The notes under the pieces are model-generated. The model was given only the letters and a program-made list of their open reading frames with translations, ran no database searches and was not told the DNA's origin. The position numbers were made by a program, and so were the translations under genes. From the NCBI GenBank assembly GCA_028820655.1, contig JAPPIK010000054.1:1-64000 (forward strand): 64,000 nucleotides of DNA, written 5' to 3'. This document shows positions 1 to 64,000 of the stretch, piece after piece (the first letter of the stretch is position 1; the number at the start of each line of letters is the position of its first letter). The stretch is from Candidatus Poribacteria bacterium (lineage in GTDB: Bacteria > Poribacteria > WGA-4E > JAJDTR01).

Positions 1-54
1 ACCTTCAACCGCCTGATTAAGAGTCAGATGCTCTGCCAATTGAGCTAACGGCGC
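1..54 (-). tRNA. tRNA-Lys (CTT), 3' part cut off by window edge
   Basis: The reverse complement starts with a 7-nt acceptor strand (GCGCCGT), TA, a D arm, and an anticodon arm whose loop is CTCTTAA, giving anticodon CTT. The T arm and 3' acceptor strand lie before base 1. It is the most downstream visible member of a minus-strand tRNA cluster. Confidence 0.9.
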
Positions 55-65
55 TTCAGAAACAT

Positions 66-138
66 GCGTCCGGAGGGACTCGAACCCCCAACTTATAGAT
101 CCGAAGTCTATTGCTCTATCCAATTGAACTACGGACGC
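66..138 (-). tRNA. tRNA-Arg (TCG)
   Basis: The complete cloverleaf reads on the minus strand with acceptor GCGTCCG paired to CGGACGC. The anticodon loop is CTTCGGA (anticodon TCG, reading CGA) and the T loop is TTCGAGT. No CCA is encoded. It lies 11 bp from the Lys gene. Confidence 0.95.
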
Positions 139-275
139 GTAGGACGACAACTATTCTCGAATGAGTATTAAACTGCTTGGAATGCTTTTTTGGCATTCTA
201 GCGCCTGCCGGCACCCCAAAATCGGCCGTGACGCGGATTCTTCGCGTTATTCTGATAATTGCAGATAAGAAATGG

Positions 276-349
276 GGTGGGTGATGGGATTTGAACCCAC
301 GACCACTTGATCCACAGTCAAGCGCTCTACCGCCTGAGCTACACCCACC
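276..349 (-). tRNA. tRNA-His (GTG)
   Basis: The minus-strand cloverleaf has anticodon loop CTGTGGA (GTG) and acceptor GTGGGTG/CACCCAC. An extra G at position -1 (base 349) faces a C discriminator (base 276), the usual histidine identity pair. Confidence 0.95.
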
Positions 350-363
350 ATTGGGGAAGGGGA

Positions 364-437
364 TACGCCCGGCAGGATTTGAACCCGCGGCCTACTGATT
401 AGAAGTCAGTTGCTCTATCCAACTGAGCTACGGGCGC
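364..437 (-). tRNA. tRNA-Arg (TCT)
   Basis: Minus-strand cloverleaf with acceptor GCGCCCG/CGGGCGT (closing G-U pair), anticodon loop CTTCTAA (TCT, reading AGA) and T loop TTCAAAT. The discriminator is A. Confidence 0.95.
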
Positions 438-457
438 GACAGTGTAAATATCAAAAA

Positions 458-532
458 TCGGGGCGAGAGGATTCGAACCTCCGACCCTCTGCTCCCAAAG
501 CAGATGCGCTAGCCGGACTGCGCTACGCCCCG
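458..532 (-). tRNA. tRNA-Pro (TGG)
   Basis: Minus-strand cloverleaf beginning C1-G2, as is usual for bacterial proline tRNAs. The anticodon loop is TTTGGGA (TGG) and the T loop is TTCGAAT. It is the first gene of the five-tRNA cluster. Confidence 0.95.
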
Positions 533-829
533 TCAATTCAATTCCGAGAAAAACCACGCAAAATATACCATATCTGACGTAAGGTTGCAAGCGAAAATTC
601 TAACCGGACTGTAACCAGATGGCCTCACACTTGTGCCAACTTCCTTGAATCTGATGTTCTTTATTTCGCAATTGATAAATATGAACTGAGTTCATTCGAG
701 CCGAAAGTTCTTGGCGAAAGCGATTAATTGCGAAGCAAATTCGATGATAGGTTGATATTGCGCGTTCAACTATAGTCTGTTAAAATAGATGGCACGAGTT
801 CAGTTTGACCCCGATTGGAATACCGCAAA

Positions 830-1708
830 ATGGCACTTTTGAGCGTTGATTTTCTTAGACGAATTGATCGGCTGCGAATTCAGTCCCGAGGTGTCTTTCG
901 TGGTAAACTCAAAGGTGAACGACGCAGCACTAACAAAGGAACCGGTGTCGAATTCGCTGATTATCGTGTCTATGAAGTTGGAAACGACCTGCGCAATGTC
1001 GACTGGAACGTTTACGCTCGACTTGATCGACTTTTCATCAAACTGTTCCGGGCGGAAGAGGACCTGCCCGTAACTATTCTATTGGACAACAGTAAGTCAA
1101 TGGACTTTGGAGAGCCTACCAAACTCTCGCGGGCAAAGCAGATTGCTGCGGCTCTCGGTTTCATCGGTCTAACCGGATTCGATCGAGTTTCTTTTCATGC
1201 ATTCTCTGAACGCGCGCATCCCATATTTCCCGCAGCCTATGGAGCGGCACAGTTCACTAAAATTTCGAAGGCGATCGAAGCCGTTGACGTAGGCAAATCC
1301 ACGGATCTGGCGGGATGCCTGAAATATCTGATCACACATTCTCGGCGAGCCGGAGCAGTAATAATCATCTCCGATTTTCTTGACATGAACGGCTACATAT
1401 CGGGTCTAAAGCAGCTTTTGGCTCGCAAGTTTGATTTGACACTGGTACAAATTCTGGCAGATGCTGAAATAAATCCGCAACTCATGGGCGAATGGAGGTT
1501 GGAAGATTCAGAGACCGGGGACGCTAAAGAAATTACGATTGATGAAGGTACGCACGCCCACTACAAACGGCGACTCGACACGTTCTGTAACGGTTTGCGT
1601 CAATTTTGTGTGAATCGCGGTGCCAATTATGTGCGTATTACCAATCAGACGGCGGTCGAACAGGTGGTCCTTGAGGATCTTCAGCAAATCGGATTCGTTC
1701 AGCGATGA
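830..1708 (+). CDS. DUF58 family protein (vWA-like)
   Basis: The 292-aa protein carries the DUF58 signature around residues 39-60: G-x-E-F-x-D-Y-R, then G-N-D-L-R-x-V-D-W-N. A vWA-like core follows, with the sequence LLDNSKSMDFG. DUF58 proteins are usually partners of MoxR AAA+ ATPases in complex maturation or envelope stress, but no MoxR gene is in this window, so the role here is open. There is no transmembrane anchor, unlike many family members. ATG at 830 is preferred to an in-frame TTG at 815. Neither has a strong ribosome binding site. It stands alone, divergent from the tRNA cluster. Confidence 0.9.
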   Translation: MALLSVDFLRRIDRLRIQSRGVFRGKLKGERRSTNKGTGVEFADYRVYEVGNDLRNVDWNVYARLDRLFIKLFRAEEDLPVTILLDNSKSMDFGEPTKLSRAKQIAAALGFIGLTGFDRVSFHAFSERAHPIFPAAYGAAQFTKISKAIEAVDVGKSTDLAGCLKYLITHSRRAGAVIIISDFLDMNGYISGLKQLLARKFDLTLVQILADAEINPQLMGEWRLEDSETGDAKEITIDEGTHAHYKRRLDTFCNGLRQFCVNRGANYVRITNQTAVEQVVLEDLQQIGFVQR

Positions 1709-2131
1709 TCGGCAATAAGACAGATAGTGCGGCTTTAGAGACACAGTCTTGACCGTGTGATTACCTCTGCCTGTATCGAATTGATACCAATACTCGCACG
1801 TTGAGCCGAAATGTCAGTCTTTGGCAACATGGCATGGTTGTTGCGTCTCTCTTGTTGCCACATTCTCTCTAGAGCCGTAAGCGCTACCAAATCCGCTGAT
1901 TCTCGGTTTGCACGGTTGTTAATCCAATAAGATGTTATGGACTCGCGACCGCACTCTGTAGGAGCGACCTCCCGGTCGCGATCTTACCACCGCCATCAAA
2001 CAACTGAAACCATGGCAATCACATGAATCACAATTCGGACACAGTCAACGAACAACACCTGCAACAATGTTCTTAATGATTGTACCGCTTGACAGACGAA
2101 GAAGATATAATCCAGGTTGGGAGTAGGAAAA
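1709..2131. other. Intergenic region with one dispersed palindromic repeat
   Basis: This 420-bp non-coding stretch between the DUF58 and ddl genes holds one copy of the TAGGAGCGACC-type palindrome at about 1955-1984. A GGAG-containing ribosome binding site near 2120 serves the next gene. No RNA gene or other coding region was seen. Confidence 0.6.
1955..1984. repeat. Dispersed palindromic repeat, family A
   Basis: The core is taggagcgacctcccggtcg, continuing into cga. The inner arms CGACC and GGTCG form a hairpin. The same core recurs near 3233, 17567, 19495, 19623, 19719, 19815 and 19912. Confidence 0.8.
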
Positions 2132-3151
2132 ATGTCCTTCAGAGTTTCACCAACGGCATCTCATGAACATCATGTGCCCGGGGATAAAATGGATATACAA
2201 ACGGAAGGCTTGTTGAGCAAGCGAATCGCTGTGATTTTAGGTGCGAAGTCCAGTGAGAGAGAAGTGTCGTTGCGGTCTGGGACTCGCGTAATTGCCGCAC
2301 TCCGAAATCTTGGCGCAGAACCTATCGCTATCGATCCAATTTCGGATGACTGGATTGACAAAATACGGTCCGAAGCTGTCGAAATTGCCTTTCTAGCAGT
2401 CCACGGTAAAGGGTGTGAAGACGGCACGATTCAAGGGGTTTTGGACGCCTTTGAAATTGCCTATACCGGTTCGGGAGTGCTTGCTAGCGCCCTTGCCATG
2501 AACAAGATTATGACGAAACGTGTGTTGTCCACGACCAACGTCCCCACTCCGGGATATCTTGCGGTGGACCCCGAAGCCGATCTGGGGGCGCAATGCGACG
2601 AAGCGGCTGAACGATTGGGTTTGCCGCTCGTAGTCAAACCAACCTCGGAAGGCTCAAGCATCGGCGTGTCGATTGTGAAGGAAGTACCCGAATTGAAACG
2701 AATCGCTCACAAAACCCAATTTGAGTTTGGCGATATCTTTTTCGAGCAATATATTAAGGGCCAAGAAATCACGGTCGGACTATTGGGAATGAAAGAGAAT
2801 CTTCGCGCCCTCCCGGTGCTTGAATTGGTGCCTAAGCGCGAGTTCTACGATTACGAAGCAAAATACACTGAAGGAATGACGGAATTCATTTTACCAGCCA
2901 GACTGTCTGACGCTCTGACAAGGCGCGTGCAAGAGATAGCCGTAAAGACACATAGGGCAATCGGCTGTTGGGGAGCGTCAAGAGTGGATATGTTGGTTGA
3001 TACAGATGGATCGCCGTATGTTATGGAACTTAACACGCTTCCCGGCCTGACGGACCTGAGCGATCTTCCGGCGCAAGCCGAGGCAGACGGAATCTCCTAT
3101 GAAAACTTAATCTTCGAGATACTGACAAGCGCGGTAAAGCGCGACTCGTAA
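2132..3151 (+). CDS. ddl: D-alanine--D-alanine ligase
   Basis: ATP-grasp enzyme that joins two D-alanines for the peptidoglycan pentapeptide. The N-terminal strand KRIAVILGAKSSEREVSLRSG is the family's first domain. The ATP-grasp segment VVKPTSEGSSIGVS, the loop EQYIKGQEITVG and the C-terminal metal-binding MELNTLPGLT are all present, so it should be active. From ATG 2132 (GGAG-type site about 8 bp upstream) it is 339 aa. ATG 2189 would give 320 aa, closer to the usual 300-370 range but with no clear ribosome binding site; TTG 2117 is also possible. No other cell-wall gene is adjacent. Confidence 0.95.
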   Translation: MSFRVSPTASHEHHVPGDKMDIQTEGLLSKRIAVILGAKSSEREVSLRSGTRVIAALRNLGAEPIAIDPISDDWIDKIRSEAVEIAFLAVHGKGCEDGTIQGVLDAFEIAYTGSGVLASALAMNKIMTKRVLSTTNVPTPGYLAVDPEADLGAQCDEAAERLGLPLVVKPTSEGSSIGVSIVKEVPELKRIAHKTQFEFGDIFFEQYIKGQEITVGLLGMKENLRALPVLELVPKREFYDYEAKYTEGMTEFILPARLSDALTRRVQEIAVKTHRAIGCWGASRVDMLVDTDGSPYVMELNTLPGLTDLSDLPAQAEADGISYENLIFEILTSAVKRDS

Positions 3152-3232
3152 TCAGCGACACGAATCCTTGTAACTTCCTTGAATTCTGACCGAATTTGCC
3201 TAAGGAAGCGTCGGAGACTGAATACTCTTCTC

Positions 3233-3260
3233 GGTAGGAGCGATCTCCAGGTCGCGACCG
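3233..3260. repeat. Dispersed palindromic repeat, family A
   Basis: The variant ggtaggagcgatctccaggt followed by cgcgacc lies in the gap between ddl and the macrodomain gene. The rest of the 250-bp gap shows nothing recognisable. Confidence 0.75.
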
Positions 3261-3405
3261 GCTTAATTGCATTAAACAACCGTAATTTAGGTTATCCCAA
3301 AATCAAGCAACAGAGTAGAGATTCGATGAATCGCAGTTACAGCAAGTTTACGACCTACACCCATCGCTTGACAATAGACTTTTTTGAATTTTCTGCAAAG
3401 AGAAA

Positions 3406-3951
3406 ATGTACAAACTGATTAACCAAACAACAATCAAGCTTGTCCAAGGAGACATAACCAAAGAGCAAGTCGATGCCATCACAAACGCCGCCAATGAGAA
3501 ACTCGCGGGAGGCGGTGGGGTCGATGGAGCAATCCACCGCGCTGGCGGTCCGGCCATTATGAAGGAGTGCGATGAGATTCGCAATCGCCAGGGCGGATGT
3601 CCCACGGGGCAAGCCGTGATTACAACGGGAGGCAATCTACCCGCGGGGCATGTCATCCACACCGTAGGACCGATCTGGCACGGTGGGAATTCAAAGGAAC
3701 CCGCATTGCTCGCAAGTTGTTATCGAGAAAGCCTAGGTTTGGCGCTTCGGCACGGTTTATCCACAATCGCATTTCCTTCGATCAGCACGGGAATCTACGG
3801 CTACCCGACCCCTGAAGCTGCCGCCGTTGCCCTGAACGCTGTGAAGGAGTTTGTGGACGTAAATCAGGGAATAGAGGAGGTACGATTCGTTCTTTTCGAT
3901 GATGCCACCTATCAATGCTTTCAGGAAGCCCTTTCCGACTTGAAATCTTAG
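3406..3951 (+). CDS. Macrodomain protein, probable ADP-ribose-binding hydrolase
   Basis: This 181-aa single-domain macro protein resembles the YmdB/MacroD class, which removes the acetyl group from O-acetyl-ADP-ribose or mono-ADP-ribose from proteins. Visible motifs are GDIT near residue 16, the catalytic-class NAANEKLAGGGGVDGAIHRA, a C-P-T-G-x-A-x-I-T-T-G segment, and the phosphate-binding loop SISTGIYGYP. The length is normal for the family. It is followed after 9 bp by the MFS gene, so the two are likely co-transcribed; a functional link is not evident from sequence. Confidence 0.93.
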   Translation: MYKLINQTTIKLVQGDITKEQVDAITNAANEKLAGGGGVDGAIHRAGGPAIMKECDEIRNRQGGCPTGQAVITTGGNLPAGHVIHTVGPIWHGGNSKEPALLASCYRESLGLALRHGLSTIAFPSISTGIYGYPTPEAAAVALNAVKEFVDVNQGIEEVRFVLFDDATYQCFQEALSDLKS

Positions 3952-3960
3952 TTTAACGAG

Positions 3961-5160
3961 GTGGTACAGAACATAAACTTGGACAAACCAAGATTCTCCC
4001 GCCGTTCATTAATCCTACCCGTTTACCTGCCAGCCCTTCTTCTCGCCTTCGGACAAGGCGTAGTTACTCCCACATTTGCGATTTATGTGAAGTCTTTTTC
4101 TCTTTCCTATACCCTGACTACATTTGTCATTGCCATAGTGGTCGTAGGCAATCTACCCGCCGGCATCTTGGTGGAACGCATTGGCAGAAGACCTTCAATG
4201 ATAATCGGTGCAATCCTTGATGCTCTGTCGATGCTCGGAATAGGATTTGCCACCAACGTCTTTCAACTCATCATCTATCGACTGATTGGAGGATTAGGCG
4301 GAACATTATGGTCGCTCTCTCGGCATGCCTATATGACGGATGTTATTCCACGAACCGAAAGAGGCCGGTCGATCGCCCTTTTTGGAGGCATTAACCGTAT
4401 CGGCGTTTTCGGAGGGCAAGTCATCGCAATTTTCCTTGGCGCGAGCCTACGCACCCCGTTCTTTGTGTATTTTGCCGTCGGCGTGTTAACATCCGTACTC
4501 TGTATACTAGCTGTAACGGAGACAAGAGATTCCTCCGCGAGTCCTTCGTCCCTCGATCTGACGCGCTTGCCGAGACTGCTGAAAGCACATTACAGAACTT
4601 TACTGACAGCCGGATTTGCTCAGATCTGCGTTCAAACACTTCGCCAAGGTAGGTGGGTTGTAGTCCCTCTATATGCCAGTGAGATTGTCGATTTGCCCGC
4701 ACGCACCATCAGACTAATTGTCATGATCTCTTCGGCTGTGGACATGTCGCTGTTCCCGCTAGCAGGATTCCTTATGGATCGTTTCGGAAGGAGGTATTCG
4801 GCTGTTCCATGCTTCCTCATCTTCGCTACAGGTATGGCACTGATGCCGTTCACCGGACGTTTCGGCACCCTGTTGGGGACCGCTATCCTTATCGGAATCG
4901 GAAATGGTGTCGGATCGGGAATCATGATGACGCTTGGCGCTGATCTAGCGCCACGGGACGGTACAGCGGAGTTCCTCGGTATGTGGCGGCTGTTGGGGGA
5001 CTTCGGCGGAGCCGCGGGACATCTCGTGGTTGGTAATGTTGCCGACCTGTGGGGTTTGAGTGCCTCTAGTTTTGTACTTGCGGGAATCGGCTATTTCGCC
5101 GTGTTACTTTTTCTTCGGGCAGTACCGGAAACGTTGAATTCTGAACCGCGAACCGGGTGA
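3961..5160 (+). CDS. MFS transporter
   Basis: Integral membrane protein of 399 aa with about twelve hydrophobic segments. The major-facilitator motif A appears in the second/third-helix loop as G-x3-V-E-R-I-G-R-R-P, with a related D-R-F-G-R-R in the second half. The substrate cannot be told from sequence; the drug/sugar-type branch is plausible. GTG 3961 is taken as the start, but TTG 3979 is an alternative because GAGGTGG at 3958 would then act as the ribosome binding site. It lies 9 bp after the macrodomain gene. Confidence 0.88.
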   Translation: MVQNINLDKPRFSRRSLILPVYLPALLLAFGQGVVTPTFAIYVKSFSLSYTLTTFVIAIVVVGNLPAGILVERIGRRPSMIIGAILDALSMLGIGFATNVFQLIIYRLIGGLGGTLWSLSRHAYMTDVIPRTERGRSIALFGGINRIGVFGGQVIAIFLGASLRTPFFVYFAVGVLTSVLCILAVTETRDSSASPSSLDLTRLPRLLKAHYRTLLTAGFAQICVQTLRQGRWVVVPLYASEIVDLPARTIRLIVMISSAVDMSLFPLAGFLMDRFGRRYSAVPCFLIFATGMALMPFTGRFGTLLGTAILIGIGNGVGSGIMMTLGADLAPRDGTAEFLGMWRLLGDFGGAAGHLVVGNVADLWGLSASSFVLAGIGYFAVLLFLRAVPETLNSEPRTG

Positions 5161-5205
5161 CAAGGTTCCCGGCAGCACTCCATGCCCTCGGCACCTAGCT
5201 GTGAA

Positions 5206-5291
5206 TGCCGGGAAGGGGATTTGAACCCCTACGGGCAAAAATGCCCACTAGATCCTGAATCTAGCTCGTCTACCATTTCCGACATCCCGGC
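5206..5291 (-). tRNA. tRNA-Leu (CAG)
   Basis: The 86-nt minus-strand tRNA has the long class II variable arm (GGGC-loop-GCCC) expected for leucine. The anticodon loop is TTCAGGA (CAG), the acceptor GCCGGGA/TCCCGGC, and the discriminator A. Confidence 0.95.
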
Positions 5292-5774
5292 ACACAAAAA
5301 CCCACTTCAAGAGACACGTAGAGTGTACCCCAATATTGCCACTTCGTCAAGCGAATTTGCCTGCGAAACATCACCAATCTCATTCGATTCCATAATCCTA
5401 TGCATTCACATTTGCACCTATTGCGGCAGCTGCGGTTTCCAACCGAACCGGCGAGACGGAATAATTGCCGATTCGGTCGGACAGGATACTGGACCTCCCG
5501 CATTGAATAAACTATTGTCAATATCGATAACAGCCCAATCGGGGATTTCGTAGCGCAAGTTGACAAATGGCCCTACAAAGGTGGCAACTTGGGTCCAATA
5601 CCGTCTCCGAAGAATAAATTGAAACTACATTGTCCCGTCTGATAAAATATCCACGGCACATTTTCGAGACAAATCCAATTGCTTTTGACCTCGCTCCAAT
5701 CGCGTGTCAATACCAAACTCCATGGATCAATAGACGACAACACTATACCACGGAATGACCCACATCAATCGTAT
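5292..5774. other. Intergenic region
   Basis: About 480 bp between tRNA-Leu and the methyltransferase gene. It contains one family-B repeat near 5428. No other gene, terminator or clear promoter was recognised. Confidence 0.5.
5428..5462. repeat. Dispersed repeat, family B
   Basis: The core agctgcggtttccaaccgaa followed by ccggcgagac matches the copy at 6849 and more weakly that at 57777. The centre GCGGTTTCCAACCG is a short hairpin. Confidence 0.65.
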
Positions 5775-6776
5775 ATGAAAACCTTCCTTGAACGACTCGA
5801 AGAGCCTAAGCCAATGATTTATGACGGTGGCTTCGGCTCTCAACTATTCGAAAAGGGAATAGAACTGGCGAACAGCGCGTTAGCCAACGAACTGTACCCC
5901 CAAACCGTAATAGACATCCATTTGTCGTACATCAATGCGGGAGCCGACGCGATTGGCACGAACACCTTTGTCGTGTCGCCGCTGCATCTGGAGATGGCGG
6001 GAAAAAGCGCGTCTGATGCCGATCAACTCGTGACGGCCGCCGTCCAACATGCGAAAGCCGCGATTGAAAAAAGCGGGAGAGACGTTTATATCGCAGGATC
6101 GATCGGTCCCTCTCCCGGCGCCATCGAAGCCGACAGCGGCGACACCGACTTTGGAATCCCAAATGTCGATGTCCGGGACGCTCACGAGAGGATCATCTCT
6201 GCACTGGCGGAAGGTGGGGCAGATTTCTTCTGCATCGAAACCATGTTCTCTGCGAAAGAGGCGGCAATTGCGGTCGACGTGGCTAGAAGAGTGGGTATCC
6301 CGATTGCCGTAAACTTGACGTACAAGTACACCAAGGATCGGCGTACCGGCGAGATAATCTACAAGACGGACTGGGGGCATTCAGCCGCCAACCTACTTGA
6401 AATCTTGTCTGGCGGCGAATTTTCCGACGGAAGGAACCTTCTTGATGATGTTCACCTAGTTGGATTGAATTGCGGAGCGGAAACCAGGCGGAGCGAACAC
6501 TCCGGCATGCCCTACGCCATCAACGGCGTACACCAGACGCGAATCGCGATGGAGCGGAATGGATCGGAACCCAAACGCATAATGGCTTATCCGAATGCGG
6601 GGATGCCGCAGTTGGACGAAAACCACCGCACCTACTATTCACAAGCGCCGGAAGAAATGGTAAGTCATCTACCGGAGCTAATCGACGCGGGCGCCTATAT
6701 CCTGGGCGGATGCTGCGGTACGACACCGGACCACGTCAAAGCATTTCGGCAAGCCGTGGACAACCATTCCTCATAG
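5775..6776 (+). CDS. Homocysteine S-methyltransferase family protein
   Basis: TIM-barrel methyltransferase of 333 aa in the BHMT/MetH N-terminal family, which moves a methyl group to a thiol (usually homocysteine) using a zinc-activated thiolate. The N-terminal YDGGFGSQLFEKG and GADAIGTNTF are family motifs. The zinc ligands are visible as the Cys of GLNCGAE and the Cys pair in GGCCGTTPDH near the C-terminus. The methyl donor cannot be assigned. ATG 5775 is chosen because the barrel begins about 13 residues later; upstream in-frame codons add unconserved sequence. Confidence 0.92.
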   Translation: MKTFLERLEEPKPMIYDGGFGSQLFEKGIELANSALANELYPQTVIDIHLSYINAGADAIGTNTFVVSPLHLEMAGKSASDADQLVTAAVQHAKAAIEKSGRDVYIAGSIGPSPGAIEADSGDTDFGIPNVDVRDAHERIISALAEGGADFFCIETMFSAKEAAIAVDVARRVGIPIAVNLTYKYTKDRRTGEIIYKTDWGHSAANLLEILSGGEFSDGRNLLDDVHLVGLNCGAETRRSEHSGMPYAINGVHQTRIAMERNGSEPKRIMAYPNAGMPQLDENHRTYYSQAPEEMVSHLPELIDAGAYILGGCCGTTPDHVKAFRQAVDNHSS

Positions 6777-6783
6777 AAGACAC

Positions 6784-6831
6784 TGTAGGGATCAAGCGAA
6801 CGGATAATGAGCGCGATAGTGAATCCCGATA
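6784..6831. repeat. Dispersed repeat, family C
   Basis: GGGATC, then an AAGCGAACGGATAATGAGCG-type centre, then GAATCCC. The ends are imperfect inverted repeats. The same unit recurs near 17260, 17388, 19501, 20020, 20409, 23905 and 29928. Confidence 0.65.
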
Positions 6832-6848
6832 GTAAATTCCAGCTTATG

Positions 6849-6884
6849 TGGTAGGTGCGGTTTCCAACCGCACCCGCGAGACTG
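6849..6884. repeat. Dispersed repeat, family B
   Basis: The core tggtaggtgcggtttccaac continues cgcacccgcgag, with the inner hairpin GTGCGGTTTCCAACCGCAC. It lies 18 bp after the family-C copy. Confidence 0.75.
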
Positions 6885-7002
6885 GACAAATGTCGGTTGG
6901 GTTAGGCAACCAAACTTACCGCAGAGTGTAAGTGACTATTGGTTTTACTATAGACCTAGAGCAGCTGAAACTCCACTGCTCTTGATTTCGGAATACCCCG
7001 AC

Positions 7003-7947
7003 TCATTCAAACCACGCATTCGTCGCCAAAAATCTGTCATATCTTTCTTGGGCCTGATGGTAAGACTCCGTCGCTTTTGCCACTTCATCCTGCGTCATCT
7101 CACCCAACTTCTGTGAAAGCAAATCTCGCTCTAATGTTTCCTTTTGCAGCTTGAGGTGTTGCTTTAAGTGGAACCCTTCAATAACCACGCTATTGTTATT
7201 GCATTCGCGGTATAATCGCTCGGCCGCTGACAAATCGCCCGCTTCAATTGCGCTTGTTACCTTTCCTTCAAGCTAATAAAAATAGCCAATTGCGCCCTGG
7301 TAGGCTTCAAATGTAATTTGCTCGTCACATACCCTGGATCTTGGCGGAATCTCAACACTGTCCTGAATCCAATCTTTCCCGGTTATGAAGTTCAAAGCTT
7401 CGGCGGCGGCAAGCCGAACCTGCCAATCCTTATCGGAAACGTCATCGAGTTTTTGCTTTAGTGGTTCAATCGCTTCCTCGGATTTAACACTCCGTAGCGC
7501 ACGAATGGCTGTCCGCACGACTCTGGCGGAATCGTCACGCAGTGCTTTGATGAGGTATTTGGTAGACTCCGCGCTCCTGAACCGACCTAAGCTTGAAGCT
7601 GCTGCCGCACGTGTGTCAGCATCTGGGGCGTTTTCCAGAAGATCGGCGATGGGCTTAATCGTCACAAAGTCCCTAAATCGATGTCGTGAGATTTGGCTCA
7701 GCGCCAACCTTTTCACGCGGTTTTCGGGATCCTTAAGTGCGTCAAGATACACCGGAATCAATCTGTCATCACTAGAGATTTTCAGCCTATAATAGACACC
7801 GGGGTCTCCCTTTTTATAGCGGGCAAGAAGTGCTCTTGCCTGTTCCTCGATGTCCTCGCCAAATAACGCGCCGTTCCCTTGAACCGAAGACACTATGACT
7901 AGGAATGTCAGGCACATGCCAAAAACGCTGAGTTGCTTCATTGTCAT
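7003..7947 (-). pseudogene. Secreted HEAT-repeat protein, interrupted by one in-frame TAG
   Basis: Read straight through, this is 315 codons, matching the neighbouring intact paralogues (312 and 319 aa). A signal peptide (MTMKQLSVFGMCLTFLVIVS) leads into about five HEAT repeats, then a helical tail ending in the shared K-x-x-E-x-Y-x-x-A-x-x-x-Y-x-x-F-L-A motif. A TAG at 7273-7275 interrupts it after residue 224 with no frame change, and the homology resumes directly (VVIEGFHLKQ against TIIEGYHLKQ in the third paralogue). It may be a recent nonsense mutation, a sequence error, or a readthrough site. Even truncated, the HEAT domain would be made and exported. Confidence 0.8.
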
Positions 7948-8058
7948 CGTTTCCTCCTTTTCCCCGTTAACCGTGCTTTTCTGCGTTCACTGATAAGCAA
8001 ATCTTTACACGAAATTACTCCTGTTGCGATGCTCTCTCCACAGACGTATGTCATTCAA

Positions 8059-9018
8059 TCAATCTGACCGCATACTGTTTACTAGGAAATAATCGTACTT
8101 TGATTGGGCTTCATTATATGCCGCCTCTGCTTTCTTGACACCATCATCTGTCATCTCGCCCAGCTTCCGCAACAACAAGGACTGCTCTAGGGCGACCTTA
8201 TAAAGTTGTGCGTTGTGTTTTAAGTCATAGCCATCAATCAGGAGAAAAGTGTTAGGAACACCGAGGTAAAACAGCTCAGTTGAGGTCAATTCCTCGAGTG
8301 AAACAGCGTCTTCAATTAAACCTCCAAAATCTCTCAAAAACCTAATGGAGATCTCAACTTCATCATATGTAAACTCTTCATCTCGCACTCTGTAGATTTC
8401 TTCATCACCTCCAAATTGGTTTGGCCTCGCCTCGTCAATCCACTCACGCCAGCCCTTCCCAGTGATGTCTCGCAGCGCGTAGGCAGCCGCCCTCTGAATC
8501 TCCCAATCCTTCTCATTGTCACCTTTCAGCTTCTTCTTCAACGGCTTGATCGCTTCGTTACATTTAAACTTGCCTAAAGAACGTATCGCGGCTTTCACTA
8601 CACGTTGCGAGTCATCGTCCAGCGCATCGACTAGAATTCGACTTGCCTCTGGGTAAGCCAACTGCCCTAATCTTGATGCTGCCTCCCAGCGCACGTTTTC
8701 GTTCGCGTCACTCTCAAGCAATTGCCCTATCGGGGCGATTGCTTTCTTTTTTTTATATCTTGAGAGTTGCCTAATCGCAAGCCTTCTAACCTTGGAGTCA
8801 ATATCCCTTAGCGCTTCAAGATACACCGAAAACAATTCCTCATCGATGTTTCCAATGAGTAGGTCGTAGGCTTCACGATCACCTTGTTTATAGCGCTGAA
8901 TTAGTTCCTTCAAACGATCCTTCACGCCTTCGTCTAGTCCCTCACTCCCCCGAACCGAGAGAACAAGCAGAAAGGCTATCAAGCACACGGTCATCACTGT
9001 CAGTAGCTTTTTCATCAT
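8059..9018 (-). CDS. Secreted HEAT-repeat protein
   Basis: The 319-aa protein has an N-terminal signal peptide (MMKKLLTVMTVCLIAFLLVL) followed by HEAT repeats such as the D-x-x-V-R-R-L-A-I-R-Q-L units, then a helical C-terminal region. HEAT solenoids are protein-binding scaffolds; no enzymatic motif is visible. It is the middle member of three same-strand paralogues with 112-157 bp gaps and is intact. ATG 9018 is chosen because GGAG sits 6 bp upstream and the signal peptide starts there; an upstream TTG-type start would disturb it. Function unknown, probably periplasmic. Confidence 0.85.
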   Translation of the reverse strand: MMKKLLTVMTVCLIAFLLVLSVRGSEGLDEGVKDRLKELIQRYKQGDREAYDLLIGNIDEELFSVYLEALRDIDSKVRRLAIRQLSRYKKKKAIAPIGQLLESDANENVRWEAASRLGQLAYPEASRILVDALDDDSQRVVKAAIRSLGKFKCNEAIKPLKKKLKGDNEKDWEIQRAAAYALRDITGKGWREWIDEARPNQFGGDEEIYRVRDEEFTYDEVEISIRFLRDFGGLIEDAVSLEELTSTELFYLGVPNTFLLIDGYDLKHNAQLYKVALEQSLLLRKLGEMTDDGVKKAEAAYNEAQSKYDYFLVNSMRSD

Positions 9019-9175
9019 TATCGTCTCCGCTCGCGCATACTGCAAGTTGTGATTTTCGTATTAGAATTCTCTCTGTACGGAAAGCGGATCTGCGATCAGT
9101 ACGCTTAGTACCGTTTACCACACAATTTTAATATTGGATTATCATAAATTTCAATGCTTCCCCTCTGGCGGTCTA

Positions 9176-10114
9176 TCAATCCGCCCAAACACTGTCAGCC
9201 AAGAAACCCTCGTACTTCTGTCGCGCCTCGTCATATGTCTTTCGCGCGTTAATGACATCGTCCCCTGTCGCCTCATCCAGCTTCTGCGATTGCAAAGTCT
9301 GCTGTAGCGTCCCCGCTTGGATTTGTAGGCACTGCTTCAAATGATATCCCTCAATAATCGTCAAGTGATTCCAATACCCGACGTAAAATTTCTCGCCTGA
9401 GGTCAACTCCTCCGTAGTAATAGTGGTATCAATCATCTCTGGAACTCGCTCTCCGAGATATACCATCGCGCGCTTGTAGGCTTCAAAAGTAATGTCGGCA
9501 TCGCGCACTCGCAATTCCGGCGGAAATTCGTGAATGCCTTGACTCCAATCCTCTCCGGTAATATCTTGCAACGCATCCGCCGAGGCGCGTTGAATCATCC
9601 AATCCTCTTCGTTGTCGCCGCGCAATTTCCCTTTTAACGGTTCTATAGCTTCCTTCGACTTTAGCCAGCCCAGCCCTCGTATCGCCGCTTCCACCACGCT
9701 TGACGATTCGTCATGCAAGGCATCAAGCAATGCGGGACTCGAATCGCGGTATCCAAGCTGCCCCAAACTTGATGCGGAGGCTGCACGCACGCCGGCATCT
9801 TTGTCGTGCTTGAGCAAACCCGCGATCGGTTCAATAGCTTCTAATTTCCTATAGTTTGTGAGTTGATTTACCGCGAGAATCCTAACGTTCGCATCGGAAT
9901 CATCTAGTGCTTCAAGAAACACCGGAAATAACCTTTCATCCCGGGTAGCATCCAGGCTGTAATAGGCCATCCGATCGCCCTGCTTGTAACGGACAAGTGC
10001 ATCTCTCGCCTGTTCTACAATGTCGTTGACGGTAAGCCCGTTTCCATGAATCGAAGATGCTATCGCGAAAATTGTCAAGCAGATAACACCAAAGAACGTC
10101 TTCTGTCTTCTCAT
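9176..10114 (-). CDS. Secreted HEAT-repeat protein
   Basis: The third paralogue (312 aa, intact) has a signal peptide MRRQKTFFGVICLTIFAIAS, tandem HEAT repeats (for example the AIEPIAGLLKHDKDAGVRAA unit) and a conserved tail with IIEGYHLKQCLQ. It starts 11 bp after the stop of the upstream EEP-family gene, so it may be the last gene of the operon containing the alpha-2-macroglobulin. AGAGGAAACCAAA before the ATG is a good ribosome binding site. The partner bound by this solenoid is unknown. Confidence 0.85.
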   Translation of the reverse strand: MRRQKTFFGVICLTIFAIASSIHGNGLTVNDIVEQARDALVRYKQGDRMAYYSLDATRDERLFPVFLEALDDSDANVRILAVNQLTNYRKLEAIEPIAGLLKHDKDAGVRAASASSLGQLGYRDSSPALLDALHDESSSVVEAAIRGLGWLKSKEAIEPLKGKLRGDNEEDWMIQRASADALQDITGEDWSQGIHEFPPELRVRDADITFEAYKRAMVYLGERVPEMIDTTITTEELTSGEKFYVGYWNHLTIIEGYHLKQCLQIQAGTLQQTLQSQKLDEATGDDVINARKTYDEARQKYEGFLADSVWAD

Positions 10115-10125
10115 TTTGGTTTCCT

Positions 10126-11160
10126 CTAATCTGTCACGCTTGCATTGCGAATTATGCTATCGCGCCAACTAGTCAGATTGGTTGAAGTCAGAGAAAGGTC
10201 GACAATAAGCGGCAAGTGGTCAGAACCGAAATCCGGCCCCGTTCTCATATCGACTACGGTTATATCAGAACTAACCAGACAATGATCGATTGGAATATAC
10301 ATGAGTGGAAAATACGTTGGCCATGTCGGAAGAATCCCGAATCCACGGCGCGCGTTTTTGAGTCCCGACTCGTGAACAAATCGCGTGAAATTCCGCGACC
10401 ACATCGTTGTATTTAAGTCTCCCACGATCAATTTGGGAGTTTGAATCTCACGAAAATATGAGGCGGTAGCCTCTAGCAGTTCGTTTCTGTCCTCGGCAGC
10501 CTGCTCGCTAACTGGCGGGGGCGGATGCAATGCCAGAATAGTAACCCGTTCACCGCCAATTTCCAGGATTGCTAGGATGCTGGGATGCAGCTCACCGAAG
10601 TAAAATACCTCGGACATATGAATGGGAATGCGACTAAATATGCCTATTCCGAAGCTATCGTTCCGAGGCACTAAGTGCTTATTGGGGTATGAAAGTCCAA
10701 CGGTTTCAAACGACCGCACCCAGTGGTTACTTATCTCCTGTAGTATAAGGAGGTCGGGCAGTTCGGTCTCAACTAGCTCAATTAACTTTTCGTGTTGCTG
10801 ATTGAGTACATGCACATTTGAGAACAAAATCCTCAGTTCAGGCTCGCCTGATGCGGATAGATGTGATTGATCTGACGTGTACCATGGATATACTGCTATT
10901 CCGTTGATGCAAATTCCGAACAACGCGACGACAAACCACCGCCACCGGCGTGCAACTGCTGCTGCGATTCCGCAGAAGCATAGCACCGCAAGGTACTGCA
11001 CTTTGAAATGCGCCATCAACCCAAGATACCAAGAGATTCCTCCAAGGTAGCCTCCAAGACTTAACAAAAGGCAGCATAAGATTGCAATGTTAAGAAACCT
11101 GAACACGATTCGGAAATGTGAGGCTCTCCCAATATCATGATGGCTTTTCTTATCACACAT
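10126..11160 (-). CDS. Membrane-anchored endonuclease/exonuclease/phosphatase family protein
   Basis: The N-terminal ~95 residues form three hydrophobic helices. A periplasm-facing or cytosolic EEP domain follows, with the family's catalytic landmarks LLILQEI (metal Glu), VGDLNTT, a DH near PIDHCLV and a terminal GSDHLP. EEP hydrolases cut phosphodiesters in nucleic acids, lipids or inositol phosphates; the substrate here is not predictable. Its ATG overlaps the alpha-2-macroglobulin stop (TAATG), which implies translational coupling. The 344-aa length fits membrane EEP proteins. Confidence 0.9.
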   Translation of the reverse strand: MCDKKSHHDIGRASHFRIVFRFLNIAILCCLLLSLGGYLGGISWYLGLMAHFKVQYLAVLCFCGIAAAVARRWRWFVVALFGICINGIAVYPWYTSDQSHLSASGEPELRILFSNVHVLNQQHEKLIELVETELPDLLILQEISNHWVRSFETVGLSYPNKHLVPRNDSFGIGIFSRIPIHMSEVFYFGELHPSILAILEIGGERVTILALHPPPPVSEQAAEDRNELLEATASYFREIQTPKLIVGDLNTTMWSRNFTRFVHESGLKNARRGFGILPTWPTYFPLMYIPIDHCLVSSDITVVDMRTGPDFGSDHLPLIVDLSLTSTNLTSWRDSIIRNASVTD

Positions 11161-14100
11161 TATTGGGCTATTTTGATGCTCCCGCCTGATGCCACCGATG
11201 ACTTTGACGGATCGTACATAGCTTCAGCCGTGACAGGAGGCAGGGTGAACTCGCCCTGTGTAACGGCTCTCAAGGCGTAATAGAACTTCTGTCCCTTCCT
11301 TCGCGGGAACTTGCCGAAGAAAATGAGACGATCATCTCGGATATCAACGTAGTCGGGCTTAAAACGCTTGTTCGGCAGCCATGGGATGCCTGCACGAGAT
11401 TCCAATCTCGGATTCTCAATCTCGAATCCCGCCGGAAGCATGTCCACAACCACCACGTTCTCCAAATTGGCGGTCAGCGCCTTAACCGATATCTCCGCTA
11501 CAATCATATCGCCGTGCTTGAAAATACTCCCCTCAATCGGCTCGCCCGACTCCGAAAGATACCGGCGCCTAACCTGCAACTCCCTATCGAACTCCTCAAT
11601 GGATGTTCCGGTTTCGACGCCGAAAGACCGCCATTGGTAGTAGCTGTTTCCGGTGCCTTCGAGGCTCAACTGCACGCGCTTGCCGCCCCACTCTTTGCTT
11701 GCATACCGTTCATCCGTTGGCTCGAATTCCGCATAGCGTTCCCCGTCCATAGTGATTGTGCCCGTATACTGCGCGTCCAGCTCCTGCTCGAGTATTTTGC
11801 CGAGCGCGAGAAACGCAAACGCGTTTTCCTGTGTCGTTTGCCATCGACCCTTACCCGACGCTGCATCGGTCAAACTCTTTACCAGGCTTGACACCGACGG
11901 ATGATCGGGATGCACCTCCGCCAGCACATCGAGCATAATAGCCTGAGCCCGAACCGGGGAGTTGAAATTTCCGCCCGTTTCTCGCTTCTCGGCGACCGTG
12001 GGCGAGACATTTATGGGGAGCATCGACACTGCGGTATCAACGTCGCCGGATAATGCGAACGCGCCGGCCAGTTGAAACTCGCTGTAATCGCTGAGGGCAT
12101 CTAATCGATTGTTCTTCAAGTAGAGCATCGTGCTCTTCTCCGATTCACCTGCCGCTGCCAACACGTAAACGGCGTACGCAATCCGTTCAAGTTGATGGCG
12201 TCCCCTTACTTGGCGCTTCGCTTCCTGTTTTAGCGACTCCAGCATCATCTGATATACCCGGTCGGAAACCTGATAGCCTGCTTTCCTCGCTTCGACGAGA
12301 AAGTGTGCGGCAAAGATGCTGCCCCAAAAGTTCGTGTAGTTTCCGCCCGGCCAATAAGCGAAATAGTTGTCCGGCATCATCATGCTTTCTATCTTGGTGA
12401 TGCCCTCGTTAATGAAATAATCTGCGCTGCCTTTCGTAAAAACATCCGGCGCGATGGTTTGGGCGATGTTGTCAAAAGCTAGCAGCGGGAAGACCCCCGC
12501 TGTCACCTGTTCCACTCACCCGTAAGGGTACCGGAGAAGGTAAGAGATTCCACCGGCAAACTTCACCGCCGGAAACGATGACAGTGTCAACTCATATTCC
12601 TCGGTTCCCGGTAAGTAGTTCGATGGGAACTTGAAATCTGCCGCGCGTCCAGCTTTCACCACACCGTAGCCCGTGTGCGTCACGGGGGGTGTCGCCGGGC
12701 GGATTGGTACATCTGTAGTCATCCGCGTGCTTTCACGGTTTCCCTCTGCCGAGAGGTTGAAGGTGACCTTCCCGATCGCATCGTGAGCGGCAATTTCAAA
12801 AAACACCGGTCTCTCTTCGCCTGTATTGAGACGAATCCATTGCGCATTGTCCCCCAGAATATCGACGGCTCCTTCACGATTTAACGTAACCTCGAAGTCG
12901 CCGTCCTCAACCGTTCCGTTGAACACGCTAACCGGAACCCTGAAGCGGTCGCCTCCCGATACAAACCGGGGAAAGGTAGGAGTAAGCACAATCGGATCCC
13001 GCACGGTAACGAATTCCTGAGCCTTTCCAAATCGATCGTCCGCGAACGCAACCGCCATCAAACGCAAAGTACCGTTAAACTGTGGCACATGGAATCGAAC
13101 GACAGCCTCGCCCGTGTCACCCGTCGTCACTAGTCCGGACCAAAGCGATACTGGTTTTACTCGCGTGACACTGACCGTGCTCAAACGTTTTTTGCGCTGC
13201 GCATCGACTCCGTCCGTGCCGCCGCCGGTGCTCGACTTTCGAGTTACTGATTCAACTTCCGGCAACAGCGCTGAATAGCAATCCAACGTTTCGATATTCA
13301 AACGCCTCTGTCGAAAGAAAAAGCTGTGAGCATCCGGAGTCTGAGTGTTGGTTAACTGAAGGATGCCTTCATCAACCGCTGCAACCGTAAGCTGATAGGT
13401 TTCCTTTTTGCGCGCAGTTGCCGCCTCGACCTGAATGAGGAACTCGAGCTCCTGATTTGGACGAGTTTTCTTTACCGTGTCAATTTCGACTGACAACCGG
13501 TTGCCATCATCGTTCAACTTGAAAGGAACGACGCCGAAGGCTCTGACCGGCGCGTGCTTCTCCAACGAAGCCGTGGAGCGGATCAGGCTGGCGGATATGT
13601 AGGAATTGGGTTTGTACGCATCTCGGATTGGCACGTCGATCACGGCTGTGTTTTCCTGCATCATCACTGTACGGTGACTCAATACCTTGTCCCGTTCAAT
13701 AGTCAGGATCAGTTTGCCGGCAAATGGAGCTTTGATCTGCGCCTTCGCTATGTCACCGGGTTGGTAACTCTCTTTGTCCAAGTCAATCTCGAGACGGTCC
13801 GGATTTTCCATCGCCCAAGGCGTGTAACCCCAACCGGCCGTGTAAAATTCCGTTGAAGTTGACGAACCGGAGTCCAAATCCCGGATCTCTATCCGGTATT
13901 CGCCGTATTCGGTGGGGGCAAAAGCAAACTTTCCCACTCCCTCTTCCGAAGTAAGTGGAATCGATCGGATGATTTCGGCTTGCTTTTCCGACACATACCG
14001 ATAGTTTCCACCCCTGTCTCGTCTTAGGATGGAATTCCAACGAAGTTTGTACATCGTCAACTTTAAGTTCCGCTCGGGGGTCGGAGTGCCGTCTTTGTCG

Positions 14101-16547
14101 ACGGAGACATATTCAATAGTCATCTCCTCATTCAGTTTCGCATATCCTTCCGGTGACCGGCGAATTCCGACATAATGGGTGTAAGGGTGAATGGTCACGC
14201 CCCGGTAAGCGCTCACAGCGCGGCCGCCGGGCTCGCTGACGGTGGCCACAAATATGCCTTCCAAAGCGGATTGAGGCTTCAGTTCTGATGGTATGGGGAG
14301 CTGAAAGACTGTTTTCCCTAATTCATCAGTTCGTGACTCGCCAAGATTGATATGTCGCTTCTTGAACTTCAAAGCGGAGTTGGAAAACGCGAACGAACGC
14401 CACTTTTCGGGCGAAAACTCGCTCGCCTCAATGTCGCAACTGGCAGCGACTCTCCGATTGACCGCGGGCGGCCCAAAAAGGTTCACCGCCTCAACGCCAA
14501 TCGAAATCTCGTCGCCCAACAAATAAACCGGTCGGTCCGTCGCGAGCGTGACCTTGATACGGTCGGGCATAAACTCCTCGACTTGAAAGCGTCTGCGTCC
14601 GATCTCCTTGTCCGCAACATGTATCTTGGCAACGTAACCCCCTGTCTTGGCGTAAACCGGAAATTCCATGCTCAGCTCGAAAGCGCCCTCTTTGCCCGTA
14701 TGAGAACGAAATTCTCGAAAGATCCGTTTGTCGGGTGCCACCACCTGAATCTGAACCGGAAGTGAGGGTGGAGTCAGGTTGTCTTTTCCGCGCACGATAA
14801 TCACTAGGTTTGCCGTCTCGCCCGGTCGATAGATTCCCCTGTCGGTGTATACAAATGCCTCATAACCGTTATCCACGTAGGGTGCGCCGGCAACTTCAAA
14901 GTTGGTAGTTGACAATCTACGGCGATTCAACTCGATAAAGGACAAATCCTTCCCTTTCGCCGCGGTTATCATAAATGGAACGAATCCCTCAATCTTTTCT
15001 GATACCGACGAAAATCTCACAAAACCGACGGAATTTGTCGTGCCGCTCAGTAAGGTTTGATTGTTGTCGCTGATAACCTCAATGACCGTATCTCCGACTC
15101 CTTTCAGCGTAGACAATGAATTAACCCACACCAATAGTTCATCGGCCGTTCTTTTCGCCATAATGCCAAGGTCGGTAATCATGACCCATTGAGTGGCGTA
15201 GAGCCACCGTCTCTCCGTTTCGCGGGCAGTCACTTTGAAAACACCGATTCGGTCTTCCTCCAAATATTCTGCTAGCGAAATTGGCGTCGTGACCTCCTCA
15301 TTTAATACCGATTCAATCTCTATCTCGCCGCTGTGTAGAAACTTCCCGAGGTTGTTTGCCCACCGCGACCAACCCTGTGAACTCGACAAGAAAACAAGAT
15401 TGTTGGCATACACTTTCTCGATGTCGACCTTCACCTTGTTCACGTTGACCGTGGCTAATCCGAGATTCAGTTCTCCGTCCCTCGGAAGATATAACCCGCC
15501 GCCGGCGAATCTTACGTTCGGTTCAAGGTTCGGAATAGTAAGCGTCCTTGTAAAGTTCCGCTTTAAGGTAGTCCCATCCTGTGCGGACAGTCCTCTACCA
15601 ATTTTCACAGTGCGTCGGTCCCCCGGATTGAATTCGCCTTCAATCCGCAGGTAACGCCGGCGCGAAACCAATTGATACTGACTCTCCGGCTCAACGGTCA
15701 GAAACAGTTGTGCTTGGTCCGGGGCAACCCTCGAGTTGAACCGAACCTCCAAATAATGTCCTCCTCCGCTATCGCGCACGCTTGCATTCTCGACAACTAA
15801 GTGACCGCGCCCTTCCAACGCGGTTTTATTGATATGATCGTCAGCGAGACCAATTCCCCCGTTGACACAGGTGAAGTCCTTCTTCAATCTGAGGATAAAG
15901 CGTTGTTTATTCTCACTGCGTTCGATCTCTACTGTTTCTAGATCGATGATGTCCGATGGTTCCTCGGTCACCGCTTTATACGAAATTATCTTTCCATCCT
16001 CATACGATATCGCAAGCTTTTCCTCCAGTGCGGTAGGATCGACGGGATAGTTGAATTCAACCGTCCCGCGAATCCTCGCTCGGCTCTTTCTGCCTGCCCC
16101 TTGCTCAAGCGACAGTCGAGATTTTTTGACCTTGAACCGTTCGGTGGCGAAGGTCAGCGTCCGCTTTCCGCTCAATAACCGGTCCGGCGAGTGGCTGACG
16201 GTTGGAAACACTTTCGCTGTGTATACGGTAGAAGGAGCAAACGCAACTTCCGGGAAGAATCGGAGGCGGTCGGAGTCCACCCAACGAAATTTCCCCGGAA
16301 TCGCCGGTGAAAACTCAATCGGAGAATAGTCCAGATCCTTATCCAGTATGTGCTCCTCGACAACCGGATCGGAGAACGCGAAGGTGAGGTTCTCCCGTTG
16401 GGAGACCGTGCCTTCCGGAAGGATGGATTCCACGGTAAAGCGAGTCGTGTCCTTCACGTTCTGAATGGCGATGTGAACCGCGCCCGCCACAATTATCACG
16501 CAAAGAATGGCGATGATTATTAACAAATGGCTGGGATTCAGTTTCAT
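11160..16547 (-). CDS. Alpha-2-macroglobulin with in-frame UGA at the thioester cysteine (candidate selenoprotein)
   Basis: One frame of 1,796 codons, split by a single TGA at 12516-12518 (codon 1344). An N-terminal membrane anchor (residues 9-29) precedes macroglobulin domains with the diagnostic YTDRGIYRPGETA, then the A2M core SLWSGLVTTGDTGEAVVRF. The thioester-domain motif reads YPYG-[UGA]-VEQ where the family has YPYG-C-x-E-Q. Downstream, the alpha-toroid and final beta domain (VVVDMLPAGFEIENPRL) continue without frame change. Bacterial A2Ms trap proteases covalently through the Cys-Gln thioester. A hairpin with a GGUCUU loop follows the UGA at SECIS distance, so Sec at the reactive position is a serious option. 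Alternatives are a nonsense mutation or a sequencing error, leaving two fragments. AGGAGG precedes the ATG. Its stop overlaps the EEP start. Confidence 0.85.
12483..12502 (-). promoter_or_regulatory. Candidate bacterial SECIS hairpin
   Basis: Downstream of the UGA on the minus strand, CAGCGGG pairs with CCCGCTG (7 bp, five of them G-C) around a six-base loop GGTCTT. Twenty nucleotides separate the UGA from the first loop G. Known bacterial SECIS elements need a small loop with a G in its first two positions, about 16-37 nt after the UGA, and the E. coli fdhF loop also carries GGUCU. The hairpin could still be coincidental. Confidence 0.55.
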
Positions 16548-17078
16548 GTTAGATACCTCCTGAGTTCAATGTCCCGTTCTCGACAAACAGTGTATGATTT
16601 TTCTGATGACCGTAGACGCCGCTATGGTGCAAGTCCAAAAAACTGCTGGTAACAACTCGGGTAAGATAAAATTGCGTGTTGGGATCCGATGCGCTGGGTA
16701 GATAGCACGAATTACATTCCGACAACTTTAGATTCATGCCGCTCGGTTCGATTCTGGACCAGGTTGAGCAATTACAATGCCAATTTTAATCAAAGTGGAG
16801 TGAACCGTGGATTTCAAAGGAGATGTGGCCAGAATCGCACTATTGACAAAGTGAAATTGTTGCCCGCCAGAGAACCAAAACTGCGTGCATCAAACCACAG
16901 CCATTGTCTCGACACAACCACATAATGCTTGCTGATGAATGAAAATCTTTGTCGGGCAGTGTAGGAAAGTGTCGCTCTGTTTCGAAAGGTTCTGGGGCGG
17001 CGGAAGAGCGTGAGGACTTCAGTGGTTCAAAATGCTGGTCAAGGCATACCGATCCCACCACCCTTTTAATCGCTTTTG

Positions 17079-17149
17079 GACTCCAGCGGAGTGCCATGTC
17101 AATAGGCAACGGGTACTACATTCTCCCACTCCAGAGGAGTGGAATGTGA
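17079..17149. repeat. Pair of short palindromes (ACTCC-AG-GGAGT type)
   Basis: Two imperfect copies of ACTCCAGMGGAGTGSMATGT, about 51 bp apart, each with a self-complementary centre. They look like a further small dispersed repeat family (D); no other copies were noticed in the window. Confidence 0.45.
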
Positions 17150-17257
17150 ATATCAGCGCAAAGCGATAATGAGGCTAATGACGCTCAAAGTAGGTGGACA
17201 GGAAATCGGCGAATATTCGTAGAATCATGCCCATAGTAGGCCATAGCCTTGTAGGGT

Positions 17258-17500
17258 GCAATCAAGCGAGTGGATAGCGAGTGATCAAGGGAACGGATAG
17301 ATCAAGTGACTGAATAAGGAATGATCAAATGAGCGGATAGCGAATGCGATAGAACTCCCGTAGACCTCCCATAGTAAGTCCATCAAGCGAGTGAATAACG
17401 AGTGCGATAGCTAATCTTCTGCGCACCAGCCTTTAAAAGACCTCGAGGGAATCCAAAGAGCGAACAGCGATCAGGCGAGGGAATAATGTGCGCGATAGAA
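17258..17500. repeat. Cluster of degenerate family-C repeats
   Basis: Successive copies of ATCAAGCGAGTGGATAGCGA, often ending GCGATAG, lie in tandem with truncated ATCAAG units. The copy near 17388 continues into a shared tail GCGCACCAGCCTTTAAAA (17422-17439) that also ends the copies near 20020 and 20409. Confidence 0.65.
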
Positions 17501-17566
17501 AATCATATCTATAGAAATCCTCTTGCGCCTCCGACTTCGAGCCGAGTCATGGTATATGACGCGCAT

Positions 17567-17595
17567 CTATAGGAGCGATCTCCGAATCGCGACTT
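17567..17595. repeat. Dispersed palindromic repeat, family A
   Basis: Variant ctataggagcgatctccgaa followed by tcgcgac. The loop side differs, but the outer arms still pair (GCGAT/ATCGC). Confidence 0.7.
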
Positions 17596-17684
17596 CTACA
17601 TATCTAATCTGTGCAGCGTCATTTTGGAGAAATGGCATAACAAGAATATTATGCGAATTTCAATGTTATGATTTCCTCTCCACC

Positions 17685-18875
17685 TCAAACCAACTCGATA
17701 TCCACCGGCGCATCGTAATCTACGCCAGCCACCTCAAAGCCGAATAGATTGCGGAAACCGCGTTTGAATCCCGCATAATCGGACAAATCAAGGAAGTTCT
17801 CCGTGTTCACTTCATCCCAACGCCGTGTCACCTCCCCCACGATTTCGGAACGAAGTTCACGGTCATCAAGCCTCAACCGGCGATCGGCATCCAACGCAGG
17901 CGTTAAACTTGGCCCCAAATGCTCACTGAACAGCCGACCCATTTGGCGAATCGGATCCTCGTTTGTTCCCTGTGCATCCATGATGTCGTTAAGCATGCTG
18001 ACATAAAGCGGAACAACCGGAATCGCCGACGACGCTTGCGTTATCACGGCTTTGTTGACCGAGAGGTACGCATGCCCGCCCATAGAGGACGACAGTCTGA
18101 CATCCAGTGCATTTATGCGCCCCTCAAGATCCTCTTTTGCTTTCCCTATCGTGCCGTCGCGGTATATCGGCCACGTGAGTTCGTGCCCGATGTATGTATA
18201 AGTCACGACCGTGCACTCCTTCGCCAGCAAATTCTCCTCCATCAGCGCTTCCACCCACATCTCCAAATCCTCGCCGCCCATCACCGCGACCGTGTCCTCG
18301 ACCTCGGCATCTGTCGCCGGTTCGATGTGAACATCCGCAATCACCTCGCGATTGAGATCGATTGTCTTGCCACTGTAGGGCTCGCCGATCGGCTTCAACA
18401 CGGACTGATGCTCCGCTCCGGTTCGCGGATGAAAGCGCCTAGGCGAAGCCAGGCTGTAAACCAATACGTCAACCCTACCCAACTCCCGCTTTATTCGATC
18501 GATTGTCTCCCGCTTCAAATCATCGGAAAACGCATCCCCATTCACATCGCTTGCGAAAAAACCGTCCTTCGCAGCTAGTTGCCGCAAAGCGTACGAGTTA
18601 TAAAAACCCGCGGTAGCCGTCCGTTTCCCGTCCGCCGGGCGCTCATAATACACGCCGATCGATTTTCCGCCGTAGAGCCACGTCAATGCGATGCGCGATG
18701 CGAGACCGTACCCTGTCGACCCGCCTACGACAAGAACATTGAGATTGTCGGAATTCTGAGCCCCTAAGGACTTGATATAGTCAACCTGTTCTTGCACATT
18801 TTTCTCGCAGCCTACGGGATGCGCGTTTGTACAGATGAAACCCCGAATTCGCGGTTTTATGACTTGAACCGACAT
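17685..18875 (-). CDS. fabV: Trans-2-enoyl-[acyl-carrier-protein]/CoA reductase FabV
   Basis: Monomeric NADH-dependent enoyl reductase, the last step of each fatty-acid elongation cycle. The 396-aa length is that of FabV. The N-terminal VIKPRIRGFICTNAHPVGC is typical, the Rossmann motif VVGGSTGYGLASR sits near residue 50, and the catalytic Y-x8-K of this family is present around residue 235 (Y-RDGTIGKA-K). A GGAGGAGG-type site lies just before the ATG. The gene is monocistronic or ends a unit with the RidA gene 21 bp upstream. FabV enzymes are intrinsically less sensitive to triclosan than FabI (family knowledge). Confidence 0.96.
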   Translation of the reverse strand: MSVQVIKPRIRGFICTNAHPVGCEKNVQEQVDYIKSLGAQNSDNLNVLVVGGSTGYGLASRIALTWLYGGKSIGVYYERPADGKRTATAGFYNSYALRQLAAKDGFFASDVNGDAFSDDLKRETIDRIKRELGRVDVLVYSLASPRRFHPRTGAEHQSVLKPIGEPYSGKTIDLNREVIADVHIEPATDAEVEDTVAVMGGEDLEMWVEALMEENLLAKECTVVTYTYIGHELTWPIYRDGTIGKAKEDLEGRINALDVRLSSSMGGHAYLSVNKAVITQASSAIPVVPLYVSMLNDIMDAQGTNEDPIRQMGRLFSEHLGPSLTPALDADRRLRLDDRELRSEIVGEVTRRWDEVNTENFLDLSDYAGFKRGFRNLFGFEVAGVDYDAPVDIELV

Positions 18876-18896
18876 GAGATTCCTCCTCCGCTAACG

Positions 18897-19358
18897 CTAC
18901 CCGTCAATCTCAACCACCATTTCAACCTCAACCGGGATACCCCCCGGCAATTGCGACATCCCGACCGCAGAGCGAGTATGCTTGCCCTTGTCACCGAACA
19001 CCTCCACAAAGAGGTCGGAAGCCCCGTTGACGACAGCCGGCTGATCCGTGAACGACGGGGCCGAATTGACAAACCCGACCACCTTCACAACACGCTGGAC
19101 CCTGTCCAGATCCCCGAGCGCCTGTTTGAGCGTCCCGATCAAGCCGATCGCCACCTGCCGTGCCGATTGATACCCATCCTCAATCTCCGCATCCGTACCA
19201 AGCTGACTCTTGTAGATCTTGCCCTCTCCGGTGCCCGGACCGTGTCCCGACGTGAACACCAGATTGCCCGTTTGAACGGTTGTCACGTAATTCGCCACCG
19301 GCGTCGCCGCCGGAGGAAGCGCAATACCAAGTTCCTCAAGCCGTTTCTCTACCTGCAT
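18897..19358 (-). CDS. RidA/YjgF family protein
   Basis: Small trimeric-type protein of 153 aa. It belongs to the YjgF/YER057c group with motifs ANYVTTVQTGNLVFTSGHGP and a C-terminal LPGGIPVEVEMVVEID. Many members deaminate reactive enamine/imine intermediates, but this slightly longer subfamily (about 150 aa) lacks the clear Arg of classical RidA in the visible segment RSAVGMSQLPGG, where an S-A-V-G-M-S pattern replaces it. The specific reaction is therefore uncertain. ATG 19358 is preferred because GGAGCGAGAA precedes it. It is 21 bp upstream of fabV on the same strand, so co-transcription is likely. Confidence 0.85.
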   Translation of the reverse strand: MQVEKRLEELGIALPPAATPVANYVTTVQTGNLVFTSGHGPGTGEGKIYKSQLGTDAEIEDGYQSARQVAIGLIGTLKQALGDLDRVQRVVKVVGFVNSAPSFTDQPAVVNGASDLFVEVFGDKGKHTRSAVGMSQLPGGIPVEVEMVVEIDG

Positions 19359-19490
19359 TTCTCGCTCCTTCCATACATGAAGTGATGAAGTCATACACCT
19401 AGAATTATATTAGCACAGTCATCCCTTCCCGTCAACGCAACTTTTCGACGAGTCAGTAGACTAGGTTCACCAGAAATTCATTCAGATTCC

Positions 19491-19940
19491 TCTGTAGGAG
19501 CATCAAGCGACTGAATAAGGAGCGCGATAGAGATCCCCCTCCTGGTCGCGAACTCTTCCACTGCCGCACGCATACCAAATCAAATCGCAAGTTTGGTTAA
19601 ACGACAATCTTTCCACAGTCCTCTGTAGGAGCGATTTCCGAATCGCGATTTCTTCCGCTGTCGGACGCATACCAAATCAACTCACAGGTTCGCCTAAACG
19701 AATACTCATCCACAACCCTCTGTAGGAGCGACCTCCAGGTCGCGATCTCTCCCACTGCCGCACGCATACCAATTCAACTCGCCCTTTGAACCAAACTAAA
19801 ACCACCCAGATTCCTTTGTAGGAGCGACCTCCTGGTCGCGAACTCCTCCCCCGAAGGACGCAATCCAAATCAACTCGCACGTTGAGCCACACGAAAACCC
19901 ACCCACAATCCCCGTAGGAACGACCTCTTGGTCGCGATTA
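19491..19940. repeat. Tandem array of five ~95-130 bp units built on the family-A palindrome
   Basis: Five units each begin with a TGTAGGAGCGACCTCC-GGTCGCGA core (at 19493, 19623, 19719, 19815 and 19912). The units continue with related spacers such as ctgccgcacgcataccaaat and caactcgc. Spacing is about 96 bp for the last four. The first unit is about 130 bp because a family-C sequence sits inside its core. Confidence 0.85.
19501..19538. repeat. Family-C repeat nested inside a family-A palindrome
   Basis: The family-A core starts normally (tgtaggag), breaks into atcaagcgactgaataagga and gcgcgatagagatccc, then resumes as cctcctggtcgcgaa. In the other array units the two halves are joined by only CGA, so the family-C unit of about 36 bp appears to have been inserted there. 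Confidence 0.6.
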
Positions 19941-20005
19941 CCCTTGAAGAACCATCCTTCCTCGTACATTTCCTTACACGAGCCATTCACGATGGCCACC
20001 TGTAG

Positions 20006-20106
20006 GGTACAATCAAGCGAGTGGATCGCGAGTGATCAAGTGACTGGACAGGGAACGCAATAGAGATCCCATAGTAACTTCCCTAAACACCAGCCTTTAA
20101 AGAGAG
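20006..20106. repeat. Family-C repeat with conserved tail
   Basis: TGTAGGGTACAATCAAGCGA, GTGGATCGCGAGTGATCAAG and CGCAATAGAGATCCC are followed by CACCAGCCTTTAAAGAGA. This is the same head-to-tail order as the copies near 17388 and 20409. Confidence 0.6.
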
Positions 20107-20242
20107 AAGGACGAGCCCAATGATGATAACCCTCCCGATACTTCATGCCACTTTTGATGATAGCCGTGTCCATTTACGCCGTCGCGTTTCTGATTTGCGC
20201 TTGATTCTCCCACCGGAAATATGTTAAAATATCCGATCTTCA

Positions 20243-20327
20243 GCCGGAGTGGTGAAATCGGTAGACGCACTGGATTCAAAATCCAGCGGGCCCTAGGTCC
20301 ATGTCGGTTCGAGTCCGACCTCCGGCA
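20243..20327 (+). tRNA. tRNA-Leu (CAA)
   Basis: Class II tRNA with acceptor GCCGGAG/CTCCGGC, anticodon loop TTCAAAA (CAA), a long variable arm and T loop TTCGAGT. The discriminator is A. It is followed 6 bp later by a strong terminator hairpin. It begins a small island of toxin-antitoxin and restriction-modification genes. Confidence 0.95.
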
Positions 20328-20333
20328 TCCGCA

Positions 20334-20367
20334 AGCCATATAGAACCGACACTATATGGCTTTTTTT
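20334..20367 (+). terminator. Rho-independent terminator of tRNA-Leu
   Basis: A perfect 10-bp stem, AGCCATATAG with CTATATGGCT, has an 8-base loop (20344-20351) and is followed by seven T (20361-20367). Confidence 0.9.
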
Positions 20368-20398
20368 ATACCCGCTCGCTAAAGAGCCGGTTTAACTC

Positions 20399-20466
20399 TT
20401 GTAAGGTGCAATCAAGAGAGTGAACAACGACCGCGATAGTAAATATCCTGCGCACCAGCCTTTAAA
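20399..20466. repeat. Family-C repeat with conserved tail
   Basis: TGTAAGGTGCAATCAAGAGA and CGACCGCGATAG, then TATCCTGCGCACCAGCCTTT at the end. It lies just upstream of the HepT gene. Confidence 0.6.
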
Positions 20467-20520
20467 ATCTGAACGCAGCTATCCTCACCGATATTTCAAG
20501 GACGTGGTGAAGTTTCCCCG

Positions 20521-20946
20521 ATGACCCGACTAGACATCCGCTGGATTCAAAGAGCCAACAACTTCGACAAGGCATTCTCCCAACTGAAAGACGCTGTTGA
20601 ACTGGCATGCTCCCGCCAACTCTCGAAGCTCGAAGCACAGGGGTTAATACAAGGTTTCGAATACACGCACGAATTGGGATGGAACACACTAAAGGACTTT
20701 CTCGAAGAACAGGGGACAGAAAACCTTTACGGATCCAGAGACACAACGCGCGCCGCATTCAAAGCGGGTTTGATTGAAAACGGCGAAATATGGATGGATA
20801 TGATTCAAAGTCGGAACCTGACCACACACACCTACAACGAATCCACAGCAGCCCAGATTGTTAAAGCGATTCTAGAAGTATATTTTGTAGAATTTCAGGT
20901 ACTCCAAGCGAAATTCCAACACCTGAAAATGGAGAATTCCGCATGA
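20521..20946 (+). CDS. hepT: HepT-like HEPN toxin (HI0074 family)
   Basis: The 141-aa all-helical protein matches the HI0074/nucleotidyltransferase-substrate-binding group. It carries the HEPN RNase motif R98-x4-H103-x-Y105 (RNLTTHTY). In the HepT/MntA system this motif forms the toxin's active site, and the toxin is silenced when the partner adds AMP residues to the HEPN protein. The stop overlaps the next start by 4 nt (ATGA), consistent with an obligate pair. A family-C repeat lies directly upstream. The minor alternative is a substrate-binding subunit without toxicity, as first proposed for HI0074. Confidence 0.9.
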   Translation: MTRLDIRWIQRANNFDKAFSQLKDAVELACSRQLSKLEAQGLIQGFEYTHELGWNTLKDFLEEQGTENLYGSRDTTRAAFKAGLIENGEIWMDMIQSRNLTTHTYNESTAAQIVKAILEVYFVEFQVLQAKFQHLKMENSA

Positions 20947-21281
20947 GTGCCTATCCCCTACGCCAATCCGACTGCGGTTTGTCGGAATCCGTCATCCGGA
21001 AAATCAGCGATGTGTTCAATCACTACCCGCAAGTGGAAAGGGTGGTCCTATACGGTTCACGCGCCAAAGCGGTACACAAAACCGGCTCCGATATCGACCT
21101 GACCCTCCACGGCGGAACGGATCTGACATTACACATCCTGCTCCGTATCGCCGATGACCTCGACGACCTGCTTCTCCCCTATACATTCGACCTTTCAATA
21201 TTCCGCGACATCACCGATCCCGACGTAAAGGAGCACATCCGGCGTGTTGGCGTCACGATGTACGAAAAACCAACCCCATGA
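20943..21281 (+). CDS. mntA: MntA-like minimal nucleotidyltransferase antitoxin
   Basis: The 112-aa protein has the minimal nucleotidyltransferase signature GS-x10-DxD exactly (G38 S39, then D50-I-D52) in YGSRAKAVHKTGSDIDLTLH. In HepT/MntA modules this enzyme AMPylates the HEPN toxin. A third acidic residue is likely in FDLSIF near residue 85. It overlaps hepT by 4 nt and is followed by a terminator-like hairpin, so the two genes form a complete transcription unit. Confidence 0.9.
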   Translation: MSAYPLRQSDCGLSESVIRKISDVFNHYPQVERVVLYGSRAKAVHKTGSDIDLTLHGGTDLTLHILLRIADDLDDLLLPYTFDLSIFRDITDPDVKEHIRRVGVTMYEKPTP

Positions 21282-21297
21282 ACACCGTCAGACGTTG

Positions 21298-21330
21298 AAA
21301 CCGAGTTTTTCCCTCAAAACTCGGTTTCTT
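21298..21330 (+). terminator. Terminator-like hairpin after hepT-mntA
   Basis: A 12-bp stem, AAACCGAGTTTT (21298-21309) with AAAACTCGGTTT (21316-21327), has a six-base loop. It is followed only by TCTT, so termination from this strand may be partial. The symmetric A/T ends would let it act in both directions. Confidence 0.65.
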
Positions 21331-21530
21331 CCCTAAATCCTTGTGGCTTTATGATTCGGTTTAGCCGTCTCACCACTGACAACCAAACACTGGCAATCAA
21401 GGTAATCCCAAAATCTTATGAATCACAATTCAGACAATGCCCACTACCATCCGCCCAACACTTACCATATAATCTACAGTCATTTGTGAAAATCGTATGG
21501 ATTCTGCGTGACAAAAAAGGAGAAAGCAAA

Positions 21531-21731
21531 ATGTCAAATATTACCGAAATTCAACAAGCGATTCTTGCGCTTTCTGAAGCCGATTACCTTCAATTTAGGG
21601 GTTGGTTTAACGAATTGGAATGGGCAAAATGGGATCGCCAGATTGAAGTGGATTCAGAAAGCGGGAAACTGGATTTCTTGGTCACCGAAGCCCGTGAAGC
21701 AAAAGAAAAAGGCACGCTCAAGGATTTGTAG
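21531..21731 (+). CDS. Small antitoxin of a RelE/ParE-type module
   Basis: The 66-aa acidic protein contains SEADYLQFRGWFNELEWAKW and a charged C-terminal half (AREAKEKGTLKDL), typical of short antitoxins that pair with ParE/RelE toxins. ATG 21531 is chosen because AAAGGAGAAAGC sits just upstream; the frame runs further upstream without start support. Its TAG is immediately followed by the toxin ATG. Assignment rests on gene pairing more than on a strong motif. Confidence 0.8.
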   Translation: MSNITEIQQAILALSEADYLQFRGWFNELEWAKWDRQIEVDSESGKLDFLVTEAREAKEKGTLKDL

Positions 21732-21986
21732 ATGCATCGGACCACATCTCGTTTCTGGAGACATTTTGAGCAACTCCCACAACCTGTCCAGAGGGTTGCG
21801 AAACGAAATTTCCGCCTGCTCATAGCAAACCCTCAACATCCCGCTCTCCATTTCAAAAGGGTTGGCAAGTTTTGGTCTGTCCGTGTCGGGCTTGATTACA
21901 GAGCACTTGCCGTTGAAGACGGGGGAGATTTTATCTGGGTTTGGATTGGGAAACACGACGAATATGATCGGTTGATTGGCGCTTAA
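21732..21986 (+). CDS. RelE/ParE superfamily toxin
   Basis: The 84-aa basic protein has the fold signature of RelE/ParE toxins: helical FWRHFEQLPQPVQRVAKRNF, then beta segments LHFKRVGKFWSVRVGLDYRA and a final VWIGKHDEYDRLI. The pattern R-V-G-x-x-Y-R-A and the C-terminal W-I-G-x-H-x-x-Y-D are recurrent in this family. It starts at the base after the antitoxin stop, so it is translationally coupled. Whether it cuts ribosome-bound mRNA or poisons gyrase cannot be decided from sequence. Confidence 0.85.
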   Translation: MHRTTSRFWRHFEQLPQPVQRVAKRNFRLLIANPQHPALHFKRVGKFWSVRVGLDYRALAVEDGGDFIWVWIGKHDEYDRLIGA

Positions 21987-22098
21987 ATCAGCCAACACAA
22001 TTGACAAGAGCAGTTGTTTTTCATAATATCAATCAAGAAAGGGAAGTTTTTGAAAATCAATCATTGCCGAACCGTCTCCAAAGAGGTAAATCCCCACT

Positions 22099-22617
22099 AT
22101 GCCAAATAACTTCCACCAAAAACTAATCAACCTCCTCATAGAAGGCGACACCCTGCGAGACGAGGATGACGAACTCACTACCGCCGCCGTCTATCGCCGC
22201 GCGCGACAACTTGACCACGACCTCGTGCGGCGGCCGCTCTCGGACGACGAAATCAAAGCCGAATTCTTTGAAGAAATCGACGGACACTGGATTTTCAACG
22301 CCCACGCATTCACCCACTACCTGTCCAGCAAGAATTTCCTCGCCAACTCCTACACGCGATTCCACAACAAAATCGGCTTGAACATCGGCGACAAATTCCT
22401 GCGCGAACGCGGCGAAGTGTCCCTCGTCTGGCCCTACAAGGATTGCGTTCTGGAAGGCGGACAAACAAGAGAGGAAGAAAAACGCAGAGAGATATTCTTC
22501 AATGAGCTTCTGGCGCAAGACGAGATTAACCGCCTCTTCGACCCGAAGGTGCTGACCGACTGAAAACGCTACACAGTGGAAGGTGAGGCGAATCCAACCG
22601 TAACGATGGGCATTTGA
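22099..22617 (+). pseudogene. N-terminal remnant of a type III restriction-modification methylase (Mod)
   Basis: The 154-aa open part ends in FPYKDCVLEGG-like WPYKDCVLEGGQTREEEKRR and FFNELLAQDEINRLFDPKVL, which I recognise as the region just before the methyltransferase domain of type III/site-specific adenine methylases. After TGA at 22561 the same frame continues KRYTVEGEANPTVT, still matching that family, where a Trp or Phe is usual at the stop position. It then stops again at 22615. The catalytic DPPY and SAM-binding regions are missing, so this is a dead fragment next to two toxin-antitoxin modules. Confidence 0.75.
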
Positions 22618-23052
22618 TTCTTCGACACCATACGGAAGACTTCCTGGGGTGCCCTATGACCGTAGTATTAACGCCCTGTGATTACCTAGTAGAACCCGTT
22701 TGAAAATTATCTTCTCTTTTGAAAAACAGCGTCAATGCGAGATGTGAAATTGTCTTGAATGGCAACCAAAATTTCATACCAACACTCCGATATCACCAAT
22801 GTCGAATCCCTAAAGAATCCAGCCATATCACGAATTCACGCCCTCTTCTTCTATCCAATAAACACCCCTATATGGTTTGAAGAGGATGGAATTCTCTTGA
22901 GATGCCAAATGTCATCCCTCAAATCGTGTCCGGCGTTCACAAGCCGCCATTCAATACTCGCACTAGGTTTCCATTAATCCCTTGACCAAAATCTCCTCAC
23001 CTGTTAAACTTCCGCGCCATCGCCCAATGCGCCGTAAAACCTCAGACGAAGT
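22618..23052. other. Intergenic region, nothing recognised
   Basis: About 430 bp after the methylase remnant. A short frame beginning near 22759 has no recognisable motif and looks like noise. Decayed continuation of the methylase gene could not be traced by eye. Confidence 0.4.
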
Positions 23053-23904
23053 ATGTTCAAGAATCTATGCCCGCCGGCCATCGGCATTCAGGCTAGTATG
23101 CGGGACAACCTAAAACTCGCGAAAACTGCCGGTTTTGACGGACTTGACCTCGACATAGACGAAGCAAGCAGGTTAGCGAATCAACATTCGACTGATTACG
23201 TTAGAGACCTATGGTTAGAATCAGGGTTGAAAACGGGCGGTTGGGATTTCCCCATTGATTGGAAAGGGGGCGAAACCGAATTCCAAAACAGTCTGAAAAT
23301 GCTCCCAACTCTGGCAGAACTTGCGGCAAGTCTTTGCTGTCACCGTACGAGCACACAAGTCTTCAACTGGAGCAATGCACCGTTTAACGAAAACTGGGAA
23401 TTCCACATCAGACGCCTGAAACCCGCTGCCGAGATTCTGAAGGACTTCGGCCATTCTCTCGGATTGGAATTCATAGGCCCAGCCGCAAGCCGCAGGATGC
23501 ATCGATTCTCGTTTGCCTACGACATGAATGTTGTTCTTGACCTTGCGGCAACCATTGGTACTGGTAACGTCGGACTTCTTTTCGACACCTGGCACTGGTA
23601 TACGTGTCGGTTAACGCTGGACGATGTGCGGAAGCTATTAAAAAACGAGGTAATTTACGTTGAGGTCAACGACGCGCCGGTGGGAATGAACCCCGAAGAC
23701 CAACTTGACGATGAACGGTGCTTACCCGGCGAAACGGGAGTGATTCCGGCGGCAGAAATACTTGAAATTCTGAATGAAATTGGTTACGATGGTCCCGTGG
23801 CGCCGGAAACTTGCAACGGCGAAATTGAAGCGATGGCTCCCGCCGCCGCGGCAAAGGTCAGCATTGAATCGTTGAACAAAGTGTGGAATCAAGTGACCGG
23901 ATAG
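23053..23904 (+). CDS. Sugar phosphate isomerase/epimerase family protein (xylose isomerase-like TIM barrel)
   Basis: TIM-barrel protein of 283 aa. Metal-ligand regions typical of the AP-endonuclease-2/xylose-isomerase-like superfamily are visible: LGLEFIGP (Glu), LLFDTWHWYT (Asp and His), YVEVNDAP and the terminal GPVAPETCNGE (Glu). Members isomerise or epimerise sugars or inositol derivatives; the substrate is not predictable. ATG 23053 fits the barrel start. A family-C repeat starts two bases after the stop. No operon partner is adjacent: the next gene begins 180 bp downstream. Confidence 0.88.
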   Translation: MFKNLCPPAIGIQASMRDNLKLAKTAGFDGLDLDIDEASRLANQHSTDYVRDLWLESGLKTGGWDFPIDWKGGETEFQNSLKMLPTLAELAASLCCHRTSTQVFNWSNAPFNENWEFHIRRLKPAAEILKDFGHSLGLEFIGPAASRRMHRFSFAYDMNVVLDLAATIGTGNVGLLFDTWHWYTCRLTLDDVRKLLKNEVIYVEVNDAPVGMNPEDQLDDERCLPGETGVIPAAEILEILNEIGYDGPVAPETCNGEIEAMAPAAAAKVSIESLNKVWNQVTG

Positions 23905-23960
23905 AACAAGGGAGCGGATAGCGACCGCCATAGAGATCCAATCGCGATAGAAATTCCCAA
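23905..23960. repeat. Family-C repeat, degenerate
   Basis: AACAAGGGAGCGGATAGCGA, CCGCCATAGAGATCC and a partial ATCGCGATAG repeat directly after the isomerase stop codon. Confidence 0.55.
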
Positions 23961-24083
23961 GTTGATTGGCAGGCGATAACAAAAAGGTGAAATTTCCGAT
24001 TTCCAAACTATCATAAACGGTTATGACGCCAATTTCTTGAAGTGGCTTCAAGCTCCAAATTATCACCGCTTTTTTCGACTTCG

Positions 24084-25058
24084 ATGCAAAACACCTCTTC
24101 AAACCGCCTCAAGGTTGTTGTTCCGGGCGACAACCCGCCCCAGATTCAAGGATCCCCCCACCTCCAGCGTTTAGACCCTTATGCCGACGTAGAGCTATAC
24201 CCGGACGGCTGTTCAACCGCCGACGAGAAACTCAAACGCGCAAGTGACGCGGACATTATCATCAACTCGCGGGGGATGGTTACATGGCCCGCCGAGATTC
24301 TTCATCAACTGCCAAAATTACGCCTGATTTCAACCTGCTCCATCGGAACGGACATGATAGATCTGAATGCGGCAAAGCAACTCGGCATAACCGTCAGCAA
24401 TCAGCCGGGCCGCACCGCCCCTGTCGTCGCTGAACACGCATTTGGCTTGATGTTGGCTATCGCCAAGAGAGCCGCCTTTTTCACGGAATCCATGCGCGCT
24501 GGCGGCTGGCCGCGGATGGATCATATCTACCTACGCGGCAAAACCTTGGGGATTATCGGCACAGGCAATATTGGCTCTGAAATGGCGCGCCTCGGCGTCG
24601 CTATTGGCATGAATGTAATTGCGTGGACGTACCACCCGTCTCCGGAACGCGCACAAAAACTCGGCGTTGAATTTGTAAGATTGGAAGAGCTCCTCCGCAC
24701 GGCGGACGTGATTAGTATTCACGCAAAACTCACCGATGATAGTCGAAATTTAATCGGCAAACCGCAGTTCGATCTCATGAGACCAAACACACTACTGGTC
24801 AATGTTGCGCGTGGTCCCATCGTTGATACGGATGCCCTCGTCGATGCTCTGAATAGCGGGCGCCTTGGCGGCGCGGCTATTGACGTTTTCGATCAAGAGC
24901 CGACACCTGCCGATCATCCGCTCTTGGGCTGTGAGCAGGTGGTACTGACGCCTCACTGTGCGGACATGACACCGGAGGGAGTGGACCTTTTAAATGAAGG
25001 AGCGGTGGACAACGTCATTGCCTTCCTGCAAGGACAGCCGCGCAATGTAGTCGCATAA
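24084..25058 (+). CDS. D-isomer-specific 2-hydroxyacid dehydrogenase (phosphoglycerate dehydrogenase-like)
   Basis: NAD-dependent oxidoreductase of 324 aa. The dinucleotide fold reads GKTLGIIGTGNIGSEMA, with the NVARGPIVDTDAL arginine segment, the DVFDQEPTP glutamate segment and the catalytic His in TPHCADMTPEG. All three catalytic residues (Arg, Glu, His) are present. It lacks the C-terminal ACT domain of long SerA enzymes, so the substrate could be 3-phosphoglycerate or another 2-keto acid. ATG 24084 is used; the upstream 14 codons look unrelated to the family. glnD copy 1 follows after 43 bp on the same strand. Confidence 0.93.
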   Translation: MQNTSSNRLKVVVPGDNPPQIQGSPHLQRLDPYADVELYPDGCSTADEKLKRASDADIIINSRGMVTWPAEILHQLPKLRLISTCSIGTDMIDLNAAKQLGITVSNQPGRTAPVVAEHAFGLMLAIAKRAAFFTESMRAGGWPRMDHIYLRGKTLGIIGTGNIGSEMARLGVAIGMNVIAWTYHPSPERAQKLGVEFVRLEELLRTADVISIHAKLTDDSRNLIGKPQFDLMRPNTLLVNVARGPIVDTDALVDALNSGRLGGAAIDVFDQEPTPADHPLLGCEQVVLTPHCADMTPEGVDLLNEGAVDNVIAFLQGQPRNVVA

Positions 25059-25101
25059 TGGATAAAACAGCTACATCAAAGGAGAATATCCGACAAGATA
25101 G

Positions 25102-27729
25102 ATGGAACAGTTACAAAATGAAACACTGGTAAATCAACTGAAGGCGTTCTGCGCACAAGAACGCACGCGCATTGAGAACCGCCATCGATTCGGAATCGGG
25201 GGAACGGAGATAGTCGAAGAATATACCCACCTCGCGGATAACGTGATCCAACGAATCTACCAAGCGAGCCTTCAGGACGGACTCATCTCCAAAGAAATGC
25301 CGCTCGCCATCCTCGCCTTGGGAGGATATGGCCGAGCCGCGCTCAATCCGTATTCAGACATTGACGTGATGCTGATCTACGACAACGCCAAACTCTCTAC
25401 CTCGCAACTGGAACCGTTCGCAAATCAACTCATCGCCATGCTTTGGGATGTCGGATTTGACGTAGGACACAGTTGCCGATCGATCAAAGAGTGCATCAAA
25501 GCAACTTATCAAGACCTATTCTCAAAGACCTCTATGATTGAGGCGCGTTACATTACCGGAGCCAAATCCGTACACCGACAGTTCCAAAAACAAACGTCTA
25601 AACACTTCTACAAGCGGCAGATCAATAAATATATCGCCCAGACAATTCGCGACTGGAATGAACGCCACCAATCATACGGATCAACCATCTACCTGCAAGA
25701 ACCGAATATAAAGGAAAGCGTTGGCGGACTCAGGGACTTCCATACCGCCATTTGGGTTGCCGCTGTGCGGTACGGTATCAAAGAGCTCGACGAACTTGCA
25801 AAGCGCAGAATTGTGCCACCGCAAGTCGCCGAAGCGTGTGAGGCCTCACTCAATTTTCTATGGCGGCTGCGGAACGAACTCCATTACGTAACGAAGCGCA
25901 GCAGCGACCAACTCGCCTTCGAGGTGCAACACACCATGGCCAAAAACCTGGGGTACGTCGACGAGGGAAATGTGCTGGCTGAAGAAGCCATGATGCGAGA
26001 CTACTATCTGCATGCCGAGCATCTCTTTGAATTCGCCAAACTCATCATTGACCTTGTGAAATACAAGGCATGGATGGGCAGCGGAGTGCTTAATCGTCTA
26101 CGTGCCGAAAGATTGTCTGACGGCTTCCTTCTCAGTCGGAAGGAAATCTGTTTCCAACCGGGACACTCGGGTTTTTCAAACGATCCGACCCGCATCATGA
26201 GGTTGTTCGTTCATAGGCAACGCCTCGGTTACCGCGTTGGCGCCGACGTAAGGTACGAAATTGCCGCCAACCTGGCGCTTATTGATGATGACTTCCGACG
26301 CACCCGAGAGAACGCAAGGATATTCCTCTCAATCCTAGGTAATAAATTACGTGTTGCCGAGACGTTGCGTCGAATGCACCGGTGGCAAGTGTTAGACCGT
26401 TACCTACCCGAATTTGAAAAAATTCGGTCCCTGGTCCGCTACGACCGTCCCCACGAGTACACCGTTGATGAACACACCATGTACGCCATAGAAAACTTGG
26501 AGGCGAAAACACTGGCGGGAATGAAGGACGGGAAATCCTTTGTAGAGATTCTGAATTCGCTGGAAAAACCCGAGTTGCTGCGCTTGGCCGTCCTATACCA
26601 TGATGTTGGCAAAGGAATAGAAGGTCCCGGAGACCATGACGAACGAAGCGTGGAAGCGGCGAAAGCGATGTTGGACCGCCTGGGACTCCCGGAGCCCGAT
26701 CGCGAAACCGTGCTGTTTCTGATTGAGCGGCACCTTGATATGTCTCACACTGCCCGGCAGCGAGACCTCGACGATCCCGCAACGATTGAACAGTTCGCAA
26801 ATTTGGTTGGAAACGAACAGAACGCAAAGATGCTTTACCTGCTGACATTCGCTGATATACGCGCTGTCAGTGCTTCTATCTGGACAGAATGGAGCGCGGT
26901 ATTACTGCGAGAACTCTATCAGCGTACGCTGAAGTTCCTTCGGGGCGAGTCCTACCGTCTGAAGTTGGACGAGTTGAAAAAAGAGGTCACCGCGCTTATC
27001 GGCAAGTCCGTTGGAGAAGATCCTGTCCAGCAACACTTCGCGTTGATGCCCGATCAGGAACTTGTGGGAAATTCGCCCGAATTCATTAGCAATCAGATTC
27101 AGCTCGTTCACCAGCTTGGAGAGAAACCGATCGCGGTTTCCTGTTTTAGAGAAACCGAAACTCGTACGTTAATCGGCATTTGTACTCGGGACAAGCGCGG
27201 TGCCTTCCGTCAGATTACTGGCGTATTAGCCTCAGAGAACGCCAATATCATGAGTGCGGAAATCGAAACCCGCGATGACGGGCTTGTTATTGACGCAGTG
27301 AATCTCTCGGACGAGAAAAGCCAAAAGAGCCTGAGCCTTGAACAGCGCGAACGAATCATCCAGGTGCTTGAGGGAGTTTGGAGTGGAAAAGTCGACTTTG
27401 AAGCCGCTATTCAGAAGCAGGGGGAAGCACACCCACGACGTGCGGCACGGCGTAGTCTGTCGCCGGAGATTGTAGTCGATAACAACGGCTCTTCTCTAGC
27501 AACAATTATCGACATCCGTACTCAAGATCAAGTTGGTTTACTCTACGCAATCTCGGATACATTCTACAATCTGAATCTTGACATCCGAATTGCTAAGATA
27601 ACTACGGAAGGTTTTACGGCCATGGATTCATTCTATGTCACTGAGGAAAACGGCCTAAAGATTACCGATGCACGGCGGTTGGACGAGGTTAGAACGTCGC
27701 TGATGGATCGTTTGTCCCCAGCGGGATGA
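25102..27729 (+). CDS. glnD: PII uridylyltransferase/uridylyl-removing enzyme GlnD, copy 1
   Basis: The 875-aa protein has the full GlnD order. A nucleotidyltransferase domain carries LALGGYGRAALNPYSDIDVM near residue 71, followed by a helical linker. An HD phosphohydrolase domain has HTMYAIENL, the metal-binding YHDVGKGIEGPGDHD and RHLDMSHTA. Two C-terminal ACT domains sense glutamine (IGICTRDKRGAFRQITGVLA and IIDIRTQDQVGLLYAI). It should modify a PII protein according to nitrogen status, though no glnB is in the window. A close paralogue lies 2.7 kb downstream on the same strand. Confidence 0.93.
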   Translation: MEQLQNETLVNQLKAFCAQERTRIENRHRFGIGGTEIVEEYTHLADNVIQRIYQASLQDGLISKEMPLAILALGGYGRAALNPYSDIDVMLIYDNAKLSTSQLEPFANQLIAMLWDVGFDVGHSCRSIKECIKATYQDLFSKTSMIEARYITGAKSVHRQFQKQTSKHFYKRQINKYIAQTIRDWNERHQSYGSTIYLQEPNIKESVGGLRDFHTAIWVAAVRYGIKELDELAKRRIVPPQVAEACEASLNFLWRLRNELHYVTKRSSDQLAFEVQHTMAKNLGYVDEGNVLAEEAMMRDYYLHAEHLFEFAKLIIDLVKYKAWMGSGVLNRLRAERLSDGFLLSRKEICFQPGHSGFSNDPTRIMRLFVHRQRLGYRVGADVRYEIAANLALIDDDFRRTRENARIFLSILGNKLRVAETLRRMHRWQVLDRYLPEFEKIRSLVRYDRPHEYTVDEHTMYAIENLEAKTLAGMKDGKSFVEILNSLEKPELLRLAVLYHDVGKGIEGPGDHDERSVEAAKAMLDRLGLPEPDRETVLFLIERHLDMSHTARQRDLDDPATIEQFANLVGNEQNAKMLYLLTFADIRAVSASIWTEWSAVLLRELYQRTLKFLRGESYRLKLDELKKEVTALIGKSVGEDPVQQHFALMPDQELVGNSPEFISNQIQLVHQLGEKPIAVSCFRETETRTLIGICTRDKRGAFRQITGVLASENANIMSAEIETRDDGLVIDAVNLSDEKSQKSLSLEQRERIIQVLEGVWSGKVDFEAAIQKQGEAHPRRAARRSLSPEIVVDNNGSSLATIIDIRTQDQVGLLYAISDTFYNLNLDIRIAKITTEGFTAMDSFYVTEENGLKITDARRLDEVRTSLMDRLSPAG

Positions 27730-28096
27730 GTTGCCAAAGCGCTCTTTGAGACGTAGCTGGAAGTCCCGCCTATCTAATCTCTTCGATCCGCGCGGCAATA
27801 TTAGTGTGAGGTCGTTTTTGTATTGACAGAAGCTCTCTGGTCAACTAGAATCTCGGCGTATAGTGTCGGCACGCTATGAATCCGACAACACTTGGATCTC
27901 TCACGGGTTGAGTATATAAATATGCTGCTTCCCTGTCCGTACCTGCAAGTCCGGTATTCTCGATACGTTTCGGCAACATACTTGTGCGCTGATACATAGG
28001 ATCTGTAGCAATTTTAATCCACATTTGAGAATTGGTTGCACCGTGAGTACCCACACTATTTGATCGTGATATACTAATGAGAGGAGGCTTAATGCG
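27730..28096. other. Intergenic region, nothing recognised
   Basis: About 370 bp between glnD copy 1 and the first small membrane protein gene. GAGAGGAGG near 28080 is that gene's ribosome binding site. No repeat or RNA was seen. Confidence 0.4.
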
Positions 28097-28579
28097 ATGC
28101 TAAAAGAGATGCTGGATAAGATGTTTGATGGTGTGACCGTACCTTCAAATTTCACCGAATTCCTGATTTGGCTATTCGATCTCGGTTTCGACGTCATCGG
28201 AGTGTTCGTCATCGTCTGGATGCTCGTCTTTTTCATTCCGAGGCGCGACACGCTATATCTCAATACAATGAAGGCGGATATGGAGGACAGACGAGAGACG
28301 ATAAAGGTCTTGCATCAGGAAGTAGAGTCGTCGCGGGATATCATGACCGGACACATGTCGGAGCACAACAAGACGCAGACGAAATTGCTAAGTGACTGTG
28401 TTACGCTCATGCAAAACCTCGTTGCGAAAACTCAACAGCAAGGTAATCAAGCAAACGCGCTTTCGGGGCACATGACCAAACACGACACAACGCAGACGAT
28501 GCTGCTAAAGGAGTGTGTTGACCTTATGGCTAACCTCGCTGCAAAGATGGAGAAAAAGTCCGATACTGTTTCGCGTTAG
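28097..28579 (+). CDS. Single-helix coiled-coil membrane protein, paralogue 1
   Basis: I do not recognise the family. The 160-aa protein has one hydrophobic helix around residues 24-48 (FLIWLFDLGFDVIGVFVIVW) ending in the positive stop IPRRD, then a predicted coiled coil. The coiled-coil part is made of two repeats of about 33 residues: M-x-G-H-M-S-E-H-N-K-T-Q-T-K-L-L-S-D-C-V-x-L-M-x-N-L-V-A-K and L-S-G-H-M-T-K-H-D-T-T-Q-T-M-L-L-K-E-C-V. It lies between two glnD paralogues and 409 bp from its own paralogue. A membrane-attached scaffold is possible, but no function is shown. Confidence 0.8.
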   Translation: MLKEMLDKMFDGVTVPSNFTEFLIWLFDLGFDVIGVFVIVWMLVFFIPRRDTLYLNTMKADMEDRRETIKVLHQEVESSRDIMTGHMSEHNKTQTKLLSDCVTLMQNLVAKTQQQGNQANALSGHMTKHDTTQTMLLKECVDLMANLAAKMEKKSDTVSR

Positions 28580-28988
28580 AATTTGTGTCGTAGTTTCTGC
28601 ATCAGTTGCCTCGCCTACTCGCCAGCGTATAAGATCCGAAATGCAGCGTCTGTAGCAGGTTGATTCAGAGTTAGAAACTAACTAAGTTCGTTAACCTCGT
28701 TTTGTGTTGAAGAGAACTTTTTGGTCTAAAAGAACATCGTCGTTTATTGTTAACTCGCTAAGAATTAGACAGTGGTTAGCCGCCTATTTGACGAAGTTCA
28801 CAGCCATGTCGCCATCCTGATCATCGCAATTGAACCCGACATCCGTTCTAACCATTGGCGATAGACTTGGTGGCTACTGCCCACATTCTCTAAACGGTAT
28901 TTATTTAATGTCGGGATGAGCAGACCGAAACTCACTCATCCTATTCACTCATGAGGTACTAAGAGCAAAGAGAGGCTTTGATTGTCCA
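28580..28988. other. Intergenic region, nothing recognised
   Basis: About 410 bp of AT-rich non-coding DNA between the two paralogous membrane-protein genes. Its length suggests each gene has its own promoter. No clear motif was identified. Confidence 0.4.
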
Positions 28989-29456
28989 ATGGATACGAGT
29001 GCCGGTTTTTTAAAATTTCTATTCTGGTTCCTTGATTACGGCTTCGACATAATCGGCGTGGGTGTAATTATTTGGCTGCTCGTCTATTTCATTCCACGGC
29101 GAGATGCCCTCTATCTTGACACGATGAAAGAGGACATGGAGGACAGCCGTGAGACGATGAAGGTTTTGCATCGTGAAGTGGTGTCATCGCGGGTCCTGAT
29201 GACCGAACGCATGACGGAACACAACAAGATGCAGACGCAGCTGCTAAGCGATTGTGTCAAACTAATGGAAAATCTGGTAGCGCAAACCCAGCTACAGGAT
29301 TGCCACGCACACGAGTTCACCGAACACATGACCAATCACGACACGGCGCAAACTGTTCTGGTGAAGGAATGCGTGGACATCATCGCTAACCTCACCGCAA
29401 TGATTGGGGAACAACCCGATTCGGCTGAGAGCCAAAGCTCGACCTCAGCCACGTAA
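28989..29456 (+). CDS. Single-helix coiled-coil membrane protein, paralogue 2
   Basis: The 155-aa protein is clearly related to the gene at 28097. It has the same helix (FLFWFLDYGFDIIGVGVIIW), the same IPRRDxLYLxTMKxDMEDxRET junction, and the same two ~33-residue repeats with H-N-K-M-Q-T-Q-L-L-S-D-C-V and H-D-T-A-Q-T-V-L-V-K-E-C-V. It lacks the first ~10 residues of paralogue 1 and has a Ser-rich tail. Both Cys positions in the repeats are conserved. Function unknown; an ancient tandem duplication is inferred. Confidence 0.8.
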   Translation: MDTSAGFLKFLFWFLDYGFDIIGVGVIIWLLVYFIPRRDALYLDTMKEDMEDSRETMKVLHREVVSSRVLMTERMTEHNKMQTQLLSDCVKLMENLVAQTQLQDCHAHEFTEHMTNHDTAQTVLVKECVDIIANLTAMIGEQPDSAESQSSTSAT

Positions 29457-29780
29457 TCGAATCAATAAAAATCTTAAATCTCCTGTATCTGATGTGTCCA
29501 CCCGGCGTCGTCGATCTCACTTTCATAGATAACCCAATTAAACAAGTTTCAAAAATAAATTTACGTTTCGTTCTAAATGCAAACCGGTCTTGCTGGATTG
29601 ACAAATCCGGCAGATTCTATATCGAGGGTCTATATGTCCGTAGAAACCGATAGTTTTAGTCTTCTGCTCCTAAGGAATGGCTATTTAGGGTGAGAGTGAT
29701 GGGAGATCTTCCGCCTTCCACTCTTCTATCCTTCCAATCCTAGTCTTCCTAGTCCATGCGGAAGATGAACTTTTATATTA

Positions 29781-30145
29781 GACATCTTTCCAAATTGACC
29801 TTTGTTGCAGACGCGATTAATTATCCACTGGTTTCAAGTTAAAATTGAAGTGATGTTCCTTTCGCTCCAGCAGAATAGACCATTGGACAATTTATTGAAT
29901 CAACTCACATAGCCCCAGAGGGGATCAAGCGAACGGATAGTGAGTGCGATAGAGATCCCAAAGGCAGCAACACGCATTAGTCAATTTACAAAGATACGGA
30001 GACTTGAGGCCGGAAGTGAGAAGACAAGCACGTAAACAGGCATATAAGTACATTCCTTCAATCTCTTGACTGTGCATTTGCGCCTTTGGTTAATCGAGAC
30101 TGTGAACAAATCCAGAAACTACTGACATTATTTTGGAAAGATGTC
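29781..30145. mobile_element. MITE-like element with 14-bp terminal inverted repeats
   Basis: The left end GACATCTTTCCAAA (29781-29794) and right end TTTGGAAAGATGTC (30132-30145) are perfect inverted repeats. Each is flanked by TATTA (29776-29780 and 30146-30150), a plausible 5-bp target duplication. There is no transposase inside, so it would be a non-autonomous element. No second copy is in the window to confirm mobility. Confidence 0.5.
29928..29968. repeat. Family-C repeat, best-preserved copy
   Basis: GGGGATCAAGCGAACGGATA, then GTGAGTGCGATAGAGATCCC. The ends GGGATC and GATCCC are perfect inverted repeats, defining a unit of about 39 bp. It lies inside the MITE-like element. Confidence 0.7.
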
Positions 30146-30493
30146 TATTAAAAATTGCTTAACCAACAGGGCTTAAATAGTGTCGATGCAGGTAGTCATG
30201 TATTGTTCGCAACCGCATCGGTTGTGCGTTGATGGGTTGAATTCGACTCATGGCTAGGGCCAACCAAGCAAGGAAAACCATTCATCAAATCAAACATGAG
30301 GTGCTCCGCGATTATTGACGGAAGCAGTTAAAATCACCTGCTATCGGAGTGGAGTCCGCGAAAGTCTCAATCCAACAGTTTATAGCCAAGGATTGGACGA
30401 GAACGCCCACCTATGCGTTTTCATCCGGCTGCAGAGAGAAGTCACTGACTGATGTAGATAGAACCGCGTACAGTGAGAAATGGAGGTTGCCAG

Positions 30494-33187
30494 ATGCAGC
30501 AATCGGAAACCCAAGCGCTCGTTGCACAACTCAAGGCGTTGTCGGTAGACGGACGGGACCGGATCGAAAAGTGTCACCGATTCGGGCTTGGTGGAATTGA
30601 AATCGTCGAAGAATACACGCGCCTTGCCGATAATGTGGTTCAGCAAATCTACCAAGATGGAATACAGCGCGGAATGTTGCCGGAAGGTGCGCCGCTGACC
30701 ATTCTGGCATTAGGGGGATACGGTCGCGCAGAACTCAATCCGTATTCGGATATTGATGTAATGCTGGTGTACGACGACTCAAAAATCTCGGTCGGCGAAT
30801 TGGAATCCTTCGCGAGTCATCTTGTTGCAATACTCTGGGATGTTGGTTACGAGGTAGGCCACAGTTGCAGATCCATAAAGGAGTGCATTCAGGCCACGTA
30901 TGACGATTTTGTGTCGAAGACAGCAATGATCGAATCTCGTTACATTGTTGGCAAAAAGGAAGTGCACAAACAGTTGCTGCGGCAAATTGCCAAACACGTC
31001 TACAGGCGACAAATAAAAAAATTCACTGAGCAGGCCATTGAGGAATGGAAAGAGCGTCATGCCTCGCACGGTTCTACCATCTACTTGCAGGAACCGGACA
31101 TAAAAGAGAGTGTTGGAGGTCTAAGGGATTTTCACACCGCTATATGGATTACCGCCGTCAAGTACGGGATCAAAGATCTTCATTTACTTTCCAAGCGGAA
31201 CATTATCTCCTCAAGTGTTGCTGAAGCAAGCCGGGCGTCGATTGATTTTTTGTGGTGGTTGCGCAATGAGTTACACTATGTGACGAAGCGAAAAACCGAC
31301 AAGCTTTCCTTTGAAGTTCAGCATACTATCGCCAAGAATCTTGGATACTCCGACAAGGGAAGTATCTTGGCAGAGGAAGCAATGATGCGAGACTACTATC
31401 TGCGCGCCGAACATCTATCGGAGTTCACCAGCCTAATCATCAACATAGTGAATGACAGAGAATGGGCGGGAAGTCGAATAATAAAGCTCATGCGTTCTAT
31501 CAAGCTCTCTGATGGCTTTTCGATTACCGATAGGGAAATCTCTTTCCAGCCCGGTCAAGCAGACTTCTCGACGTATCCCACGCGCATAATGAGGTTGTTT
31601 GTGCACAAACAGCAACTTGGCTATGGCATCAGTAACAAGGTGACACAGGCAGTTATCGCCAATCTCCATCTGATTGATGAAGAGTTTCAAAGCACTCGCG
31701 CAAACACCGAGGCATTCCTCTCCATTCTTGGCAATTCAGCCGGAGTTGCGGAAACGCTTCGAGCAATGCATCGCTTGGAAGTGCTTGACTGCTATCTGCC
31801 CGAATTTAGTAAAGTTCGATCACTCGTCCGTTACGATCGCCCGCATCAATATACAGTTGATGAACATACGATGTACGCAATCGAGAACTTGGAGGAACAG
31901 GCGCTGGCGGAGGTAAATGATGGTCAAACTTTCATTGAGATGCTAAACTCGCTGGAAAAACCGGAATTGTTGCGGCTCGCAGTACTATACCACGATGTCG
32001 GGAAAGGGATAGAAGGACCCGAAGACCATGACCGGCGAAGCGTTGACGCGGCGAAAGCCATGCTAGACCGATTCTCACTTCCGGACGAGGATCGGGAAAT
32101 CGTGCTGTTCCTCATATCCAATCACCTCGAAATGTCCCATACGGCTCAACATCGAGATTTGGACGATCCAAAGACAATAGAACAGTTCGCTAGGCTTGTC
32201 GGGAACGAACAGAAAGCGATGATGCTTTACCTGTTGACATTCGCGGACATGCGTGCCGTAAGCACAAACATCTGGACAGAATGGAGCGCGACGCTGCTGC
32301 GTTCTCTCTACGATAGGACTATAAAATACCTGCGGGGCGAAGCCTATCGCATAGAATTGGATAGCCTGCAAAAGCAGGTCGGCGATCTAATCGGGGAATC
32401 AATTGGGGAAGATGCAATTGATCAACATTTTGACGCCATGTCCGACCAGCAATTGATCGGAAATTCCCCGGCTTTCATTTGCAAACAGATTGAACTGGTC
32501 GAGCAACTTGGGGATAATCCCATCGCCGTCTCCTGTTTTCAGGACTCCAAATTTCACACACAGATTGGAATCTGCACACGAGACCACCGTGGCACGTTCC
32601 GCAAAATTACGGGTGTGATTGCCGCGGAAAAAGTCAATATCATGAGTGCAGACATTGCGACCCGCAGCGATGGGATTGTTATTGACACCATCTGCTTATC
32701 GGATGAAACAACGCGAAGTGGTCTGAGCGCTGAGCATCGTGACCGGCTTGTGGACGCCCTTTGTAATATCTGGATTGACGAAGTTGACTTTGAAGCCGTA
32801 CTTAAGCAACTTGGGGAATCCGATCCATCGGATCAGGGGCGGCGAGACTTGACTTTCGAGGTTGTCGTCGACAATAGCGGGTCGGATTCGGCAACCATCA
32901 TTGACATCCGCGCCCAAGATCGAGTCGGTTTCCTTTATTTGGTAGCGGCCTTATTCCATGATTTGAATATCAATGTCCGCATCGCCAAAGTCACCACGGA
33001 GGATTGCACGGTGATGGACGCGTTCTATGCAGGTGAAACGAACGGGACAACGTTTGCAAAAGCAAACCGCATTGAAGAGATAAAAAACACCTTTTATGTT
33101 ACGGAGCCGGATGGACAAAAGATTACTGCACCGGACCGCATTGAGGAATTTAAGAAATCCCTGACAGATCGTCTAAGCGTTCAATAG
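30494..33187 (+). CDS. glnD: PII uridylyltransferase/uridylyl-removing enzyme GlnD, copy 2
   Basis: The 897-aa paralogue of the gene at 25102 has every domain and motif conserved: LALGGYGRAELNPYSDIDVM, the HD segment YHDVGKGIEGPEDHDRRSVD, NHLEMSHTA, and two ACT domains. A 23-codon tandem duplication at the C-terminus gives two versions of F-Y-x-x-E-x-[ND]-G (starting near 33022 and 33091), which accounts for its extra length over copy 1. ATG 30494 is chosen for its GGAGG ribosome binding site. It converges on the ABC ATPase gene. Two functional copies might serve different PII proteins; this is inference. Confidence 0.93.
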   Translation: MQQSETQALVAQLKALSVDGRDRIEKCHRFGLGGIEIVEEYTRLADNVVQQIYQDGIQRGMLPEGAPLTILALGGYGRAELNPYSDIDVMLVYDDSKISVGELESFASHLVAILWDVGYEVGHSCRSIKECIQATYDDFVSKTAMIESRYIVGKKEVHKQLLRQIAKHVYRRQIKKFTEQAIEEWKERHASHGSTIYLQEPDIKESVGGLRDFHTAIWITAVKYGIKDLHLLSKRNIISSSVAEASRASIDFLWWLRNELHYVTKRKTDKLSFEVQHTIAKNLGYSDKGSILAEEAMMRDYYLRAEHLSEFTSLIINIVNDREWAGSRIIKLMRSIKLSDGFSITDREISFQPGQADFSTYPTRIMRLFVHKQQLGYGISNKVTQAVIANLHLIDEEFQSTRANTEAFLSILGNSAGVAETLRAMHRLEVLDCYLPEFSKVRSLVRYDRPHQYTVDEHTMYAIENLEEQALAEVNDGQTFIEMLNSLEKPELLRLAVLYHDVGKGIEGPEDHDRRSVDAAKAMLDRFSLPDEDREIVLFLISNHLEMSHTAQHRDLDDPKTIEQFARLVGNEQKAMMLYLLTFADMRAVSTNIWTEWSATLLRSLYDRTIKYLRGEAYRIELDSLQKQVGDLIGESIGEDAIDQHFDAMSDQQLIGNSPAFICKQIELVEQLGDNPIAVSCFQDSKFHTQIGICTRDHRGTFRKITGVIAAEKVNIMSADIATRSDGIVIDTICLSDETTRSGLSAEHRDRLVDALCNIWIDEVDFEAVLKQLGESDPSDQGRRDLTFEVVVDNSGSDSATIIDIRAQDRVGFLYLVAALFHDLNINVRIAKVTTEDCTVMDAFYAGETNGTTFAKANRIEEIKNTFYVTEPDGQKITAPDRIEEFKKSLTDRLSVQ

Positions 33188-33223
33188 GGAGCAAGCAAGC
33201 GCTTTGCGCGCTCATTCTGCTCA

Positions 33224-34330
33224 TCAAGAACCGTCGTTAGCGGGCAAGACAGTAGCGTTTTCAGGATGCCATGTCAAATACACCCTGTCTCCGGTACGCC
33301 GGTAACTCTCCTTCCTGCCGACATGGCTCAGTTGGTGCGCAACCACCGACTTTCCGCCGGGGGCTTCCACGGTATACTGCCTCATCGCGCCGACGTACAT
33401 CTCTTCGCGAATAACCCCTGTTATAAAATTGAAAGCGTCCTTCGGTGGCTGAACTGTCAAGAGTATCTGTTCTGGGCGAATTGCCATCGTCACGGCGGCG
33501 CCCTCGCACAGATCTCTGTTGTGTTTGCCGGCGAATTCTACCTCTGAGTAGTTGTGCAGTCGTACTCTTGCCATATCGCCTTCTATTGCGAGAAGCCTGC
33601 CGTCAAGGAAATTGGATGTCCCGGTAAAATCAGCGACAAACCGGCTGTTTGGCTCATTGTAGATTTCAGCAGCGCTTCCAATTTGGCACGCTACGCCTTT
33701 GTTCATGATAGCGACCCTATCGGACAACGCAAACGCTTCGCCTTGGTCGTGCGTGACGTAAACAAAAGTTATTCCTACCTCACGCTGCAGTTCCTTCAAT
33801 TCTAGCTGCATCTGCTTCCGCAACTTCAAATCAAGAGCAGCTAAAGGCTCGTCTAACAGCAAGATGGATGGACGATTGATGAGCGCACGTGCCAGCGCCA
33901 CGCGCTGTCTCTCGCCGCCGGAGAGTTCGGCAGGCTTTCGATGCCCATATCCTGGCAGGCGCACCATCTCTAGAAATTCGCGGACTTGCGTTTTTATCTG
34001 CCTCTTGGGGACGTTTCTCATCTGCAATCCAAACCCGACGTTCTGTGCGACCGTCTTATGCGGAAACAACGCGTAATTCTGAAAGACGGTGTTAACATCC
34101 AAACGATAGGGCGGCGTGTCCCCGATTGCTTCATCGTCAATGAGAATCTCGCCGGAGGTAGGTTGATCGAATCCCCCAATCATGCGCAATGTTGTCGTTT
34201 TGCCGCATCCGCTCGGTCCAAGTAGAGAGAAGAATTCACCGCCGGCGATTTCAATTGACATGTCGTTCACGGCAACCGTATCGCCAAAGCATTTGGTCAC
34301 ACGCTTGAGGGTGATATTACCTTTTGACAT
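33224..34330 (-). CDS. ABC transporter ATP-binding protein, spermidine/putrescine (PotA)-type
   Basis: The 368-aa ATPase has Walker A GPSGCGKTT near residue 38, Q-loop NTVFQNYALFPH, signature LSGGERQRVALARAL, Walker B ILLLDEPLAALDLKLR, the switch His in YVTHDQGEA, and a C-terminal TOBE domain (MAIRPEQILL). This layout fits importers of polyamines, iron or sulfate in the CUT1/PotA group. No permease or binding protein is adjacent, so the substrate is unassigned. ATG 34330 is used, since the family begins at the following KGNITLKRVTKCFG; an upstream start adds 14 residues. Confidence 0.92.
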   Translation of the reverse strand: MSKGNITLKRVTKCFGDTVAVNDMSIEIAGGEFFSLLGPSGCGKTTTLRMIGGFDQPTSGEILIDDEAIGDTPPYRLDVNTVFQNYALFPHKTVAQNVGFGLQMRNVPKRQIKTQVREFLEMVRLPGYGHRKPAELSGGERQRVALARALINRPSILLLDEPLAALDLKLRKQMQLELKELQREVGITFVYVTHDQGEAFALSDRVAIMNKGVACQIGSAAEIYNEPNSRFVADFTGTSNFLDGRLLAIEGDMARVRLHNYSEVEFAGKHNRDLCEGAAVTMAIRPEQILLTVQPPKDAFNFITGVIREEMYVGAMRQYTVEAPGGKSVVAHQLSHVGRKESYRRTGDRVYLTWHPENATVLPANDGS

Positions 34331-34659
34331 AATCTCGTGCTGTACCAAAGCGGGCATAATCCCAATGTTCAAATTGCATCTGCAAGTGGCGAATCGATGT
34401 TTTTCGTGTTATAATGAACGTAGTTTCCCAAGTCGCATAGCGCCCTATTTTATCAGTGTCTGTACGTTTATTCAATTGGATTATCCGACTCTAGCGGCAT
34501 GGCATGATTGCTATACCGCAAACATCAGGTATCCGATTGGGAATTGGCAAATCCCCGACTTTCCAGCTTCTCTTACTACACCCGCTGTATTACGGTTGTC
34601 GAATCTCTATTCCGGATCCGGTAAAAATTATAGCTGTATCCTCGAAGGAGAAAAAAACT
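34331..34659. other. Divergent intergenic region
   Basis: About 330 bp between two divergently transcribed genes. CGAAGGAG at 34643 is the ribosome binding site of the rightward gene. Promoters for both genes should lie here, but no convincing pair was identified. Confidence 0.4.
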
Positions 34660-35676
34660 ATGCCAGAGCAAAATCGACAGTATATCTTTGCCTCACGGCC
34701 CGTTGGTTATCCGAAAGAATCCGACTTTAACCTCGTATCTTCACCCATGCCTACGCCTGGAGATGGGGAAGTTCTAATCCGCACCTGCTACCTGTCCGTG
34801 GACCCCTATATGCGTGGGCGAATGAGAAAATCAAAATCTTATGCCGCCTCATTGGAGATCGGCGATGTCGTGCTCGGCGGCACGGTGGGACAGGTTGTCA
34901 ATTCGAAACATCCGGACTTTCACGAGGGTGACATCGTCAAATCATACCTGGGTTGGCAAGAATACGGAGTTGCAGCCGGAAACTCCATTCAAAAGGTCGA
35001 TCCCTCTCTCGCGCCGATATCCACGGCGCTTGGGGTGCTTGGTATGCCGGGTCTGACGGCGTATTTCGGTCTGCTTGAAACTGGACAACTCGAAGATGGC
35101 GAACATGTGCTCGTGTCGGGCGCGGCAGGTGCTGTCGGCTCCACGGTGGGCCAAATCGCAAAGATTAAAGGCTGCCGAGTTGTCGGTGTCGCCGGTACCG
35201 ACGAAAAGATCAACCACGTCGTGAACGACCTCGGTTTCGACGACGCATTCAACTACAATTCTGTTACGGATTATGACGCGAAACTGCAAGCGCTTTGTTC
35301 TGATGGAGTCGATGTCTATTTTGACAACACGGGAGGCCCCGTAACCGATGCGGTCTTTCTAAATATAAACCTACGGGGGCGTATGGTAATCTGCGGTCAG
35401 ATTTCGCAGTATAATCTGCAAGAACCCGACCTCGGACCGAGGCTTCTGTGGCAACTGATCACCAAACGCGCCAGGGTTGAAGGAATGTTGGTGAGTGACT
35501 TCGCGGAACGGCACGAAGATGGTCTCCGGCAGATGGGGGAATGGGTCAGAGCCGGCAAATTGAAGTATAAAGAGACAATCACCGAGGGTCTTGAAAATGC
35601 GGCATCGGCATTTATCAGCATGTTGAAAGGCGGTAACATCGGCAAACAATTGGTTAAAGTGTCCGAACCGGAATAA
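34660..35676 (+). CDS. NADP-dependent oxidoreductase, zinc-independent MDR family (CurA/leukotriene B4 reductase-like)
   Basis: Medium-chain dehydrogenase/reductase of 338 aa. The N-terminal half contains YLSVDPYMRGRM, a signature of the double-bond reductase branch. The cofactor domain has VSGAAGAVGSTVGQIAKIKG (A-A-x-G-x-V-G type), and the NTGGPVTDAV and GRMVICGQISQYN segments follow. No catalytic zinc ligands are seen. These enzymes reduce alpha,beta-unsaturated carbonyls; the physiological substrate is unknown. ATG 34660 is placed by the ribosome binding site and by family start; the longer frame upstream is not conserved. Confidence 0.93.
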   Translation: MPEQNRQYIFASRPVGYPKESDFNLVSSPMPTPGDGEVLIRTCYLSVDPYMRGRMRKSKSYAASLEIGDVVLGGTVGQVVNSKHPDFHEGDIVKSYLGWQEYGVAAGNSIQKVDPSLAPISTALGVLGMPGLTAYFGLLETGQLEDGEHVLVSGAAGAVGSTVGQIAKIKGCRVVGVAGTDEKINHVVNDLGFDDAFNYNSVTDYDAKLQALCSDGVDVYFDNTGGPVTDAVFLNINLRGRMVICGQISQYNLQEPDLGPRLLWQLITKRARVEGMLVSDFAERHEDGLRQMGEWVRAGKLKYKETITEGLENAASAFISMLKGGNIGKQLVKVSEPE

Positions 35677-35851
35677 GCTTCAATGGGCCGCGAATTTGTG
35701 TAAGCTGCCTCTCTCAGCTCCCTAACTCTTCAGAAACCTCCTTACGTCGTAATTCTTCGGCACATGGATTCCTGAGGACAAAACGACGCACGGTTGGAAA
35801 CCCCTCTTGGTTCTACGAAGTCCGAATTTCGGTCCCCAAAGGAGAATGTAG

Positions 35852-37156
35852 ATGAAAGCTGGAACCGCCGCGAAAAACATCACGCCGCCAATCGGGGCAA
35901 ACACCCCGGTCGGCGAAACCACGGGAATACACGATTCCTTATTCCTCAAAGCACTCGTACTTGATGATGGGGCCAATCCTGTTGCTATCGTCTGCCTCGA
36001 CCTCAGCGGCGGTAGTGCCGCTTTCTGCTATGCGATGGCGGAGCGCATCCAAGAAAGAACGGGGATTCAACACACCCTAATCAACTTCTCGCACACTCAC
36101 TCTGCTCCCGGCGGCGGTCTTCCCGGCGATGCCGGCACGGGTGAGATGAACCGATGGATGGAAGACCTGAACGAATCGATTCCCGCAACAGTTGGAGAGG
36201 CTTGTGAAAACCGCTTCTCGGTAGCACTGCGAGCTGGCCGTGCGCCGGTGCAAGTTGGGTTTAATCGTCGTCTGCCGGATAAGGACGGATTTGTTCATAT
36301 GGCGGTCAACGAAAACGGAGCGGTTGTACCGTGGACAAACGTGTTGCAGATTTGTGCCGAAAATGGCGACACGCGATTAGTGCTCTTTGAACACGCCGCG
36401 CACCCCGTAATCGTGCATGGAGCTAGCAGCCTCTGCGGCGCGGACTACACCGGCTTCGCCGTTCAACGCATCAATGAGAAGTTAGGCGATGACGTCACGG
36501 CAATCTTCGCACAAGGGTGCGGCGGCAACGTCAACGGTTACCCGTTGAGAGGCGGCTGGGACAAAGCCGAAGAAGCCGGCCATATTCTCGGTGATGCTGT
36601 GATCGGCGCATTGCCTAACACTACGAAAATCATAGGGGATTCATTTAATGTGCGGTCAACCCGCGTGATGCTGCCCGCCCCGTTGCCCTCCATGGAGGTG
36701 TGGCATAAAACACACAATCTGCTGAAGCGCATCGCGTACGAACGGGGCACTGCCGGGCATGAACTTTACCGTGGAATGATTGGATCTTTAGAGATCATGA
36801 GAGGGATGATCGAGCGCGGCGAGCAACCGGAGTCGCGATTCGACATCACTGCCGTTTCGATTGGAACAGAGTGGTGTCTCATAACAATGCCGCAAGAACC
36901 CTTCTGTGAATACGAGTTATGGGTCGACGAAAACGCTCCTTTCGACCATGTAATGGTGTTCGGTTATACGAACGGCCAAATGGGGTATGTCCCCACGGAT
37001 AAGGCTCTGGCGCGCGGAGAGAAGGGCGGCTACGAAGCCGGTTCTTGTCCCAGCATTCGCGGTCATGCTCTACGCAGCCAGACGCATGCTCCGTTTGCCG
37101 TCGGTATCGAAGGCATGATCCACGATGCCATTTCCTCCCTCTGGAACAGAAACTGA
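35852..37156 (+). CDS. Neutral/alkaline non-lysosomal ceramidase-like protein
   Basis: The 434-aa protein opens with AGTAAKNITPPIGANTPVG and has SHTHSAPGGG near residue 87, the zinc-binding segment of the neutral ceramidase N-terminal domain. Further landmarks are FEHAAHPVIVHG and FAQGCGGNVNGYP. It lacks a signal peptide and the C-terminal immunoglobulin-like domain of full ceramidases, so it belongs to the shorter bacterial group, often annotated as hypothetical. Amide hydrolysis is likely; whether the substrate is ceramide is unproven. AAAGGAG precedes the ATG. Confidence 0.88.
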   Translation: MKAGTAAKNITPPIGANTPVGETTGIHDSLFLKALVLDDGANPVAIVCLDLSGGSAAFCYAMAERIQERTGIQHTLINFSHTHSAPGGGLPGDAGTGEMNRWMEDLNESIPATVGEACENRFSVALRAGRAPVQVGFNRRLPDKDGFVHMAVNENGAVVPWTNVLQICAENGDTRLVLFEHAAHPVIVHGASSLCGADYTGFAVQRINEKLGDDVTAIFAQGCGGNVNGYPLRGGWDKAEEAGHILGDAVIGALPNTTKIIGDSFNVRSTRVMLPAPLPSMEVWHKTHNLLKRIAYERGTAGHELYRGMIGSLEIMRGMIERGEQPESRFDITAVSIGTEWCLITMPQEPFCEYELWVDENAPFDHVMVFGYTNGQMGYVPTDKALARGEKGGYEAGSCPSIRGHALRSQTHAPFAVGIEGMIHDAISSLWNRN

Positions 37157-37345
37157 ACTACCTCGCAATAAAACTCAGTATGATACATAACTTCGCTCTC
37201 GAACCATGGGGGTCGGCATCTGTTGCCGGCAAAAAAATTGCATGCCTATCTGATCATTGGCGTCCCACGTGCATCATGTATAATGAAAGCCAAATCCGCA
37301 GTGTGAATCCCACCTATAACTCACACAGCAGCGGGAGGGATAACA

Positions 37346-40261
37346 ATGGCGCACAGCGACTCCGAATTGATCAAACGCACATTAGATGGCGACGACGCAG
37401 CCTTTGGCTTTCTGGTCGATAAATACAAAGGCGCCGTCCACGCCCTCGCCTACCGCAAAATCGGGGATTTCCATACCGCTGAAGAGATTACACAAGACAC
37501 CTTCCTTCAAGCCTACCAAAAGTTATCCACACTCAAGGATTGGCGGCATTTTCCGGGATGGCTCTACACCATCGCATCACGATTCTACTTGATGTGGTTT
37601 CGTAAACGCCGACCGCCGATGCAGTCGATTGATGCCGCTGAGAAGCGTTACGTTGACACTGTTTCGCAGGCCAAGTACGCCAACGAACAAACCTGTCAAA
37701 CAGTGCACAGCGCGCTCGAAGAACTTCCCGAAAGCCAACGTACCGTCCTCACGCTCCACTATCTCGGCGGGATGACGGCTAGAGAAATTGCAAGGTTCAT
37801 GGGCACGTCGCACGGCGCTATTCTCGACCGGCTCTATCGCGCCCGATTACAATTGAAAAAGGAGTTGATACCGATGATGCGGCAAACCTTAGGAGCATTT
37901 CAATTGCCTCCAGCCTTTACAACACAGACAATGAACCGAATTGACCAACTCCGCCCGTCAGCCACACCGGCGAGCAAGCCGTTGATGCCGTGGGTGGCTG
38001 ACGCGGCTACGCTTATCGTTGCGATATTCATCGGATTAGGGCAACAGTCAATGACGCGAACGCAGCGACCGTATAGTCTCGACGCACCCGAATCATCGGT
38101 GCAGGTTGATCTCATTGACGCGCCGGCTTTTTATCGTCCCGAGACAAAACCGGCTCTCATTAGCCGCTCCGGGCGATTGAGTTCAGAAAACGATAAAAAT
38201 GGCACGCAACCGGCAAGCGCGGCCGTTGGAACGGCATCCAACGTCGTGAAAAATGAGGTGTTAAATGACTCCGATTGGAAGCAGACCAATGGCCCCTCCG
38301 GCGGTAATGTCACTCAACTCTTCCAAGCATCGGACGGCACGCTCTACGTGACTACATTCAGTCCGGGAGTTTTTCGCTCGGACACCATAGGTGATACTTG
38401 GGAGACACTTAAGAATGATTTGGAGGTATACACGGACCAAATTGGTAGTAGACTGCCGTATGCGCATGCCATTGCAGAGTCGAACGGTATAATTTATCTC
38501 AAAGACTTCGAGAGTTTCTTCTATTCAAAGACTCGCGGCGAAACTTGGAACTGGGTGAGATTTCCCGATCGATTTGAAACAACCGAGGCGTTTGCTGTGA
38601 GTGGGGAGCGAATTTACGTCGGCCAAGAGAAGGAGGGAGTCGTTTATTCGGATGACTACGGCGAATCATGGATACCCCACCCAATCGGTTTTCCAATTGA
38701 TTTGCCGAAACTACTCAAGAATTCTGGAACCACGCCTAAAACACACGGACTTTCTAATAAACCACCGGAGGAACTTCATACGGTTGGTACGACTCTCTTT
38801 GCCAAGCGCGGCGATAATCTTTATCGGCTCAAGTCTGGTGAAGAATCCTGGACGAAGGTAACGAGTCTCAAAGATCTGCGCTTTTTCGCCGTAGCCCAAG
38901 GCGCACTGATTGTTGGTAGCCAAACAGATTTGCGCCGGTCCACAGATAAGGGGGACAACTGGGCTCCGATGTCGGGAAAGATCCACATACGGTCATGGGA
39001 GAATAAGGATGTCAAAGGAGACATTCCGTGGTCGCGTGTGCCGATAGAATTGGAATTTCGATCACTGAGCATCTTAGGCATTGCGGGCTTCGAAGGAACT
39101 ATTTTCATTCTCTTCAGTGATGGAAGTTTACTTCGTTCTACTGAGCACGGAAGGTGGGTCACTACCGAGACGAGCTTATCTGGCTTGGAGGAGTGGGACA
39201 TAAACAAAATGGTCGCACTGTCGGCACATTCCGTCTGTATTGCGACAGACGCTGGCGTGTTTCGGTGGACAGATGGTGAATATTCCTGGAGACAAATCAA
39301 CGAAGGAATAATAAACACTTACGTGTCTGAGTTGGAGCCGTTCGAGAACGCGCTCTATGCGACAACGGAGCACGCCATCGTAAGATCCGTAGATGACGGA
39401 ACTCGATGGGATCCAGTTCATCAAGGCTTGCCGGTGACAAAAGCTCGGGTATTCGCCGTTGCGGATGGCGAACTCTATCTCGGTCTGGATGAGACGAATT
39501 ATGGAAGGAGAAATAAACCGTTTACCGCCGGGATTTACCGGTTGGCTGATGACCAGAATTCATGGATTCCCGTGCAAACGGAGATGCGCACGGACAATCT
39601 CGACCATCCAAAGAAGAATCTCTACCAGATTTTTGAGCGAATCCAAAGCGTTGAAGAGCTTGTAATTTCCGGCGACGTCTTCTATGCCGTTGCGCGGATG
39701 GGAAACGGATATGGCTGCTATAAATGGAGGAAGGGTGAACGGTTCTGGACAAGCATCAGTCCTGAGATTGAGGAACACTTTAACGATTCCTAGACGAATC
39801 TCGTAGTCTCCGGCAAAACCATCTTTTTGAACGCTAGCCGGAACCTCATGTACTCGAACAATCGGGGCAAGTCATGGTCGCTAATTGACACGTACCCCGG
39901 GTATTATGACCCTAATAATGGGCGAATTGAAGGTCCCATCGTTATGGGAAACACGGTCTACATTGCGGTTTACGAACGAGGAGTGTTTCGATCAGCGGAC
40001 CGTGGCAAGACATGGGAATCGGTCAGCGATGGATTGCCACAGGGACATTCTTGGGAACTCTTTGCAGTCGGAAAGGCGCTGATCGCAGTGGAAGGGGAGG
40101 CAGGTATTTTTCAGTTGAAACATGATCGGACATGGGTGTTCGTTAAACCCTATCCTCCAGACTCTATCAATGCGATGGATGTCCTGGACACTACGCTTTA
40201 CGCCGCAACCGGAGAGCAAGGGGTGTATCGAATCGATTTAACAGAGTCTAGTGGCGACTGA
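37346..40261 (+). pseudogene. ECF sigma factor fused to a membrane-anchored beta-propeller, with one in-frame TAG
   Basis: Residues 1-175 are an ECF sigma factor: region 2 (AEEITQDTFLQAYQKL) and region 4 (LPESQRTVLTLHYLGGMTAR, then an HTH). A hydrophobic segment (about residues 218-232, DAATLIVAIFIGLG) follows, then a series of BNR/Ycf48-like propeller repeats of the S-x-D-x-G-x-x-W type. TAG at 39791-39793 interrupts the frame after residue 815. The same frame then continues for 156 codons with two more clear repeats (NNRGKSW, DRGKTW) to TGA at 40261. Uninterrupted length would be 971 aa. Cytosolic sigma and outside propeller imply a one-piece transmembrane regulator. GGGAGGG precedes the ATG. 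Truncation may remove propeller blades only. Confidence 0.8.
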
Positions 40262-40301
40262 ACCGCCGACTGCAGAGCAGCAATGAAGATGTGACGAAAA
40301 G

Positions 40302-40772
40302 ATGATTTCATCACAGCATGTACTAGCTTTGAAGACAATCCATAATCGTCTTCAGAAAATCGAGAGCGTTTGGGCGATCACTGGCAGTTGCGGTTTTGTC
40401 CTTCAGGGAATGGAACTCGAAGTCAACGATATCGACCTTCAGACCGATGCCTCCGGTGCTTATGAAGTCGAGAGCGTATTCCCTGATATGATTATCAGCA
40501 ACGTGAGATTTTCTAAATCCGATAAATTCGCTTCGCACTGTGGAGAGTTAACAATTGATGGGGTGAAGGTAGAGATTATGGGAGCGTTACAGAAGAAACT
40601 CCCGGACGGCACATGGGAATCTCCTGTTGATATCAAGACGCATCGTGAATTCATTACGTTTGAGGGGATGGTTTTACCCGTGTTGTCCCTGGCGTATGAG
40701 GAGCAGGCTTATCGAATACTCGGCAGAGAAGAGCGAGCAAATCAGATTAAGGAGTGGGTATCCCGTCGTTGA
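40302..40772 (+). CDS. Small nucleotidyltransferase-like protein
   Basis: The 156-aa protein contains WAITGSCGFVLQGMELEVNDIDLQTD near residues 23-48, which resembles the GS-x(n)-DxD signature of nucleotidyltransferase-fold proteins (AbiEii/aminoglycoside adenylyltransferase relatives). The spacing between GS and D-I-D is longer than in MntA. A third acidic residue may be in KVEIMG. No partner toxin is adjacent: it lies 40 bp after the sigma-propeller gene and is convergent with the next gene. Enzymatic activity is uncertain. Confidence 0.65.
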   Translation: MISSQHVLALKTIHNRLQKIESVWAITGSCGFVLQGMELEVNDIDLQTDASGAYEVESVFPDMIISNVRFSKSDKFASHCGELTIDGVKVEIMGALQKKLPDGTWESPVDIKTHREFITFEGMVLPVLSLAYEEQAYRILGREERANQIKEWVSRR

Positions 40773-40830
40773 TGGCACGGATTCCTCAGGACATATTGGG
40801 ATTGTTCCGATTTGGTCTTTCCTCCCGATG

Positions 40831-43116
40831 TTATTTTTCTTTTACAGCCGTCTCCTCCGGCACATAATTCTCTCCATCCCAAACATACGCGGTATTCCCA
40901 ACCAATAAATCATCCGGCTTGATACTTCCCTCTAACAGCGCCGCTGCATTACGGCTCCGTTCATGATACTTGGCAAGCGCCTCTGCCGCTTCGACTTTCA
41001 CACGCGCATCAGAACTCAGCGCCCAATCCGCCAAAACTTTTGATGATTCCGGTGTGTCGATTCGACCTAGGACGGGAATGGCTGCGACGCGTGTGTCAGC
41101 ATCTTCAATCTCTGCAATCAGCGGAATCCAATCATACAAGTGAGGAAAGTGTCTAGGCGCCTCCACCTTTATTGCCTCCAACAAGTCGATTTTGTTAGCG
41201 TCGCTTGATTTCCATAATTGCACTAGGAAATCTCGCACACGCGGGGTATCGCAGAGCACCATTGCCCGAATCAAGTCACTCGAAACATTGATAACTTTCC
41301 GTGGAGCGGTGATTGGAACAATCCCTCCAAATTTTACGCCGGCGGACTTGGCTTGGTATATTTCTATCAGGAGGCGATCTAACCATAGATTCGGATGGTT
41401 AATGAGATTTCGTATCACTCCGTATTGAATTGATGCCGTTTGCAGCACCATATTCCTGACACTTCGGTAGGTATGACTTGAATTCAAACGAGTCAAAAAT
41501 CGCAGTTTTTCACTTTCAGGAAGTGGTGCCGCTTCAGCTATCCACTCCGCCAGCGAACCTGCTTCCGCTTCGGTGAGGGAGCGTTCCAACCGCGCAGTGA
41601 TAAACTCGTGGAGATAGTATTGGGATGCCGGCGAGTCGTCATGCGCGTGTTTCAGCATGAAACGACGCAATTCTGCTTCGAGCGCGGGATTCCGAAGATA
41701 CGCCGCAACTTCCAGTGCCTTGCGCTGCTGCATTTGTCCGCTCACAGGACTGATGAAGTTCACGACTGGATTAGGGTGGACAACGTCGTCGAGGTACTGT
41801 CGCACAATCTTGAGTGCCTCCTTACTCGAATAGTTGCCGACCATGCTAAGAAATCGTTCGCCCCGACGGGATTCGTAAACGAGTCGGTTGAACAGTGCAG
41901 GCGGGCTATTTTTCAACACAGCGTACTCCAAGAGCTTGAAGACCGATGCCTCGCTGCTTCCATACATCAAGACACTCAGTCCGTCTCGCAGACCAAGCAT
42001 GCTTCCCGAATCCATCGGCTGGGAGAGTAAATCCAAGAAACGGGTTTCAATCAGTTCCATGTTGTGTCGTATCATTAAGTCCATCGCCATGAACTCTGGT
42101 GACGGCATGCTAAGGGTGTGGTGTTTCTCCACTCGCGACGAAATCTCTTCCATGACCGATTCCCACCCCTCCGCTGACATCCCTTCGCGGATGTTGAACT
42201 CCGTCTCGATTGCCAATTCAAGCGCTCTCATCACGCGCGAATCCCGTTGCCCTATCTCATATAGATGTTGAAAAAGTAACCCGGAAGAATTGCCAACGAG
42301 CGTTCTCCATTCGACAGATGGCTGATAATGTGATTGCTTCAGCTTGTGTAGCAGATGTTCCACATACGGTTCGACAGAGGGATAGTGTAAAAGAGGATTA
42401 GCCCAAATCCGGAGATTTAGACTATCTTGAGAACTGCCGACCATCTCGTTGATCGCCGCAAACCCGCTGCATCCATCTCTCTCAAATTGCCACCAGTAAC
42501 CGGATTTCACAGAATGGTTGTAACTTAAAACTCTAGGTTGACCGACGCCAAGGTGCTGGCTGAAATAGTGGTACGGGATGTAAATCCATCGCAACTCCGG
42601 TCCCTTGGGGAGTTGGCGGAGCCGAATTTTATTTTCATTTATGAACTCTTCTCCATGTCCAAGAATCATATTCTGGCGCGGCGGTTTGTCCCAAGGCTTT
42701 ACTTTGTGGTGAAACTCTTCCTTTGAGATCTCAAGCGGAGTTTTACCCAGATTCACGTCGTTGCAGTAGACGCCAATTCCCGGTTCGCTCATTATATATA
42801 GGCGGCGCTCTCCGGCTTCCTCGCCTTTTTGCACAGATAGAACGAAAACCACTAGTAAACCATCGATAACGATCATACCTATAATCCCGACAAGTAGACG
42901 CCCCTTCCAGAATATATAGACGAAACTCGCCGCAAAAAGCACTATCGCTAGGACAACGACGAAAAAACTCAACCATCGTCCACCCTCAATCATTGATTGT
43001 ATGAAATCCGGAGATACAAACCGCCTCCATTGAGAAGAAAGTAGCATAGGTAGCAAAATAAGGAGCACGGTTATGTTAAGAGGCCACCGAGTCACTCGAT
43101 TGTCTTTTTCCTTCAT
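40831..43116 (-). CDS. Membrane protein with HEAT-like repeats, part of the ABC operon
   Basis: The 761-aa protein has three hydrophobic helices in the first ~110 residues (NITVLLILLPMLL, FFVVVLAIVLFAASFVYIFW, LLVGIIGMIVIDGLLVVFVL). A long soluble, mostly helical region with a PEGA-like segment (MSEPGIGVYCNDVNLGKTPL) follows, then C-terminal HEAT-type repeats (AAIPVLGRIDTPESSKVLAD). No catalytic motif is seen. It starts 20 bp after the permease gene on the same strand, so it is probably the last gene of the gntR-ABC unit. ATG 43116 is preferred because GGAGG sits 8 bp upstream. Confidence 0.78.
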   Translation of the reverse strand: MKEKDNRVTRWPLNITVLLILLPMLLSSQWRRFVSPDFIQSMIEGGRWLSFFVVVLAIVLFAASFVYIFWKGRLLVGIIGMIVIDGLLVVFVLSVQKGEEAGERRLYIMSEPGIGVYCNDVNLGKTPLEISKEEFHHKVKPWDKPPRQNMILGHGEEFINENKIRLRQLPKGPELRWIYIPYHYFSQHLGVGQPRVLSYNHSVKSGYWWQFERDGCSGFAAINEMVGSSQDSLNLRIWANPLLHYPSVEPYVEHLLHKLKQSHYQPSVEWRTLVGNSSGLLFQHLYEIGQRDSRVMRALELAIETEFNIREGMSAEGWESVMEEISSRVEKHHTLSMPSPEFMAMDLMIRHNMELIETRFLDLLSQPMDSGSMLGLRDGLSVLMYGSSEASVFKLLEYAVLKNSPPALFNRLVYESRRGERFLSMVGNYSSKEALKIVRQYLDDVVHPNPVVNFISPVSGQMQQRKALEVAAYLRNPALEAELRRFMLKHAHDDSPASQYYLHEFITARLERSLTEAEAGSLAEWIAEAAPLPESEKLRFLTRLNSSHTYRSVRNMVLQTASIQYGVIRNLINHPNLWLDRLLIEIYQAKSAGVKFGGIVPITAPRKVINVSSDLIRAMVLCDTPRVRDFLVQLWKSSDANKIDLLEAIKVEAPRHFPHLYDWIPLIAEIEDADTRVAAIPVLGRIDTPESSKVLADWALSSDARVKVEAAEALAKYHERSRNAAALLEGSIKPDDLLVGNTAYVWDGENYVPEETAVKEK

Positions 43117-43136
43117 TCTTTTCACCTCCGTATCGC

Positions 43137-43787
43137 TTATGCCTGAATTTCCAAGTGCCGGTAACAGTGGAGCGATGCTAACGTGGCGGATAATAAAAGA
43201 AGCAAAGTATAGGTCACAATAAGGTAATCATGAATGCGTTTTTCAATCAGTTCGCCCAACGGAAGTAGACATACTGCGCTGAAAAACCCTGCCCCAAGGA
43301 TTTCCTTCCAAATGGAAGGACTATCACTAACAATTCTCCAGCGCAACTTTAGGAACATAACGACTTCAAATCCCAAAATTGAAAACAACGCCACTGACCC
43401 CATCACGGACAGTTCATACCATTTGACTATCGGGTGAAATGGCGAGTCCATCAGTTCCTGAATTTCGCTCCGTAAACCAGAGGTGATAGTTACAAATACG
43501 GCAAAAACCGTCAGTATTTGAAGGAAAATCCCGAAGCCCCAGCGCGTCAAGAACAACCGCTTGCGCGACAGCGGACGCGAAAAGACGAACGCCTCCGTTT
43601 CTCCGGAATCCTGAAAAACCCACCAGGCGGTAACCATGCCCTGCAGGCACGGAATCAGATTCAAGATCGAATCGCCCGCAGCCAACGGCGTTTTCCGGAA
43701 CAGAACATACCCCACGGTGAACAACAGGAAGGGGATATAGTATGGCAACACTCTCCGCGCATCTACTTTGATGATTTCGATTGACAT
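43137..43787 (-). CDS. ABC-2 type transporter permease-like membrane protein
   Basis: The 216-aa protein has about six hydrophobic helices and the segment AFVFSRPLSRKRLFLTRWGFG, the cytosolic coupling region seen in ABC-2 permeases ('SRPLSR' type). It lies downstream of the ABC ATPase on the same strand with a 240-bp gap, so it is the likely membrane partner. GGAGGAAAT precedes the ATG. The substrate is unknown. Confidence 0.8.
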   Translation of the reverse strand: MSIEIIKVDARRVLPYYIPFLLFTVGYVLFRKTPLAAGDSILNLIPCLQGMVTAWWVFQDSGETEAFVFSRPLSRKRLFLTRWGFGIFLQILTVFAVFVTITSGLRSEIQELMDSPFHPIVKWYELSVMGSVALFSILGFEVVMFLKLRWRIVSDSPSIWKEILGAGFFSAVCLLPLGELIEKRIHDYLIVTYTLLLLLSATLASLHCYRHLEIQA

Positions 43788-44027
43788 ATTTCCTCCATTA
43801 GACTCCGTGTGAGAACGTCGGGCACTGTTCTACGAATGTCGTTCCGCGCCCAAGATAATTTTAATACTTTTCATACCAATTTGGGCTTTCCAATAGAAAC
43901 GGAAAAGGGTGAAAATCCTTGCTATAACTAGCTTTCCCACAGTTTTGGAGTCGAAGTCATCGGACCGAGGTATGAAATTTTGGTATGAACCCGTGACTAC
44001 AACTAAAGACAATTTCGGTCAAAACAC
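43788..44027. other. Non-coding gap inside the ABC operon
   Basis: The 240-bp gap separates the ATPase and permease genes. It contains an inverted pair TTCATACCAA (43869-43878) and TTGGTATGAA (43979-43988) about 100 bp apart. Whether this is a regulatory structure is unknown. Confidence 0.35.
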
Positions 44028-44918
44028 CTATCCTTTTCCAACGAGTTTCACGAATAGGTCCTCAAGGTTGAAACCGTGGACTTGCGCAGCGTCACTCCGT
44101 TCGTGTTGTTGACATAGCGCTCGAAATCGCGCCTCGTCAAAGTCGCGAACAATTGCGACAGTCTGATTTTCGCGTGACTCGTACTGCATGACTTTAAAGT
44201 GGGAGGCTAGTGATTCGCGCGGCACGGTTTCCGGGAGATGGATTTGGCGGACGTTCGTTTTGAGATCCTCGAGTGCTCCCGACAGATGCACGCGTCCATG
44301 ATGAAGAATCGCCAGCCGGTCTATGATTCGCTCAAGATCGCTCAATAGGTGTGACGACAAGAACACGGTTCGCTTCCCGTCATACACCTGCTCCAAGATA
44401 AGATTCAGGAATTTGTGCCGCGCCACAACGTCAAGCCCTGAAGCAGGCTCGTCAAGAATCAATACATCGGCGTTTTGGCAAACCGCAAGCAGCAGACAGA
44501 GCCGGCGTTTTTCGCCCCTTGATAGAGATTGGTACTTTTTCGACGGGTGCACATCGAGTTCGTCAAGAAGGTGTCTGGCGAGCGTCCCGTTCCACTTTGG
44601 ATACAGCGAAGCGTTGAGCCTCATCGCATGCTCCGCTGTCATCCAGCCCGGCAGGTGCATGTTGTCCGAAACATATGCCACGCGGCGGCGATCTGTATCG
44701 GAGTGTTTCCAAGGATTCCTGCCGAGAAGTGTGACCTCCCCCTCGGAGGGATGCAGATGACCCATGATCATCCGAACCGTGGTCGTTTTTCCGGCACCGT
44801 TTACGCCCAAGAAGCCAAAAACCGATCCGCGCGGCACGGTTAGATTGAGTGAATCCACGACCTTGTCCTGCTCAAAAACCTTGGTTAGATTCTGCGTTCG
44901 AACGACGTCTTCGCTCAT
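44028..44918 (-). CDS. ABC transporter ATP-binding protein
   Basis: The 296-aa ATPase has Walker A GVNGAGKTTT near residue 38, signature LSRGEKRRLCLLLAV, Walker B VLILDEPASGLD, switch FLSSHLLSDLERI, and a C-terminal extension of about 80 residues typical of ABC-2 exporters. The ATG overlaps the gntR stop (ATGA at 44915-44918), showing tight coupling. YtrA-type GntR regulators usually sit beside such exporters, so an antibiotic- or stress-related exporter is a reasonable guess. Confidence 0.92.
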   Translation of the reverse strand: MSEDVVRTQNLTKVFEQDKVVDSLNLTVPRGSVFGFLGVNGAGKTTTVRMIMGHLHPSEGEVTLLGRNPWKHSDTDRRRVAYVSDNMHLPGWMTAEHAMRLNASLYPKWNGTLARHLLDELDVHPSKKYQSLSRGEKRRLCLLLAVCQNADVLILDEPASGLDVVARHKFLNLILEQVYDGKRTVFLSSHLLSDLERIIDRLAILHHGRVHLSGALEDLKTNVRQIHLPETVPRESLASHFKVMQYESRENQTVAIVRDFDEARFRALCQQHERSDAAQVHGFNLEDLFVKLVGKG

Positions 44919-45304
44919 CCCTCCCCTTTCCGGATTCTTTGATATTCCCGATCGATAATGAGGTCGATTTCCTCTCGGGCTAATCCTAATCGCATCCCTT
45001 CAACGAGCGTTTTTCGGGCAAGCGCCGAGACAATTCGGTGAATCTCCTCGCTTGCAACCGAGACTACCTTTGGAGCAACGAACGCCCCTTGACCTTGCCT
45101 CAGCACGAGTACACCCTCGTACGCCAACTCATTGTAAATCCGCGCTGCGGTGGTTGGATTAATCCTTAGCGTCTTCGCCAACTCACGGATAGAGGGCATC
45201 CGGTCTCCGGGATGTAGTCCGCCGTTGACAACCGTGAGTTTTATCTGCTCTATAACCTGTTGGTAGATTGGTTGACTGCTGTTGTAGTCAATATGAAAGA
45301 GCAT
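44915..45304 (-). CDS. GntR-family transcriptional regulator, YtrA subfamily
   Basis: The 129-aa regulator has the winged helix QPIYQQVIEQIKLTVVNGGL and PGDRMPSIRELAKTLRINPT, then TAARIYNELAYEGVLVLRQG. The short helical C-terminal tail, with no ligand-binding domain, is characteristic of YtrA-type GntR proteins that repress their own operon with ABC genes. ATG 45304 is chosen because the family begins at FHIDYNSSQPIYQQ. A perfect 8-bp inverted repeat lies 20 bp upstream over the -10 region. The stop overlaps the ATPase start by 4 nt. Confidence 0.92.
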   Translation of the reverse strand: MLFHIDYNSSQPIYQQVIEQIKLTVVNGGLHPGDRMPSIRELAKTLRINPTTAARIYNELAYEGVLVLRQGQGAFVAPKVVSVASEEIHRIVSALARKTLVEGMRLGLAREEIDLIIDREYQRIRKGEG

Positions 45305-45323
45305 CAACACCTCGTCTGTATGT

Positions 45324-45363
45324 ACTGTATGATATATTACCATACAGTTATTTGACATGTCAA
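45324..45363 (-). promoter_or_regulatory. Promoter and GntR operator of the ABC operon
   Basis: On the minus strand, TTGACA (45358-45363) and TAATAT (45334-45339) are separated by 18 bp. A perfect inverted repeat ACTGTATG (45324-45331), 9 bp, CATACAGT (45341-45348) covers the -10. Bound GntR would block RNA polymerase, consistent with autorepression. Confidence 0.75.
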
Positions 45364-45540
45364 TGAAAAATGCAGAAATTGCTATTTGATCCTATTTTAT
45401 TTGTGCCTATGGTATACTGAATTCAGTAGTCATGATGTGATGTCCCGTTTCTAGTTTGGGTTTCTCGGAAAACTGCCAAACGTAAATTCGTACATCTTGC
45501 TTGAGATCAGTGCAAATTGGTCATGAAGGTTTAAGCGTTG

Positions 45541-46071
45541 ATGGTTGAAAATCTACTCGACATTGCCATGTTTATATTATTCCTCTCGCTTCTGGTAGCC
45601 TTGCCCTGGCATTTGATTCCGGAAACAGCGAATGATGGGATCCGTTCTATTTCACCTTGCGCGCCGATGTCCCACAAAGTGTCTTTCGTCTTTTTCCTCC
45701 TCATTTGGATTGCGGTTGTGCTTTACCACATCGTGTCCGTGATAAATGGCGGATGGGAGTCCTCGGCGAAATTGTGGCCCATGCTAGGTATAACACTGCC
45801 CCTTTTCTCTGCGACCTCCGTGAATCGGTTTGAGATTCGGGTGGCAGGGATAAACTCCCAAGGTCATTTCACAAAGTGGAAGAACATCAACGCATTCCGG
45901 TGGAAAGAGGAAGGGGACTACAAACTCGGCTTGGGGAACGAGGCATATATACTTGGCTTAATTAAGTCGGGCGACAGTTTCCCCTGGTGGCTCGAGTGGG
46001 ACAAATTTCAACGGTGCCAGCGGGAAAACGCCGATAAGTTATTGTCCCAATTCCTTCCGAATAAGACTTGA
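45541..46071 (+). CDS. Hypothetical two-helix membrane protein (DUF5673-like)
   Basis: The 176-aa protein has hydrophobic helices near residues 7-23 and 47-70, with a weaker segment around 80-95. A small soluble domain follows (FEIRVAGINSQGHFTKWKNI, then FRWKEEGDYKLGL), resembling the membrane-attached PH-like domains in which a W-x-x-I motif precedes short strands. I do not recognise a specific family with confidence. ATG 45541 is used; TTG 45538 is an alternative. It stands alone between the divergent gntR operon and the BlaI/M56 genes. Confidence 0.65.
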   Translation: MVENLLDIAMFILFLSLLVALPWHLIPETANDGIRSISPCAPMSHKVSFVFFLLIWIAVVLYHIVSVINGGWESSAKLWPMLGITLPLFSATSVNRFEIRVAGINSQGHFTKWKNINAFRWKEEGDYKLGLGNEAYILGLIKSGDSFPWWLEWDKFQRCQRENADKLLSQFLPNKT

Positions 46072-46161
46072 GATAATCTATAGACTGAACCCGGCGAACG
46101 CATTGGCGTGGGTTGTTTGGTTTCGCCGTTTTCTCCACGAGTGTTGTTTATTTTGCCTTTG

Positions 46162-46214
46162 ATGCTAAAATTTTCACATTTTTACGTGACGCATGGTTTT
46201 TCTTATGCTAAAAT
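46162..46214 (+). promoter_or_regulatory. Candidate promoter(s) of the BlaI/M56 operon
   Basis: The sequence ATGCTAAAAT occurs twice, 43 bp apart (46162 and 46205). The second gives an extended -10 (TG-C-TAAAAT, 46209-46214) with GTGACG 17 bp upstream. Either copy could be the promoter, or the repeats could be repressor sites; this was read by eye. Confidence 0.4.
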
Positions 46215-46243
46215 ATTCGCACCGGAAGGAGGGAGGTGACTAA

Positions 46244-46645
46244 ATGGAAGATTATCGTATCGTAAGACTCAGCCGCCGCGAGCGGCAGATAATGAATATC
46301 ATCTACGAACGCGGGAGTGCTTCGGTTGCGGATGTGCTTGCGGATTTACCGGACGCGCCCAGTTATTCTACGGTTCGGGCGCTGTTGCGGATCTTGGAAG
46401 AAAAGGGGCACCTTTCACACGAAAAAGATGGTCCGCGTTACGTATATCGTTCCACTCAACCGCGCCATCATGTGGGGCGTTCCGCGCTCAACCAAATTGT
46501 CCAGACGTTCTTCGATAAATCAGTTGAAAAAACGGTGGCAACATTGGTTTCCGACTCTGATATCTCCGATGACGAGCTTGACCGTTTAAGCCAACTCATT
46601 GAGCAAGCGAAGAAAGGAGGAAAACCCCATGATACAGATCATTGA
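46244..46645 (+). CDS. BlaI/MecI/CopY-family transcriptional repressor
   Basis: The 133-aa winged-helix repressor has LSRRERQIMNIIYERGSASV, ADVLADLPDAPSYSTVRALL and RILEEKGHLSHEKDGPRYVY, typical of this family. A C-terminal dimerisation helix contains the region usually cleaved when a BlaR1-like sensor is activated. GGAAGGAGGGAGGTG precedes the ATG. Its 3' end overlaps the M56 gene start by 17 nt, so repressor and sensor are translated together. In this lineage such pairs probably sense something other than beta-lactam, since no penicillin-binding sensor domain follows. Confidence 0.93.
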   Translation: MEDYRIVRLSRRERQIMNIIYERGSASVADVLADLPDAPSYSTVRALLRILEEKGHLSHEKDGPRYVYRSTQPRHHVGRSALNQIVQTFFDKSVEKTVATLVSDSDISDDELDRLSQLIEQAKKGGKPHDTDH

Positions 46646-49600
46646 CGCGCTAAACTCCAATCTCTGGTTGGGTTTTCTGCTCAACGCCACGATTAAAAGC
46701 TTTGCAATTTTCGCCGTTGCCGGGATTTTGGCATTTCTTCTGCGCGGCAAATCAGCGGCGTTACGGAGTTTGGTCTGGTGCTTGGCAATCCTCGGATGCC
46801 TCCTAGTCTCGCTATTCTTTCTCACTTTCTCACCGTATGAGATTGGCGTCCTGCCTGCAAACCCTGTCGCATTTGAAACAGATGTTTCAAATGAGTACAA
46901 TCAACTCGCTGCCACATCAGCCCCGATTTCACCACACCCGCCGCCGACAACCAAGGCGCTATTGATCGATCCCATACCAGCGCCAGTTCAACCGGAACTT
47001 GCGACCGATGAGAGCGTTGCTTCTTTCCTGTCCGGGTGGAGAACGCTCTTTTCGTCACTTCACTGGTGCGATTGGCTGACGTTGGTTTGGGCGGCGGTAG
47101 CACTGTTTCTGTTCGCCCGCTTGTTCGCAGGCGTCGGTACCGTCTGGTACATCTCCGCCCGCAGCGAAGACCTTGGCAACCTTATCCAAGGCTTACAACT
47201 CGGTATGCGACCCGGTTGGAAGCATCCGGTGAGGGTACGAAGAAGCAACGCTATTTCGGCGCCGATAATGTGGGGATTTTGTCGTCCTGTGATTTTGTTG
47301 CCCGCTGCTGCGGATAGCTGGGGTGAGGACCGGTTACGCGCCGTTCTGCTACACGAATTGGCACACGTCCAGCGGATGGACTGGGTGTCGAAACTCATCG
47401 CGCAGATGATGTGCGCGGTCTACTGGTTCAATCCATTCGTATGGATCGCGGCACGTCGGATGCAGGTTGAGGCGGAGATGGCGTGCGATGACTCTGTCCT
47501 CACCACGGGGTATCAATCGACCAACTACGCAGAACATCTGGTCGATATTGTGCGAACCGCGAAGATGGCTGGATCGGTTTCGGGAGTGTCGGTGGCGATT
47601 GCGAATTCATCAAGAATTGAGGAGAGAATCCGGAAGATTCTCGCCGAAAACCTGAATCGGCGTCCGTTGACGAAAGTCGCAGCGGCAGTCGGACTATTCG
47701 TCCTTACCTGCATCGCTGTACCGATGGGTGCAATGCGATTGGCGGAAGCTGGAAATCAAGAGAATGCCTTGTACAATGAAATTCAGTCAGTCTCCAACTC
47801 CCATCCGGAACCACTCGGAAGAGATGCAATGGAGATAGAAAAAGCAGCGTGGCAGCAAGTGTACCAACTGAATCAGGAACACGTAATTTCACTGTGCGAT
47901 AAGTTCCTCGGCGCTTTCCCCGAAAGTCGCAGGTACGATGAGATATGGTTCGAAAAACTCATCTGCTTCCACCATTTAGGACGCGGCATTGAGTTTGACG
48001 TAGGTGTCGAAGCTTTTATATCGCAGTTCCCAACATCAAATTACGCCGGCACGCTCCACAAGTATAGGGCGCGCCGTCTTGAAAGCGAATCCAAATTCAG
48101 AGAAGCCCTCGCAGAGTGGGACAAAATAGATGACCCGACGTTGCTGCATGAGGTGTATGATCGTAAGAGTCACCTCTACAGGCGGCTGGAAAATTATTGG
48201 AAAGAGACGGAGTTTGACTTACTTCGCGCCGAACTGATTCTAGGTAAACCGGCCCCCGAGTTTTCGCACACAAGCATATACGATGTGCCCGTATCATTGA
48301 GCGATTTGCGCGGCAAAGTGGTGATACTCTATCATTGGTCAACCAGAGATGGGCGCAGTTCAGAAAACGACGTAACAGGCGGCGTAATCGCGAGACTCAA
48401 ACGTCTATACGCGGCGCATAAGAGCAACCCCGATTTTGCCCTGATCTGCATATGCATCGATAGCCGTAAAGATTTACTTGAGAAGTTCGTTAAAACTCAC
48501 ACGCTGCCTGGAGTCCATCTGCTTCTCAAACACGGCGAGGTGCCTCACCAATTCGGTGTAATTGGCCGACCACACTTTGTGGTAGTCGATAAAGCCGGGA
48601 TTCTGCGCGATAGTGTGCACCGCTTCGGACTGGGAGAACTGGAACTTGAACAGCTAGTCGCGGCGCTATTGGAAGAACACCAAAGCCCTCTAGATGAACG
48701 CATTGTTCCGCGAATCATTATGGCACGCGCCGCATATTACGATACTCGATATGAGCGAGGAAAATCTATCGCCGAATACGAGAAACTTCTGGCCTTCGTG
48801 CCAGGCACTCCCTATCTACAATCGGAGCTTAGCCATCGCAAATTCAACTTCATCATGGAAAAAATCCATGACAAGCTAGACCGAAGAGACGACGCTACAG
48901 CGTTGCTGAATCAAGCGTTTGAGATTATTATTGACGCAAGTCAGTCGTCTACGGACTTTCCAGTGATGCAAGCCCTCCAGCTAGCACATCGGTTATCCGA
49001 CCATGGCGACCGAGAAAAAACGTGGGCGCTCTTTCAACTTGCCGTTAATCGCGACGACAGTGACTATAGTAGAGCTATCAACTTGGCTAAAAGACGCCCG
49101 AAAATACTCCGGGCGATTCACGACATGCCAGAGTATCAGAGACTTCTCGCAGATACGACGCCAACTAAAGCGGACGTTCGTCTCGACGAAGAAATCCGCA
49201 AGCGGAAGATTCATGCGGAAGTGTTCTCGGACGCCTTGAAATCCTTTGTGGCAGTGGATGCGGACAGCGAAATCTTCACTGGCGTTATTCTAACGCGAGT
49301 CGGGCATATTCTAGTGCCGCTTAGCGTGAAGGAAGCCAAGAGTATTCGAGTCAAGATTCGTGATTTTCAACCCGCCAAGGTTGTCGCCTTTGATGCCAAA
49401 AGCGATTTGGCGGTAATTAAGGCGGATGGTCAGAGAAACCTGCGGCCCGTCGTTCTCGGAAGCGTCGACTTGTTGAGGGAGTATACACCAACGCTTTTAC
49501 CGTTCCCCGATCACGGACAAGTATACACGGACATATGGATAATGTCTGCTCGCGGCCATCACGTTGACCGCCATCAATTGCCGCATCTGTACCAAGATGC

Positions 49601-49889
49601 GGTTGGGCAACCCATAGCAACATATGCGAGCGTCGTACAACTTGACATTGACAACAGCCGAGCGGTTGCAGTGCTGAAAGTTGAATCACTCGGACATCCA
49701 GGGGAATTTATCCGAGGCGATGCGGCTGTTCACCACGACGGCCGGTTGCTCGCTATCTCGCCTAGCAAAGAGGTGAAATACGTTAACCGAGAACCTTGCA
49801 CCGTTCAAATCCCTATAGACCGTATTCGCGACGCCCTTAAACGAATGAACATTAGCGAATTGACGCAACTGCTTAGCACTGCTGATTGA
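46629..49889 (+). CDS. M56 (BlaR1-type) metalloprotease with thioredoxin-fold and trypsin-like periplasmic domains
   Basis: The 1,086-aa protein has four N-terminal helices around an M56 peptidase domain with zinc motif H242-E-L-A-H246 (LLHELAHVQRMDW). After a final helix (about residue 350), a TPR-like helical region leads to a TlpA/AhpC-like domain (KPAPEFSHTSIYDVPVSLSD). There W-x-x-W-C-x-x-C is replaced by WSTRDGR, so no redox cysteines. A degenerate trypsin-like domain follows (FVAVDADSEIFTGVILTRVG), retaining SDLAV but no catalytic His or GNSGG Ser. It probably senses an extracytoplasmic signal and cleaves BlaI. ATG 46629 has GGAGG upstream. Confidence 0.85.
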   Translation: MIQIIDALNSNLWLGFLLNATIKSFAIFAVAGILAFLLRGKSAALRSLVWCLAILGCLLVSLFFLTFSPYEIGVLPANPVAFETDVSNEYNQLAATSAPISPHPPPTTKALLIDPIPAPVQPELATDESVASFLSGWRTLFSSLHWCDWLTLVWAAVALFLFARLFAGVGTVWYISARSEDLGNLIQGLQLGMRPGWKHPVRVRRSNAISAPIMWGFCRPVILLPAAADSWGEDRLRAVLLHELAHVQRMDWVSKLIAQMMCAVYWFNPFVWIAARRMQVEAEMACDDSVLTTGYQSTNYAEHLVDIVRTAKMAGSVSGVSVAIANSSRIEERIRKILAENLNRRPLTKVAAAVGLFVLTCIAVPMGAMRLAEAGNQENALYNEIQSVSNSHPEPLGRDAMEIEKAAWQQVYQLNQEHVISLCDKFLGAFPESRRYDEIWFEKLICFHHLGRGIEFDVGVEAFISQFPTSNYAGTLHKYRARRLESESKFREALAEWDKIDDPTLLHEVYDRKSHLYRRLENYWKETEFDLLRAELILGKPAPEFSHTSIYDVPVSLSDLRGKVVILYHWSTRDGRSSENDVTGGVIARLKRLYAAHKSNPDFALICICIDSRKDLLEKFVKTHTLPGVHLLLKHGEVPHQFGVIGRPHFVVVDKAGILRDSVHRFGLGELELEQLVAALLEEHQSPLDERIVPRIIMARAAYYDTRYERGKSIAEYEKLLAFVPGTPYLQSELSHRKFNFIMEKIHDKLDRRDDATALLNQAFEIIIDASQSSTDFPVMQALQLAHRLSDHGDREKTWALFQLAVNRDDSDYSRAINLAKRRPKILRAIHDMPEYQRLLADTTPTKADVRLDEEIRKRKIHAEVFSDALKSFVAVDADSEIFTGVILTRVGHILVPLSVKEAKSIRVKIRDFQPAKVVAFDAKSDLAVIKADGQRNLRPVVLGSVDLLREYTPTLLPFPDHGQVYTDIWIMSARGHHVDRHQLPHLYQDAVGQPIATYASVVQLDIDNSRAVAVLKVESLGHPGEFIRGDAAVHHDGRLLAISPSKEVKYVNREPCTVQIPIDRIRDALKRMNISELTQLLSTAD

Positions 49890-49916
49890 GCATGCAAAGA
49901 AAGGAGGGCAGTCATA

Positions 49917-52900
49917 ATGGTACATATCATTGACGCACTAAACGCTAACCCTTGGTTGGGATTTCTTCTTAACGCTACGATGAAGAGCCTTGTAATCCTT
50001 GCCGTTGCCGGGGTATTGGTGGTTCTTCTGCGCGGCAAATCAGCGGCATTACGGAGTTTGGTCTGGTGCTTGGCAATCCTTGGTTGCCTCATGATCTCGA
50101 TATTTATTCTCACCCTTACGCCATACACGATTGGTGTGTTGCCCGGAAAGTAGGTCGCATCAGAGACAGACCTGTTGGTAGAGAACAGACAACTCGCCGC
50201 CACCCCCGCACCGGCTGCGCCGCCTCCGTTACCAACCACTACGGCATCATCACCTCATGTCATATTGCCGCCGGTTGTACCGGAACCCGAGACTGGCGAT
50301 AGTGGAACACTTCAGCCGAACGGGTCGAGAACAGCTTTTATCTCGCTGCATTGGACAAATTGGATAGCGTTAATGTGGGCGGCGGGCGGACTGTTTCTGC
50401 TTGCCCGTTTAGTCGTTGGTGTCGGAACCGTTTGGCGCCTTACCGCCCGCAGTGACGATTTCAGCGGATCGGTTGGAGACTTGCGAATTGCATTGCACGT
50501 TGGTAATTGGAAGCAACCTGTGAGGGTCCGCCGAAGCGATGAAGTTACCGCGCCGACAATGTGGGGGCTATTCCGCCCAACGATTTTATTTCCGGCTGAT
50601 GCGGATCACTGGGGTGAGGACCGGTTACGTGCCGTTCTGCTACACGAATTGGCACACGTCCAGCGGATGGACTGGGTGTCGAAACTCATCGCGCAGATGA
50701 TGTGCGCCGTCTACTGGTTCAATCCATTCGTATGGATCGCGGCGCGTCGTATGCAGGTTGAGGCGGAGATGGCGTGCGATGACTATGTCCTCACCACGGG
50801 GTATCGATCGACCAACTACGCAGAACATCTGGTTGACATTGTGCGAACCGCGAAGATGGCTGGATCGGTTTCAGGAGCGTCGGTGGCGATTGCGCGTTCA
50901 TCAAGAATTGAAGGAAGAATCAGGAAAATTCTCGCCGAAAACCTGAATCGGCGCCCTTTGACGAAGGTTGCCCTTGTCATCGGAACCTGCATCACAATCT
51001 TTTTTGCCGTACAGATCGGGGCTATGCGGTTGGTAAAAGCAGGAAATCAAGAAGATGAATTGTATCAAGAAATCCGGGCGGTTTCCAACACTCAACCGGA
51101 ACCACTCGCAAATGACGCAACAGAGGCAGATAATGCTGCATGGCGGGAAGAGAATCAACGAAACATGGAAGGTGTGATTGCACTGTGCGATGAGTTCCTC
51201 AGGGCCTTCCCTGAAAGCAATCGGTACGATGAGATCTGGTACGAAAAGCTGATTCGCCTCCGCCGCCTTGGACGCAACACCGAGTATGAGTCAGATATAG
51301 CGGCGTTTCTCTTGGAACGTCCAGCCTCAAAATATGCCAATAGACTCAGTAAACTTCGAGCATATTACCTTGAGAGCCAGTTCAAATCTCCGGAAGCGCT
51401 TGCCGAGTGGGACAAAATCGATGATCCGGCGATGCTATACGAGGTATATGATCGGAAAGGGCAGATCTACAGTCGGATGAATAACTGGGAGAAACGGGCG
51501 GAGTATGACTTACTTCGCGCCGAACTGATTCTAGGTAAAACCGCCCCCGAGTTTTCGCACACGAGCGTATATGGCAATCCCGTCTCACTAGGCGCTTTGC
51601 GCGGCAAAGTTGTAGTCCTGTATCACTGGTCGCCGAGAGATGGACTGACGGTGTCGAGCGATGAAACAGGCGGGGAAATCGCGCATCTCAAACGCCTCTA
51701 TGCAATGCACAAAGACAACCCAGATTTTGTCCTTATTTGCGTGTGTACGAAAAGCGGTGAAGCGAAGCTTAAAGAATTCGTTAATACACACGCCATGCCG
51801 GGCATCCACGTGTTGTTCGAACGTAGGAAGATTCCGCACCAGTTTGGCGTGAACGACTGGCCCCACTACGTGGTATTCGATAAAGCCGGCATTCTCCGCG
51901 AGAGTGTGAATGGTTTTGACCTGAGAGATTTGTGGATTAAGGAGTTAGTTGAAGCATTGTTGGCAGAAAACACCAATGTCCTCAGCAATCGCATCATCCC
52001 CCGAATTGCTCTGCTCCGTGCCGAGGTCTACAGTATGCAGTACCGAAACGACAAAGCAATTGCTGAATATGAGAAACTCCTCCGTTTCACCCCAGATAAT
52101 CCGTTTCACCCCAGATAATTTGCACGTTATGATGCAGATTCTGAAGAACCACCGAGAGCACACGGACGAGGCAGCGGACTTAATGGATCGCGCATACAAA
52201 CGGTTTGTGGAATTGAGCAATTTACCTTCGCGACGGAATTTTTCCTTTAATATTTGCTTTGATGCCGTTGAATTGGCAACCTTATTTTCTAGGCAAGGTG
52301 ATCGAGAAAAGACATGGAAGCTATTCCAGATTGCAGTTGCATATGATATTGATAACCATCGGTTTGCTATCAGAACTGCAAAAGCAGCCCCAGGACAATT
52401 TGCCGTGGTTCAGGACATGCCTGAGTTTCAAAAGCTTCTTGCCGACACGCCGCAGACTGAAGTAGAAAAATACCAAGCTGAAGTAAATCGCAAACGGGAG
52501 GTGTATGCAGGAGAGGCGTATGATGCTTTCAAATCCTTTGTTGCAGTGGAAGCGGATGGTGAACTCTTCACAGGCATAATCCTCACGCGACTCGGCCATA
52601 TTCTCGTGCCTGCTGCCGCAACAAAAGCCAAGGTTATTCGAGCTAAAATTATCGATTATCATCCCGTCAAAATTGTTGCTGTTGATGCGGAAAGCGATTT
52701 GGCTATTATAAAGGTAGATGGACAAAAATACCTCAGACCTGTCGTGCACGGAAATGTAGAAGATTTACAAGAGTTTGCCCTTATATCGCTACCAAACCCG
52801 GGAAACGGCGGCACATATCACATATATCCGGACATATCAACAATCAGCGTACATGGCCATCCTAATAAATCCAATCTACAAGCAGAGATTCAGCCTGATG

Positions 52901-53736
52901 ACCTTATCTCGAGGCAAATCAGCGTCATGCAACTTGATACTGATGGTCGCGGGAAAGTTGCATCGCTGAAAGTTATATCTCCCGGACAGCCAGGCGAATT
53001 CATTAAAGGCGCTGCGGCCGTATACTACGACGAACGGTTGCTTGCAGTCTCTCCCGACGATGAAGTGAAATATGACAATTGGGGGGCAAGCGTCGACCCA
53101 ATACCAATAAATCAGATACGCGCGGCGCTTGAGCGGATGGGCATGACTCAAGAAATGAATAGGGACTTCAAGAAGCCGGAGGAACGGTTTGAGATGGTGC
53201 TTGAGGCAGAAAATTTCACACGACTGAAGGGGCAAAAACCGAAAGTGCAGCCGCTATTGATTGCCAAAGCACAGCCGTTCTTGATAACCAAGGATTTAGC
53301 TACGTCTGGTGGTGCCTACATCGTCGCAAATCCGGCGTTAGAGGATCAACACCAAGTAGGTGAATCGTGGTTGACGTATGAAATTGAGATCCCAGAGGAT
53401 GGCGACTACGCTATTTGGCTCTACGCCCGCGGGTATACCGGCAAGAGCGATTCGTTCTTCGTCGGTACTGACCTTGAGTCATTGCGTGCCTGCGACGTAA
53501 CCAGCTACCGCCAGTGGGGAACTGTACCCGCCGTTGACCGAAACTCGGTGCAAGGAATTCCTGCATTCAGTTTTACAAAAGGAAACCATGAAATTCGGCT
53601 CGCCGTGCGAGAGACTGGAACAGAGTTGGACGCGCTCCTCATCACGAACGATCTGAGTTTAGGTTCTTCAGAGATTGACCAGAGATTCGCGTCAAAAAAC
53701 AACCATTTAATCGAGTATAAAACCTTTCAGCCCTAA
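49917..53736 (+). pseudogene. Second M56 sensor paralogue, broken by one TAG and a 19-bp tandem duplication
   Basis: Domain order matches the upstream gene: M56 helices, LLHELAHVQRMDW, TlpA-like domain with WSPRDGL instead of CxxC, and a degenerate trypsin-like domain. An extra C-terminal carbohydrate-binding-like domain starts at VLEAENFTRLKG. TAG at 50151-50153 splits it after residue 78, where the paralogue reads VLPANPVAFETD against VLPGK-*-VASETD. A perfect 19-bp tandem duplication (52082-52100, 52101-52119) shifts the frame. Removing it leaves 3,801 bp, a multiple of three (1,267 codons). A good ribosome binding site (AAAGGAGG) remains. Most likely a decaying duplicate. Confidence 0.85.
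52082..52119. repeat. 19-bp perfect tandem duplication causing a frameshift
   Basis: The unit ccgtttcaccccagataat occurs twice head to tail inside the second M56 gene. The protein reads RFTPDN-P on entering the second copy and meets TAA at 52116-52118. Loss of one copy would restore the frame. Confidence 0.9.
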
Positions 53737-53779
53737 AATGTCCGATAACTAACCTTATCGGACATTTTAGGGCTTTTTT
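53729..53779 (+). terminator. 20-bp stem hairpin with T-run; contains a dif-like inverted repeat
   Basis: AGCCCTAAAATGTCCGATAA (53729-53748) pairs perfectly with 53755-53774 around the six-base loop CTAACC and is followed by TTTTT. It begins 7 bp before the stop of the M56 paralogue and would terminate it. The inner part doubles as a tyrosine-recombinase-type site (see next entry). Confidence 0.8.
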
Positions 53780-53862
53780 ATGTCCGATAAGTGTAACAAC
53801 AACCGAATTACAGACGTTCAAACCCTTATCTAGACGCAGTTTCAAAAAATTATGTCCGATAA
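53738..53862. repeat. Dif-like recombination site plus two extra half-sites upstream of the recombinase
   Basis: ATGTCCGATAA occurs directly at 53738-53748, 53780-53790 and 53852-53862, and inverted at 53755-53765. The first and the inverted copy form 11-bp arms around a 6-bp centre (CTAACC) with inner ends ATAA/TTAT, the same architecture as XerC/XerD dif sites. The two single copies are half-sites, each preceded by TT; the last lies 12 bp before the recombinase ATG. Confidence 0.65.
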
Positions 53863-53874
53863 GAAAGAGCCGAC

Positions 53875-54780
53875 ATGAACGAATTTATCCAAGATTACCA
53901 AGACTATCTCCACGATAACGACAAGTCCGAACACACCATCCGGGCATACATGGCAGATCTACGATTGTTCTCAGATTGGTTCCAGAGCATTACAGGCGAA
54001 CTCGCTGCACCCGAGAACATTACCCCCATGGACGTTATCGACTACCGAAACGCTCTCCTGCGCCAGCAAAAGAAGCCCGCGACAATCAATCGTACGTTGA
54101 TTAGTATCTCAAGTTTCTGTCAGTGGGCTCACGATACGAATTTAATTCCAAATAACCCAGCGGAAGGTGTGCGAAACGTAGTGGAGGAACCACTGGGACC
54201 ACGTGCCCTAGACCGTAAGGAACAGCTCGCATTCCTGCGCGCGGTACGTCGAGCCGGTAAAATAAGGGATTTAGCAATCATCACTACACTGCTTCATACT
54301 GGCATTCGTGTTAGCGAACTTTGCACGCTTCGGGTTTCCGATATTACTATAGCTGATAATAGCAATATGCTTACAGTGCGAGAAGGAAAAGGCACAAAAC
54401 GCCGTTATATTCCGTTAAACCCAACTGTATCAAGCGTTTTAAGAGATTATCTCAACTCCATTGGAAGACAGAAAGACACCGTAACAGACAGGGTTAGCGG
54501 TAAGAGTTCAGAATTTCTCTTCCATGGCCAGAAACGAATGCCATTAACAGACCGAGGAGTTCGATACTTGATAAAGAAGTATGGCTATATAGCCAAGATT
54601 CCAAATGTGTCTCCGCACGTATTTCGTCATACCTGTGCAAAGAATCTTATTGATGCGGGCAATTCAATCGATAGAGTGTCAAAAATCCTCGGCCACTCTA
54701 GCGTTAATACTACTTCGATTTATACTATTCCTACCGAACAGGATTTACATATTACTATGAACAGCATATCATGGGAATAG
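53875..54780 (+). CDS. Tyrosine recombinase (XerC/XerD-like)
   Basis: Site-specific recombinase of 301 aa. The N-terminal SAM-like core-binding domain contains SEHTIRAYMADLRLFSDWF. The catalytic domain has Arg145 in GIRVSELCTLR, Lys172 in EGKGTK, His248-x-x-Arg251 in HVFRHTCAKNL, His274 in LGHSSVNTTSIY, and Tyr283 as a candidate nucleophile in SIYT. All catalytic residues are present. The size and Xer-like sequence fit either a resolvase or the integrase of a small element. Repeats with dif-like geometry lie just upstream. The canonical chromosomal XerC/D could also be elsewhere. Confidence 0.92.
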   Translation: MNEFIQDYQDYLHDNDKSEHTIRAYMADLRLFSDWFQSITGELAAPENITPMDVIDYRNALLRQQKKPATINRTLISISSFCQWAHDTNLIPNNPAEGVRNVVEEPLGPRALDRKEQLAFLRAVRRAGKIRDLAIITTLLHTGIRVSELCTLRVSDITIADNSNMLTVREGKGTKRRYIPLNPTVSSVLRDYLNSIGRQKDTVTDRVSGKSSEFLFHGQKRMPLTDRGVRYLIKKYGYIAKIPNVSPHVFRHTCAKNLIDAGNSIDRVSKILGHSSVNTTSIYTIPTEQDLHITMNSISWE

Positions 54781-54827
54781 AACAGACGGCCTTTTTAATA
54801 TGCCCATTGGCAAACTACTAATACGGG

Positions 54828-54857
54828 TTGCATTCATATATTTGTATGTGGTATAAT
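54828..54857 (+). promoter_or_regulatory. Sigma-70 type promoter
   Basis: TTGCAT (54828-54833), an 18-bp spacer and TATAAT (54852-54857) preceded by TGG (extended -10). It is positioned to transcribe the ribbon-helix-helix gene at 54934. Confidence 0.7.
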
Positions 54858-54933
54858 TATCCTAGGTTAGAATTGCAGATTCAAGTAGTCGGGTATTTTT
54901 GAGTTTTTAGCTGTAGTAAAACCGGGGATAATC

Positions 54934-55323
54934 ATGAAAGAATATCGGCAGCCGAAACATTCATTAAAAAAGCAGATTAGCCTACTCTTACCATTTGAGA
55001 TTTACGATGGCGCAAAGCGGGATGCCCAGAAGTATGGCAGATCAATGGCATATCACATTGTTGAAACCCTTCGATTGACATATGACAAATCTATTAAGGA
55101 AGTACAGGCAGAAAAGGAGGCGGCGGCCAAGGTAAGAATCCTTCAAGAAATGACGAATGAGGCGCTGGAGAACGGCGAATCGGAGGAATTTTGCTCGACG
55201 CTGGAATCGGTGTTTGGAACCTTTTCTGAAGTGAAGAAGGCGGAGGATTTTACAGCGGAATTTCGTAATGATGTTGTGATGTTTGCGAAAATGATGTTGG
55301 AGTCGAAGTCGGCGGAAGGGTAA
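54934..55323 (+). CDS. Small ribbon-helix-helix-like protein
   Basis: The 129-aa protein has an N-terminal segment, KKQISLLLPFEIYDGAKRDA followed by QKYGRSMAYHIVETLRLTYD, that fits an Arc/MetJ ribbon-helix-helix DNA-binding fold (strand with alternating hydrophobics, then two helices). The rest is acidic and helical, probably a coiled coil. It could regulate the neighbouring recombinase or its own promoter at 54828. No partner toxin gene was found next to it. The family assignment is tentative. Confidence 0.65.
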   Translation: MKEYRQPKHSLKKQISLLLPFEIYDGAKRDAQKYGRSMAYHIVETLRLTYDKSIKEVQAEKEAAAKVRILQEMTNEALENGESEEFCSTLESVFGTFSEVKKAEDFTAEFRNDVVMFAKMMLESKSAEG

Positions 55324-55369
55324 AAAATAGAGGAGGGGACTTCACGATTTTCCATAAATGCTAGGAAAA

Positions 55370-56449
55370 TCAGTCTATTGCACCGAGCACTACGTCCAAA
55401 GCAAGTTGCTCGCCAGCCCGTAAAACGTTGACTTTTACGGGAGTGTTTGGTGCTGAGGCTGTTACGAGTTTCACCAATTCGGTATAGGTATTAACCGGTG
55501 TGCCGTTGAAATCGACGATAATGTCTCGTTGCAGAATCCCTGCGCTTTCGGCAGGACTCTTTTCTAGCACATCGGTGACCTGAACTCCGCGGGAATCGTG
55601 GTGGTCTACCCTCACCCCCAGCCATCCCCTTGGCACTGCGCCGTGGTGTATTATGTCCCTAGCTATTGCTTGGACAGTCTTGATCGGTAGTGCGAAACAA
55701 ATATCCTGCGCCGAGAATATTCTGCTATGCTGAAAATCTCCTCGTGAAGATTGGACCTTAGACGAAATCGGTACTTGGTCGAGCGTGGCAGTGATGACCC
55801 CCACTATTTCACCAGATGTATTCGCAACGGCGCCGCCGCTATTTCCGGGCTTCATGGGTGCGTTGATTTGGATGGCTTCGTAGTGTGGATTATCCGACAA
55901 AATTTCAAGTCCATTTACAATCCCAAACGAAAGCGTTGGACATGCCCCATAAGAACATCCGACAGTGACAACCCACGATCCCGGACCGAGTTGGTCCGAA
56001 TCGCCAAGCACAGTTTCGGTAGGGTAGCCATTCTCCGCGCGCAAAACTGCGATATCGGAGTAACCGTCGATACCCACAAGCGTCGCGGATTGACGCTGTC
56101 CACATGAAAATTTTACCTCAATTTTGTCAGCATTCCTGACCACCGCTTCTGTCGTCACAATGTATCCGTCAGAGTCAATCAGCACCCCTGAACCAATATT
56201 CTGATGGTGTTGTATTGGCACTAACTTTCCACGGAAAGCTTCCTTGAGAACCGGTCCCAATCTAACCTCACCAACCACTTGCGTCGCCGTGACCTCCACG
56301 ACAGACGGTTTCACTGAATTTACAATCGCTTGGAACTGTTGTTCCATGGACTGTAATATATTTTGGGCTGCATATAGGTGGGGGGTTGAGTAGAGCAGCG
56401 CGAATCCCAAACAAATGATAAGTTTGATCCGTAGTTTTTTAATTAGCAT
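55370..56449 (-). CDS. HtrA/MucD-like protein with PDZ domain, catalytic His replaced by Ala
   Basis: The 359-aa exported protein has a signal peptide (residues 1-28, KLIICLGFALLYSTPHLYAA) followed by a trypsin-like domain and one PDZ domain (GWLGVRVDHHDSRGVQVTDV). The family's T-N-N-H-V-V is TTEAVV, so the catalytic His becomes Ala102. Asp132 (YSDIAVL) and Ser204 (PGNSGGAV) remain. Protease activity is therefore unlikely, and a binding or sensing role is more probable. It begins 23 bp after the anti-sigma gene, in the position of MucD/DegP in sigma-E operons. Confidence 0.92.
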   Translation of the reverse strand: MLIKKLRIKLIICLGFALLYSTPHLYAAQNILQSMEQQFQAIVNSVKPSVVEVTATQVVGEVRLGPVLKEAFRGKLVPIQHHQNIGSGVLIDSDGYIVTTEAVVRNADKIEVKFSCGQRQSATLVGIDGYSDIAVLRAENGYPTETVLGDSDQLGPGSWVVTVGCSYGACPTLSFGIVNGLEILSDNPHYEAIQINAPMKPGNSGGAVANTSGEIVGVITATLDQVPISSKVQSSRGDFQHSRIFSAQDICFALPIKTVQAIARDIIHHGAVPRGWLGVRVDHHDSRGVQVTDVLEKSPAESAGILQRDIIVDFNGTPVNTYTELVKLVTASAPNTPVKVNVLRAGEQLALDVVLGAID

Positions 56450-56472
56450 CGTCCAGAACTTTCTTGGCGTGA

Positions 56473-57075
56473 TTATAGGCCTCCGCCACGGGGGGCAGTA
56501 CTATAATTGACCGTTTGTAAGATAAAATTTTGCTGAGTGCGCTGTGGGCGCCATTCCAAGACCTCCCTTCCAAAAAAACCTCCACTGCCAAAATCTAACG
56601 GGACATGAACTTGATGCACTGGCACAGGCAGTAGTCCATGATCATCGATTTTGTCCGCGGGTTGATAGGTCGGGTTGGAATTGGCTTGGATTACAACGCT
56701 GGGAGGGGAGGATTGGTGTTCATTCGGGCTCTTCTGGTAAAAGTATGCGCTAATCAATACAACGAATAAGGCTGTCGCGAATCCACTAAACGCCCACCCG
56801 GGCCGCGACCGTAGGGAAGCAAGGACTTGATGCCAAACCGAAGTCCTTCCAACATCAAGATTATCAACTCTTGACCGCACGGACTGGTCAAAATCCGATG
56901 AAGGTTCAATACGGGGCAGTTGATGTAGTAGGTTTAACGATTTACGAAACAGCGCAAATTCACTGCTGCACGATCCACAATTGACAAGATGTGCTTCAAA
57001 ATCTTTTATTGTCTGGTAATCCAGTTCGTCTTCAAGGTATGCGGAGAAGTGCTCTTCTGCAATTAAGCAATTCAT
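56473..57075 (-). CDS. Anti-sigma factor with zinc finger (zf-HC2)
   Basis: The 200-aa protein has the ZAS motif H29-x3-C33-x2-C36 in FEAHLVNCGSCSSEF, one transmembrane helix (about residues 92-112, PGWAFSGFATALFVVLISAY), and a low-complexity periplasmic tail. It should bind and hold the sigma factor encoded just upstream. Its ATG overlaps the sigma stop (ATGA), the standard arrangement for a sigma/anti-sigma pair. Confidence 0.93.
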   Translation of the reverse strand: MNCLIAEEHFSAYLEDELDYQTIKDFEAHLVNCGSCSSEFALFRKSLNLLHQLPRIEPSSDFDQSVRSRVDNLDVGRTSVWHQVLASLRSRPGWAFSGFATALFVVLISAYFYQKSPNEHQSSPPSVVIQANSNPTYQPADKIDDHGLLPVPVHQVHVPLDFGSGGFFGREVLEWRPQRTQQNFILQTVNYSTAPRGGGL

Positions 57076-57680
57076 AATGATTCCACGAAACTCCTCAATT
57101 TGTCTTTGAGCATTAACCTTGCACGATTAATCCGCGACTTGGTTGTGCCCAGCGGTAAGTTCAAAACCTCACTGATCTCTTCGTAGCTCAGCCCTTGCAA
57201 ATCACGGAGTGAAACTGGTAATCGATATCGTTCAGGTAGTTCTGCAATAGCATTTTGTACGGTACGTTTTAACTCCTTTCGTTCTAATTCTATATCGGGT
57301 TGGAACGCAGAATCTGCGGGAGCGGTAGCAATTAAATCTTCCGCCCCCGCGTGGCCGAGATTTTCATCGTTCGTTCCAACATTATCTACAAAGAATCGGC
57401 CGCGTCTTCCTCGATTGCGTAGTTCATTTTTACAAAGGTTCGACGCTATGTGATACATCCAAGTACTGAATTTGGCTGTACCCGCTTTGTATCGGCTTGA
57501 CGCCTTAAACATGCGAACAAACGTCTCTTGCGCCAAGTCTTCCGCTGAATCTTGATTGCCGCCAATGAAGTGAGCGATGAAATTCACAAGAGCAACACGG
57601 TGGCGCCGTACAATAAGATTGAAAGCGTCCACATCACCTTTTCGAAAGCGTTTCATCAATTCATCGTCGAGTTCAGGCAT
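57072..57680 (-). CDS. ECF RNA polymerase sigma factor
   Basis: Sigma factor of 202 aa. Region 2 includes SAEDLAQETFVRMFKASSRY and TWMYHIASNLCKNELR. Region 4 includes LPERYRLPVSLRDLQGLSYE and VLNLPLGTTKSRINRARLML. It resembles the RpoE/SigW group that controls envelope stress. ATG 57680 is used, with GGAGG seven bases upstream. It heads a three-gene operon with the anti-sigma and the HtrA-like protein. Autoregulation is likely but no promoter was identified with confidence. Confidence 0.95.
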   Translation of the reverse strand: MPELDDELMKRFRKGDVDAFNLIVRRHRVALVNFIAHFIGGNQDSAEDLAQETFVRMFKASSRYKAGTAKFSTWMYHIASNLCKNELRNRGRRGRFFVDNVGTNDENLGHAGAEDLIATAPADSAFQPDIELERKELKRTVQNAIAELPERYRLPVSLRDLQGLSYEEISEVLNLPLGTTKSRINRARLMLKDKLRSFVESL

Positions 57681-58284
57681 AATCAATCCTCCGCGACTTC
57701 TCCCGATTAACACACTTGCGGATGCGGAAGGTTGCAAATTTTATTTGTCGAATTCCAAATAAACAGTTTTGTTCTGCGGTAGGTTCGGTTTCCTTCCCGC
57801 ACCGGAATCTTCCCTGTCTCGTAGATGGGGTTAGAATGGAACCTCTCTCGGAATTTCCAATTTCAATCCTGGTTGAGTCGATTGATCGCTTGTTTTTACG
57901 TGCTTAATATCAGTTAATCGAACGTACCGAAATATGTGTAAGCACGAAGTGAATAGACTATGACCCAAATTGCGGCTATTTCGTAATGCAAATCGTCGGT
58001 TTGCGAATCACACGCACCATATAACAGTAGTGCAACACAAAGGCGGCAACCCACGTAATTTACTCAGCGGCAGAGAACCTACGGCGCCAAAAACGCTCGC
58101 GGGGTGAATTTTTTATCGGGGTTTGCTAGCGTCTTCAGATCTCTGTCGCACTCCCAGATCGATCACCTGACCTTTTCGTTAGTTTGGACTGTCATCTTTC
58201 ATGTCTTTGCGGGATTGAATATCCCGCTCGTTGTTCTCTCACTTCATCCCACGCTGCTGTAGCCTCCGAGCATACTGTTCACGA
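57681..58284. other. Intergenic region with one family-B-like repeat
   Basis: About 600 bp between the sigma operon and rarA. It holds a degenerate family-B repeat near 57777-57813 (CGGTAGGTTCGGTTTCCTTC, then CCGCACCGG). The sigma operon promoter must lie in the left part. No gene or RNA was recognised. Confidence 0.5.
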
Positions 58285-59613
58285 TTAGTCATCGGACGTT
58301 TTTCGAATCTCCTTCAAATGTTCTTGTATCTGGCGCTCCGCACCGATATCCGTAGGTTTGTAATACGTTTTTCCTTGTAATGCTTCAGGAAGGTGTTCTT
58401 GGTTCGTTACGTGACCGGGAAAATCGTGTGCATACTTGTATCCCTCTCCGTAGTTCAAGTCGCGCATTAGCTGCGTTGGTGCGTTTCTCAGGTGCAGCGG
58501 CACCGGATAAGCAGGTTCTTCGCGCACGTCTTTTTGAGCCGCGAGCAGTGCCATGCACGCTGCATTGCTTTTGCGGGCACATGCCAAATACACCGCAGCA
58601 TGGGCCAAGTTCAACTGCGCCTCCGGGAGACCGACGAACTCAACCGCTCTTGCTGCGGCGTCTGCGACCAACAGCGCCTGCGCATCCGCGTTGCCCACAT
58701 CCTCGGAAGCCAGTATCACCATGCGGCGCGCGATGAAACGGGGATCTTCTCCACCCTCCAACAATCGAGCCAACCAGTAAACGGCAGCGTCGGGATCGGA
58801 GCCTCGCACACTCTTGATGAACGCAGAAATCAGGTTGTAATGTTCGTCACCCGCCTTGTCGTGGCGTAACAAGCGTTTCTGCACAGCCGTGTGAACAATG
58901 TCCGCATCCAGATTCCGGCGGTGATCCTCGTCAGGTTTGCACATTTGCACCGCGAGTTCCAATGCATTGAGTGCGAGTCGGATGTCGCCATCGGCTATGC
59001 GGGTAAGCAAATCTATAGCGTCCTCGGAGAGTTCGGCTCCATACTCGCCAAGTCCGCGTTCTCCGTCTGAAACAGCACGATTAACCAAGTGGCGAAGATG
59101 GTTGGTTTCCAGCGGTTGAAACACGTAGACCTGCATGCGCGAGAGTAGGGGCGCATTGACCTCAAAGGAGGGGTTCTCCGTCGTCGCGCCGATTAACACA
59201 AGTGTGCCGTTCTCAACAAATGAGAGAAGGAAATCTTGTTGCGCCTTGTTGAAGCGATGGATCTCATCCAGAAACAGAATGGTGCGCTGAATGTTGTATC
59301 GCAGGCGCTCTTCGGCTTCGGCAATCCGTTTGCGCAGTTCCGGCACCCCGCTTGTGCTTGCATTGAGGGGTTCAAAGTGTGCCGAGGTGTGTCGCGCAAT
59401 GAGATGAGCCAACGTTGTCTTTCCGCAGCCCGGCGGTCCCCAGAAAATACATGAAGACACCGTATCCTCTTCAATCGCTATACGAAGAGGACGATCCCTG
59501 CCCAGCAAATGCTCCTGCCCGACGAATTGGTCAAGTGACTCGGGACGCATTCGATGCGCCAACGGGGCAATCTGTTTCATCGCATCTTGATAGTTCTGTT
59601 CGAAAAGATTCAT
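58285..59613 (-). CDS. rarA: Replication-associated recombination protein RarA (MgsA)
   Basis: AAA+ ATPase of 442 aa acting at stalled replication forks. The N-terminal NLFEQ and [20 protein letters not shown] are typical. Walker A is [17 protein letters not shown], Walker [18 protein letters not shown], sensor 1 [14 protein letters not shown], and the C-terminal clamp region contains [20 protein letters not shown] and [20 protein letters not shown]. All motifs of an active ATPase are intact and the length is standard. It stands alone on the minus strand. Confidence 0.97.
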
Positions 59614-59664
59614 GATAACTATCTTCGGTGTTCGGTGAAATCTCCGCCATCTCCGGGGCAGCGT

Positions 59665-60669
59665 TCAATCGGGCTTTCGAGCCACTAGAAGACTGGGACC
59701 GCCTTCGAGAAGTGTCCGTTGAACTTCGCTAAAGCCGGCTTCTTCCAACCATTCGTAGTATTCACCCACAGTATACGCTTGCCCAATCTCATAGATATTC
59801 AAGAAGACAAGATTGAACACCGCTGTTTCCCGCGGCGCCGACCGCGAGTCGTCCAATATGTGCGCCAGGAAGCAGACTGTGCCTCCGGGTTCAACGACAC
59901 TACTAACATTTTTCAGGGCTTTCCGTATCTCGGCCGGCGAGAGGGTTTGAGTAAATGCTTTCAATACCGCAAGATCGTATCTGCCGGTTAACGCTTCATT
60001 CACGACATCTGCCGTCAGTACGCGAAGTCTATCTCTGGCGCTTGACTCGTTAACGAATTGTTGAGTGAAGGGGGTTACGGTGGGAAGGTCCACTATGGTC
60101 GCACGGATGTGATGGTATACCTCCGCCGCCGCAATTGCAACGCCGCCGGAACCGCCGCCAACGTCTAGCATTCTACGACAGGAGGAAAAATCACACCTCG
60201 ATGCAAGATCGCGTCCCGCAGCCAATGCCCCGGGGTGGAGTTTTCGGAAGAACCGTTCCAAGTCTTCCGCCGGCATGTTTTTGTAGTCATGAAAAGCTTG
60301 CGGGAATCCGGTCCGTACCGAATCCGCCGTCTTGAGCACCGTTTCAAGCAGATGCGCCCACAAATCAATATCGCGTCCGCCATCAATATAGTCTGGCTCG
60401 CCTCGCACCAAGAAGCGATTCGCTTCACGGGTGTTAGAAAACCGACCGTCGTCCACGGTCAATACCCCTGCGGCAACAAGCGCGTATAGGAGCAATTCCA
60501 GTTTCGACGTATCAACCCCAAGAACCTCGGCGATGGATTCAGCGCTCAAGGGCGAATCTTTGAGCGGAGTGAAGAGATCGAGTTGCCGTCCTGCCAATAG
60601 CGCCAAGGCCGGCAAGATTGCGTTGTCGTATCCTTCAATCGTGTTGGGGCTAGGCGAAACATTAGACAT
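59665..60669 (-). CDS. Class I SAM-dependent O-methyltransferase (plant-type dimerisation domain)
   Basis: The 334-aa protein has an N-terminal winged-helix dimerisation domain (LDLFTPLKDSPLSAESIAEV) followed by a Rossmann methyltransferase with MLDVGGGSGGVAIAAAEVYH (motif I) and ATIVDLPTV (motif II). This is the O-methyltransferase/hydroxyneurosporene methylase group. No clear catalytic His was identified by eye, and the substrate is unknown. It is 22 bp upstream of the symporter stop in head-to-tail order but separated in function, so operon membership is unclear. Confidence 0.9.
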   Translation of the reverse strand: MSNVSPSPNTIEGYDNAILPALALLAGRQLDLFTPLKDSPLSAESIAEVLGVDTSKLELLLYALVAAGVLTVDDGRFSNTREANRFLVRGEPDYIDGGRDIDLWAHLLETVLKTADSVRTGFPQAFHDYKNMPAEDLERFFRKLHPGALAAGRDLASRCDFSSCRRMLDVGGGSGGVAIAAAEVYHHIRATIVDLPTVTPFTQQFVNESSARDRLRVLTADVVNEALTGRYDLAVLKAFTQTLSPAEIRKALKNVSSVVEPGGTVCFLAHILDDSRSAPRETAVFNLVFLNIYEIGQAYTVGEYYEWLEEAGFSEVQRTLLEGGPSLLVARKPD

Positions 60670-60691
60670 TAGATCGATTCAGTTTATTCGC

Positions 60692-62479
60692 TTAAACGGA
60701 CAGTTCGCGCGCCTCGCCGGCACCCCGTGGAACGCGAATATCCTCAACCAATTCCTGAATCTCAGTCGGAGGCGGAGGGGTTAAAGCCGAGACTGTGATT
60801 GACACCATAAAATTGAGTATCATCCCCAATATTCCAATTCCTTCCGGGGATATACCGAACCACCAATGATCGGGCGAATTCATATCCGGACGAATGAACT
60901 TGAAGAATATGATATAACCGGCGGTGAAGGTAATCCCGACAATCATGCCGCTAATGGCGCCGAACTTATTCATCCGTTTAGAGAAAATACCCATCACAAT
61001 GGCAGGGAAGAAAGACGCCGCCGCCAGTCCAAAGGCAAATGCGACAACTTGTCCCACAAACCCGGGTGGATTGATACCGAAGTAACCCGCGATACAAACC
61101 GCCACTCCCGCGGCGATACGTGCGGCAATCAGTTCCTCTTTTTCGCTAATTCTCGGGCGAATCTCACGTTTGAGCAAGTCATGCGCGATCGACGTAGAGA
61201 TCACAAGCAGCAATCCCGCGGCCGTGGACAGCGCAGCCGCCAAGCCGCCTGCCGCGACCAAACCCACAATCCAGTTGGGCAGTTTGGCAATTTCAGGGTT
61301 TGCGAGCACCATAATATCTCTGTCTACGTAAAGTTCGTTCGTTGTATCGGGATTGGCGTTCGTAACGATGCGTTCGCCGGATGCCCCTCTGCCATCTCCA
61401 AAGATCGGCTTATTTCCGTCAATTGCAGAGCCTGCTACGTACTGCACCTTACCGTCGGAATTCTTATCCGCCCAAGCCAATAAACCCGTTTCCTCCCAGT
61501 TCTTGAACCAATCCGGAATACCCAGATAACTCTTCTCCGAAACGGTATTCAGCAAATTCGTTCTCGCAAACGCAGCTACGGCGGGGGCAGTCGTGTAGAG
61601 GAGGGCAATGAAAAAAAGTGCCCATCCCGCCGAACTGCGCGCGGCGGCGACCCTGGGAACCGTATAGAAGCGGACGATGACGTGTGGCAGCCCCGCCGTG
61701 CCGACCATGAGCGCCGCCGTGATGCAGAACACATCTATCGTAGCCTTACTGCCGTCGGTGTATAGATGGAACCCTAAATCGCGACTCAGGCCATTCAATC
61801 TATCAAGCAGCAATTGTCCCGATCCGTCCGCTAAAGTTCCGCCAAAACCGAGTTGGGGAATGATGTTCCCCGTCATTAGCAGGGAGATGAATATCGCCGG
61901 CACAAGATAGGCGAAGATTAGCACGCAGTATTGCGCGACCTGTGTATAGGTTATGCCTTTCATGCCGCCCAACACGGCGTAAAAGAACACGATACCCATG
62001 CCAATCAGAACGCCCGACGTAATTTCGACATTGAGGAATCGCGAAAATACGATCCCGACGCCGCGCATTTGCCCCGCGACGTAGGTGAACGACACAAAAA
62101 TGGCGCAGATTACCGCGACTACCCGCGCGGCTCTTGAGTAATATCTATCACCGACAAAGTCCGGAACGGTGAATTTGCCGAACTTTCGCAGGTACGGCGC
62201 CAGAAGCAGTGCGAGCAGCACGTAGCCGCCCGTCCAGCCCATAAGATAGACGGAACCGTCCCGTCCCATGAACGATATGAGCCCCGCCATAGAGATGAAC
62301 GATGCGGCGCTCATCCAATCGGCGGCGGTCGCCATGCCGTTTACCACCGGACGCACACTGCTGCCCGCAACGTAGAACTCGCCCGTTGAACTCGCCCTTG
62401 ACCAGACCGCCACGCCGATGTACAGCGCGAAAGACAACCCAACCATCACGAATGTCCAGGCTTGTACGGTCATAATCAA
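60692..62479 (-). CDS. Sodium:solute symporter (ActP/VC_2705-type)
   Basis: Integral membrane protein of about 595 aa with roughly 13 helices of the SSS fold. It has AADWMSAASFISMAGLISFM in the first cytosolic loop, typical of acetate/short-chain carboxylate carriers. An insertion of about 75 residues (residues 310-390, KYLxx...NKPIFGDGRGASGE) lies outside the core. It is paired with the DUF4212 protein upstream with overlapping stop/start. TTG 62479 (after GAGGAG) or ATG 62473 could be the start. The solute is unproven. Confidence 0.93.
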   Translation of the reverse strand: MIMTVQAWTFVMVGLSFALYIGVAVWSRASSTGEFYVAGSSVRPVVNGMATAADWMSAASFISMAGLISFMGRDGSVYLMGWTGGYVLLALLLAPYLRKFGKFTVPDFVGDRYYSRAARVVAVICAIFVSFTYVAGQMRGVGIVFSRFLNVEITSGVLIGMGIVFFYAVLGGMKGITYTQVAQYCVLIFAYLVPAIFISLLMTGNIIPQLGFGGTLADGSGQLLLDRLNGLSRDLGFHLYTDGSKATIDVFCITAALMVGTAGLPHVIVRFYTVPRVAAARSSAGWALFFIALLYTTAPAVAAFARTNLLNTVSEKSYLGIPDWFKNWEETGLLAWADKNSDGKVQYVAGSAIDGNKPIFGDGRGASGERIVTNANPDTTNELYVDRDIMVLANPEIAKLPNWIVGLVAAGGLAAALSTAAGLLLVISTSIAHDLLKREIRPRISEKEELIAARIAAGVAVCIAGYFGINPPGFVGQVVAFAFGLAAASFFPAIVMGIFSKRMNKFGAISGMIVGITFTAGYIIFFKFIRPDMNSPDHWWFGISPEGIGILGMILNFMVSITVSALTPPPPTEIQELVEDIRVPRGAGEARELSV

Positions 62480-62751
62480 CGCGGCTCCTCCTCGTCTACA
62501 TCGTGTCTCTTATCCAGACGATTCATCAACTTGACATAGACGAATATCAGGAGGACAAAGATGAAAATCGACCCTTGTTGGGCAAACCAAAAGCCTAGCC
62601 GAAATCCGCCAATCTTGATCTGGTCGAGGAAGTCGACAAACAGTATCGCACAACCGTACGACACGATGAACCATACAGCCAACAGACTCGCCAGATAGTG
62701 GAGATTTTTACGCCAATATGCCCGCTTTTTTTCATTTTGGTTTACTGTCAC
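62476..62751 (-). CDS. DUF4212 small symporter subunit
   Basis: The 91-aa protein has two transmembrane helices (about residues 20-40 and 53-72) with YWRKNLHYLASLLAVWFIVS and GFRLGFWFAQQGSIFIFVLL, the standard DUF4212 sequence. It always accompanies VC_2705-type sodium/solute symporters and is thought to be a structural partner. The GTG start at 62751 is weakly supported. Its TGA (62476-62478) overlaps the symporter start. Confidence 0.95.
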   Translation of the reverse strand: MTVNQNEKKRAYWRKNLHYLASLLAVWFIVSYGCAILFVDFLDQIKIGGFRLGFWFAQQGSIFIFVLLIFVYVKLMNRLDKRHDVDEEEPR

Positions 62752-63440
62752 GGTAATACCTCAAGCTACGGGTGCTCCCGTTCAGATTACGTACACTCTA
62801 AAAGTCATTCTATCACGGGCAATTGCACCTATCAACAGAAAAATTGGGGCATTTGTGCAGCGCGACTTTGCCACGCAGTGGTTGTTGACAGACGGACGCT
62901 TGAGAGGTAAAATGAGAGTCATTCTTTTTTAACCCACTTCGTGCGTACATAGATACGGCTTGGCTCGACTCAATACATATAATCAGCAGAATTGACGGTG
63001 CTCATCACGAGTTCAAGCGGAATGAAAGACGCTCTTGCCTTTTTCGCTTTTAGTCCGTAATTGATTAAGTCACTAGCTGTTTCTAAGATAATTCAACCTG
63101 TAAATATTACTATCGCACTAGGATCTCTATCGGATTCGATATTCGCGAATTTAATTTATCAACTCGCTTTTTCCCCGCTGAGGCTTAAGTGTGTGAGGTT
63201 TCGACGTTTCCTCATCTCGTTCGCCCTTTTGCGCTTACATGAATTGATGCAAATAGCAAAAAATCCGCTTTCCCACAATTGCTAATGGTCTTTATCTTTA
63301 AGAGACACCTGGGTTTCAAGATTGACTAGACGTCAAACCACCTCGTTTGTCCAGATATGAACTTGTGAAGAAGCTTTTTGGCTTCGAATGCCTCAATTAT
63401 ATCTGCGACAATTCCTCTAGAAGCAAGCCAATAAACCTCA
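62752..63440. other. Intergenic region, nothing recognised
   Basis: About 690 bp of AT-rich DNA between divergent genes. A short frame beginning near 63061 lacks recognisable motifs. Promoters for the symporter operon and the next gene should lie here. Confidence 0.4.
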
Positions 63441-64000
63441 ATGCGAATCGTCGGCCCCAAACCTCAAATCGCAGTTTTACCAACTCTAAAAACCTCGCGT
63501 CCACCTGATGCATATTTGAACCTACTCACGCAGGATGAGCAGGAATTTAGGGAGTATGTTCAACAGGTTGAGTCGCAACCAGCATTTCGGCGCCTGGTTG
63601 AATCGGGGAATTTGCGGAAAATAAACTTCAAGGGACGCATTCCTCGGCATCTCTACGAGGAATTCCAAGATCAGCAGTTCGTGGAATTTATGAACGAGTT
63701 TGAGATTGAAGCGCGCGCCGATTGGCAGACCGACTTCTTCCGAGAAGATGCCCGGCGGAACGTGAAGGAGCTCGCCCTAAAATACCGCGTTCCGCGAGGC
63801 AGACTCATTCATGCCCTCGAATACTGCCGATATCTCAAGCACGCGTGGGCGGGCGATAAGGATACGCGGGACAACTACATGCGGCTCGACGATCCGGATT
63901 TCCGGGAACCACCGACATCACAGGAATTTCTCAATTCAGAAAAGCCTTACGAAGCCCTCTCCGAGTTGATGGAGGCGTATGAGATTTCGCAATCCGAGTT
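63441..64000 (+). CDS. Unrecognised protein, N-terminal part (continues beyond the window)
   Basis: An uninterrupted frame of at least 186 codons runs from ATG 63441 to the window end. An in-frame stop lies at 63432, so this ATG is the earliest. Codon use and hydrophilic, acidic composition look coding. Segments such as LTQDEQEFREYVQQVESQPA and DARRNVKELALKYRVPRGRL suggest a helical protein; the latter could be a helix-turn-helix. I do not recognise the family. Confidence 0.75.
   Translation, partial: MRIVGPKPQIAVLPTLKTSRPPDAYLNLLTQDEQEFREYVQQVESQPAFRRLVESGNLRKINFKGRIPRHLYEEFQDQQFVEFMNEFEIEARADWQTDFFREDARRNVKELALKYRVPRGRLIHALEYCRYLKHAWAGDKDTRDNYMRLDDPDFREPPTSQEFLNSEKPYEALSELMEAYEISQSE

What the first reader, a model, noticed from the sequence alone, without database searches (positions are those of the whole stretch)
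12483..12533. UGA replaces the thioester cysteine of an alpha-2-macroglobulin and is followed by a SECIS-like hairpin
Seen: the frame of 1,796 codons has one interruption, TGA at 12516-12518, at the Cys of YPYG-C-x-E-Q. Flanking residues YPYG and V-E-Q are intact, and 451 codons of A2M sequence follow in frame. CAGCGGG/CCCGCTG with loop GGTCTT begins 14 nt after the UGA, its first loop G 20 nt away. Established: bacterial SECIS elements have a short loop with an early G about 16-37 nt after UGA, and Sec typically replaces a catalytic Cys. Inference: this may be a selenocysteine A2M with a selenoester-type bond, which I do not know to have been described. In its favour, the stop hits the one functional Cys out of almost 1,800 codons. 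Against it, three other genes here carry stray stops.
Basis: partly seen in the sequence, partly recalled or inferred. Interest (0 to 1): 0.92.

Follow-up and report, generated by a model that had tools for sequence, protein, structure and literature searches.

The report
Selenocysteine version of bacterial alpha-2-macroglobulin
In two related bacterial species, a large protease-trapping protein related to human alpha-2-macroglobulin appears to carry selenium instead of sulfur at the one atom that forms its reactive bond, which would make it a new kind of selenoprotein and possibly the first protein with a natural selenoester trap.

Summary
A 1,796-codon bacterial alpha-2-macroglobulin gene (16547..11160, minus strand) has one in-frame TGA, replacing the thioester Cys of YPYG-C-x-E-Q, followed by a hairpin meeting every constraint of the published bacterial SECIS model. 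The genome encodes SelA, SelB, tRNA-Sec and SelD. SelD and a DUF3179 protein carry in-frame TGAs at their known Sec positions; a third frame is a candidate. The only other genome of the same genus has the same TGA, frame and hairpin. Between the two genes dS is about 1.2 and dN/dS about 0.1 upstream and 0.07 downstream of the TGA, so this is neither a sequencing error nor a decaying pseudogene. All other A2M homologues examined, in the order, the phylum and beyond, have Cys. The residues that shield the thioester (YPYG tyrosines, C-terminal Met-Tyr) and the partner Gln are kept. The stray stops elsewhere in the window are all TAG. No selenoprotein A2M was found in the papers searched, including a 2026 inventory of 119 families. 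Sec insertion is very likely. A Sec-Gln selenoester acting as the protease trap is the best mechanism but is inferred. The main limits are two species only, no biochemistry, and an unnamed lineage.

The parts
11160..16547 (-). Bacterial alpha-2-macroglobulin gene, 1,796 codons with UGA read as Sec (1,795 aa)
   Evidence: MG2, bMG3, bMG5, bMG6, bait-region, A2M and bMG10 domains; E. coli/Salmonella A2M structures, E 1e-121 to 1e-126
12516..12518 (-). In-frame UGA, codon 1344, at the thioester Cys; predicted Sec
   Evidence: Cys in all non-genus homologues examined; UGA in the second species
12483..12502 (-). Predicted bSECIS hairpin CAGCGGG-GGUCUU-CCCGCUG
   Evidence: meets the bSECIS model of PMC13188914; same hairpin in G001 with one A-U to G-U change
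12490..12495 (-). Apical loop GGUCUU (GGUC also in E. coli fdhF loop AGGUCU)
12507..12509 (-). Gln1347 codon, acyl partner of the (seleno)thioester
   Evidence: aligned to the CLEQ motif of Salmonella/E. coli A2M
12519..12530 (-). YPYG (1340-1343); its two Tyr correspond to the thioester-shielding Tyr1175/Tyr1177 of Salmonella A2M
11214..11219 (-). Met1777-Tyr1778, equivalent (by position and motif) to the Met-Tyr pair of the CTMG domain that shields the thioester
   Evidence: kept in G001
13353..13793 (-). Bait-region domain (A2M_BRD, residues 919-1065)
11208..11579 (-). bMG10, C-terminal macroglobulin domain (1657-1780), encoded only downstream of UGA
16473..16547 (-). N-terminal hydrophobic stretch, likely signal/inner-membrane anchor
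   Evidence: sequence; inference by analogy with E. coli A2M
10126..11160 (-). Downstream endonuclease/exonuclease/phosphatase-family gene whose ATG overlaps the A2M stop (TAATG), suggesting ribosomes reach the A2M end
   Evidence: same junction in G001

Best explanation
The gene encodes a selenocysteine-containing bacterial alpha-2-macroglobulin. SelB carrying Sec-tRNA-Sec recognises the hairpin 20 nt after the UGA and inserts Sec at residue 1344, giving a full-length membrane-anchored periplasmic protein. By analogy with Cys A2Ms, Sec1344 and Gln1347 should form a buried intramolecular selenoester. Cleavage of the bait region by a protease would expose it, and a lysine of the protease would attack it, so the protease is trapped covalently. 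Shown here: the UGA, its conservation between species, the hairpin, the Sec machinery, selection on both halves, and retention of the Gln, Tyr and Met-Tyr elements. Inferred: actual Sec insertion, selenoester formation and protease trapping.
For: Single UGA exactly at the thioester Cys in 1,796 codons. Second genome of the genus has the same UGA with 1,465/1,794 aa identical and one 1-aa gap, dS 1.17, dN/dS 0.098 upstream and 0.067 downstream. selA 591 bits, selB 351, tRNA-Sec 76.6 bits, selD 363 bits. SelD and a DUF3179 UxxC protein of the same genome carry in-frame UGA with hairpins that fit the model; a third frame (motif CU) is a candidate. Hairpin meets the bSECIS model; no hairpin of comparable stability in Cys relatives. 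Codons +6 to +11 (hairpin) are identical between the species while +1 to +5 all changed synonymously (4.8% of aa-identical 6-codon windows are that conserved). Cys homologues of the order have TTS at +4 to +6 and mostly K/R at +7 (28/28 rows TTS); the UGA genes have VTAG there, as if the protein had yielded to the hairpin. The A2M stop overlaps the next gene's start in both species.
Against: Only two species, so hairpin covariation is one G-U-compatible change. No transcript, peptide or selenium data. No independent Sec A2M found in other lineages. A selenoester would be more labile than a thioester, so Sec could serve another purpose.
Confidence: 0.9

Rival explanations
1. Sec is inserted, but its role is redox or metal chemistry (for example reversible oxidation of the selenol), not a selenoester trap.
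For: Most known selenoproteins are thought to be redox proteins (PMC13188914). Sec survives over-oxidation better than Cys (general knowledge).
Against: Gln1347, Glu1346, the shielding Tyr pair and the C-terminal Met-Tyr are all kept. No resolving Cys of a CxxU or UxxC type sits next to it.
Confidence: 0.15
2. The UGA is a real stop and the gene makes a truncated A2M or two separate polypeptides.
For: UGA is an ordinary terminator elsewhere in the genome. In G000 a GTG follows the UGA directly.
Against: In G001 no start codon occurs until 42 codons after UGA (45 for ATG), past the Gln. The downstream half would lack the N-terminal membrane anchor, yet shows the lower dN/dS. A hairpin of SECIS type and the Sec machinery are present.
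Confidence: 0.04
3. Decaying pseudogene or sequencing/assembly error.
For: Three other genes in the window have single in-frame TAG stops.
Against: Same UGA in a second species at dS about 1.2, dN/dS 0.07-0.10, no other disruption.
Confidence: 0.01
4. UGA is read as another amino acid (Cys or Trp) by a suppressor or reassigned tRNA.
For: UGA/Cys exchange would look the same at protein level.
Against: UGA ends 79 of 190 frames of 250 codons or more in a 378-kb contig. tRNA-Cys with GCA is ordinary. A true tRNA-Sec (UCA) and SelA/B/D are present.
Confidence: 0.02

Closest known systems
Bacterial alpha-2-macroglobulin with thioester (E. coli YfhM/ECAM, Salmonella SaA2M)
   Same: Domain order, CxEQ site, shielding Tyr pair and Met-Tyr, bait region, closest solved structures
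   Different: UGA/Sec instead of Cys at the thioester; no pbpC among the adjacent genes checked; residues after the site altered over the hairpin
Known bacterial selenoprotein families (119 listed in PMC13188914)
   Same: UGA at the position of a functional Cys, bSECIS within the coding region, Cys homologues elsewhere
   Different: No A2M or thioester protein in the list; the expected chemistry is acyl transfer rather than redox
E. coli fdhF SECIS
   Same: Short hairpin after UGA with a GGUC loop at similar spacing
   Different: The A2M hairpin has a longer, more stable upper stem

Membership tests
Bacterial selenoprotein gene | In-frame UGA at the position of a conserved Cys in homologues | tested here: met
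Bacterial selenoprotein gene | Genome encodes SelA, SelB, tRNA-Sec and SelD | tested here: met
Bacterial selenoprotein gene | bSECIS: 3-9 nt loop, 4-16 bp upper stem, G in first two loop positions, 16-37 nt from UGA, MFE <= -7.5 (model in PMC13188914) | tested here: met
   loop GGUCUU (6) or GUCU (4), stem 7-8 bp, spacing 20-21, -13.0 kcal/mol for the bare hairpin
Bacterial selenoprotein gene | UGA and hairpin conserved in another species | tested here: met
   G001; one species only
Bacterial selenoprotein gene | Selenium shown in the protein | not testable with these tools
   needs mass spectrometry or 75Se labelling
Bacterial alpha-2-macroglobulin | Macroglobulin, bait-region and A2M domains in order, thioester-domain fold | tested here: met
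Bacterial alpha-2-macroglobulin | CxEQ thioester motif | tested here: met
   met as U-V-E-Q; strictly, Cys is replaced
Bacterial alpha-2-macroglobulin | Pocket residues shielding the thioester | tested here: met
   YPYG and C-terminal MY present by motif and position; geometry not measured
Bacterial alpha-2-macroglobulin | Covalent trapping of proteases | not testable with these tools
   biochemical assay needed
Pyrrolysine or reassigned-code usage | PylS present, or stop codons reassigned | tested here: not met

The most novel reading that the evidence does not exclude
A natural intramolecular selenoester: Sec1344 bonded to the side chain of Gln1347 in a protease-trapping protein, so that selenium serves acyl transfer (a faster covalent trap) rather than redox catalysis.
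Probability: 0.65. Interest if true: 0.93.

Novelty: new variant of a known kind. Interest (0 to 1): 0.87.

Why it matters
The thioester of the A2M/complement family is a classic reactive bond in immunity, and it has been known only with sulfur. A Sec version would be a new selenoprotein family, in a protein of about 1,800 residues whose chemistry is not redox. It would make testable whether selenium can tune the speed and stability of covalent trapping: selenoesters are generally more reactive than thioesters in aminolysis (PMC7232547). It also shows that gene callers will split such proteins at the UGA (inference), so further ones may be hidden.

Tried and rejected
Pseudogene or sequencing error: rejected by G001 and dN/dS. 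UGA reassignment: rejected because UGA is an ordinary stop. Amber or pyrrolysine recoding suggested by three TAG-interrupted genes in the window: no PylS in either genome. Search for independent Sec A2Ms in the phylum (85 genomes), 387 graded relatives, and two further phyla (7 and 133 genomes): none besides the genus. A codon-usage scan for other selenoproteins in contig C22 was weakly discriminating, but its list contained the DUF3179 gene and a CU-motif frame. Literature: no selenoprotein A2M found.

Full report
The observation. On the minus strand, 16547..11160 is a frame of 1,796 codons with one interruption, TGA at 12518-12516, codon 1344. Reading it as an amino acid gives a complete bacterial alpha-2-macroglobulin: Pfam finds MG2, bMG3, bMG5, bMG6, bait region, A2M and bMG10 above their cut-offs. 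The best solved relatives are Salmonella A2M (4u48, E 5.5e-126) and E. coli YfhM (5a42/4ziq/4rtd, E about 1e-121). The TGA falls exactly on the Cys of their YPYGCLEQ motif. A model of the surrounding 347 residues (mean pLDDT 81) matches the same A2Ms first, then complement C3/C4/C5 and TEP1.

The hairpin. UGA plus the next 46 nt folds at -20 kcal/mol, better than 192 of 200 shuffles. The core, CAGCGGG-GGUCUU-CCCGCUG, lies at 12502-12483. A 2026 review gives the bacterial SECIS model: 3-9 nt loop, 4-16 bp upper stem, a G in one of the first two loop positions, 16-37 nt from UGA, MFE at most -7.5 (PMC13188914). This element meets all four. Over the whole gene, 2.9% of codons have any hairpin meeting the model and 0.4% have one as stable. 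The GGUC in its loop also occurs in E. coli fdhF.

The machinery. The genome (5.88 Mb, 61 contigs, 95% complete) has selA (591 bits), selB (351) and tRNA-Sec (76.6 bits, anticodon UCA) side by side on contig C51, and selD (363 bits) on C22. SelD itself has an in-frame UGA. A scan of the 378-kb contig C22 turned up a DUF3179 protein with a UxxC motif, a listed selenoprotein family, and an uncharacterised 403-codon frame with a CU motif, a candidate only. All three have hairpins that fit the model. So UGA at known Sec positions occurs elsewhere in this genome, while UGA is also an ordinary terminator: it ends 79 of 190 frames of 250 codons or more on C22.

Conservation. Only one other genome of the genus (and family) is held, G001. 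It has the same UGA in the same gene. The two proteins share 1,465 of 1,794 aligned residues with one 1-residue gap. By a Nei-Gojobori count, dS is 1.17, and dN/dS is 0.098 upstream and 0.067 downstream of the UGA. Synonymous sites are near saturation, yet neither half shows relaxed selection, and UGA is kept. This excludes a sequencing error or a pseudogene. In G001 the first possible start after the UGA is 42 codons away, past the Gln, so a split protein made by restart is unlikely. In both species the A2M stop overlaps the start of the next gene (TAATG), which fits ribosomes reaching the true end.

The hairpin is identical in G001 apart from A to G in the stem, which keeps the pair (A-U to G-U). 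The six codons over it are identical while all five before it changed synonymously. Of 651 six-codon windows with identical amino acids, 4.8% are as conserved, so this is moderate evidence. In the two nearest Cys homologues and four more checked, no hairpin of comparable stability exists. In 28 of 28 Cys homologues of the order checked, residues +4 to +6 are TTS, followed by K or R in 27; in both UGA genes they are V-T-A-G. The hairpin thus coincides with changes at otherwise invariant residues.

Distribution. A2M matches were found in 70 of 73 genomes of the order, and only the two genomes of this genus carry TGA. The 80 named GTDB loci kept all have Cys, though a Cys-containing peptide pattern was used to find many of them, so that set is biased. 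Searches without that bias, over the phylum, 387 graded relatives and two other phyla, listed no other TGA (long lists were cut at the tail). Most genomes of the order have SelA over its cut-off (62 of 71). The simplest reading is that Sec decoding is old in this order and that Cys changed to Sec once, in this genus (inference; no tree was built).

Mechanism. In E. coli and Salmonella A2M the Cys-Gln thioester is shielded by two Tyr of the thioester domain and a Met-Tyr pair of the C-terminal domain. Bait cleavage exposes it, and it can then link to lysines of the protease (PMC4498604). Here the Gln (1347), both Tyr of YPYG and a C-terminal Met-Tyr (1777-1778) are present, the last encoded only downstream of the UGA and also kept in G001. 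This argues for the same bond with selenium, a Sec-Gln selenoester. Selenoesters are generally more reactive than thioesters in aminolysis; one aryl pair differed about 6-fold (PMC7232547). A faster trap is therefore plausible, perhaps at the cost of more hydrolysis. Neither the bond nor trapping has been shown.

The other in-frame interruptions I find in the window (7275 in a HEAT-repeat gene, 39791 in a sigma-70/BNR gene, 50151 in a BlaR1-type gene) are all TAG. PylS is absent from both genomes, so they look like ordinary nonsense mutations, though their conservation was not tested.

Novelty. A table of 119 prokaryotic selenoprotein families (PMC13188914) contains no A2M or thioester protein, and full-text searches of the open library found none. 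Subscription papers and unpublished annotations were not covered.

Limits. Two species only; no reads, transcripts or peptides; the lineage is unnamed. I suspect a sponge-symbiont-like group because of genome size and SelA/SelB content reported for such symbionts (PMC5649159), but this is a guess.

Noticed in passing
window 7275 (-), 39791 (+), 50151 (+): Three genes (HEAT repeat, sigma-70/BNR, BlaR1 M56-redoxin) each carry a single in-frame TAG with coding sequence continuing in the same frame; no PylS in the genome. Conservation of these TAGs was not tested.
   Followed up: partly
L142:9671-10882 (-), contig C22: A 403-codon frame with an in-frame UGA in a C-U motif (DESCUANGKYF), no Pfam or NCBIfam match, followed by a hairpin with a GGUC loop: a candidate new selenoprotein family.
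   Followed up: partly
L153:1050-2210 (+), contig C22: DUF3179 protein with UGA at UxxC, a known selenoprotein family, with a bSECIS-type hairpin.
   Followed up: partly
L134:4613-5683 (+): SelD with in-frame UGA at codon 24 (CAGUASK), i.e. SelD is itself a predicted selenoprotein.
   Followed up: partly
G005-G010 (genus g5 of family f2): Genomes with only a distant A2M (28-30% identical to the query) instead of the orthologue found in most of the order.
   Followed up: no
window 20473-21983 (+): Nucleotidyltransferase substrate-binding protein and nucleotidyltransferase pair, followed by a ParE-like toxin domain: likely toxin-antitoxin modules.
   Followed up: no
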